Of a DNA stretch of 31,560 nucleotides, positions 1-31,560 are shown piece by piece. Each line of letters begins with the position of its first letter. Position 1 is the first letter of the stretch. A model generated the notes under the pieces. That model did not search any database. It was not told where the DNA came from and worked only from the letters and a program-made list of their open reading frames with translations. The stretch comes from a virus: positions 1-31,560 of the IMG/VR virus record IMGVR_UViG_3300025697_000095; one strand, given 5' to 3'. A program made the position numbers and the translations under genes.

Positions 1-60
1 GGGCTTTTGTGTTGTAAAATAAGGCTATTCCACTATTAACTTCTTAATAGGGTTGGCTAC

Positions 61-88
61 TTGCCTTATATTGGCACTATGGTAAGAT
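61..88 (+). promoter_or_regulatory. possible sigma70-type promoter
   Basis: TTGCCT at 61-66 and TAAGAT at 83-88 are separated by 16 bases, the same spacing seen in the better promoters at 4270 and 13689. It lies about 30 bases before the first small ORF. The boxes match the consensus only partly, so this is a weak call. Confidence 0.28.
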
Positions 89-118
89 ATAGATATTAGT
101 AGGTAATTATAAATAACT

Positions 119-205
119 ATGAAAGATTTATTAGAGAGAGAACAAGCGTTTGCCCTAAAAGAGCTGGGGGCAATCGAACCAAAAGTCGAAGCCGAAGAAG
201 GTTAG
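119..205 (+). CDS. very short acidic peptide, possible TAG readthrough
   Basis: This ORF of 28 codons starts at an ATG preceded by the A/T-rich tract typical of this genome and ends at TAG (203-205). It is rich in Glu, Lys and Leu and looks helical. After the TAG the same frame runs ten more charged codons (206-235) to another TAG (236-238), then one Lys codon and two TAA stops. I do not recognise the product. It could be a genuine short protein, the first part of a longer protein read through TAG, or a decayed gene. The other genes use TAG as an ordinary terminator, so termination at 205 is the default reading. Confidence 0.4.
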   Translation: MKDLLEREQAFALKELGAIEPKVEAEEG

Positions 206-248
206 CGAGAAGCTGAAAAAGACTTCCGTGATCCTTAGAAATAATAAA

Positions 249-332
249 ATGAAAACTAAAGAATTAATTGCTTGGGTAATATCAGCCGCCATCATATTAG
301 TAGCAATGTTCGTATTCGCAATAACAATATAA
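249..332 (+). CDS. small single-pass membrane peptide
   Basis: The ORF encodes 27 residues. A short charged N-terminus (MKTKE) is followed by a nearly continuous hydrophobic helix of about 20 residues (Ala, Ile, Val, Met and Phe) ending at the C-terminus, which predicts one transmembrane segment. The stop TAA is 2 bases before the next ATG at 335, so the two are probably co-transcribed. I cannot name a function. Tiny membrane peptides recur in this genome (also at 5592, 8374 and 9453), which supports its being real despite its size. Confidence 0.5.
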   Translation: MKTKELIAWVISAAIILVAMFVFAITI

Positions 333-334
333 TT

Positions 335-496
335 ATGAGTAACATACCAACAATAAATTGGTTAGAAAATTGCCAAAGCGAATACATCGCTGGCGATAAA
401 AAGCAAAGGTCAGAAATTATTAGCGAAATGCGGTCGTTTGGTTTCAATAATGACGCCGAGTGGCTAATAAAAGAATTATGGATAATCAAGAAATAA
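335..496 (+). CDS. hypothetical protein, 53 aa
   Basis: I chose the ATG at 335 because it follows the upstream stop by 2 bases and is preceded by an A/T tract. An in-frame upstream TTG extension would overlap the membrane peptide completely. The product is small and soluble, with Trp-rich ends (TINWLENC near the start and ELWIIKK at the end) and a charged helical middle. It overlaps the next gene by 19 bases in another frame. I do not recognise the family. It sits in a run of small early genes and may be a regulatory or accessory early protein, but that is inferred from position only. Confidence 0.58.
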   Translation: MSNIPTINWLENCQSEYIAGDKKQRSEIISEMRSFGFNNDAEWLIKELWIIKK

Positions 497-633
497 TCCA
501 AGAAGTAGTTGACCTAGATACCGAAATTGAACGTCAACTGCACCAGATAGAAGACATCTACGAAGACATCAAAGCGGACATGGTTCGCAGAGGTGACTGG
601 CTCAATAAATTACAAAGAAACTTAAATAAATAA
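478..633 (+). CDS. small coiled-coil-like protein, 51 aa
   Basis: The ORF begins at an ATG inside the end of the preceding gene and ends 2 bases before the next start. The sequence is strongly charged and heptad-like, with repeated Glu/Asp/Ile/Leu spacing from about residue 5 to 36, so an amphipathic helix or short coiled coil is expected. No motif identifies its role. Tight overlap with its neighbours on both sides supports translation as part of one early operon. Confidence 0.6.
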   Translation: MDNQEIIQEVVDLDTEIERQLHQIEDIYEDIKADMVRRGDWLNKLQRNLNK

Positions 634-635
634 AT

Positions 636-1133
636 ATGAAAATAGAATGGATAGAGAATAAGTCTGATGATTGGAAACTAGCCACCATCGCTGACGGTGC
701 GAACGTAACTAAGAACGTATCAATCAATCGGACAAGTAAGAAAGGTGAGGTCTTCCCTGACTTTGATAACCTCCAAGCGGGGCGAGAAGTTGACGGTAAC
801 TTATGGGAAAGCTCACAAGGTAAGTGGTATTTATTCCCCGTTACCAAGCCAACGCCAGGTATTATGGGTAACAAGCCAGCGTATGGAGTTGCCAAAAACA
901 TGGAACGTAAGGAGACTTCAATCAGTAAGTCGATGGATAGAAAAGACAACGCCATCACCTTAGCGGGGACAGCTAGAGACGCTACCTTGCTAACGGTTAA
1001 TTTCTACCCAGAGTTGGCTACCGCCCCAGATAAAGAAGAAGCAATCAAGTTAGTTTGGGAACAATGGCGTGGTTGGTTAATTGAACGGTCGGGCGATTCA
1101 AAAGATATTACTGAAACTAAACAACCTTTCTAA
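636..1133 (+). CDS. possible single-stranded DNA-binding (OB-fold-like) protein
   Basis: This 165-residue protein has a beta-rich N-terminal half (WKLATIADGANVTKNVSIN, then a GKWYLFPV strand around residues 62-69) and a helical section with EEAIKLVWEQWRGWLIERS near residues 134-152. The last residues are acidic and polar and end in Pro-Phe, recalling the Pro-Phe tip with which bacterial SSB proteins contact partners. Length, a beta-barrel-like start and a position just before recombination and replication genes fit an SSB-like role. No diagnostic motif is visible, so this is an inference. It could equally be an unrelated early protein. The gene lies 2 bases after the previous stop and 3 bases before the next start. 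Confidence 0.8.
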   Translation: MKIEWIENKSDDWKLATIADGANVTKNVSINRTSKKGEVFPDFDNLQAGREVDGNLWESSQGKWYLFPVTKPTPGIMGNKPAYGVAKNMERKETSISKSMDRKDNAITLAGTARDATLLTVNFYPELATAPDKEEAIKLVWEQWRGWLIERSGDSKDITETKQPF

Positions 1134-1136
1134 ATT

Positions 1137-1292
1137 ATGAAATCAAATAAAATACAAGTTAGAAGTAGCAAAAAAGAGAGATTCCAAAAGATTTGTAACA
1201 ATCACGAATTTACGATGAATCTTGTCCTTGAAAAGTATATTGAAATGGTTTGTCGTGAGAACAGTATTAGAACCGAGGAGTGGTCTTACTAG
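1137..1292 (+). CDS. candidate ribbon-helix-helix DNA-binding protein
   Basis: The product has 51 residues. Its layout is a short strand (KIQVRSS, residues 5-11), a first helix (KKERFQKICNNHEF) and a second helix (NLVLEKYIEMVCRE), which is the order and size of Arc/CopG-type ribbon-helix-helix domains. Such proteins are dimeric repressors. The start ATG is 3 bases after the preceding stop. It ends with TAG, followed in frame by more codons up to TGA, but I see no reason to assume readthrough. The fold assignment is by pattern, not by a specific motif. Confidence 0.6.
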   Translation: MKSNKIQVRSSKKERFQKICNNHEFTMNLVLEKYIEMVCRENSIRTEEWSY

Positions 1293-1321
1293 CCCCTAGA
1301 ATGCCTCACAATCAATGAAAC

Positions 1322-1552
1322 ATGACAAACTTAACACAACATCAAAAGATACTTGATTTCTGTTCTGACGGCAAATTTCACTGCCAAAATGAGTTTAGGG
1401 CAAACTTCATATTTTCTCCCCATAAAAGGCGAAGTGAAATAACAGAAAAATATGGTTATATTTGGGAAAATAAGCCATGTGAGCATGGGGTAAAGAACCA
1501 AAAAGATTATAGGATGGTCCCAAAAGGACAATTAAACTTAATAAGATTATGA
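1322..1552 (+). CDS. putative winged-helix DNA-binding protein, 76 aa
   Basis: The N-terminus (LTQHQKILDFCSDGKFHC) resembles the first helix of small phage winged-helix proteins, and the region around residues 34-45 (KRRSEITEKYGY) looks like the recognition helix leading to a wing. This is a general resemblance to small phage HTH proteins that I cannot pin to a family. Three Cys and two His residues are scattered without a clear zinc ligand spacing. The stop TGA overlaps the next ATG (4 bases), implying translational coupling. Confidence 0.62.
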   Translation: MTNLTQHQKILDFCSDGKFHCQNEFRANFIFSPHKRRSEITEKYGYIWENKPCEHGVKNQKDYRMVPKGQLNLIRL

Positions 1553-1929
1553 ACAAGGTAAATGACAACCTAAAAAAGAAAATGGTTGATCGCTCGACCG
1601 AGGTTATTGATCGCTCGACCGAGGTTATTGATCGCTCGACCGAGGTTATTTGTTTGAAAGAAAATACTTTTAATTTAGTTGTTGATAAGTGTGCCAAGAT
1701 AAGGACCAAGATTTTTGAAAACTCGGGCAAATATACGGCTATTTTATTTGATCTATTTTACTTTGATAATTTTGTCGAAGAGATAAGCAAACTAAAAGAT
1801 AAACCTGTTTCTGTTTATGTTTTCTCTTATACTAAAGACTTTTCCCGAGAGGAGTTTGTCGATCTTGGTATTGATTTTACGGTTGAGGCAATACCCGAGA
1901 AGATTCTTGAAACCTATAAGAAAATATAA
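1549..1929 (+). CDS. orphan C-terminal fragment resembling type III Mod, with DRSTEVI repeats
   Basis: The 126-residue ORF has two parts. Residues 14-34 are three copies of a seven-residue unit (DRSTEVI). The rest (from about residue 50: KYTAILFDLFYFDNFVEE, then VYVFSYTKDFSREEF and EKILETYKKI) resembles, from memory, the extreme C-terminus of type III restriction-modification methyltransferases (Mod) that lie directly before Res. The methyltransferase catalytic motifs (DPPY, FxGxG) are absent, so it cannot methylate. The downstream gene is Res-like, which supports the reading that a Mod-Res pair was captured and Mod eroded. An 18-bp tandem duplication at the 3' end creates the present stop. 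The original end (TYKKIFNF) is still readable beyond it. Confidence 0.58.
   Translation: MNKVNDNLKKKMVDRSTEVIDRSTEVIDRSTEVICLKENTFNLVVDKCAKIRTKIFENSGKYTAILFDLFYFDNFVEEISKLKDKPVSVYVFSYTKDFSREEFVDLGIDFTVEAIPEKILETYKKI
1588..1650 (+). repeat. three perfect 21-bp tandem direct repeats (iteron-like)
   Basis: The unit GATCGCTCGACCGAG plus GTTATT occurs three times without a mismatch (1588-1608, 1609-1629, 1630-1650). Each unit holds an inverted repeat, CTCG-AC-CGAG. The 21-bp period is two helical turns, as in iterons bound by replication initiators, and also seven codons, so it encodes DRSTEVI repeats. Whether DNA or protein is under selection cannot be decided here. Confidence 0.85.
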
Positions 1930-1945
1930 ACCTATAAGAAAATAT
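1910..1945 (+). repeat. 18-bp perfect tandem duplication at a gene end
   Basis: The 18-base unit beginning aaacctataag occurs at 1910-1927 and 1928-1945. The junction forms the TAA stop of the upstream ORF, while the second copy preserves what was probably the original final codons before TAA at about 1955. It looks like a recent slippage event. Confidence 0.85.
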
Positions 1946-1958
1946 TTAATTTCTAATT

Positions 1959-4244
1959 ATGAATAACATCACTTTTAAGGAATATCAGAAAAAAGCTGTA
2001 GATAATATCTACGAGAAGGCCGACCAGTTTCTAAAGTCTGGCGACGAGAATAATCTCAAGCGGATAATTTTTAGGTCCCCGACAGGATCAGGTAAAACCG
2101 TTATGATGGCTGGGGTGATAGAGAGATTGGCTTTAGAGAGTGACAATAATCTATCCTTTGTCTGGATCTCTAAGGGGGTCTTGGCGGACCAAAGTCGTCA
2201 AAAGTTTGAGACACTTATCGGCGGTGGCGGTGTCGAAATGTCGGCTCTTGAGGATATTTTAGATAATGAAATAAAAGAAAATGAGGTCTTATTTATAAAC
2301 TGGGAAAAGATTTTTTCTAAGGCTGGCAAGGATGATCCAAGTAAGGATATTAAAAAGGGCGATCCGCTTAATAAGTTTATGCGAGGCAATGAGTGGGATA
2401 AATCCCTTAAAGTTTTTTGTGAAAATGCGAGAGATGAGGATCGAAAGATCGTTTTGATTATTGATGAGAGCCATTTGAATATTACGTCTAACACCATTGC
2501 GATTATTGACGATATTATTAAGCCATCTTTGCAGATTGATGTTACGGCTACTCCGAAATTGCATGTCCATTATGATTATGGCGATCGAGAGGGGGAGTAT
2601 ATCGAGCTTCAAACGGTTAAGGACGCCGAGGTTATTAAGAAGGAGGTTATTATCAATGTCGATATAGACCGAGATGAGCTCAAGAGCGAGAAAAGTGGTG
2701 ATGTTCTTATTTTTGAAAGGGCGATTAAGAAACGAGAAGAGCTTGAGAAGCTTTATGAAAAAGAAGGCTCAAAAATTAGGCCTCTGGTCTTGGTCCAATT
2801 ACCGAACGAAGGCGAGAAGTTGAGTGCTTTGGATAAGAAAAAAATTGAATGGGCCGAAGAGTTTTTGAAGGAGTGTGGTATTACCTATGAAAATAAGAGA
2901 CTAGCTAAATGGCTAACAGGTAAAAATAAAGAAAATTTGGATAAAATAACCGATCCTGACAATGAAGTTGAATTTCTTATCTTTAAGCAAGTGGTAGCAG
3001 TTGGTTGGGATTGCCCGAGAGCTCATATCTTGCTTAAGTTTCGAGAGACAAGAGTTGCCGTCTTTGAGATCCAGACTGTCGGTCGAATTATGCGAATGCC
3101 CGAGTTTAAGCATTACAAACAAGAGGATCTTAATCGGGCCTATGTCTATGCTAACTTAGAGGAAATTAGAATAGACGAAGAAGCTCTTGAATATTTAAAG
3201 ACTAAGAAGGCAGTAAGAAAAGAAATTTATAAAAACCTTGATCTTGAGTCTGTTTATCTGATGAGAGGGGAGTATAACGATCTTCTACTTGGTTATCGAA
3301 GATATTTCTTTACCGAGTTTCTCTCGAAAATTAAGGGAGTTTTGGATGAAGGTAAGGCCAAGGCTAACTTTGAATTGTTGAAGAAATATAAAAGTGCCGA
3401 CGGGACTAATGTTAATCTTGATGTCCATCGGCTTGAGGAGGGTTTGATCGTAGATGAGATAATTGAAGAGATTGATCAAGAAAATCTAAGTATTGTTGCC
3501 AATAAAACAATCAAAGCTAAGATTTCTGATGATGAAATTGAACGATATTTTATTTCTTTCCTGAAGAAGAATTGTGGCGAGTTTCAACCAGCTCGGTCCT
3601 TTGATAAAATCCGAACGGCTATCTATCAATTATTTGATCGCTATCTTGATTCTAAGAATAAAGATGATCGGCTCTATGTTCAAAAAGTGGTTTTAGGCAA
3701 CCGAGCCTTTTTCCAAGGGGTTATCACTGATTCGGTTAAGGAGTATGCCAAGCACCGAAACAAGGTAGAGAAAATCTATAAGCCAATCCCGAAATGGAAT
3801 GTGCCAGAGCAAGATTTTTACTCTAAGAACGCCGAAGAAAAGAAATACTCGAAATGCGTAATGCAACCAGCTTATATTCTTGCCAAGTGGAAGACCGAGG
3901 TTAGTTTTGTTGAGAATTATCTCGAGGATAGAAAAAATATCGTTTGGTGGTACAAGAACGGCGACGCTAAAAATGAGATCTATTTTGGCTTACCCTTTGT
4001 CGATGAAAAGGGGAGAAACGCCACTTTTTACCCAGACTTCATTGTCGGTTATAAAAACGCTAAGACTGGCATTTTTGACACCCAGGAGGGCCAAACAGCG
4101 ATCAGCGAGGACACCAAACTAAAAGCCAAGGCCTTACAGCGATATATTAAGGACCAAAACAAAAAGGGTCACAATTTATTTGGCGGTATTGTCGTCCCCG
4201 ATAAAGAAAAAAAAATCTGGCGTCTTGGGTCTGTGTTTGTGTAG
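1959..4244 (+). CDS. type III restriction Res-like DEAD/DEAH helicase, nuclease site altered
   Basis: This 761-residue protein has the superfamily 2 helicase core of type III Res subunits. Walker A is SPTGSGKT (residues 40-47), motif II is DESH (169-172), motif III is TATP (196-199), and motif VI is QTVGRIMRM (372-380). The C-terminal endonuclease-like domain holds FYPDFIVGY (Asp693) followed by FDTQEG (706-711). In the PD-(D/E)xK pattern the third residue should be Lys, usually seen as DTK, but here it is Gln709 (codon CAG at 4083-4085). The nuclease is therefore probably inactive, while the ATPase looks intact. No complete Mod partner is visible. The gene uses more GAG, CGA and CTT codons than its neighbours, suggesting acquisition. 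It may now act in replication, recombination or as a decoy for host defence, which is inference. Confidence 0.9.
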   Translation: MNNITFKEYQKKAVDNIYEKADQFLKSGDENNLKRIIFRSPTGSGKTVMMAGVIERLALESDNNLSFVWISKGVLADQSRQKFETLIGGGGVEMSALEDILDNEIKENEVLFINWEKIFSKAGKDDPSKDIKKGDPLNKFMRGNEWDKSLKVFCENARDEDRKIVLIIDESHLNITSNTIAIIDDIIKPSLQIDVTATPKLHVHYDYGDREGEYIELQTVKDAEVIKKEVIINVDIDRDELKSEKSGDVLIFERAIKKREELEKLYEKEGSKIRPLVLVQLPNEGEKLSALDKKKIEWAEEFLKECGITYENKRLAKWLTGKNKENLDKITDPDNEVEFLIFKQVVAVGWDCPRAHILLKFRETRVAVFEIQTVGRIMRMPEFKHYKQEDLNRAYVYANLEEIRIDEEALEYLKTKKAVRKEIYKNLDLESVYLMRGEYNDLLLGYRRYFFTEFLSKIKGVLDEGKAKANFELLKKYKSADGTNVNLDVHRLEEGLIVDEIIEEIDQENLSIVANKTIKAKISDDEIERYFISFLKKNCGEFQPARSFDKIRTAIYQLFDRYLDSKNKDDRLYVQKVVLGNRAFFQGVITDSVKEYAKHRNKVEKIYKPIPKWNVPEQDFYSKNAEEKKYSKCVMQPAYILAKWKTEVSFVENYLEDRKNIVWWYKNGDAKNEIYFGLPFVDEKGRNATFYPDFIVGYKNAKTGIFDTQEGQTAISEDTKLKAKALQRYIKDQNKKGHNLFGGIVVPDKEKKIWRLGSVFV

Positions 4245-4269
4245 TCAAAGATTACGACCTCATTTCCTT

Positions 4270-4297
4270 TTGTGAATTGCAGATTAAATAGTATAAT
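4270..4297 (+). promoter_or_regulatory. sigma70-type promoter for replication gene leader
   Basis: TTGTGA (4270-4275) and a consensus TATAAT (4292-4297) are 16 bases apart in the gap after the helicase gene. Transcription would begin near 4304, giving a leader of about 110 bases before the ATG at 4414. A 42-codon ORF (4304-4432) starting at the predicted +1 might be a leader peptide, but it looks non-conserved in character. Confidence 0.62.
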
Positions 4298-4346
4298 AGA
4301 CACATGGGTAAACGGTTAGACAACAAAATAAATAATTGTTATCAGC

Positions 4347-4400
4347 AATCCTCACGGGGGTTAGGTTCTAACCGACCTTCCCAACCCTGTGAGGATTTTT
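4347..4400 (+). terminator. terminator-like structured leader (possible attenuator)
   Basis: AATCCTCAC (4347-4355) pairs perfectly with GTGAGGATT (4389-4397), and GGG (4356-4358) extends the helix with CCC (4385-4387) across one bulged T, giving 12 bp. Inside lies a second hairpin, GGTTAG-GTT-CTAACC (4359-4373). A T-run (4396-4400) follows. It lies between the promoter at 4270 and the ATG at 4414, so it could terminate a short RNA or attenuate the initiator gene. Confidence 0.6.
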
Positions 4401-4413
4401 GGTTGAAATTATT

Positions 4414-5190
4414 ATGGAAAACGGTTGGATAAAATTACATAGAAAACTCAAAAATAAGGGTTATTGGAAAAAATCTGCCTATGTCCACCTTTGGGTACAC
4501 TTATTATTATCAGTTAATCATAAACCAAAAGAATTTATGTGGAATGGTCAAATAATAATGGTTAAAGAGGGACAGATGATAACTGGTCGGAAACAATTAA
4601 GTGAGGAAACAGGCATTTCACAAACTTCAATCGAGAGAATACTCAAAATGCTCGAAAACGAACATCAAATCGGACAACAAAAAACCACAAAATACCGTTT
4701 AATTACAATAGTTAATTGGGGTAGTCATCAAAAAGTGGACAGCACTCTGGACAACAAGCGGACAACAAGCGGACAACAAGCGGACACAAACAAGAATGTT
4801 AAGAATGTTAAGAATGTTAAGAATGTTAAGAAGGATAAGAATGTTAAGAAGGATAAGAATGTTAAGAAGGGAACTATTGGCGAGCCAATCTCGCAAGAAA
4901 TTCCAGACCTGATCAAACTCTTTGAGGAGGTAAACCCCACCTGTAAGACATACTATGGAAATACCACACAAAGGAAAGCGTGTCAGTTTCTATTTGAGAC
5001 TTATGGTTTTGAGAAGGTTGCTCGTGTTATCAAGGAAGTTTTACCCAAGACTAATGGCAAAGAGTTTTTCCCAACAATTACCACCCCAGTTCAATTAAAA
5101 GATAAGTGGTCTCAATTAGAAGCAAATTATAGGTCGTATATTAGTAAACAAAAATTAAAAAAAGAAAAACAAGGAAATGTCTATTGGTAA
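4414..5190 (+). CDS. phage replication initiator-like protein (N-terminal winged helix)
   Basis: The first 110 residues (GWIKLHRKL, YVHLWVHLLL, MITGRKQLSEETGIS, then SIERILKMLENEHQI and TTKYRLITIVNW) match the N-terminal winged-helix domain common to phage replication organisers and DnaD-like initiators, as I know the family. The C-terminal third (FEEVNP, then FETYGFEKVARVIKEV and QLKDKWSQLEANY) is helical and could bind helicase or loader. The two parts are joined by a low-complexity linker encoded by DNA repeats. I use the ATG at 4414 rather than an upstream TTG because the latter falls in the terminator-like T-run. It overlaps the next gene by 14 bases. It presumably binds and opens the phage origin, perhaps inside its own gene. 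Confidence 0.85.
   Translation: MENGWIKLHRKLKNKGYWKKSAYVHLWVHLLLSVNHKPKEFMWNGQIIMVKEGQMITGRKQLSEETGISQTSIERILKMLENEHQIGQQKTTKYRLITIVNWGSHQKVDSTLDNKRTTSGQQADTNKNVKNVKNVKNVKKDKNVKKDKNVKKGTIGEPISQEIPDLIKLFEEVNPTCKTYYGNTTQRKACQFLFETYGFEKVARVIKEVLPKTNGKEFFPTITTPVQLKDKWSQLEANYRSYISKQKLKKEKQGNVYW
4749..4790 (+). repeat. 11-bp direct repeats inside the initiator gene
   Basis: GGACAACAAGC occurs at 4749-4759, 4760-4770 and 4771-4781, followed by a partial fourth copy. Eleven is not a multiple of three, so each copy is read in a different frame and the protein sequence is not repeated. That points to selection or slippage at DNA level. The period is about one helical turn. Confidence 0.85.
4792..4863 (+). 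repeat. 9-bp repeat array (AAGAATGTT and variants)
   Basis: Eight contiguous 9-base units run from 4792 to 4863. AAGAATGTT occurs at 4792, 4801, 4810, 4819, 4837 and 4855, with AAGAAGGAT at 4828 and 4846. They encode a Lys-Asn-Val/Lys-Lys-Asp linker. The array is AT-rich and abuts the 11-bp repeats, so it could be the melting region of an origin or a simple expanded microsatellite. Confidence 0.85.
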
Positions 5191-5590
5191 AAAATTTAAG
5201 ATAGTTTATGGATTCAATGAGGGCGACTATCTGCCGATTAACGAGAACGAGTTAGTCAAAGCGATTGCTTTATTTATGGAAGGTGGTCGAGCTGTCTTTG
5301 ATGCCGGTGCTGTTCGAGGGAATGATATTATGAGGATTGTACCAGACTGGCACGCTGAGAAAGGGTGGAATAGGGGATATAAAATGACACCTGAAGATTA
5401 TGAAGATATAAAACCACTAGAAAAAGGTTATCAGGAAATATATGGTCAAGCTAAATATCTTACCGAGTATGCCATTAAGGAAGATCGCCGAGACCTCTTA
5501 AGCAAACCATTAAGCGAGGGAATTAAATTACTACCACAAAATCCAATTTCAGGTGAAGTTAAAAAATTGGCGAATAAGTTTAAGATTTAA
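5177..5590 (+). CDS. hypothetical protein, 137 aa
   Basis: The start overlaps the end of the initiator gene by 14 bases. The protein begins with a beta-like segment (FKIVYGFNEGDYLPI), then a helix (ELVKAIALFMEGGRAVF), a conserved-looking patch (RGNDIMRIVPDWHAEKGW) and a Lys-rich helical end. I do not recognise a catalytic motif. The gene lies between initiator and methyltransferase-like genes, so an early role is likely. Trp, His and Asp in the PDWHAEKGW patch might form a binding site, but this is speculation. Confidence 0.72.
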   Translation: MSIGKKFKIVYGFNEGDYLPINENELVKAIALFMEGGRAVFDAGAVRGNDIMRIVPDWHAEKGWNRGYKMTPEDYEDIKPLEKGYQEIYGQAKYLTEYAIKEDRRDLLSKPLSEGIKLLPQNPISGEVKKLANKFKI

Positions 5591-5591
5591 C

Positions 5592-5690
5592 ATGAAATTC
5601 TACTCCTTACTTACCATCACCTACATCATCTACTTACCTTTAGTGTTAGCGGGGATTATTGTTTATTCGGTAATTAGATTTATAAGATGA
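5592..5690 (+). CDS. small membrane peptide, 32 aa
   Basis: The ORF starts 1 base after the previous stop and its TGA overlaps the next ATG. Nearly all 32 residues are hydrophobic or aromatic (Ile, Leu, Tyr and Val), ending in RFIR, which predicts a single transmembrane helix with a positive C-terminal end on the cytoplasmic side. No family is recognised. Its tight packing between two genes supports reality. Confidence 0.52.
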   Translation: MKFYSLLTITYIIYLPLVLAGIIVYSVIRFIR

Positions 5691-6289
5691 AAATACTTCA
5701 ACTTTGTGCTGACACTGGTTCAGATACTAAACCATACCGAGACGCTGGCTATGAAGTTATTTTAGTTGGAAAGAATATTGGAGTAGAAAACTATCATCCA
5801 CCTAAAGATGTTTATGGAATAATTGCTAATCCTGTTTGCACTGAGTTTTCTACTGCCAGAAGTAACGGCCGAGCAAGAAATCCTGGTGAAGGTATGAAAC
5901 TTGTTAAAGAGTGTCAACGAATTATCTCCGAATGTAACCCAACTTTCTGGGTTATTGAAAATCCTGCGACTGGAGTATTAAAAAACTACTTAGGAAAACC
6001 AACTTATCAATATGAGCCGTGGTGGTACGGTAGTCCTTGGTCAAAGAAGACAGCTTTGTGGGGTAAGTTTAATATCCCACCCCGTGAATACCTTAACTGG
6101 GAAGATGTGCCTAAAATTGATGGACTTTACACTCGCCCTGGACGTCAGAAACCATCTCTAGCCTTTATGCACAAAAGTCATGCAAGACTTATCCCAGAAT
6201 TTTCTGGATTTAACCCCCAAAGCGATATGGAATTTAGGTCAATTTGCTCCCAGAAATTTGCTAAAGCGTTTTTTGAAGCAAATAAATAG
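5687..6289 (+). CDS. short C5-cytosine methyltransferase-like protein
   Basis: This 200-residue protein resembles phage-encoded DNA cytosine methyltransferase-like proteins. Motif I is LCADTGSDTKPYRDAGY (residues 6-22), equivalent to the SAM-binding CAGxGG region. Motif IV corresponds to ANPVCTEFS (47-55), where Cys51 is a candidate nucleophile, and motif VI is VIENP (89-93). C5 enzymes are usually above 300 residues with a target-recognition domain and motifs IX-X. Here those are shortened or absent, so target choice and activity are uncertain. The region PWSKKTALWGKFNIP is typical of this phage subfamily, as I recall it. It probably modifies phage DNA against restriction, or is a related nucleotide-modifying enzyme. 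Confidence 0.82.
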   Translation: MKILQLCADTGSDTKPYRDAGYEVILVGKNIGVENYHPPKDVYGIIANPVCTEFSTARSNGRARNPGEGMKLVKECQRIISECNPTFWVIENPATGVLKNYLGKPTYQYEPWWYGSPWSKKTALWGKFNIPPREYLNWEDVPKIDGLYTRPGRQKPSLAFMHKSHARLIPEFSGFNPQSDMEFRSICSQKFAKAFFEANK

Positions 6290-6316
6290 TTATCAACTTT
6301 TTAATAACCTTTACTA

Positions 6317-6345
6317 AAGACAAAACCCCTTTTTTATGGTAAAAT
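6317..6345 (+). promoter_or_regulatory. possible promoter giving an almost leaderless mRNA
   Basis: A weak -35-like AAGACA (6317-6322) and a good -10 TAAAAT (6340-6345) are 17 bases apart. The expected start of transcription (about 6352) falls at or just before the ATG at 6353, so the mRNA would be leaderless or nearly so. Confidence 0.4.
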
Positions 6346-6352
6346 AGGGTAG

Positions 6353-6631
6353 ATGGACTTAATTGAAGAAATTTCTCACCCCCTAGATGAAGTAAGGGCA
6401 GAACTTGCGGAATTACAACGAGAAATTAAGGCATATTTAAAGAACGATAAAAGGACCGTTATGCTAATCGACCCCGAAGGCTTAAAACCACCTTGGAATG
6501 AATATTATATTACCTACCCTTATAAGAAAGAAAAATTTATCGGTTGCTATTCACCTAAATATTCAAGAATGTTCTACATGTTCTACCGTAAGAGAAGTAA
6601 AGGTAGCCATCGGGAATACCAATTAATTTAG
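6353..6631 (+). CDS. hypothetical protein with N-terminal coiled coil, 92 aa
   Basis: Residues 1-30 form a Leu/Glu-rich amphipathic helix (PLDEVRAELAELQREIKAYL). The remainder is aromatic and basic (WNEYYITYPYKKEKFIGCY and MFYMFYRKRSKGSHREYQ), which suggests a compact nucleic-acid-binding or membrane-contacting domain, but no family is recognised. It starts directly after a -10 box and has no SD. It is the last gene before the structured RNA region at 6659, and its stop TAG lies 4 bases before a TTGACA box. Confidence 0.68.
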   Translation: MDLIEEISHPLDEVRAELAELQREIKAYLKNDKRTVMLIDPEGLKPPWNEYYITYPYKKEKFIGCYSPKYSRMFYMFYRKRSKGSHREYQLI

Positions 6632-6635
6632 CTCG

Positions 6636-6663
6636 TTGACAATAAGAAGTTAGTAAGTAGCTG
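6636..6663 (+). promoter_or_regulatory. possible promoter for structured RNA (consensus -35, poor -10)
   Basis: A perfect TTGACA lies at 6636-6641. At 16-base spacing the -10 would be TAGCTG (6658-6663), a poor match that overlaps the first helix of the RNA candidate. A shorter-spaced TAGTAA (6651-6656) is the alternative. Confidence 0.3.
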
Positions 6664-6955
6664 GAAAGCTATCCGACAATAGTCGTCTTGCTAGGATTGG
6701 CTTAAATGTAACCTAGTGCCAAAGACTATTGAAGGTTTCCAGCTCCTTGCTCGTTTCCAAGTAGAAATGAGTCGCTCTTTGAAAACATAGGGTTAGAGTT
6801 CGTTTCCTAAATGGTGTTGTGGTGGACTGTGAGCCACTAATAATGCGACTGTTATTATAATTACTATTCCAAATAAAGAGAAAAAACAAGAGACGCCTTG
6901 TTTCTAAGTATCTTGGTAAGCTCGTAATTTGCAAGTCAAACCTTGCCAACACCAT
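6659..6955 (+). ncRNA. structured RNA candidate, about 300 nt
   Basis: No credible ORF lies here, but many perfect helices do. AGCTGGAAA (6659-6667) pairs with 6736-6744 (9 bp). Nested inside, CAATAGTC (6677-6684) pairs with 6724-6731 (8 bp). Inside that, CTAGG (6691-6695)/CCTAG (6712-6716) interleaves with TTGGC (6697-6701)/GCCAA (6718-6722), either a pseudoknot or two alternative hairpins. A second domain is closed by ATGGTGTTG (6811-6819)/CAACACCAT (6947-6955), 9 bp. It contains TGGTGG/CCACTA (6820-6825/6834-6839), TAATAA/TTATTA (6838-6843/6852-6857, alternative to the previous helix at its base), AAACAAG/CTTGTTT (6884-6890/6897-6903) and GCAAG/CTTGC (6931-6935/6942-6946). The second domain has a faintly tRNA-like order but is no normal tRNA. 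It directly precedes the SD-driven gene cassette and could be a free RNA or its 5' leader. Confidence 0.55.
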
Positions 6956-6991
6956 CTAGGAAGCGAACAAAAAAAAGAAAGGAGGACAGTC

Positions 6992-7168
6992 ATAGACTGG
7001 GAAAGTGAGTTGTTTGAAAAGATGAACGCAGTTGTTGACCACCTTAGAGAACGTCCGCCCAACCTTGATAACGACGTCCTTTTCCAAGTCGCTGTCGATC
7101 AGGTGGTCACATCCATTACTCGCTTGGGGTGGGTCATCGAAAAGAGGATCAAACCAGAAGGGGGGTGA
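6992..7168 (+). CDS. hypothetical protein 1 of SD cassette, apparent AUA start
   Basis: The sequence AAAGGAGG (6978-6985) is an excellent SD, yet the only in-frame codon at proper distance is ATA at 6992 (6-base spacer). The next in-frame ATG (7022) is 36 bases from the SD, and a TTG at 6929 lies inside the structured RNA. From 6992 the product is 59 residues (DWESELFEKMNAVVDHLRE, then FQVAVDQVVTSITRLGW), a helical acidic/hydrophobic protein of unknown role. Either a rare AUA start is used or the ATG at 7022 is the true start. The stop lies 2 bases before the next ATG, and its G-rich end serves as the SD of that gene. Confidence 0.55.
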   Translation: MDWESELFEKMNAVVDHLRERPPNLDNDVLFQVAVDQVVTSITRLGWVIEKRIKPEGG

Positions 7169-7170
7169 CA

Positions 7171-7491
7171 ATGAACCCTGACGAATTAAGTCTCAGACGC
7201 TCCTTGTGGGTTTGGGAAAATAGGTTCATAACTGGCGACACGCCAAACATCTTGGCTCTCGCTAAAGAGAAAAACCAATTCGCACAGAAACACGGCTTTG
7301 CCGAACTGAAGCGAATAGTTAAGGAGGTTATCTATGGGTGTTTTCTCGAAAGGCAAGAGAGTGGAAATACCGGCGAGGTGGTATCACATTTTACTGCTAG
7401 CGCTGGGGATGGCAATCGCCTACCTAAGCCTCATCGGAGTAGCAATCCTCGCAAGCGGAAACTAAGACGAAAAGGAAGGAGGCGACGATGA
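7171..7491 (+). CDS. hypothetical protein 2 of SD cassette
   Basis: A purine-rich SD (AAGGGGGGTGA, about 7158-7168) precedes the ATG at 7171, which I prefer to an upstream GTG-type extension. Residues 1-60 look like a normal helical protein (LSLRRSLWVWENRF, then LALAKEKNQFAQKHGFAELKRIVKEV). The C-terminal 45 residues are Gly/Ser/Arg-rich and very basic. They coincide exactly with a different-frame membrane peptide gene (7334-7465), so the tail may be a by-product of overlap. The function is unknown. Confidence 0.55.
   Translation: MNPDELSLRRSLWVWENRFITGDTPNILALAKEKNQFAQKHGFAELKRIVKEVIYGCFLERQESGNTGEVVSHFTASAGDGNRLPKPHRSSNPRKRKLRRKGRRRR
7334..7465 (+). CDS. small membrane protein nested in another frame
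   Basis: A textbook SD, AAGGAGGT (7321-7328), lies 6 bases before the ATG. The product has 43 residues. A basic N-terminus (GKRVEIPARW) is followed by a strong transmembrane helix (YHILLLALGMAIAYLSLIGV plus AILA), ending SGN. It lies wholly inside the 7171-7491 ORF in another frame, an arrangement known for some phage lysis genes, but nothing here identifies a lysis role. The SD and helix make this frame at least as credible as the surrounding one. Confidence 0.62.
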   Translation: MGVFSKGKRVEIPARWYHILLLALGMAIAYLSLIGVAILASGN

Positions 7492-7610
7492 AATGTCCTC
7501 GGTGCGGAAAAGAAATAGGAGAATATAACGGGATGTGTGCAATTTGCGGTCTAATCAGACCCGCAGACCACGCCAAAGGAGGAAAGGATGAGAAGAAGCA
7601 ACCTCCGTAA
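7488..7610 (+). CDS. zinc-ribbon mini-protein, 40 aa
   Basis: GGAGG (7478-7482) stands 5 bases before the ATG. The protein begins MKCPRCGKEIGEYNGMCAIC, that is, a CPxC and a second CxxC separated by 13 residues, the layout of a small zinc ribbon. A polar Lys-rich tail follows. It overlaps the end of the 7171 ORF by 4 bases (ATGA) and the next gene by 23 bases. Zinc ribbons of this kind bind nucleic acid or protein, but the target is unknown. Confidence 0.66.
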   Translation: MKCPRCGKEIGEYNGMCAICGLIRPADHAKGGKDEKKQPP

Positions 7611-7971
7611 GTCTCTCGACATCGCTCTGTTGGTGGAGAAAGTTTTGACCATCGGTATCAAGTATATGGCCAAAGTTCTCGAAACCACCCCCGAACTATC
7701 TGACGAAGTGGTGGTCGCCATCGCCGAGATGTGCAACGCCATGCAAGAATGCCTCTCGCACTTTCAAAAGAAGACCATCCCCGACATCCAAGAGATGATG
7801 ACAATCTGGGGAGATGAAGGGCCAGAGAAGGAGTTCGAAGTCCAAGTCGAGGAAGTCGATTCGGTCGAAGAAGCCTTTGAAGAAGCCTTTTGCCCCGAAG
7901 AAGACGAGGAAGAAGACGACGAAAGCGAAGGCTACCAAGAAGGAGACGGCGAGGAGTGGAAAGACACATGA
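7588..7971 (+). CDS. helical protein with long acidic C-terminal tail, 127 aa
   Basis: GGAGG (7578-7582) lies 5 bases before the ATG. Residues 1-75 are helical and amphipathic (LDIALLVEKVLTIGIKYMAK, then VVAIAEMCNAMQECLSHFQ), and from about residue 78 onward the tail is dominated by Glu and Asp. Codon use (GAA, GAC, GCC and ATC) is consistent along the whole frame and differs from the AT-rich genes outside the cassette. Strongly acidic tails occur in DNA-mimic inhibitors and in chaperone-like proteins, so an anti-host function is possible but unproven. The +1 frame of the tail is a Lys/Arg-rich ORF (see rejected items). Confidence 0.7.
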   Translation: MRRSNLRKSLDIALLVEKVLTIGIKYMAKVLETTPELSDEVVVAIAEMCNAMQECLSHFQKKTIPDIQEMMTIWGDEGPEKEFEVQVEEVDSVEEAFEEAFCPEEDEEEDDESEGYQEGDGEEWKDT

Positions 7972-7986
7972 AAGGAGGTGTTTACC

Positions 7987-8112
7987 GTGCAAATTTGCCC
8001 TCACTCGGCGGAAACGCCAAAGACTCAGGCTCAATCGCTAACCCTAAACCCTGTTTCGCTGGACAGGTCAAACAAAACCAGCGAAATTAAGGGCTTAAAT
8101 GGAGATGGATAG
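7987..8112 (+). CDS. hypothetical peptide with GTG start, 41 aa
   Basis: The strongest SD of the cassette, AAAGGAGGTG (7971-7980), precedes a GTG at 7987 with 8 bases between GGAGG and the start. The product is a polar peptide (MQICPHSAETPKTQAQSLTL, then SLDRSNKTSE). An alternative is the ATG at 7968, which overlaps the preceding stop (ATGA) and gives a 40-residue Gly/Pro-rich peptide in another frame, but its SD position is poor. The last 59 bases overlap RNA hairpins starting at 8054, so translation may be limited or regulated there. Confidence 0.42.
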   Translation: MQICPHSAETPKTQAQSLTLNPVSLDRSNKTSEIKGLNGDG

Positions 8113-8323
8113 GACGCGTTCCTTACCCTCAACCTGTTCGATTCAGGTAAAGCCCATATTTGTTGCTAGCGAAAGACAAGTTAGGCAACTATTCTATCCG
8201 ACCATCTCCGTTGGGGAGGTAGATAATCAGGCAAAAGTGTGATAGGTCTATCGCTCTTAGCCGAAAGCCCGTGTTCGGGAACGGGGCTGGCGAGGTAAAA
8301 ACTAAAGTCCAAGGTCTCGCCAG
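8054..8323 (+). ncRNA. second structured RNA stretch
   Basis: Perfect or near-perfect helices include TTTCGCTGG (8054-8062)/CCAGCGAAA (8078-8086), GTTGC (8162-8166)/GCAAC (8185-8189), GTGATA (8239-8244)/TATCGC (8249-8254), CCCGT (8268-8272)/ACGGG (8281-8285), and CTGGCGAG (8287-8294)/CTCGCCAG (8316-8323, 21-base loop). A longer pairing joins 8101-8112 with 8194-8197 plus 8202-8209 (12 bp with a CCGA bulge) and would form a pseudoknot with the 8091/8150 helix. No ORF larger than about 40 codons is credible between 8113 and 8373. I do not recognise a known RNA class and checked for tmRNA, RNase P and group I/II intron signatures without success. Confidence 0.45.
8091..8156 (+). ncRNA. tRNA-like element lacking a D-arm (66 nt)
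   Basis: GGGCTT (8091-8096) pairs with AAGCCC (8150-8155) like an acceptor stem. ACCTG-TTCGATT-CAGGT (8132-8148) is a perfect T-arm, with a 5-bp stem and a seven-base loop carrying the TTCGA core. Between them 8107-8127 can form an arm (AGGA/TCCT around CGCGT plus outer GG/CC), where the anticodon arm would be. There is no D-stem, the loop has five rather than seven bases and lacks a proper T33, and no CCA is encoded. It may be a tRNA mimic, a decayed tRNA or a processing signal. Confidence 0.4.
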
Positions 8324-8332
8324 AATTAGACA

Positions 8333-8350
8333 TTTAACGGTTAAAAGCCA
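8333..8350 (+). promoter_or_regulatory. recurrent 5'-leader mini-hairpin, copy 1
   Basis: The motif tttaacGG-ttaaaa-gCCa lies 23 bases before the ATG at 8374. Related copies precede the next two genes (8470-8489 and 8781-8794). Confidence 0.35.
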
Positions 8351-8373
8351 AATTAAAAGTTTAAAGAAGAAAA

Positions 8374-8466
8374 ATGAATTATAATTTTCTATATCCAATT
8401 TGCGGAGCAGTTATCTTTTGGTTAATTTTCATGTTAATTTGTTTTATTCAAGATATTAGAAATTAA
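8374..8466 (+). CDS. small membrane peptide, 30 aa
   Basis: The ATG follows an A-rich tract, with GAAGA about 7 bases upstream as at best a weak SD. The peptide (MNYNFLYPICGAVIFWLIFM then LICFIQDIRN) is one hydrophobic helix with short polar ends, so a single transmembrane segment is expected. It is the first gene after the structured stretch and returns to the genome's usual AT-rich style. The function is unknown. Confidence 0.52.
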   Translation: MNYNFLYPICGAVIFWLIFMLICFIQDIRN

Positions 8467-8469
8467 CTA

Positions 8470-8489
8470 TTTAACGGCATAAATGCCAA
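8470..8489 (+). promoter_or_regulatory. recurrent 5'-leader mini-hairpin, copy 2
   Basis: The motif tttaacGGCA-taaa-TGCCaat forms a 4-bp hairpin 15 bases before the preferred ATG at 8504. The sequence between hairpin and ATG closely resembles that before 8809. Confidence 0.38.
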
Positions 8490-8503
8490 TAGAAATAAAT
8501 AAT

Positions 8504-8776
8504 ATGTCAATCAAACACAAAAAAGAATTATCAAAGTTTTGCCATTATTGCCATAAACCCATTAGGGGTGAGAAAATTTGGTGTGAATTTACGGATGAAG
8601 CCATTAAAATTGGATATAAAAGATGTGGAAATAAAGAATGCGGACAAATTATTGGTGAAAGTCGGGATGGTGAAGAATGGAGGGTTGTTTGGGATGGTAT
8701 TACAACTCCTCCTTCTAATTATTTCAAAGAATACATTAAGATTATAAATATTTCAAAGAATACATTAAGATTATAA
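8504..8776 (+). CDS. zinc-ribbon protein, about 90 aa
   Basis: I chose the ATG at 8504 because it sits in the usual AATAAATAATATG context. The in-frame ATG at 8483 lies inside the leader hairpin. The protein has CHYCHKP (residues 13-19) and CGNKECGQ (about 41-48), two pairs of zinc ligands as in small zinc ribbons, followed by a Trp-containing strand (EEWRVVWDG). The last eight residues derive from a 29-bp tandem duplication that shifted the frame; before it the protein would have ended at YFKEYIKIIN. The role is unknown, with nucleic-acid binding plausible. Confidence 0.7.
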   Translation: MSIKHKKELSKFCHYCHKPIRGEKIWCEFTDEAIKIGYKRCGNKECGQIIGESRDGEEWRVVWDGITTPPSNYFKEYIKIINISKNTLRL

Positions 8777-8778
8777 AT
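8721..8778 (+). repeat. 29-bp perfect tandem duplication at a gene end
   Basis: The unit starting atttcaaagaatac occurs at 8721-8749 and 8750-8778 with no mismatch. The first copy would have ended the gene at ATAAATTAA. The second copy is read in another frame and adds a new tail. Lack of mismatches implies a recent event. Confidence 0.9.
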
Positions 8779-8780
8779 TA

Positions 8781-8794
8781 AATGGTTAAAAGCC
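8781..8794 (+). promoter_or_regulatory. recurrent 5'-leader mini-hairpin, copy 3
   Basis: The sequence aaTGG-ttaaaag-CCA lies 14 bases before the ATG at 8809 and is followed by AATAATAAATAATT, almost the same as before 8504. Confidence 0.38.
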
Positions 8795-8808
8795 AATAAT
8801 AAATAATT

Positions 8809-9441
8809 ATGAAAACAATAATCTTAGCTCTGGCTCTCGTCTTGTTATTTAGTGCTGGTATTGCTCAAGCAATTTCTTGTCCTGCTGGTCAAGAAGTTAG
8901 AAGTGTTTTAATTACCCCCGAAGTGATTGCCGTTCCTGCCGTAACTCACACCGTCCACCATGAAGCTATTACCCACGAGGAAACAATTATTGATACCCCC
9001 GCTTATTCTTCCTATGTTCATGTTGGCTGGGGACACGGTGATTATATTAAAATCTGTGATACCTATTTTCCAGTCCAGCACAATCACGGGAATTATGACC
9101 TAGTTCATCACCCAGCCGTCACCCACCAAGAAACGGTAATTGATACTCCAGCGTGGGATGAAGAAGTGATTGATGTCCCCGCTATTATTGAAACCCCTGC
9201 CGTTTATGAAGACCAATGCTTTGATCTACCACCAGACCCAGTAACTCCTCCAGTCGTCACATCAAGTCAATCAAGTGGCTCTCATTCTATGGGTTATATG
9301 CACCCCTGCGGTTATATAAAAGTTTATTCGGACTTACCTTGTAATTACTTGGATACCGAAATGCGGGCAAGATTTGGTTGGGATGAAAATTATAGGGAAT
9401 CAATCCTACGACCTTGGAGAGCGATAATCTTTGGGGGATAA
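8809..9441 (+). CDS. exported His-rich protein with signal peptide, 210 aa
   Basis: Residues 1-22 are a typical Sec signal peptide (Lys, then hydrophobic core LALALVLLFSAG, then IAQA as cleavage site). The mature part is rich in His (about 16 residues), Pro and Val, with two related units around THEETIIDTPAYS and THQETVIDTPAWD. It also has several Cys residues (about 24, 82, 136, 172, 178) that could form disulphides or bind metal. A secreted or periplasmic metal-binding or surface protein is likely. Its presence among early/middle phage genes suggests alteration of the host envelope or superinfection exclusion, which is inference. I do not recognise the family. Confidence 0.8.
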   Translation: MKTIILALALVLLFSAGIAQAISCPAGQEVRSVLITPEVIAVPAVTHTVHHEAITHEETIIDTPAYSSYVHVGWGHGDYIKICDTYFPVQHNHGNYDLVHHPAVTHQETVIDTPAWDEEVIDVPAIIETPAVYEDQCFDLPPDPVTPPVVTSSQSSGSHSMGYMHPCGYIKVYSDLPCNYLDTEMRARFGWDENYRESILRPWRAIIFGG

Positions 9442-9452
9442 AATATGAAATT

Positions 9453-9560
9453 ATGAATGAAATTTATGAAATTATCGAAAATGTGGTTATATTATTTCTA
9501 GTAATAGAATGTTGGGGTTTTAGAGTAAAACTTAATAGATTAGAGAAAAAATTAAAATGA
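9453..9560 (+). CDS. small membrane peptide, 35 aa
   Basis: The frame has an acidic N-terminus, a hydrophobic helix (VVILFLVIECWGF) and a basic C-terminus (KLNRLEKKLK), that is, a single-pass N-out membrane peptide. Its stop overlaps the next start (ATGA), which indicates coupling. The function is unknown. Confidence 0.52.
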   Translation: MNEIYEIIENVVILFLVIECWGFRVKLNRLEKKLK

Positions 9561-9679
9561 AAAAGAAACCAAAATGTAATTGCCAATTTGAAGAAGGCCA
9601 TAGTCAAGAGTGTCCTTTATACGTTGAAGATAAAAGTGTTTTTGACGCTTTGATGAAAAAGAATGAGAAAAGTCGGTAA
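9557..9679 (+). CDS. small Cys-rich protein, 40 aa
   Basis: The start overlaps the preceding stop. Cys residues occur as CNC (residues 7-9) and C19, with His15 between them, a possible single zinc site. The rest is Lys-rich. It overlaps the RusA-like gene by 17 bases if that gene uses its first ATG. The function is unknown. Confidence 0.5.
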   Translation: MKKKPKCNCQFEEGHSQECPLYVEDKSVFDALMKKNEKSR

Positions 9680-10043
9680 GGCGGAAACAAGCCAAAAGAT
9701 GCTGAGAATGAATATTGATCTAAAGCCGATGTCAATTAATAAGGCGTGGCGCGGTGGTCGAAGGTTCCGGACTAAGGATTATCTCCAATACGAAAAGGAT
9801 TTATTGTGTTTATTACCTAGAGATGGCGGAATTAAGTTTGATGGGGAGTTTGAAGTCGATATAATTTTCTATTGTAAGAATAAATTGAGCGATGCCGACA
9901 ACATTATCAAACCAATAATGGACATTTTGACAAAATCAGGTATAATTAAGGATGATAGGTTCGCAATGAGGATACAAGTTACTAAAGTTGAGAGCCTAAA
10001 GGATTCATTTGAAATTTCTTTATATGAAATGCAATCGATGTAA
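9663..10043 (+). CDS. rusA: RusA-family Holliday junction resolvase
   Basis: The protein carries the RusA signature: a PMSINKAWRGGRRF segment near the N-terminus (as in RusA proteins that start PxSxNxxWR) and the acidic cluster LSDADNIIKPIMDIL...GIIKDD (Asp77, Asp79, Asp86, Asp97 and Asp98, counting from the first ATG). RusA dimers bind four-way junctions and cut them symmetrically with metal ions. In phages they resolve recombination or replication intermediates before packaging. Later ATGs at 9699 and 9711 would remove an overlap with the previous gene and give a more typical N-terminus, so the start is uncertain. The end overlaps the next gene by 20 bases. Confidence 0.88.
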   Translation: MRKVGKAETSQKMLRMNIDLKPMSINKAWRGGRRFRTKDYLQYEKDLLCLLPRDGGIKFDGEFEVDIIFYCKNKLSDADNIIKPIMDILTKSGIIKDDRFAMRIQVTKVESLKDSFEISLYEMQSM

Positions 10044-10173
10044 AGACAATTATGAAAAAGGACGACTTCCTTTTTACTGCGATGGCGGAATTTGTTTGTG
10101 CCGTTACTGCTACGAAAAGTTATTAGAGGAGAATTTACCACCACCAATCCAAGAATACCCTGAGAGCTGGTAA
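10024..10173 (+). CDS. zinc-finger-like small protein, 49 aa
   Basis: The frame starts at an ATG inside the end of rusA. Six Cys residues occur as CNRC (3-6), YC (19), CLC (24-26) and YC (29), which fits one or two zinc sites of a treble-clef or ribbon kind, followed by a Pro-rich acidic tail. Such mini-proteins are common beside terminase genes, but I cannot assign a function. Confidence 0.6.
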   Translation: MKCNRCKDNYEKGRLPFYCDGGICLCRYCYEKLLEENLPPPIQEYPESW

Positions 10174-10193
10174 TAAGGGGAGTTAAAATAAAA

Positions 10194-10517
10194 ATGGAAG
10201 AAAACAAAACAAAAACAGGAAAAGTAAAGAAAAACCTATTCAAACCAGGTGAATGTCCTAATCCCAATGGTCGCCCTTTAGGTCAGCGTAATTATTCGAC
10301 TATCTACAAGGAGGCTTTAATTAAGTTAGCTGAAAGTGAAGGCATCACTCCCGAAGATGTCGAGAATGAATTAATCAAAGGGGGATTAAAGCACGCTAAA
10401 AAGGATTATCGTTTTTATAAAGATGTGTTGGATAGATTACACGGTCAAGCTACTCAAAAACATGAACTCGACGCTAGTATCAATGTAACTGGCGTAGAAA
10501 TAAATGTTAGAGAATAA
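10194..10517 (+). CDS. small terminase subunit-like protein (DUF5681 type)
   Basis: The N-terminus has the FKPGECPNPNGRPLGQRN motif (residues 16-33), characteristic of DUF5681 proteins that precede large terminase genes. It continues with a helical region (STIYKEALIKLAESEG) and an RFYKDVLDRLHGQA segment. Proteins of this family are regarded as terminase small-subunit-like, recognising phage DNA for packaging. The gene overlaps the large terminase by 14 bases, which supports the assignment. No HTH is obvious. Confidence 0.8.
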   Translation: MEENKTKTGKVKKNLFKPGECPNPNGRPLGQRNYSTIYKEALIKLAESEGITPEDVENELIKGGLKHAKKDYRFYKDVLDRLHGQATQKHELDASINVTGVEINVRE

Positions 10518-11790
10518 AAAAGTAAACTTTGAGATACACAAATCACACCTACCTTTATGGAAGGACAAGTTTAGGTATGCGATTGTCATGGGCGGACGTG
10601 GTAATGGACGATCTGGCACAGCTTCTCGTCTTGCCGTCTCTAGTCTTCTAGGTAAGGAATATACTCGTGGAGCAATTATGCGGGCTACTCACGCTAACAT
10701 CAGGGCTTCCTGTTGGAGTGAAATCATGGATAGGATCAGAGAGCAAGGTATAGCCGAGTCTTTTAGAATGACCGAGAACGATATGTTTATTGAAAGAGGG
10801 CAGAATAGTTTGCGTTCTCATGGCTTTAGGGCTTCTAGTGGTTCATTAACCGCTCGGCTTAAATCTCTGGCTGGTTATAACTTTATATGGATTGAAGAAG
10901 CGGAAGAAGTTGGCGAAGCGGAGTTTAGAACCCTAGACGACACCCTAAGAACGATTAAAGGGGATATTCGGATTATTCTAACCCTGAACACACCACCGAA
11001 GAACCATTGGATATTAAGGAAGTGGTTTGACTTAACACCACACACCGAAGCACAAGGATTTTATATTCCAAGTATCAAGCCTGAGATTAAGGACGCTATC
11101 TATATCGGAGGTAGTTGGCGAGAGAACGAACCCAACCTAGACAAGCATACGATTGAACGCTACCAAGAATACAAAGACACCAACCCAGCTTATTACTGGC
11201 AAGTGATTGAAGGTCTTTCCCCAGAAGAAGTTAGGGGTAAGATATTCACTGGTTGGCAAAAGATTGATGTCGTTCCTCAAGAAGCACGACTGGTTCGCTT
11301 TGGTGAAGACTTTGGTTGGTTTCCTGACCCAGCTTGTGCGGTAGCAATCTATTACTGGAATGGGGCTTATATCATTGACGAAGTCGCCTATGGCACAGAA
11401 TTAACTAACGAATACTTGGCGAGAGAGATCAAAAAGGTCGGCCAAGCTATTACCACCGCTGATAGTGCCGAACCTAAAAGTATTGCCGAGCAAAGAAAAT
11501 ACGGTATTCAAGTTCAAGGAGCTGAAAAAGGTAAGGATAGTGTAGTGTTTCGCATCAAGGTGGCTTCCCAAAAGAAGATTTACGTTACCAAGAAGAGTGT
11601 TAATGTTTGGCAATCTTATGAAAACTACTCATGGGCTGAAGATAAGGACGGCAACCCTAAAGGTGAACCAAATCACCTATGGAGTCATGCGATGGACGCC
11701 GCCACTTATGCCATAGCTTCCTTACACAACAAGACTTCGGATATAATTGTTTATCAGCAACCACGAGAGCGTAAAAACATAGCAGTTTAG
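10504..11790 (+). CDS. terL: terminase large subunit
   Basis: The protein, 428 residues, is a PBSX/Terminase_3-like packaging ATPase-nuclease. Walker A is GGRGNGRSGT (30-39), with Arg in place of the usual Lys, a change known in many terminases. Walker B with the catalytic acidic pair is FIWIEEAEE (127-135), and LTLNTPP (159-165) is the coupling motif. The RNase H-like nuclease has EDFGWFPDP with Asp269, TTADSAEPKS with Asp320, and HAMDAATYA with Asp398 as metal ligands. It pumps DNA through the portal and cuts headful or site-specific ends. The TAG stop is followed after 13 bases by a small gene. Confidence 0.95.
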   Translation: MLENKKVNFEIHKSHLPLWKDKFRYAIVMGGRGNGRSGTASRLAVSSLLGKEYTRGAIMRATHANIRASCWSEIMDRIREQGIAESFRMTENDMFIERGQNSLRSHGFRASSGSLTARLKSLAGYNFIWIEEAEEVGEAEFRTLDDTLRTIKGDIRIILTLNTPPKNHWILRKWFDLTPHTEAQGFYIPSIKPEIKDAIYIGGSWRENEPNLDKHTIERYQEYKDTNPAYYWQVIEGLSPEEVRGKIFTGWQKIDVVPQEARLVRFGEDFGWFPDPACAVAIYYWNGAYIIDEVAYGTELTNEYLAREIKKVGQAITTADSAEPKSIAEQRKYGIQVQGAEKGKDSVVFRIKVASQKKIYVTKKSVNVWQSYENYSWAEDKDGNPKGEPNHLWSHAMDAATYAIASLHNKTSDIIVYQQPRERKNIAV

Positions 11791-11803
11791 TTGGAAATTT
11801 AGT

Positions 11804-11962
11804 ATGGAAAATGTTAAAATAGAACCAAGAGAAGATGAGGTTAAACCTATCAAGCCCAAAACAATTAAGTGGATAATTCCTCAATGTTGCCGTGAAGGCT
11901 GGGCAAGTTGTCCACATGTTGCCAAAAGACAAAAGCCAATTAAGAAAAATATCGGATTGTGA
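11804..11962 (+). CDS. hypothetical small protein, 52 aa
   Basis: This is a Lys/Pro-rich N-terminal half followed by QCCREGWASCPHVAKR, where three Cys and one His could bind one zinc ion. The stop TGA overlaps the GTG start of the next gene (GTGA), so the two are translationally coupled. There is no known family. Confidence 0.62.
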   Translation: MENVKIEPREDEVKPIKPKTIKWIIPQCCREGWASCPHVAKRQKPIKKNIGL

Positions 11963-12264
11963 ACAAATTAGATTTAAAAACTGTCCCTAAGTTAAAGCCA
12001 AACCCTGTCTTTAAAGGGTTGCCAGATAACTTAAAAGACCCCAAGACCTTTAAGAAGGTAGAAAAGAAACTAATCAATGCTATTTTCTCCGATCACAAGC
12101 ACGCCACCGTTAAGGCTTACCTGAAGTGTAAGCGATGTCAGGATAAGTTTAAGAAGCGACAAGCCTTCATTAAAGATTTGGGATTTACAAGTTATGAGCA
12201 ATACACCGAGTGGAAAAAAGTGATGACGATTATTGATAATAAAAAAGACTTCCAAGTAAAATGA
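11959..12264 (+). CDS. hypothetical protein with GTG start, 101 aa
   Basis: The GTG start overlaps the preceding stop, and the next gene starts within the last 4 bases, so it is embedded in a coupled cluster. It is basic and helical, with a CKRCQDKFKKRQAF segment near residues 55-68 and a C-terminal FTSYEQYTEWKKVM helix. Such short basic proteins between terminase and portal may be head accessory or DNA-binding proteins, but nothing confirms it. Confidence 0.7.
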   Translation: MNKLDLKTVPKLKPNPVFKGLPDNLKDPKTFKKVEKKLINAIFSDHKHATVKAYLKCKRCQDKFKKRQAFIKDLGFTSYEQYTEWKKVMTIIDNKKDFQVK

Positions 12265-12740
12265 AAAAGAAAGATAAAAAAGAAAAAACAATTAGCCCCT
12301 ACGTGGAGTTTAAACCCACCAAGAAGCACCAGAAAGAGAAGATAGAGCAAGCCATTATCCTCTTAAACGATATTGTTAAGATTAGACTTGCCCCGTCACC
12401 AATTCATGGGATTGGAGTATTTGCTATGAGAAACATCCCCAAAGGTCAACACCTTTATCTTGACGCTGTTCCCCATGCCTTCGATGTCCCCTTTAAGGAC
12501 TTTAAGAAGCTAGAGCCAGAAATCAGGGAGCTATTGCTTGGTCAATGGCCACAAGTAGTCAATGGTTCTCACTTTCTTTACCCCGTAACCAAAATGAACG
12601 CTTACTTAAATCACTCTGACGAACCCAACTTTGACAACAAAAATGATTTAACCCTTAAAAGAATAAAAGCTGGTGAAGAAATAACCGAAGATTATAGGAA
12701 GATTGATGACTGGGAGAAGATATTTACTTGGCTTAAATGA
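12261..12740 (+). CDS. SET-domain protein (putative lysine methyltransferase)
   Basis: The SET-domain landmarks are in order: SPIHGIGVFAMRNIPKGQ (residues 46-63, the GxG start of the fold), AYLNHSDEPNF (114-124, the NHS motif contacting SAM) and AGEEITEDYR (137-146, the GEExTxxY end with catalytic Tyr145). At 159 residues it is a minimal SET domain lacking a cysteine-rich post-SET. SET enzymes methylate protein lysines. In a phage head cluster the substrate might be a virion protein or a host factor. The start codon overlaps the preceding stop (ATGA-type) and the stop overlaps the next start, so it is coupled with the sulfotransferase-like gene. Confidence 0.88.
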   Translation: MKKKDKKEKTISPYVEFKPTKKHQKEKIEQAIILLNDIVKIRLAPSPIHGIGVFAMRNIPKGQHLYLDAVPHAFDVPFKDFKKLEPEIRELLLGQWPQVVNGSHFLYPVTKMNAYLNHSDEPNFDNKNDLTLKRIKAGEEITEDYRKIDDWEKIFTWLK

Positions 12741-13258
12741 TTTTAGTTTTAGGTGTCGGACGAAGTGGCACAAGTGAAGTGGCGAGAATCCTCCAAGAAT
12801 TAGGTGTTGATATGGGACAAGGACAACAAGGTGATGAATTTAATCCTTTAGGTTATTACGAGGATAAAGAGTTTCAAGCCAAAAATATGGCATACTTTAT
12901 GATGGGCTTACACGAAAAACAATCAGAATATCCCCTAAAGCTATGGCGGACGGAATTTGACAAGTTAATAGCGACCAAGACCGAACCTTGGGGAGTGAAA
13001 GACCCTGGCATAGTTGACATGGCGTTCTTGCTTGAAGAATATGCCAAACTAAATCCCAAGATAGTTTTATGTTCTAGGGAAAAGGAAGACACGATTGGTT
13101 CACTGATGCGGATGAAAGGAATTACTAGAGAGAAAGCCGAGGAGATTTACTACAAGCGGATGGAGAACCTAAGCACTTTCTTAAAAGATAAAGACTACCT
13201 AGAGATTGACTGCTACGACGAACACAAAGAGGACAAATTAAAAGCGTTAATAAAATAA
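12737..13258 (+). CDS. sulfotransferase-like P-loop protein
   Basis: The N-terminus ILVLGVGRSGTSEVARILQ (residues 2-20) is the 5'-phosphosulfate (PAPS) binding loop of sulfotransferases, where GRSGTS replaces Walker A. A central KIVLCSREKEDTIGSLMRM segment (about 109-127) matches the 3'-phosphate binding strand and helix with conserved Arg and Ser. At 173 residues it is shorter than typical (250-300) but keeps both signatures. Such proteins transfer sulfate to sugars, lipids or proteins. Beside a SET-domain gene, it suggests a small modification module. Kinase-like nucleotide binding is the alternative. Confidence 0.8.
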   Translation: MILVLGVGRSGTSEVARILQELGVDMGQGQQGDEFNPLGYYEDKEFQAKNMAYFMMGLHEKQSEYPLKLWRTEFDKLIATKTEPWGVKDPGIVDMAFLLEEYAKLNPKIVLCSREKEDTIGSLMRMKGITREKAEEIYYKRMENLSTFLKDKDYLEIDCYDEHKEDKLKALIK

Positions 13259-13260
13259 CT

Positions 13261-13512
13261 ATGGAAAAAGAAAACGAAACATTTCAACATTCATGCATTA
13301 AGTGCCAAGAGAATTACAAGGACAACGACCCAGATGCTTATTATTGTCCCAAGTGTAAAGATGAGAGTAAATCTATTGCCAAAGCGGTTGATAAGAAATT
13401 AGCGGGGAGAGTTTCTAAAAGAGTAGGTGGTGCCTTACAACAATATGATGAAATCCTAGCTAAAACAGGTGGAAAATTTCCAAATATAGGTGACTTAGGA
13501 ATTAAATTATAA
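13261..13512 (+). CDS. zinc-ribbon protein, 83 aa
   Basis: CIKC (residues 12-15) and CPKC (29-32) make a four-Cys zinc ribbon, followed by a basic helical tail (KSIAKAVDKKLAGRVSKRV). It starts 2 bases after the preceding stop. It may bind nucleic acid, but the family is not recognised. A 13-bp tandem duplication begins within its stop codon. Confidence 0.72.
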   Translation: MEKENETFQHSCIKCQENYKDNDPDAYYCPKCKDESKSIAKAVDKKLAGRVSKRVGGALQQYDEILAKTGGKFPNIGDLGIKL

Positions 13513-13536
13513 TGCTCAAACTTAATGCTCAAACTT
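13511..13536 (+). repeat. 13-bp perfect tandem duplication at a gene junction
   Basis: AATGCTCAAACTT occurs at 13511-13523 and 13524-13536. It duplicates the start region of the next gene. The first ATG (13512) leads to an early stop, so only the ATG at 13525 opens the reading frame. Confidence 0.9.
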
Positions 13537-13692
13537 AATCTACAAGAAGAATACCTGATTAAACTTTTAAGGGATTTAAAACCCTTTGAACAAGTTAAAA
13601 TCACCGCCGATAAGTGCGGAAAACCCAATTCTTACTTGGTGGTGAGAGAGCAAAAGGTGATGGTTGAGGATATTATTAGGTCAACCACTTGA
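13525..13692 (+). CDS. hypothetical small protein, 55 aa
   Basis: The frame starts at the second ATG of a duplicated start region. The protein begins MLKLNLQEEYLIKLLRDLKP (a helix) and continues FEQVKITADKCGKPNSYLVV REQKVMVED, ending RSTT. The middle looks like a strand-rich half of an unknown small phage protein. Its end overlaps the -35 box of the promoter at 13689. The role is unknown. Confidence 0.58.
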   Translation: MLKLNLQEEYLIKLLRDLKPFEQVKITADKCGKPNSYLVVREQKVMVEDIIRSTT

Positions 13693-13716
13693 CTTTTTAT
13701 TATATAGGTATATACT
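13689..13716 (+). promoter_or_regulatory. sigma70-type promoter before the head genes
   Basis: TTGACT (13689-13694) and TATACT (13711-13716) are separated by 16 bases, the best promoter in the window. Transcription would start near 13723. It lies just before the portal operon and therefore probably drives late head genes, or a short RNA ending at the hairpin at 13755. Confidence 0.68.
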
Positions 13717-13754
13717 TGTAGGAACTAATTATTAACTCGCAGAGGCAGAACCTG

Positions 13755-13785
13755 GCGATTAAGTGAACGCTTAATTGCTATTTTT
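13755..13785 (+). terminator. terminator-like hairpin abutting a start codon
   Basis: GCGATTAAG (13755-13763) pairs with CTTAATTGC (13770-13778), with one G-U pair and a six-base loop (TGAACG). TATTTTT (13779-13785) follows and runs directly into the ATG at 13786. With the promoter at 13689 this would yield an RNA of about 60 bases or attenuate the portal operon. Confidence 0.6.
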
Positions 13786-14094
13786 ATGCCAAAGACAAAA
13801 GTTCCTAAGAAAGTTCCTAAGAAAGTAATCAAAGAGGACTACAAAGAGGACTACACAGTCACCGCTAAGATTTTTGGTAGAGATTACTCCGCAACTGGCT
13901 CAACTCTCATTGAAGCCCTTAATAAACTAGAGATTAGAAACGCTAAAGGTAAGTGTATTTTAATCGTGGAGAAAGGTAAGAAGAAAAAAGAGGAGAGGAT
14001 TTTAATGCCTGCCTTAACCTATAGACTATTCAACACCTTAGGAATATCAAAAGAGGTGTCTATTAAAAATGTAAGTTTAATGTTTGGATTATGA
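13786..14094 (+). CDS. hypothetical protein before portal, 102 aa
   Basis: The start ATG follows the T-run of a terminator-like hairpin, so its expression may depend on antitermination. The basic N-terminus contains two small 12-bp duplications (VPKKVPKK and KEDYKEDY). The rest alternates strands and helices (YTVTAKIFGRDYSATGSTLI, then LEIRNAKGKCILIVEKGKKK). The TGA stop overlaps the portal ATG. It may be a head accessory factor, but no family is recognised. Confidence 0.72.
   Translation: MPKTKVPKKVPKKVIKEDYKEDYTVTAKIFGRDYSATGSTLIEALNKLEIRNAKGKCILIVEKGKKKKEERILMPALTYRLFNTLGISKEVSIKNVSLMFGL
13801..13854 (+). repeat. two adjacent 12-bp tandem duplications
   Basis: GTTCCTAAGAAA is doubled at 13801-13824 and AAAGAGGACTAC at 13831-13854, both perfect and in frame. 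They show the same slippage tendency seen elsewhere in this genome. Confidence 0.85.
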
Positions 14095-15908
14095 TAAATT
14101 CATCAATTTACGATTATGTAAAAAATGAAGAAAGTGCCTTCGAGACTGATGAAATCCAAGTAGGTGATAATTGGTATTGGAATTTCCGCAACCACGTTCA
14201 ATTACTTTTTCATCTAAAGAACGGACTATTCTTTACTGGGGAAAACAACTGGCTCCGAGCGTTCAAGAACATTATGGAACCAATCCTTAACCTGGCCTTT
14301 TGGACGGAAGATATTGAAGTTAAAGACATTGTTTTTTATGTCGAAGGTAAAGATGATCGAGTGGCTTCCTTCCTGCTCAAGAAATATCACGATGAAGTTT
14401 ATGCCAAAGAACACGACTTAGATAAAATGATCGATGATATTACCGAAAGCGACATTGAATATGGAGGAGTATTGGTGCAAAAAGGTAAAGAACGACCAGA
14501 AGTGTTACCGCTTAATTCAGTCGCCTTCTGTGACCAAACAGATGCGTTGGGTGGCCCAATCGGTATTAAATACTTCTTCTCACCAAGTAAATTAAGGACA
14601 ATGTCTAAAGTGGGTTGGGGTGATGAAAAGAATGGAGCAACCATTTCTCTTGAAGATTTAATCATTCTAGCCACAGATGTTAAAGATTCTGGGACAATGA
14701 ATACTAATGCCAACGAAGTCACGGGTAAAGTGATTGAAGTTTATATTGTTAGGGGTGATCTACCGGAACATTATCTCGAAGACAATGACGAAATAAATAA
14801 GTATGTTAGCCAGATTCAAATTATTGGCTTCTATACCAACAAAGATAACAAAAAGGAGGGTGTTACTCTTTATCGCAAGGAAGCAGAAGAAGACTTGAAA
14901 TTCTTTACCTCAAAGGAAGTTTATAATCGAGCTTTAGGGCGTGGAGTTGGTGAAACCTTAGTCCAACCACAAATTTGGACGAACTTCTTAACCATCCACA
15001 AGACCAATATGTTAGAGGCTGGCTCTAAAGTCCCACTTTATACTGACGATCCAAACTATTCACAAAAGAATAAGATTCAAGACATGGAGAACCTTGAAAT
15101 CACTACGATTGAGGATGGAAAAGTAATTAGACAAGTGCCAACAGCTTCTTCCGCCAATATTCAACTTTATGAAAAAAGTATTAATGAATGGTTTGAACAA
15201 GCTCAATTCTCTGGTTCAGCCTTTGACCCGATTTTAGGTAAAGAGGCCGCTTCTGGCACAACCTTTAGGGGGCAAGAAAGAACTGTGGCTCAAGGACGTG
15301 GGATTCACGACAGGCGTAGAGGACAACGAGCCAAGTTTATCGAGGAAATTTATCGTTGGGATATTATTCCTAGAATGGTTAAGGAAATAAAAAAAGGTAA
15401 AGACTTCTTATCAACTCTATCAAATGAGGAGCTGACATGGATTTCTGAGCAAATGGCTACCAATGCGGTAAACAAGAGGATAAAGGAAATAATGCTTGAA
15501 GGGAGAATCGTTACCAAAGAGCAACAAGACTTCCTTACCCAGACTTTTATGGAAACATTTAACAAAAAAGGTAATAGACGACTTCTTAAAATAATTGGCG
15601 ATGAGTTTAAGGACATTGAAAACAGGGTCGGTATGAATATCGCCTCAAAACAGAAGAACCTTGCCAACCTATCAGACAAAATCTTGTCAATCTTCCAGTT
15701 TGTCTTCGCCAATCCTCAAGGCTTCCAACAAGCTATGCAAATTCCAGCTCTTTCCAAAGCCTTTGATGACATTCTAGAATTCTCTGGTTTAAGTCCAGCT
15801 GACTTTGCCTCACTAACCAAGGCTCAAACAATGTCTCTGGAGCAACCACAAGCTCAGCAATCCCAAGCAACCCCAGAATTAGCAATAGCTAACGCCCAAC
15901 CTAACTAA
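14091..15908 (+). CDS. portal protein
   Basis: The 605-residue protein has the size, position (after terminase, before scaffold and capsid) and secondary-structure style of phage portals. It has an N-terminal wing (DNWYWNFRNHVQLLFHLKNG), a central section with SDIEYGGVLVQKG and ALGGPIGIKYFF strands, then SIYNEWFEQ-like helices around SINEWFEQAQFSG (about 364-376) and a long helical stem and crown with RRGQRAKFIEEIYRWDIIP. The C-terminus is Gln/Ala-rich (EQPQAQQSQATPE). Portals form a dodecameric DNA channel at one capsid vertex and dock terminase and adaptor. I assign it from overall layout, as portals lack short motifs. Confidence 0.88.
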   Translation: MINSSIYDYVKNEESAFETDEIQVGDNWYWNFRNHVQLLFHLKNGLFFTGENNWLRAFKNIMEPILNLAFWTEDIEVKDIVFYVEGKDDRVASFLLKKYHDEVYAKEHDLDKMIDDITESDIEYGGVLVQKGKERPEVLPLNSVAFCDQTDALGGPIGIKYFFSPSKLRTMSKVGWGDEKNGATISLEDLIILATDVKDSGTMNTNANEVTGKVIEVYIVRGDLPEHYLEDNDEINKYVSQIQIIGFYTNKDNKKEGVTLYRKEAEEDLKFFTSKEVYNRALGRGVGETLVQPQIWTNFLTIHKTNMLEAGSKVPLYTDDPNYSQKNKIQDMENLEITTIEDGKVIRQVPTASSANIQLYEKSINEWFEQAQFSGSAFDPILGKEAASGTTFRGQERTVAQGRGIHDRRRGQRAKFIEEIYRWDIIPRMVKEIKKGKDFLSTLSNEELTWISEQMATNAVNKRIKEIMLEGRIVTKEQQDFLTQTFMETFNKKGNRRLLKIIGDEFKDIENRVGMNIASKQKNLANLSDKILSIFQFVFANPQGFQQAMQIPALSKAFDDILEFSGLSPADFASLTKAQTMSLEQPQAQQSQATPELAIANAQPN

Positions 15909-15927
15909 CAACAAGTATAAAAACAGC

Positions 15928-16161
15928 ATGAAAAACGAATTAAAAACAGCAAAAATCCAGCAATTCCTCAATGACGAAGCAATGTCTGAAGCCGTCAAAG
16001 AAGAATTACTATACTCATTCCTGAGTGGAAATTCCAAAGATGTCCAATATCTAGCCGCCTCACGCATTGCCATTGATTTATTAAAGGAAAGTTGGAAAGA
16101 TTTACAGAAATACAAGCAGTCACAAGAAAATGTTAAAACATCAGGCCAAATTGGTCTGTAA
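15928..16161 (+). CDS. small helical protein, 77 aa
   Basis: The protein is almost entirely helical and charged (KTAKIQQFLNDEAMSEAVKE, then VQYLAASRIAIDLLKESWKD). It follows the portal gene with a 19-base gap and no SD. It may be a head assembly or scaffolding helper. No motif is visible. Confidence 0.68.
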   Translation: MKNELKTAKIQQFLNDEAMSEAVKEELLYSFLSGNSKDVQYLAASRIAIDLLKESWKDLQKYKQSQENVKTSGQIGL

Positions 16162-16198
16162 TTAAAAAATTATTAAATTATTAAGTAAATTATAAATT

Positions 16199-16594
16199 AT
16201 GAAGAAATACATTATAGCCATCGCTCTCATTTGTATAATCGGTCTTGGAGTTGGTTATTTAGTCTCAACCAATCAGGCTGTTGGAAGTGTTATTCAGGGA
16301 AATGAATACAACTCAACTACCACTTCAGCCTCGTTCTTAAATCACTCTGTTCTAAAGACTGGTCATGGTTCACTGGCAAATGTTGTTATTACAGGGACTA
16401 ATCCTGCCGCAATAACCTTCTATGATGCGACCACTACTGATGCCACCAAGAGAACTAAGGCGGCAACGACCACATTAGCTTCATTCCAAACGACCGCGAC
16501 CCCTAATTCTTATCCAATCGATAGTAATTTTAGTGACGGACTCCTTGTTGATTTTGGAGGTGGAACTGGATCGACAACAATTACTTGGCGTTAG
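16199..16594 (+). CDS. signal-anchor protein, Thr/Ser-rich, 131 aa
   Basis: Residues 1-24 are a basic start plus hydrophobic segment (KKYIIAIALICIIGLGVGYL), a signal peptide or membrane anchor. The mature part is rich in Thr, Ser, Ala and Gly and beta-like (SLANVVITGTNPAAITFYDA, then STTITWR at the end), like small virion-associated beta-sandwich proteins. It sits between portal and scaffold, so an exported or membrane-tethered structural protein is implied, which is unusual. A host-surface or periplasmic role late in infection is the alternative. Confidence 0.75.
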   Translation: MKKYIIAIALICIIGLGVGYLVSTNQAVGSVIQGNEYNSTTTSASFLNHSVLKTGHGSLANVVITGTNPAAITFYDATTTDATKRTKAATTTLASFQTTATPNSYPIDSNFSDGLLVDFGGGTGSTTITWR

Positions 16595-16629
16595 TATTAT
16601 AAATTATTATAAGTTTAACAATTAATAAC

Positions 16630-16797
16630 ATGTCTACATTGAATAAAGCTCGTATGTCCTCGCTCAAAGATAAGCTCGATGAATTATCAGAAATCGAGAA
16701 GGTCGAGAAAAAAGTTAAAGAAAAGAAAGAAAAAATCAAAGATGAAGTGAAAGAGGAGGAGGAAAAGTTAAAAAAAGTTACAAAGGTCAAAAAATAA
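16630..16797 (+). CDS. Lys/Glu-rich coiled-coil peptide, 55 aa
   Basis: From residue 12 to the end the sequence is a continuous charged helix of Lys and Glu with Leu, Ile and Val at heptad positions (LKDKLDELSEIEKVEKKVKE), so a coiled coil is expected. The ATG follows the usual A/T-rich tract. It could act as a small scaffold or assembly chaperone in the head cluster. No family is recognised. Confidence 0.55.
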   Translation: MSTLNKARMSSLKDKLDELSEIEKVEKKVKEKKEKIKDEVKEEEEKLKKVTKVKK

Positions 16798-16821
16798 AAT
16801 TATAAGATTAATAAAATAATT

Positions 16822-17343
16822 ATGAAAACAAAAAATTTAGTTATAACGTTAGTGGTTATCGCCGTCATCGCTCTTGCTGGTTGTGTCTTACCTATTAGTG
16901 ATGGTGGACAAACCATTGTAGAGAAAATGGTCGGAGCAAACCCAGGTCCAGAGTCAACAAACTCTTACCAATGTTACGCTGGTGTTTGCACCCACTACGC
17001 AAACTCTGCTCTTTACAAGGCAACATCAACCCCTTGCTCGTTTATCTCGCCTAGTGCGACATCATCACTTGCTTTTGCCTCGATAAATATTGATGTTGCT
17101 ACTTCAACGGCAACGGAGTGGGTACTTGCGACATCAACACAAATGAACGCAACCTCATCAGCAACCGCTCTAGTCACAAATTTGCTAGCTTCAGGTTCAA
17201 GGGGGAACTTCAACTATGTTGGTGTAGTGGATAATAATATCTTGCCACCAAATACCTATGTTACTTGGGGTGTAACAGGAATACTAAAATATACAAGCAC
17301 TTACCTTACGGGAAGTTGTAGTGCTGTGTTTATCGAAAATTAA
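16822..17343 (+). CDS. putative phage lipoprotein with lipobox
   Basis: The N-terminus has a hydrophobic signal (LVITLVVIAVIA) ending in the lipobox LAGC with Cys21, so signal peptidase II processing and lipid anchoring are predicted. The mature protein (about 150 residues) has a Cys pair near YQCYAGVC, long Ser/Thr/Ala stretches and a beta-rich end (NFNYVGVVDNNILPPNTYVT, then YLTGSCSAVFIEN). The C-terminal part resembles phage beta-sandwich decoration or fibre domains in general style. The gene is embedded in the head operon. It might alter the host envelope, block superinfection, or be a virion protein reached via export. The 3' end carries a 13-bp duplication. Confidence 0.78.
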   Translation: MKTKNLVITLVVIAVIALAGCVLPISDGGQTIVEKMVGANPGPESTNSYQCYAGVCTHYANSALYKATSTPCSFISPSATSSLAFASINIDVATSTATEWVLATSTQMNATSSATALVTNLLASGSRGNFNYVGVVDNNILPPNTYVTWGVTGILKYTSTYLTGSCSAVFIEN

Positions 17344-17362
17344 CTTAACAAATTAACTTAAC
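17337..17362 (+). repeat. 13-bp perfect tandem duplication at a stop codon
   Basis: AAATTAACTTAAC occurs at 17337-17349 and 17350-17362. The stop TAA of the lipoprotein gene (17341-17343) lies in the first copy. Confidence 0.88.
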
Positions 17363-17438
17363 GGGGTTATCACACCCCTCAAAAGTGAAGTGCGTTTATG
17401 ATTAACCGTTCAATAAATCAAGTAAAAAACATATCATT

Positions 17439-18002
17439 ATGGATAATGAAAACGACAATATCGTTGAGTCTGAAAACAACGAAATAGAAGGAGAAGGAAA
17501 CGAGTCAGAGAAAGTCTCCGTTCCTAAAGAGGATTACGAGAAACTAAATCAAACTCTTGGCTCACTTAAAAGGGAAATCAAGGACTTGAAAAAGCCCAAA
17601 GAGGAATCCAAAGAAGAAACTCCTACAGAAAACCAAAAACAACCAGATAATAATTTGTTAGAAAAGACTTTCCTTCGAGCGGCTCAAATTACCGCAGAAG
17701 ATGAAGTAGAATTTGCTCTTTCCACAGCTAAAAAATGGGGAGTAGAGATTGACAAGCTAGTTGATGATGAGGATTTCAAAGTAAAACTTGAGAGAATGAG
17801 AACTCAGAAATCTAACGAACTTGCCACCTCCGAAATTAGAGGAAGCTCTGGTTCCCCGCAAACGAAGAATACTGCCGAGTATTGGATTGCTAAAGGCGTC
17901 CCGCCAACAGTAACCGATGTCCCCGACAGGAAAGCTCGTGCCAAGATTGCGAGAGCAATGATGGCTAACACCAAGAGTGGAAAAAAATTCTACAACGAAT
18001 AA
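17439..18002 (+). CDS. capsid scaffolding protein (predicted)
   Basis: The protein of 187 residues lies directly before the major capsid gene. It is highly acidic at the N-terminus (ENDNIVESENNEIEGEGNES), has a helical coiled-coil centre (YEKLNQTLGSLKREIKDLKK), a second helical region (FLRAAQITAEDEVEFALSTA) and a basic C-terminus (RKARAKIARAMMANTKSGKK) that could contact capsid protein. This charge layout and position are typical of phage scaffolds, which guide procapsid assembly and then leave. No protease motif is seen. Confidence 0.8.
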   Translation: MDNENDNIVESENNEIEGEGNESEKVSVPKEDYEKLNQTLGSLKREIKDLKKPKEESKEETPTENQKQPDNNLLEKTFLRAAQITAEDEVEFALSTAKKWGVEIDKLVDDEDFKVKLERMRTQKSNELATSEIRGSSGSPQTKNTAEYWIAKGVPPTVTDVPDRKARAKIARAMMANTKSGKKFYNE

Positions 18003-18053
18003 AGTCACAAACAATTATCTGGTCTTATCAGAATTAAGATTGAATAATTACTA

Positions 18054-18920
18054 ATGGCTTACTCAAATACAATAACCTACTCCACACTATACGAGGATAT
18101 TCTCCAAGATAGACTTGACCATCCAACTACTTGGAAGGAGATGTGTGATGTCACAATCACCGATACTCGGGTCATTTCTTCTTCGTATATGTCAACCACG
18201 CCTTCTGTCCAGTCTGTAACTCGTGGTACTGGTCATGAAATGCAAGTCTTCATTGAAACCGCTGAGACCTTAACAATCTCAACTGGTCGAGACTTAGGTT
18301 TGTTTGTTGATTTTGCTGACCTAGCTCAATCACCATGGACAAAACCAGCTGAACTCTTTGACCGAATTGGTGCTTTACTCAATGAATACATTGAAGGTGC
18401 TGTTTTGTCTCAACACGCTTCTTGGACTAACTTCGATAATGCCTCTATTGGCGGTGGTGCTGGTAACATTACCGTTTCCGCCTCCAACATTGATGACATT
18501 ATCCGTGGTATTAAGCGTGAAATCCGTGAATCTAATGGCCAATCTCAGATGAATATGAATGGCGTTGGCTTCGTCTGGCGTGCCGCTGACTTCGAGCTTC
18601 TCGAAGCTTTTGTTCAAGCTAATGGTTTTGAAACTGCCGACAAAGCTCTCAAAGATGGGACTGTCGAAGGTCTGCATTACCTAGGTTGTGATCACTACTG
18701 GTCAAATGACCACACTTCTGGTCACGTTTTTGCTGGAGTTAAGAAAATTCAACGACTTGGTATCCTACGAGGAACTTATGGTCGTGCTCATACGATTGAC
18801 TTCCCAGCTGGAGACACTAACTCTTTCCTCTCAGGTAAAGCATTCTACTCTCGAGTAGATGTGGGACACCTAACACCAACCGCTCATGCGGGTTTGGTTT
18901 TTGATGTTCTAGTTGCCTAG
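18054..18920 (+). CDS. major capsid protein
   Basis: The protein of 288 residues follows the scaffold gene, is dense in beta structure and has codon choices typical of strong expression (CGT, GGT and GCT are more frequent than in neighbouring genes). Features include an N-terminal arm (NTITYSTLYEDILQDRLDHP), a long helix region (DRIGALLNEYIEGAVLSQH), and an A-domain-like segment (GFVWRAADFELLEAFVQANG). It is likely an HK97-fold coat protein forming the icosahedral shell. No catalytic or cross-linking residue pattern is clear. A long RNA hairpin follows the TAG stop. Confidence 0.85.
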   Translation: MAYSNTITYSTLYEDILQDRLDHPTTWKEMCDVTITDTRVISSSYMSTTPSVQSVTRGTGHEMQVFIETAETLTISTGRDLGLFVDFADLAQSPWTKPAELFDRIGALLNEYIEGAVLSQHASWTNFDNASIGGGAGNITVSASNIDDIIRGIKREIRESNGQSQMNMNGVGFVWRAADFELLEAFVQANGFETADKALKDGTVEGLHYLGCDHYWSNDHTSGHVFAGVKKIQRLGILRGTYGRAHTIDFPAGDTNSFLSGKAFYSRVDVGHLTPTAHAGLVFDVLVA

Positions 18921-18929
18921 AGCTAGTAG

Positions 18930-18986
18930 TTTATCCCCTTTGCTTTGAAGTTTATAACGTAATTCTTCAAGGCAAAGCTGGATAAA
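18930..18986 (+). other. long stable RNA hairpin after the capsid gene
   Basis: TTTATCC (18930-18936) pairs with GGATAAA (18980-18986). CTTTGCTTTGAAG (18938-18950) pairs with CTTCAAGGCAAAG (18965-18977) over 13 bp with one G-U pair, closing a 14-base loop. No T-run follows on the + strand, so it is more likely an mRNA-stabilising or processing structure that shields the abundant capsid mRNA than a classic terminator. Confidence 0.68.
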
Positions 18987-19005
18987 TTAAAAATAAAAAA
19001 TAATT

Positions 19006-19746
19006 ATGTCAATACAGTTTAGCGATACAACAAACAAAAACGGGATTATCCAAAAGATTGAAGAAACCTGTGGTTTTGATGATGCTGGAATTAGTGACAA
19101 CACTACTTTACTAGCTCAATTTACAGGTAATATCAATACAACCGTTGACCAAATTCTTGGCTTTATGTTCCCACGAGGCGGAACATGGCAATTAGATGAC
19201 GCCAATCACACCGATTATCCGATTATCTTTGCCAATATAGTTTCTGGGCAAAGAGATTACACCTTTTCCACCGATGAGGACGGAAACTACATTTTGGACA
19301 TTGAAAGGGTAATGGTATCTGATGAAAATGGGGTCTTTGGTGACTTGAAACGGATTGACCAACAAACACCAGATAGCGATGTGGGGATTGTTGATGGACG
19401 GGACTTGACGGGAGCTCCTTATGCTTACGACAAGACTGCTAACGGTATTTTACTTGAGCCAATTCCTGATTTTAGTTATACAGCAGGATTAAAAGTCTTT
19501 ATCAGTCGTGAAGCGACTCGTTTTCTAACTACCGATACAGCAAAAGTCCTTGGCTTTGCTCACCTTTACCATGAATATCTAGTCCTCCGACCATCTTATA
19601 TCTATGCTCGTAATAATTCCTTGACTAATGTTGATAGATTAAAGCGAGACACTAAAGAAATGGAGGAAGAAATTAAAACCTATTTTGAAACTAGGCAAAA
19701 AGATGTCAGAAACATTATGAAACCTAAAAAAATACTCTATGTCTAG
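19006..19746 (+). CDS. head-tail adaptor-like protein
   Basis: This 246-residue protein follows the capsid gene, where podoviruses encode the adaptor beneath the portal. It shows a mix of helices (TVDQILGFMF near residue 45), an extended strand region (GQRDYTFSTDEDGNYILDIE) and a C-terminal helical part (KVLGFAHLYHEYLVLRPSYI, then a charged helix EMEEEIKTYFETRQK). These match, in general layout, adaptor proteins that join portal to nozzle. The assignment rests on position and layout. It overlaps the next ORF by 8 bases. Confidence 0.68.
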   Translation: MSIQFSDTTNKNGIIQKIEETCGFDDAGISDNTTLLAQFTGNINTTVDQILGFMFPRGGTWQLDDANHTDYPIIFANIVSGQRDYTFSTDEDGNYILDIERVMVSDENGVFGDLKRIDQQTPDSDVGIVDGRDLTGAPYAYDKTANGILLEPIPDFSYTAGLKVFISREATRFLTTDTAKVLGFAHLYHEYLVLRPSYIYARNNSLTNVDRLKRDTKEMEEEIKTYFETRQKDVRNIMKPKKILYV

Positions 19747-19954
19747 TTGGACAAATCAAGCAAAAAATAGCAGTGGGGCGTTCTTTGACATCGCTGCTTT
19801 TGGCACTGCCAAATTTAACACTTGGACAAATCAAGCAAAAAATTCGTCAACTATTACCAATTTAAGTAAGTCGAGCAGTGGTGCTTTCTTTGATATTGCA
19901 ACATTTGATAACGCAAAATTCAATGTTTGGACTAATCTCGACAAAAGTATATGA
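19739..19954 (+). CDS. small tail-region protein with internal repeats, 71 aa
   Basis: The protein contains WTNQAKNSS twice (residues 4-12, 29-37) and SSGAFFDIA-FxxAKFNxWTN twice (about 11-31 and 46-66), so it arose by duplication of a roughly 30-residue unit. It starts inside the previous gene's end, and its stop overlaps the next start (ATGA). It is probably a minor virion or connector peptide. The family is unknown. Confidence 0.65.
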   Translation: MSSWTNQAKNSSGAFFDIAAFGTAKFNTWTNQAKNSSTITNLSKSSSGAFFDIATFDNAKFNVWTNLDKSI

Positions 19955-21075
19955 AATATTTAGTCACATTCGTTTTACTAGCCCTCCTTCTAACCAGCGT
20001 TGCCTCTGCCGGACAATTTGATAGAGATAGAATGGACGTTAATGAGGGAATTATTAGTAATTTAATTACTTCTATCAAGGCAAAACTGGGTTTTATTCCT
20101 AAATTATTGGGAGCAGGTAACGTTTTTCCAACAACCTTAAATAATTGGAGCTCTGGGGATACTATCACTTCAGCGTGGGCAAACACCTTGGAAGATAAAA
20201 TCGGGGCAGATGGCTCAGCAATTATTACTTCCTTGGATTATATCGTTAGTACCTTAGTCGCCACGACTTCAATTCCAACATTAGATGTTACTTCTTCTCA
20301 GGTTTCTGATTTTGATGCTTCGGTCAATTCTTATGTTCACTCATCAACGACAATGGTTAAAACCTATGTTCAACCAACCTTTAGTGTCGTTCCAAAATCA
20401 AGTGTTTCTTGCGCCGCCACAGGTGAGCTTTGTGACTATGATTATGTTAATGCTCAAACTTCGGCAGGGGTCTCATCCTCAACCCCAACTCTCGCTGGTA
20501 AAGGTAAATTATCAGTAACGGCTGATGATGTTAATGACCCTATCTTTGTCGGGGACAATGATATTCGGGTAGAAAATTATACTCAAGTTGTTTCAACTTC
20601 TAGTGATACTTTTGTTTTTAATGGTGCTGGTTATGGGACAACAACCTTATCAGGTATTCCTTTTGGGACTTCCACTGTTTTTGAATTTAATGCTTCATCT
20701 ACCCGTCCCAGTGATGAAGACACAGTATTCGGGGTGAGGTTTAACGGTGATGATACATCTACTTATTCTTGGAATATTTCTATCTTAACAGGAGGTAGTG
20801 TTGCTACTGGTGGGGCTGCGAATAATGACGGGGCAGTTTCACTTCAGTGTGACAATTTTTGTTCTTATAGACTTTCTCTTGTTAATTCAACTTCCTCGGT
20901 TAAAACAGTAATCGTTAGTGGAATGACATATAATAGTACAAACGACCCCGTCCATTCAATAATTGGTCAATTTGTTTGGAAAAACACAACTGCCTCAGTT
21001 AATAAGATTGAGATTGGACCGCATACACACAATACAGTGGGGACTTCAACTTTAAGAGCAATTGTATTTAAATAG
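19951..21075 (+). CDS. exported virion/tail-type protein with signal peptide, 374 aa
   Basis: Residues 1-20 are a clear Sec signal peptide (MKYLVTFVLLALLLTSVASA followed by GQF). The next segment (IISNLITSIKAKLGFIPKLL) is amphipathic, then a section typical of tail fibres (TTLNNWSSGDTITSAWANTL) precedes a long Thr/Ser-rich beta region ending with a jelly-roll-like domain (FEFNASSTRPSDEDTVFGVRF, then WNISILTGG and YRLSLVNSTSS). It resembles fibre or decoration proteins in sequence style, yet carries an export signal while lying inside the tail operon. Perhaps it is anchored in the host envelope or matures outside the cytoplasm. Confidence 0.78.
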   Translation: MKYLVTFVLLALLLTSVASAGQFDRDRMDVNEGIISNLITSIKAKLGFIPKLLGAGNVFPTTLNNWSSGDTITSAWANTLEDKIGADGSAIITSLDYIVSTLVATTSIPTLDVTSSQVSDFDASVNSYVHSSTTMVKTYVQPTFSVVPKSSVSCAATGELCDYDYVNAQTSAGVSSSTPTLAGKGKLSVTADDVNDPIFVGDNDIRVENYTQVVSTSSDTFVFNGAGYGTTTLSGIPFGTSTVFEFNASSTRPSDEDTVFGVRFNGDDTSTYSWNISILTGGSVATGGAANNDGAVSLQCDNFCSYRLSLVNSTSSVKTVIVSGMTYNSTNDPVHSIIGQFVWKNTTASVNKIEIGPHTHNTVGTSTLRAIVFK

Positions 21076-21095
21076 ACAACTAAAGACTATAACAA

Positions 21096-21371
21096 ATGGA
21101 CGAACTACAAAAACAAATCAATGAATTAAAAGAAAGAACCAAAAAACTTGAGGAGAGTTCTAATTACTCCTTTTCCGAAGGAATGAAAGACCGTTTCTTT
21201 GAAAATTCGGTTATAGTTGCTGATTTTGACACTTCTGCTACGACAAAAGTTATAAGTTTAACTGGTGGTCCACAAAACATTACCGTAGTTGACCAAAGTA
21301 AATTACCAAAAGTCGCAGGTACACTGACTTTAGTTTATAAGGGAACAAGATATAAGTTACTCTATGAGTAG
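21096..21371 (+). CDS. small tail-associated protein with coiled coil, 91 aa
   Basis: The first 20 residues are a coiled coil (MDELQKQINELKERTKKLEE), which may trimerise. The rest is a small beta domain (VIVADFDTSATTKVISLTGG, then GTLTLVYKGTRYKLLYE). The TGA stop overlaps the next gene by 8 bases. It is likely a short fibre, stopper or tail accessory, but the family is not known. Confidence 0.68.
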   Translation: MDELQKQINELKERTKKLEESSNYSFSEGMKDRFFENSVIVADFDTSATTKVISLTGGPQNITVVDQSKLPKVAGTLTLVYKGTRYKLLYE

Positions 21372-23196
21372 ATTCAAAATACCAAATGATGAAAGAAAGT
21401 TTAGCCAAGCCAACGATGGTGATGTGGCCGGTAACATTTGGTTATCACAGAATCTTGACACTAAGAGTAATAAGGGAAAATTAAGAGTTAGTCCACGATT
21501 GGTTGTAAATGTTGCTGATGATTGTGTTGATGGTCTTCATACAGACATCGGACGTGTAGTGGCTTTTGCAAAATTCTTTCATACTAAAAATAGTGGGGTT
21601 CAGGGTTATTGGGCTGTTTGTGATACCACCCTATTCAAAACAGGTGGTAATCCAACTAAACCTACTCTTATCTTCGATAAAGATACGATAAGTGGTTCAC
21701 CAACTGACCTAGAATATGAATCATCAGATATGATTGTTGCCCCTAATGGACTTCTTGTTTCCACTCACGATGACATTTACTTCTTAAATGATTCAACCAC
21801 AGCTGATTGGGTTAGTTATTGGAAAACTACATTAAGTCAAACTTTCTCAAATGCCTCTGGTTCTCATATGATGGAAACCTTATTTAACCTAACCATTGCT
21901 ATTTCTGACGGGAATACAATTTGCACGATTGTTTCTCCTTATACTGATACTTACGAAACTAAAGCTAAAGTTACTTTGAGAGCTATAGATAAGATTCTAT
22001 GGATTAAAACTGGTTCAACAAGGGTCTGGGTCGGAACAGTAAACACTACTGGTGGTGAGGGTTTAGTTTATGAGTGGGACGGAGTAAGTGAGAGAACAGT
22101 TAGAGCTTATAAAGTTGGGGCAACTGGAGCATTCGCAGGTCTTGTGAAAGATGATGTTCCTTGGATTGTAACTTCTGATGGTTCGCTTAAATATTTCAAT
22201 GGTTTAGGTTTTGTATTAGCTCCTAATGGACGACTTCCCCATTCTACGACATTTTCAATGTTGAAATTAACAGCTACCGGTGTTTTTTATAATAATGACA
22301 AGTGGATTCACCCTAACGGAATGAAACTAATTGACGGCAATATCAATCTTTTAATAAATAACCTTTTAGATGAAGCTACGGATTATACTACTCTAATTGA
22401 GAACGAGCCATCAGGTATTTGGGAATATGACGAGAATGTTGGGCTTTATCATAAATATTCGGCAACACTAGATACCGCAGGTGCATTAGATAGTGGTCAA
22501 AATACGATTGGCTATGCTGGGGCATTGTGGGAAACTAAAAGTAAAGAGGCGGCATTATTAGCTGGGGTTTCTGTCTATACTGACGATGCCACAACTCTAA
22601 AGCACGCCATTTTCTATGACGAATTACCTAATACTATTGCTAAAACTGGGGTAATTGTTATCCCTTGGCTTCAATCCTTTGAAATTAAGGATGTCTGGCA
22701 GAAGTTATGGGTAAAATTCAAGGATTTAGACAATGCTACCGACGAGATAATTGTTAAATACCGCACCCAAAAAGATAAAGACTTACCAGCCATTTATTCA
22801 GCCACTCATACATCAACTACGACTTTTACCATAACCTCTGCTACTGATCTTCAAACTACAACCAATATCTTAGATGTCGGCAATGAGGTGGAAATAATCA
22901 TGGCTTCAGGAGCTGGAAAATCAGCTCATATTTCAAGTGTGGCTGTCTCTGGGACTTATACTTACACTATTACTCTAGACGAAGCAATTTGCCCAGCTTC
23001 CGGCACAGGTAAAGTAAGATTTAATAATTGGACAAAACTTGCCACAATAGATACTCAAAATATCACCGAAAAGGTCTTAGCTCTTGGTAAGACATCAGCT
23101 GAGTTACAAATTAAATTAGAATTAAGGGGGACAGGAAATAACCCCGAACTTAATCAATTAGTCGCTTTATCAGCAACCCAATTACCAATAAAATAA
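21364..23196 (+). CDS. nozzle/hub-like beta-propeller tail protein (podovirus-like)
   Basis: The 610-residue protein is rich in repeated strand patterns with aromatic and Gly-Asp turns: QGYWAVCDTTLFKTGG, DMIVAPNGLLVSTHDDIYFL, KILWIKTGSTRVWVGTVNTT, GEGLVYEWDG and PWIVTSDGSLKYFNGLGF. These look like blades of a beta-propeller, as in podovirus nozzle or hub proteins. The C-terminal third (TSTTTFTITSATDLQTTTNI, then GTYTYTITLDEAICPA) looks like Ig-like platforms. Position after adaptor and before internal proteins fits the tail nozzle. No catalytic motif is seen, so the assignment is structural inference. Confidence 0.65.
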   Translation: MSRFKIPNDERKFSQANDGDVAGNIWLSQNLDTKSNKGKLRVSPRLVVNVADDCVDGLHTDIGRVVAFAKFFHTKNSGVQGYWAVCDTTLFKTGGNPTKPTLIFDKDTISGSPTDLEYESSDMIVAPNGLLVSTHDDIYFLNDSTTADWVSYWKTTLSQTFSNASGSHMMETLFNLTIAISDGNTICTIVSPYTDTYETKAKVTLRAIDKILWIKTGSTRVWVGTVNTTGGEGLVYEWDGVSERTVRAYKVGATGAFAGLVKDDVPWIVTSDGSLKYFNGLGFVLAPNGRLPHSTTFSMLKLTATGVFYNNDKWIHPNGMKLIDGNINLLINNLLDEATDYTTLIENEPSGIWEYDENVGLYHKYSATLDTAGALDSGQNTIGYAGALWETKSKEAALLAGVSVYTDDATTLKHAIFYDELPNTIAKTGVIVIPWLQSFEIKDVWQKLWVKFKDLDNATDEIIVKYRTQKDKDLPAIYSATHTSTTTFTITSATDLQTTTNILDVGNEVEIIMASGAGKSAHISSVAVSGTYTYTITLDEAICPASGTGKVRFNNWTKLATIDTQNITEKVLALGKTSAELQIKLELRGTGNNPELNQLVALSATQLPIK

Positions 23197-23207
23197 TAAT
23201 AAATAAT

Positions 23208-24581
23208 ATGCCACCACTAAAAAAAAGCGAAGAGGGTTTAGTTAAACTAAGTGAGAACTACTCCGTTAATCCCCAGTTTCTTTCTCAGGAAGGGCTACAA
23301 TCAGCTCAATCTTTTGCAAGTCAAACACCTATTATTTCGTCGGAAAGTTTGGCTCAAACCCAACCGATGAACTTAGCTTCAGCCCCCGTCTCCACTACCG
23401 CTTCAAGTGTCGTGGCTCAATCGGGGAATTTGGCTGAATTAAATCAAGATGTGGCTACCAAACAAGCAGAATCACAAGCTAGTCTTGGAGAAGTGACCAA
23501 TTTAATGACCCAAATAGGTGGTCAAAGAGCAGAAGGTCTATCTTTGGCTGAATCTAGTGGTTTAAATGAGAAAAATAAACAAATTGCGGAAAATAATGCC
23601 GAGATTTTAGCTCTTAGGAATGCTACTAACCAAGAAAAAGAAAGACTAGGTAAAGTCCCTGGCATGACCCAAGTCGGACTTCGGGGTATATATAATGATA
23701 TAGATACTCGTAATGCTTTCAAAATAACTAACCTAGAAATGCAGAATGCTTTTACTTCTATCAATGCTAACTCTTTAATGAAATCAATCGAAACCCAACT
23801 TGCTTTAAAATACGAACCACTAGAAACCCAGCTCCAAATTGCCCAAATGAATTATCAAAACAACAAAGACTTATTTAATAAAGCCGAACAAAGACAATTT
23901 GAGACAGCACAATTTGAACGGAATGCCCAACTAAACCAACAAAAGCAAGATGACGAAAGAAAGTATGACTTATTAAATGTCGCATTAGATAGGGGTATTC
24001 AATTACCAGCAGATATTATCTCTTATGCAAATAAGGAGGGGGTAACAGCTCAAGACTTACAGGCCAAGATGGCCCAAAGGGGAATTAGTTTAGCAAAGCC
24101 AGAAGACCCACTAGATAGGCAGCTTAAACAGGCTCAATTAGCTAAACTTAGAGCTCCTGGTGGCGGTGGAGGCGATGGAGTTTCAAGTGAGAAGCCAATG
24201 AGCATTGGTCAAATTGAGCAATTTAGACGAAGTTATGGCTGGACTCCCCCATTTGGCTTTACTTTGTCACAATTAAATCAATATATTGCGGACAATCCAA
24301 ATGCCACCAAAGAAGAATTACAAGCGGGAGCAAATTCAATAGGGGGAGTGGGTGTGACTGGTGAACAAAAAGAAAAAGACGAGAAAGCAATTAGAGATCA
24401 ACTCTCAACGGTAGAGCTTAAAAAGCTATCAGATTGGGCTGGCACTTCTAGGTGGTGGCGACATAAGACTCGTGATGTAAATGACTTCTTTAAAAGGGCT
24501 GATGAAGCACAATTAAGCCAGATTAAAAGTGCGATTGACTTCGGTTATCCGATAGAGGAGATTATTAGTTTTTTGAAATAA
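23208..24581 (+). CDS. internal/ejection virion protein, Gln-rich, 457 aa
   Basis: The N-terminal 90 residues are Ser/Ala/Gln-rich (EGLQSAQSFASQTPIISSES). The centre is a long coiled coil of Gln, Asn, Glu and Ala (about 130-270, for example ALKYEPLETQLQIAQMNYQN). A Gly-rich linker GGGGGDG follows, then a globular end with WTPPFGFTLSQLNQYI and WWRHKTRDVNDFFKRADEAQ. This resembles internal core/ejection proteins that enter the cell with DNA. It lies 1 base before the giant ejection-type gene. The family is not certain. Confidence 0.65.
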   Translation: MPPLKKSEEGLVKLSENYSVNPQFLSQEGLQSAQSFASQTPIISSESLAQTQPMNLASAPVSTTASSVVAQSGNLAELNQDVATKQAESQASLGEVTNLMTQIGGQRAEGLSLAESSGLNEKNKQIAENNAEILALRNATNQEKERLGKVPGMTQVGLRGIYNDIDTRNAFKITNLEMQNAFTSINANSLMKSIETQLALKYEPLETQLQIAQMNYQNNKDLFNKAEQRQFETAQFERNAQLNQQKQDDERKYDLLNVALDRGIQLPADIISYANKEGVTAQDLQAKMAQRGISLAKPEDPLDRQLKQAQLAKLRAPGGGGGDGVSSEKPMSIGQIEQFRRSYGWTPPFGFTLSQLNQYIADNPNATKEELQAGANSIGGVGVTGEQKEKDEKAIRDQLSTVELKKLSDWAGTSRWWRHKTRDVNDFFKRADEAQLSQIKSAIDFGYPIEEIISFLK

Positions 24582-24582
24582 A

Positions 24583-27500
24583 ATGGCTTTAAATTTATCA
24601 GCACTACAACCCAGAAAAAGACAGGGAACTCTGGACACTACGGCTTTATCTACTCCACGTCAAAAAAGTGGTGGTGATATTGTTGATATTTTCCTTAACA
24701 CAGTTAGGGGTATTCCTAGTGCGGTAAATAAACTATTCTTTGAGCAAGAAACTGCTCCCCAGAGATTTCTTAAAGAGATAACGGGGTTTCGTTCCCCAGC
24801 CGAAAGACAAAGAGATTTATTAGCTCAAAGTCGTGCCACCCGATTACCGAAAAAAAGATTAGACAGATTTGGTTTACCGATTGCTACACTTGGCAAGCCA
24901 ACTAGAGGAGAGAGGGAAATTTTAAAAACTGCTACCCCACAAGAACAGGTTTTATTAGCCAGAGAGGGTGCAATTATGGCAGCAGGATTTGCTGGTTTCG
25001 CCCCACAACGAAAACTTTTAACGGGCGTGGCTAAACAAGTCGCCAAATCTAGCGATATTCAAGTTATTGCCAAACTTATTAAAAAGGAAGTTCCTGAAAT
25101 GACAGATGATGTGGCCACGAAGTTTGCCACTATCTTTAAGGATTTAAAGAATGTTCGACAAGTTGATACGGCCATCAATAAGATTAAGTTTCAATATGTA
25201 AAACCTAAAGCTCCAACCAGAGCCCCAACAGGTGTCGTTACTAAAGCCCTTGAAACCAAGCTACCCACAGTTACGAGTAAAGGGGTTGCTATAAAACCAT
25301 CTCCCCTCATCCAAGAAGCAAGGAAGTATAAGAGTGCGGAGGAGTTTGTGAAAGATTTTAATAGAAATGTATCAACAAGAAGCCAAAGCAGATCAGATGG
25401 GGTTGACATTGGAATGGATAATTTTGTTAATTCCCTAGATAATAGACCCGCGATAAGAACATTTGACAAAGGTGGTGGATATGACAGAGGAAATACAGAT
25501 ATACTCAAATATGTTCCTGCTAAAGATGCAAAAAATATAAAAGCATATTTCTCTGATGGAAAAGTTCCTGAAGAAATAATAGTATATCGTGGAGGGGGGA
25601 AAAGAGTTAGTGGAGAATTGAGAGATGGAGAATACCTAACGACAAATAAAGGTGTTGCTCAAGCATACGGAACCAAATTTAAAGAATTTAAGGTTAAGAC
25701 GAAAGATTTATTATTTGACCCGAAAGAGGCAGTAACGGACAGTTCTGGCAACAATCAAGGTGTTGTAGTTTATAACCCAGACCATAGTTTAGCGAAAGTA
25801 AATAATTACTTAAAAGAAAATAATACTACACTCACTGACATCTATAATAAGGCACAAGAGGTTAAACCATTAGAAGAAATCTTTACACCAAAAGTCCGCC
25901 AGATAAAAACATCAGCGGAAATACCATCACTAGAGAAGACTGTGGAGGGGATTAAGCTCCCAGAAAGACAGCCAGTAGCACGATTGCCAGATACAACCCC
26001 AGAAGTTCAAAAAGTCTCATATGTTAATGATACAATAAATGAGACAAAGGTCAATAATGAAATATACAAAGTTGTGGAAAACAGAGATGTCACTAATACT
26101 GTTAAAGATGTCTCTACTACCCCACCAGAACCAGCAAGTGACCTATTAACTACTCGTAAAATCAAGCAAACTGAAGGATGGAAGGACTTTGCTAAGTATG
26201 CTGAGGAGAATTTACAAGAAAAAGACATAAGCCCAGCGATTGTTTTCCGACACGCAACAATGACAATGGAAAGGGTGGCTGAGTTCTTAGATGGTGGAAT
26301 TGGTGGTCGGACATATCGAGAGATTGTCAAACCAGTTTATGACTCGGCTAGGAAAATGGCAGATGAGGGAAGTATCATTAAAAACGAGGTGGGGAGTTTT
26401 CGTGTCTTAGAGGGAAGCTCTATTGACCGTGATGCTTCACTCTTTGCTCAAAAGAAAATCACCGATGCTCCTGAAAAATCCAAGGAAATCGCTAAATACA
26501 TAAGAGGTAAATATGACGAACTGATTGAGCGTTTAAATGAGACTAGGGTAAAAATTGGCATTGAGCCATTCCAAAAAAGACAAGACTATATTACTCACAT
26601 AAACGAAATTAATGTCCTATCAGAATTGTTTGGAGGAATGGAAAGGATCTCGGTTAAACGCCATATTAGTAATTTAAAGTCAGAATTACTAGACGCACAT
26701 CCAGATTGGACTGATGCTAGGGCTTTTGATGCCGCCAAGCGACAAGTGGAGGGATTGACTGGGGTTGCTCAATATGTAGATGCTCGTCAACCAATCTTTA
26801 AGTTTGCCAAACAACGATTGGGAGAATATGAATCTGACCCAAGTATTACTAGGTCTTTTAATGCCTATCTTTCAAACGCCTTACGTTATATCTATCAAGC
26901 CGAAAATGTTGCAAAAAATAAAGCTCTTAAAGATGTTTTGCCCGCTAACGCGAAAGAGTTTACAAGATTATGGAATACCGAACAAGTTGCTGGACGACAA
27001 CCCCCATCATTTCTAAGTCCAGTTGCGAAACGAGCACTATCTGCCCTTCGTGGCACATTGGGGGCTAACACTATTGCTGGCAATTTATCAACGACAATGA
27101 TGCAGTTGACATCATTTCCACAGGTCTTTGCTTTAGCTGGCCCAGTCAATACTTTTTATGGAATCGGTAGCCAATTACGCTCATACATCCCTGGTCTAAC
27201 TAATATGTATAAATCATCTCGGACAAAAGCCCTACGTGATTTAGATATTGATATTGGTCTCGGAGATAGTCTTATTGACCAATTACTCATTAAGATTGGT
27301 AAACACAACAAGATACGAAATACCTCGGCTCGGACAAGACTCGCAGTTGATTTAGGGAGGGACTTTACGGCTGGCATTATGAAAACTGCCGACCAATTTA
27401 CCGTTGGAGCTTCATACCAAGCATTTTACCGTAAGGGTCTTATGGATGGCTTAGAACCAGCCGAGGCGATGGAGTTTGCTGACATTATGGCTGGCAAGAC

Positions 27501-28383
27501 CCAAGCTAATTATTTCAAGGAAGCCCTACCACCATTTCTAAATACCATTGAGGGTAAAACACTTGGTCAATTTGGCACTTATGGGATGAACCAGTGGGAG
27601 CTATTTAAGAGAGACTTTGGAAAAGATTTTAAGTTTGATGAAAAAAATCCCAAGAGTGTTAAGAATTTCTTTAAACAATTTATGGTCTTTCTAACCTCTG
27701 CCTATCTGGTTGACTCTATATCAGAAGATACCTTTGGTCGCCAACCCTATGATGTCAAGAGTCTCGTTGATGATTCAGTTGGTTTTGCCAAGGGCGAATT
27801 GACTAGCGGGCAATTACTTGACACCTCAAAAGAAACCATCAGTTCGTATATCCCGTTTATGAGTAGTGTTAAATTTAATTCTCTACCCCCAGTTGCTGAA
27901 TTTGTGAAGGATGTTATTAACGCTGTTGTTGGGACTGGTGATAAACAAGAAAAATCAACTAAAAACCTTTCAGAAAAGTGGTCGTATAACATACTCTTAC
28001 CTTATGGTGGAAACCAGTTAAGAAAGTCGTTACAGGGAATAGAGGCATCCGCAAAAGTTGATTTACCGTTTGTTCGTAATACTTCTAAGAATCTCGATAT
28101 ACAAAACAACCTTGACCAAGCTAAATCTATTCTGTTCGGGCCTTATGCCACCGAAGAATCAATCAGTTATTTTGAAAACCAAAAGAGAAGGGAGGGTATA
28201 AAGGAGCAATATGAAATAACTGGAACAATCACCAGCGATGAAAACATTGCCAAATTAGACAAGATGTCTGATGAAGAATTTGATATTTACACAGACCAAT
28301 ATGCAACCTCAACAAAAAAGACAATAAATAATAAGATGGGGAAAAGTAGTCGCCCATCATTAGAAAGTATATTTTCACGATGA
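24583..28383 (+). CDS. giant ejection-type protein with ADP-ribosyltransferase-like domain and LPD38-like end
   Basis: At 1266 residues this is the largest complete gene. The N-terminus (1-240) is basic and helical with an AAGFAGFAP segment. Residues 245-425 contain an ADP-ribosyltransferase-like pattern: IIVYRGGGKR with Arg336, then DGEYLTTNKGVAQAYG with Thr353-Thr354, then VVVYNP near 394-399, where related proteins end in Glu-containing EFIY-like strands. No clear catalytic Glu is seen. The long C-terminal region (about 525-1266) includes FNAYLSNALRYIYQAENVAK, hydrophobic helices, YGMNQWELFKRDF, and LPYGGNQLRKSLQG, recalling LPD38-type polyvalent phage proteins. It is probably ejected into the host. 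The ADP-ribosyltransferase stretch uses more ATA and AGA codons than the rest, suggesting an insertion. Confidence 0.82.
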   Translation: MALNLSALQPRKRQGTLDTTALSTPRQKSGGDIVDIFLNTVRGIPSAVNKLFFEQETAPQRFLKEITGFRSPAERQRDLLAQSRATRLPKKRLDRFGLPIATLGKPTRGEREILKTATPQEQVLLAREGAIMAAGFAGFAPQRKLLTGVAKQVAKSSDIQVIAKLIKKEVPEMTDDVATKFATIFKDLKNVRQVDTAINKIKFQYVKPKAPTRAPTGVVTKALETKLPTVTSKGVAIKPSPLIQEARKYKSAEEFVKDFNRNVSTRSQSRSDGVDIGMDNFVNSLDNRPAIRTFDKGGGYDRGNTDILKYVPAKDAKNIKAYFSDGKVPEEIIVYRGGGKRVSGELRDGEYLTTNKGVAQAYGTKFKEFKVKTKDLLFDPKEAVTDSSGNNQGVVVYNPDHSLAKVNNYLKENNTTLTDIYNKAQEVKPLEEIFTPKVRQIKTSAEIPSLEKTVEGIKLPERQPVARLPDTTPEVQKVSYVNDTINETKVNNEIYKVVENRDVTNTVKDVSTTPPEPASDLLTTRKIKQTEGWKDFAKYAEENLQEKDISPAIVFRHATMTMERVAEFLDGGIGGRTYREIVKPVYDSARKMADEGSIIKNEVGSFRVLEGSSIDRDASLFAQKKITDAPEKSKEIAKYIRGKYDELIERLNETRVKIGIEPFQKRQDYITHINEINVLSELFGGMERISVKRHISNLKSELLDAHPDWTDARAFDAAKRQVEGLTGVAQYVDARQPIFKFAKQRLGEYESDPSITRSFNAYLSNALRYIYQAENVAKNKALKDVLPANAKEFTRLWNTEQVAGRQPPSFLSPVAKRALSALRGTLGANTIAGNLSTTMMQLTSFPQVFALAGPVNTFYGIGSQLRSYIPGLTNMYKSSRTKALRDLDIDIGLGDSLIDQLLIKIGKHNKIRNTSARTRLAVDLGRDFTAGIMKTADQFTVGASYQAFYRKGLMDGLEPAEAMEFADIMAGKTQANYFKEALPPFLNTIEGKTLGQFGTYGMNQWELFKRDFGKDFKFDEKNPKSVKNFFKQFMVFLTSAYLVDSISEDTFGRQPYDVKSLVDDSVGFAKGELTSGQLLDTSKETISSYIPFMSSVKFNSLPPVAEFVKDVINAVVGTGDKQEKSTKNLSEKWSYNILLPYGGNQLRKSLQGIEASAKVDLPFVRNTSKNLDIQNNLDQAKSILFGPYATEESISYFENQKRREGIKEQYEITGTITSDENIAKLDKMSDEEFDIYTDQYATSTKKTINNKMGKSSRPSLESIFSR

Positions 28384-29183
28384 GTATTCCCAAAGAAAAA
28401 CTTAAAGAATTAGTCCTAGCCACCGCAATTAAGAAACTGCGGGGTGATCTTGACGACTTAAAGGAAAAAGACAAAGGGGACAAAGGAGATACGATTGTCG
28501 GCCCAGTTGGCCCTCAAGGTCTTCAGGGTGGAGATGGAAAATCAATTATCGGCCCGAAAGGGGAAAAAGGTGTTTCTGGCAAGGACGGCAAGGACGCAGA
28601 CCCCTTGAGGACGGCCGAATTGGCCTCTAAAATCGCTCAGGACGCATTAAAACCACTTATCCCTACGATTCCGCAGATTAAAGAAGAATTACCACTTACA
28701 GGCGAAAAAATCCGAGATAATCTAGAAGATTTAAAAGGTAAAGAACGACTAGATAAAAAAGCAATTCGGGGACTTGACGACCTTGAAAAGAAGGTTGACA
28801 AGAATAAAAACGGTGGAGTTCGGGTGATCGGTGGCCGAGCGGGAATATACCTTTATGTTGACGGTGAAAAAAAGGGTTTAGTCAATACGGTCAACCTAAT
28901 CGCTGGCACGGGTATAACTTTAACTTATGCACGGGAATTTGGCAGAAACGACATTACTGTCAGCAACGACAGTGTTGCAGGCACAGTTTTGGTGGCAACA
29001 GGAACGGTTGATGGGGCAAATGCAGACTTTACCTTTACTAAAAAGCCCTCTGTTATTATTACTGATGGGGTCGCCTATCAGGAGACCAATAAATTAGGGG
29101 AAACAATTTGGACGTGGACGGCTGGAACACTCACAGCCACATTAACAATTCCCCCACAAAGTGATGTTTATGGATTATCGTAA
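28380..29183 (+). CDS. collagen-like trimeric tail fibre protein, 267 aa
   Basis: The ATG overlaps the preceding TGA. After a helical N-terminus (EKLKELVLATAIKKLRGDLD) there is a Gly-X-Y collagen-like stretch (about residues 33-71, such as GPVGPQGLQG and GPKGEKGVSGKDGKD). A coiled-coil (EKIRDNLEDLKGKERLDKKA) follows, then a beta-rich end with GTGITLTYAREFG and FTFTKKPSVIITDGVAYQET, a style common to phage fibre tips. It should form trimers. The N-terminus may attach to the tail, while the end may contact host or carry the next fibre. It overlaps the following gene by 14 bases. Confidence 0.82.
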   Translation: MSIPKEKLKELVLATAIKKLRGDLDDLKEKDKGDKGDTIVGPVGPQGLQGGDGKSIIGPKGEKGVSGKDGKDADPLRTAELASKIAQDALKPLIPTIPQIKEELPLTGEKIRDNLEDLKGKERLDKKAIRGLDDLEKKVDKNKNGGVRVIGGRAGIYLYVDGEKKGLVNTVNLIAGTGITLTYAREFGRNDITVSNDSVAGTVLVATGTVDGANADFTFTKKPSVIITDGVAYQETNKLGETIWTWTAGTLTATLTIPPQSDVYGLS

Positions 29184-31560
29184 GTATATTTTAATAGGTT
29201 TACTCTTAATTCCTTTAGGGGCGGTGGCTATTAACGTCTCAATTCCGCAAGCTACTCAATATGGTCAAATCCCAGCTGGACTATCGACTGGTAATTATAC
29301 TCCTGTGGCTACTTCCACTTTAGGTCTCCCCACTTTTACCTATTTACTAGATACTTTAACTTGGCATATCGTTGGTGGAAAACTCACCCCCACCTCGACT
29401 ATTGATATTCTGGCTTCACAAAATATGGAAGTGCCAGCCGGTAGTTACTATAAATACAATGGCACTAATCTCGCCTTTGCTTCAACGACTAAATTTAATT
29501 ACTTCTTTGGTGATGCTGGCAACTTAACTGCGACTGGAAGATATAATGTCGGTTCAGGTTATTGGACATTACACGACCTGACTTCTGGTGAAGGTAATAC
29601 TGGAGTTGGCTATCAAGCATTACGAAGAATGACCACAAGTGACGGTAATGTTGCTGTTGGACGCTACGCCATGAGAGAGGGTGTTACTGGCACGAATAAT
29701 GTCGCCTTAGGTTCTTATGCACTTCGCTACAATGACGGTGGTTCTCGTAATATCGGAATTGGTTACAATTCTATGAATGGAAACACTACTGGGAATGACA
29801 ATCAGGCAATCGGTGACTCTGCCCTAACTTCAAATTCAACAGGTTATCAGAACGCCGCTATTGGCTCTTGGGCTTTGATTCTAAATGAAGATGGCTATAA
29901 CAATACCTCTATTGGTTATTATTCAATGCAAAAAAATATCTCTGGTCATAGTAATGTTGGGATTGGATATAAGGCTGGTGATAAAAGCACTGGTGACGGT
30001 AATACCTATATCGGTTTTGAGGCTGGCGCTCAAGCTGTCGGTGATAACAACATCTTTGTTGGTATTGGGGCTGACATTGCTTTAACCTCCTCATCTTCTG
30101 ATAATGTTGTGGTGATCGGCAATAACGTTGAAGCCGATTGTGAAAATTGCTTAATTCTTGGAGGGGCAAATGGTAGCGGTCAAGCCGTTAAGGTGGGTAT
30201 TGGCACAACAACTCCTAATACGGGTTTTGGTTTAACAGTCGCTAGCACCACCGCCTTAATGGGCTATACACATATTGGTTCATCTGTCGTCTCCGTGCCA
30301 ATTTATGACAATTACCTCCTAGATATTGAGGGAGATTTAGATAGCTACCTATCAACGACCATGATTAACACTAATGCTGGAACAGCGGCTAGTGCTGACT
30401 TCATTATGAATAATGACGAAGATGAAAGCCTTAGTTATTTTGATATTGGTTATGGTAGCTCAAATTATACAGATAATGCTGTTTCTCCAGGTGAGAATTA
30501 TCAAGGTTACATATTCAATAGTTTAGGGCCAATCTCATTAATGACGGCTGAAGACCAACCAATTACTTTCCATACTGAATATGAAGACCGAGTGCAAATT
30601 GATGGTGATGGCTTAACTGTTTACGGCACCTCGACTCTGGCGACCACCACAATGGCTTTTGATTCACAAATTGGTGATGGTTCAACTTATATGGCAGTAG
30701 AGGAGTGGGATTGGAATGGAGGTGTAGTTGGTTCAGTTCCTTTAATAAGATTTGTTTCGCCAACATTTGCGCAAGGTGATTATTGGGGTGGTATTGCCAA
30801 TGGACTTGTTATTCAAGAAGTGGAAGCAACTCAAAATCCAGCCATTCTCTTTGTTAGTGGTAGTCTTAGTTCGGTCAATATAGAATTTGCCACTACTACT
30901 AATTATATGAACTTTAAAAATGCTGATAGATATACCTTTGATGATGATGTTTCTATTGATGGCAATGCTACTGTAACTGATAGTTTTTTTATAGGTGGAA
31001 ATACTCAGCCATATAAAATGGAAACCTTTGACGCTGGTGTTCCTGATGGATTTATATCCTTACAAGGACAAACTAGTGGTGCTAATGTAGCGTTTGGTTT
31101 AGCGACAAAAGATTCTGATGGTACTGATAAGGTTAGTCTTGCCATATTAGGTGTTGGAGAATTTGATGATTTTACTAATAATGAAATATTAGTAGTAGGT
31201 TGGAATCCAAGTAATAGTTTATACAATATTTATACCAATGCGGCAGGGACAGGAGTAATTAGAGATTTGGATATTTATACAGGAGCAAATAATGGTCAAA
31301 TTTACTTAGCTTCTGACGGCAATACCTTAATCCCAAACCTATTTTCCACTACAACTATAATGGACTATGCTTCCACAACTTATCTTGAGGTTACTGGTCT
31401 TACTGATTTAGCTACTACGACAATGTCTTTTGGTTCACAAATTGGTGATGGTTCAACTTATATGGCAGTAGAGGAGTGGGATTGGAATGGAGGTGTAGTT
31501 GGTTCAGTTCCTTTAATAAGATTTGTTTCGCCAACATTTGCGCAAGGTGATTATTGGGGT
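29170..31560 (+). CDS. giant tail fibre/adhesin with signal peptide and YadA-like repeats (partial, 3' end missing)
   Basis: The frame is open from the ATG at 29170 (or 29164) to the window end, over 795 codons, with no stop. Residues 1-20 are a signal-peptide-like segment (MDYRKYILIGLLLIPLGAVA). From about residue 140 to 290 come at least nine YadA-type head repeats of the form NxxIGxxA: NTGVGYQAL, NVAVGRYAM, NVALGSYAL, NIGIGYNSM, NQAIGDSAL, NAAIGSWAL, NTSIGYYSM, NVGIGYKAG, NTYIGFEAG. Such repeats form trimeric left-handed beta-rolls in bacterial adhesins and fibres. Beta-rich repeats continue after that, including a duplicated module with period 771 bp. It probably binds host receptors. The combination of signal peptide and phage fibre is notable. 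The end, perhaps with a chaperone domain, lies outside the window. Confidence 0.85.
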   Translation, partial: MDYRKYILIGLLLIPLGAVAINVSIPQATQYGQIPAGLSTGNYTPVATSTLGLPTFTYLLDTLTWHIVGGKLTPTSTIDILASQNMEVPAGSYYKYNGTNLAFASTTKFNYFFGDAGNLTATGRYNVGSGYWTLHDLTSGEGNTGVGYQALRRMTTSDGNVAVGRYAMREGVTGTNNVALGSYALRYNDGGSRNIGIGYNSMNGNTTGNDNQAIGDSALTSNSTGYQNAAIGSWALILNEDGYNNTSIGYYSMQKNISGHSNVGIGYKAGDKSTGDGNTYIGFEAGAQAVGDNNIFVGIGADIALTSSSSDNVVVIGNNVEADCENCLILGGANGSGQAVKVGIGTTTPNTGFGLTVASTTALMGYTHIGSSVVSVPIYDNYLLDIEGDLDSYLSTTMINTNAGTAASADFIMNNDEDESLSYFDIGYGSSNYTDNAVSPGENYQGYIFNSLGPISLMTAEDQPITFHTEYEDRVQIDGDGLTVYGTSTLATTTMAFDSQIGDGSTYMAVEEWDWNGGVVGSVPLIRFVSPTFAQGDYWGGIANGLVIQEVEATQNPAILFVSGSLSSVNIEFATTTNYMNFKNADRYTFDDDVSIDGNATVTDSFFIGGNTQPYKMETFDAGVPDGFISLQGQTSGANVAFGLATKDSDGTDKVSLAILGVGEFDDFTNNEILVVGWNPSNSLYNIYTNAAGTGVIRDLDIYTGANNGQIYLASDGNTLIPNLFSTTTIMDYASTTYLEVTGLTDLATTTMSFGSQIGDGSTYMAVEEWDWNGGVVGSVPLIRFVSPTFAQGDYWG
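30663..30789 (+). repeat. 127-bp direct repeat, copy 1, inside the fibre gene
   Basis: This stretch, starting ttcacaaattgg, is identical over 127 bases to 31434-31560. Upstream of it the two copies diverge at once. The spacing of 771 bp is 257 codons, so the reading frame is kept. Confidence 0.9.
31434..31560 (+). repeat. 127-bp direct repeat, copy 2, cut by the window end
   Basis: It is identical to 30663-30789 up to the last base of the window, so the true repeat is longer. It encodes IGDGSTYMAVEEWDWNGGVV and following residues. Confidence 0.9.

Follow-up and report, generated by a model that had tools for sequence, protein, structure and literature searches.

ROOL and GOLLD are large multi-helix RNAs of phages and prophages, and their function is unknown (PMC12286853). 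Positions in ROOL extend past 460 (PMC12286853). Many GOLLD RNAs are longer than 800 nt and they often lie near tRNA islands; assembly into homo-oligomers is a further mark of both kinds of RNA. Folded RNA is also found in the structured 5' leaders of bacterial operons (riboswitch-like and r-protein-like), where it stands directly before the Shine-Dalgarno (SD) sequence of the first gene, on the same strand.

The DNA analysed here (the window), 31,560 bases long, is a virus record of IMG/VR and, judging by its genes, a phage. It contains a structured stretch of about 319 nt, at 6652-6970 on the + strand. This is a real, strongly folded and unclassified element, ordinary in kind, and it probably represents a true structured RNA. 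It shares with ROOL and GOLLD the character of a large multi-helix phage RNA, as a prediction in the present case, but it is shorter than ROOL and than many GOLLD RNAs, and it has no match in Rfam. No tRNA or tmRNA is present in the window, in contrast to the frequent, though not universal, tRNA neighbours of ROOL and GOLLD. The predicted fold has the following parts.

6652 to 6970, + strand: whole element, made up of two domains plus two small hairpins, MFE -105.6 kcal/mol, z -6.17 against dinucleotide shuffles.
6653 to 6750, + strand: domain 1, with the stacked helices 6653-6657/6746-6750, 6659-6667/6736-6744 and 6677-6684/6724-6731 (pair probabilities 0.81, 0.98 and 0.99).
6690 to 6722, + strand: apical region of domain 1, where hairpin 6690-6695/6712-6717 and helix 6697-6701/6718-6722 interleave, either as a pseudoknot or as hairpins that exclude each other.
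6751 to 6770, + strand: linker hairpin 6751-6757/6764-6770 (pair probability 0.97).
6774 to 6793, + strand: linker hairpin 6774-6778/6789-6793, with two G-U pairs (pair probability 0.96).
6798 to 6968, + strand: domain 2, closed by helices 6798-6809/6957-6968 and 6811-6819/6947-6955 with one A/C mismatch between them (pair probability 0.99).
6820 to 6946, + strand: four branches within domain 2, at 6820-6839 (0.92), 6840-6858 (0.52, uncertain), 6859-6929 (0.78-0.96) and 6931-6946 (0.99).

The energy evidence for this element is decisive. The contig was divided into 98 non-overlapping tiles of 319 nt, in register with the element, and each tile was compared with its own shuffles. The tile of the element has the lowest z of all (-7.5), while the other 97 have a mean of -0.10, a standard deviation of 1.10 and a minimum of -3.18. 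Only the tile of the element had limits fitted to its own fold, and the gap is too wide to be explained by that difference. A first-pass annotation had proposed a multi-helix RNA candidate of roughly 300 nt, at 6659-6955, with folding against shuffled sequence as the check. The candidate is well supported by these controls, its energy being far below that of dinucleotide shuffles, and no known family fits it. The stretch at 6659-6955 is indeed structured (z -3.36), but the true limits are the wider ones given above. The region had also been described as free of open reading frames, which needs one correction: a mechanical ORF of 80 codons runs through 6713-6955 on the - strand, with no match in Pfam and none in phage records.

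Every helix of the first-pass annotation is present at the place it gave, and two parts of the fold are longer than it had noted. Domain 1 has 5 more bp (6653-6657/6746-6750), and the helix that closes domain 2, put at 9 bp, actually has 12 + 9 bp and reaches 6968. This closure corresponds to a 22-nt inverted repeat (91%, 6798-6819/6947-6968). Pair probabilities are about 0.8-0.99 in all the main helices, and the exception is the one branch at 0.52. The density of exact helices had been thought hard to obtain by chance. This holds for the long ones, as the observed count is reached in only 1.3% of shuffles for perfect helices of 8 bp or more and in 1.0% for those of 9 bp or more; for helices of at least 6 or at least 7 bp the count is ordinary, being reached in 16-18% of shuffles.

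The apical region of domain 1 resembles H-type pseudoknots in having two interleaved helices of 5-6 bp, and a pseudoknot-capable core had been claimed for it. Interleaved helices of 5 + 5 bp occur in 0.5% of shuffled versions of the 38-nt apical loop. When the whole 297 nt are shuffled, however, every one of 30 shuffles contains an interleaved 5-bp pair somewhere, and the feature is no proof by itself. The loops that join 6690-6695/6712-6717 and 6697-6701/6718-6722 are 1, 10 and 1 nt long, whereas in H-type pseudoknots the middle loop is typically short and the third one longer. The third loop of an ordinary H-type pseudoknot has to span the first stem, and 1 nt is too short to do so for a stem of 5-6 bp. 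Full coexistence of the two helices is thus hindered. Folded apart, the first hairpin has an energy of -16.6 kcal/mol and the second (forced) one of -11.3 kcal/mol, a difference of about 5 kcal/mol in favor of the first. With these loops and this energy gap, the pseudoknot claim is weak, and the apical region is better modeled as a single prevailing hairpin that may have an alternative state.

The element is preceded by a methyltransferase-like gene and then by a 92-codon ORF that ends at 6631. On its other side are the following features.

6980 to 6985, + strand: AGGAGG, SD sequence of the first cassette gene, duplex energy -11.6 kcal/mol, weakly paired in the fold.
6992 to 8035, + strand: cassette of six small SD-led genes, with starts near 6992, 7171, 7334, 7488, 7588 and 7987, six SDs of -11.6 to -12.9 kcal/mol, and a GC content of about 50%.
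8040 to 8345, + strand: another non-coding stretch, downstream of the cassette and possibly structured (MFE -114.9 and z -2.23 for 7975-8345).

Strong SDs are present in six of the six cassette genes, while among the other genes listed a clear SD is found only at 10194 (-8.4). The GC content of the cassette compares with 35-40% to the left and below 30% immediately to the right, and its third-position GC is higher. With this composition and these strong SDs, the six-gene cassette looks like an imported island. Its products include a zinc-ribbon-like protein and a small probable membrane protein. The first gene (6992) has a strong SD but ATA at the expected start codon, which may be a rare start or a variant.

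The right-hand end of the cassette is also carried by another contig, L003, with two differences in the first 85 bases. A segment of 71 bases of that contig (L003:86-156), inside the last small cassette gene (CxxC), is missing at position 8005 of the window, where the gene is altered. The right junction therefore recurs with variants and is no artefact of a single assembly. The junction on the left, the site of the element, is seen in the present contig only, and the missing 71 bp indicate that variation or errors do exist. Both fit the view that the folded stretch is a functionless relic of the joining of the cassette, or that the left junction is an assembly error. The recurrence of the right junction argues against a simple chimera there, and the long, nearly perfect helices of the element have an undecayed look. 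We regard such an origin as improbable.

The fold energy of the - strand is -95.7 kcal/mol, as compared to -105.6 kcal/mol for the + strand, and both are significant (z -5.67 for the - strand). With DNA parameters the element also folds strongly (z -5.32). As a result, neither the strand nor the RNA nature of the element is proven; the + strand is favored by the calculated energy and by the direction of the neighboring genes. The same values are compatible with a function at the DNA level, in which the inverted repeats would form hairpins in single-stranded DNA at a replication or priming site or at a recombination-prone border. The position of the element at the border of a GC-distinct island fits this explanation as well, as do the strong inverted repeats in several intergenic regions of related phages, which were picked for strong folding and do not represent a general rule. 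On the other hand, the + strand fold contains nine G-U pairs, which are of no help to DNA hairpins and are favored by the minimum-energy fold anyway, and the island is not flanked by direct repeats such as an insertion would leave. An element of DNA is unlikely in our judgment, though somewhat less so than a relic.

A search with 4227 Rfam families (including tmRNA, RNase P, group I and II introns, ROOL and GOLLD) finds no match at the gathering thresholds in the whole window, in agreement with the first-pass annotation, which had recognized no tmRNA, RNase P or intron. With E values up to 10, the region 6280-8480 gives just two chance matches to microRNA precursors, on the - strand, and ten related loci have no Rfam match. 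A DNA similarity search of phage and plasmid records finds only short, weak matches, all outside the element. Exact pieces of the two domains, 20 and 19 bases long, are present in no viral contig. In relatives identified through the terminase, methyltransferase and DnaD-like genes, the element is absent by nhmmer and by covariance model, and for the 92-aa ORF and the helicase the method used finds no relatives in the viral collection. The covariance models R2 and R3, which cover the domains and are each built on one sequence, so that distant relatives may escape them, find no homologue in related viral and bacterial loci, in whole records (27 and 22), or in 380 genomes from the phylum to which contig L059 belongs (see below). 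A weak match of R3 in one of these 380 genomes (L153, E 0.0066) is antisense to a transporter gene and poor, and was taken as chance. An alignment of L016 and L018 gives no useful covariation because the part they share is identical.

Strong folds were noticed in other loci, too. In L028:6007-6512, very strong GGTACC-rich inverted repeats lie just upstream of the terminase genes. In the intergenic stretch L045:4539-4762, near a related methyltransferase gene, a long closing helix surrounds several hairpins, an outline like that of domain 2 in a different sequence. A terminase relative with 79% identity is found in the metagenome-assembled contig L059, of a genome of about 1.2 Mb, and the genomes listed in the sample of its phylum are mostly 0.5-1.2 Mb. 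From this relative and these small genomes, a small-genome, Patescibacteria-like host is tentatively inferred.

The two-domain, multi-branched fold with its high pair probabilities could belong to a free-standing phage noncoding RNA that is processed from its neighbors or transcribed apart from them and acts in trans. ROOL and GOLLD provide the precedent of large structured phage RNAs (PMC12286853), and the region of L045, near a methyltransferase gene, has a similar outline (z -5.86) without sequence similarity. However, there is no terminator-like site after the element and no promoter-like site just before it, perfect complementarity of at least 15 nt to the rest of the contig was not found, and the element is neither accompanied by a tRNA island nor matched in Rfam. 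A free-standing RNA is a possible but rather unlikely explanation.

The element is on the same strand as the neighboring genes and lies directly upstream of the cassette. The first-pass annotation had the second domain ending exactly where the cassette begins; there is in fact a gap of 11 nt between the last helix and the first SD. The + strand between the element and the cassette lacks terminator-like sites and has no promoter-like site either. In the predicted fold the leader is independent of the coding region, and the first SD is at most weakly paired. Given position, strand, the missing terminator and the largely open SD, the most economical reading of 6652-6970 is a cis-acting 5' leader, structured and transcribed together with the imported cassette. 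We adopt it tentatively, at somewhat less than even confidence; the missing promoter-like site just upstream of 6652, the significant folds of the - strand and with DNA parameters, and a left junction seen in this contig alone count against it. The arrangement is that of the structured leaders of bacterial operons, from which the element differs in matching no leader family, in having no evident expression platform and in leaving the SD largely open.

As a 5' leader, the element would be transcribed rightwards together with the surrounding genes. With its two compact domains stopping 11 nt short of the first SD, an A-rich, unpaired site would stay free for ribosomes to land on. Either the stability of the mRNA or the access of ribosomes could thus be set by the leader, for a cassette that would rely on SDs, unlike most other genes of the phage. 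Moreover, CTCCTT at 6743-6748 could, as read from the sequence, pair with AAGGAG of the SD if domain 1 opened. A given hexamer occurs by chance within 319 nt with a probability of about 8%, and a switch of this kind is speculation.

The second non-coding stretch, after the cassette, has interleaved helices as well (GGGCTT/AAGCCC and GGAGATGG/CCATCTCC, within 7975-8345), together with a T-arm-like CCTGTTCGATTCAGG, and the region has no Rfam match. A 12-base similarity between the element and 8040-8345, CTATCCGAC(A/C)AT, would be expected by chance about once in five by our own estimate, and is given no weight. Elsewhere in the window, a strong hairpin followed by a T run is located between the helicase and DnaD-like genes (4346-4401) and is probably a terminator or attenuator.

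A bolder reading is that the element belongs to a previously undescribed class of phage RNA, one that would travel with the SD-dependent cassette and enable its expression, or insulate it, in a phage and host where translation otherwise starts without SDs. We consider this a long shot. If the element is transcribed, the phages of small-genome environmental bacteria, so far little explored, would gain a structured RNA outside the known classes. It borders a rare island of SD-led genes in an SD-poor phage, which is a natural setting for testing the translation of imported genes.
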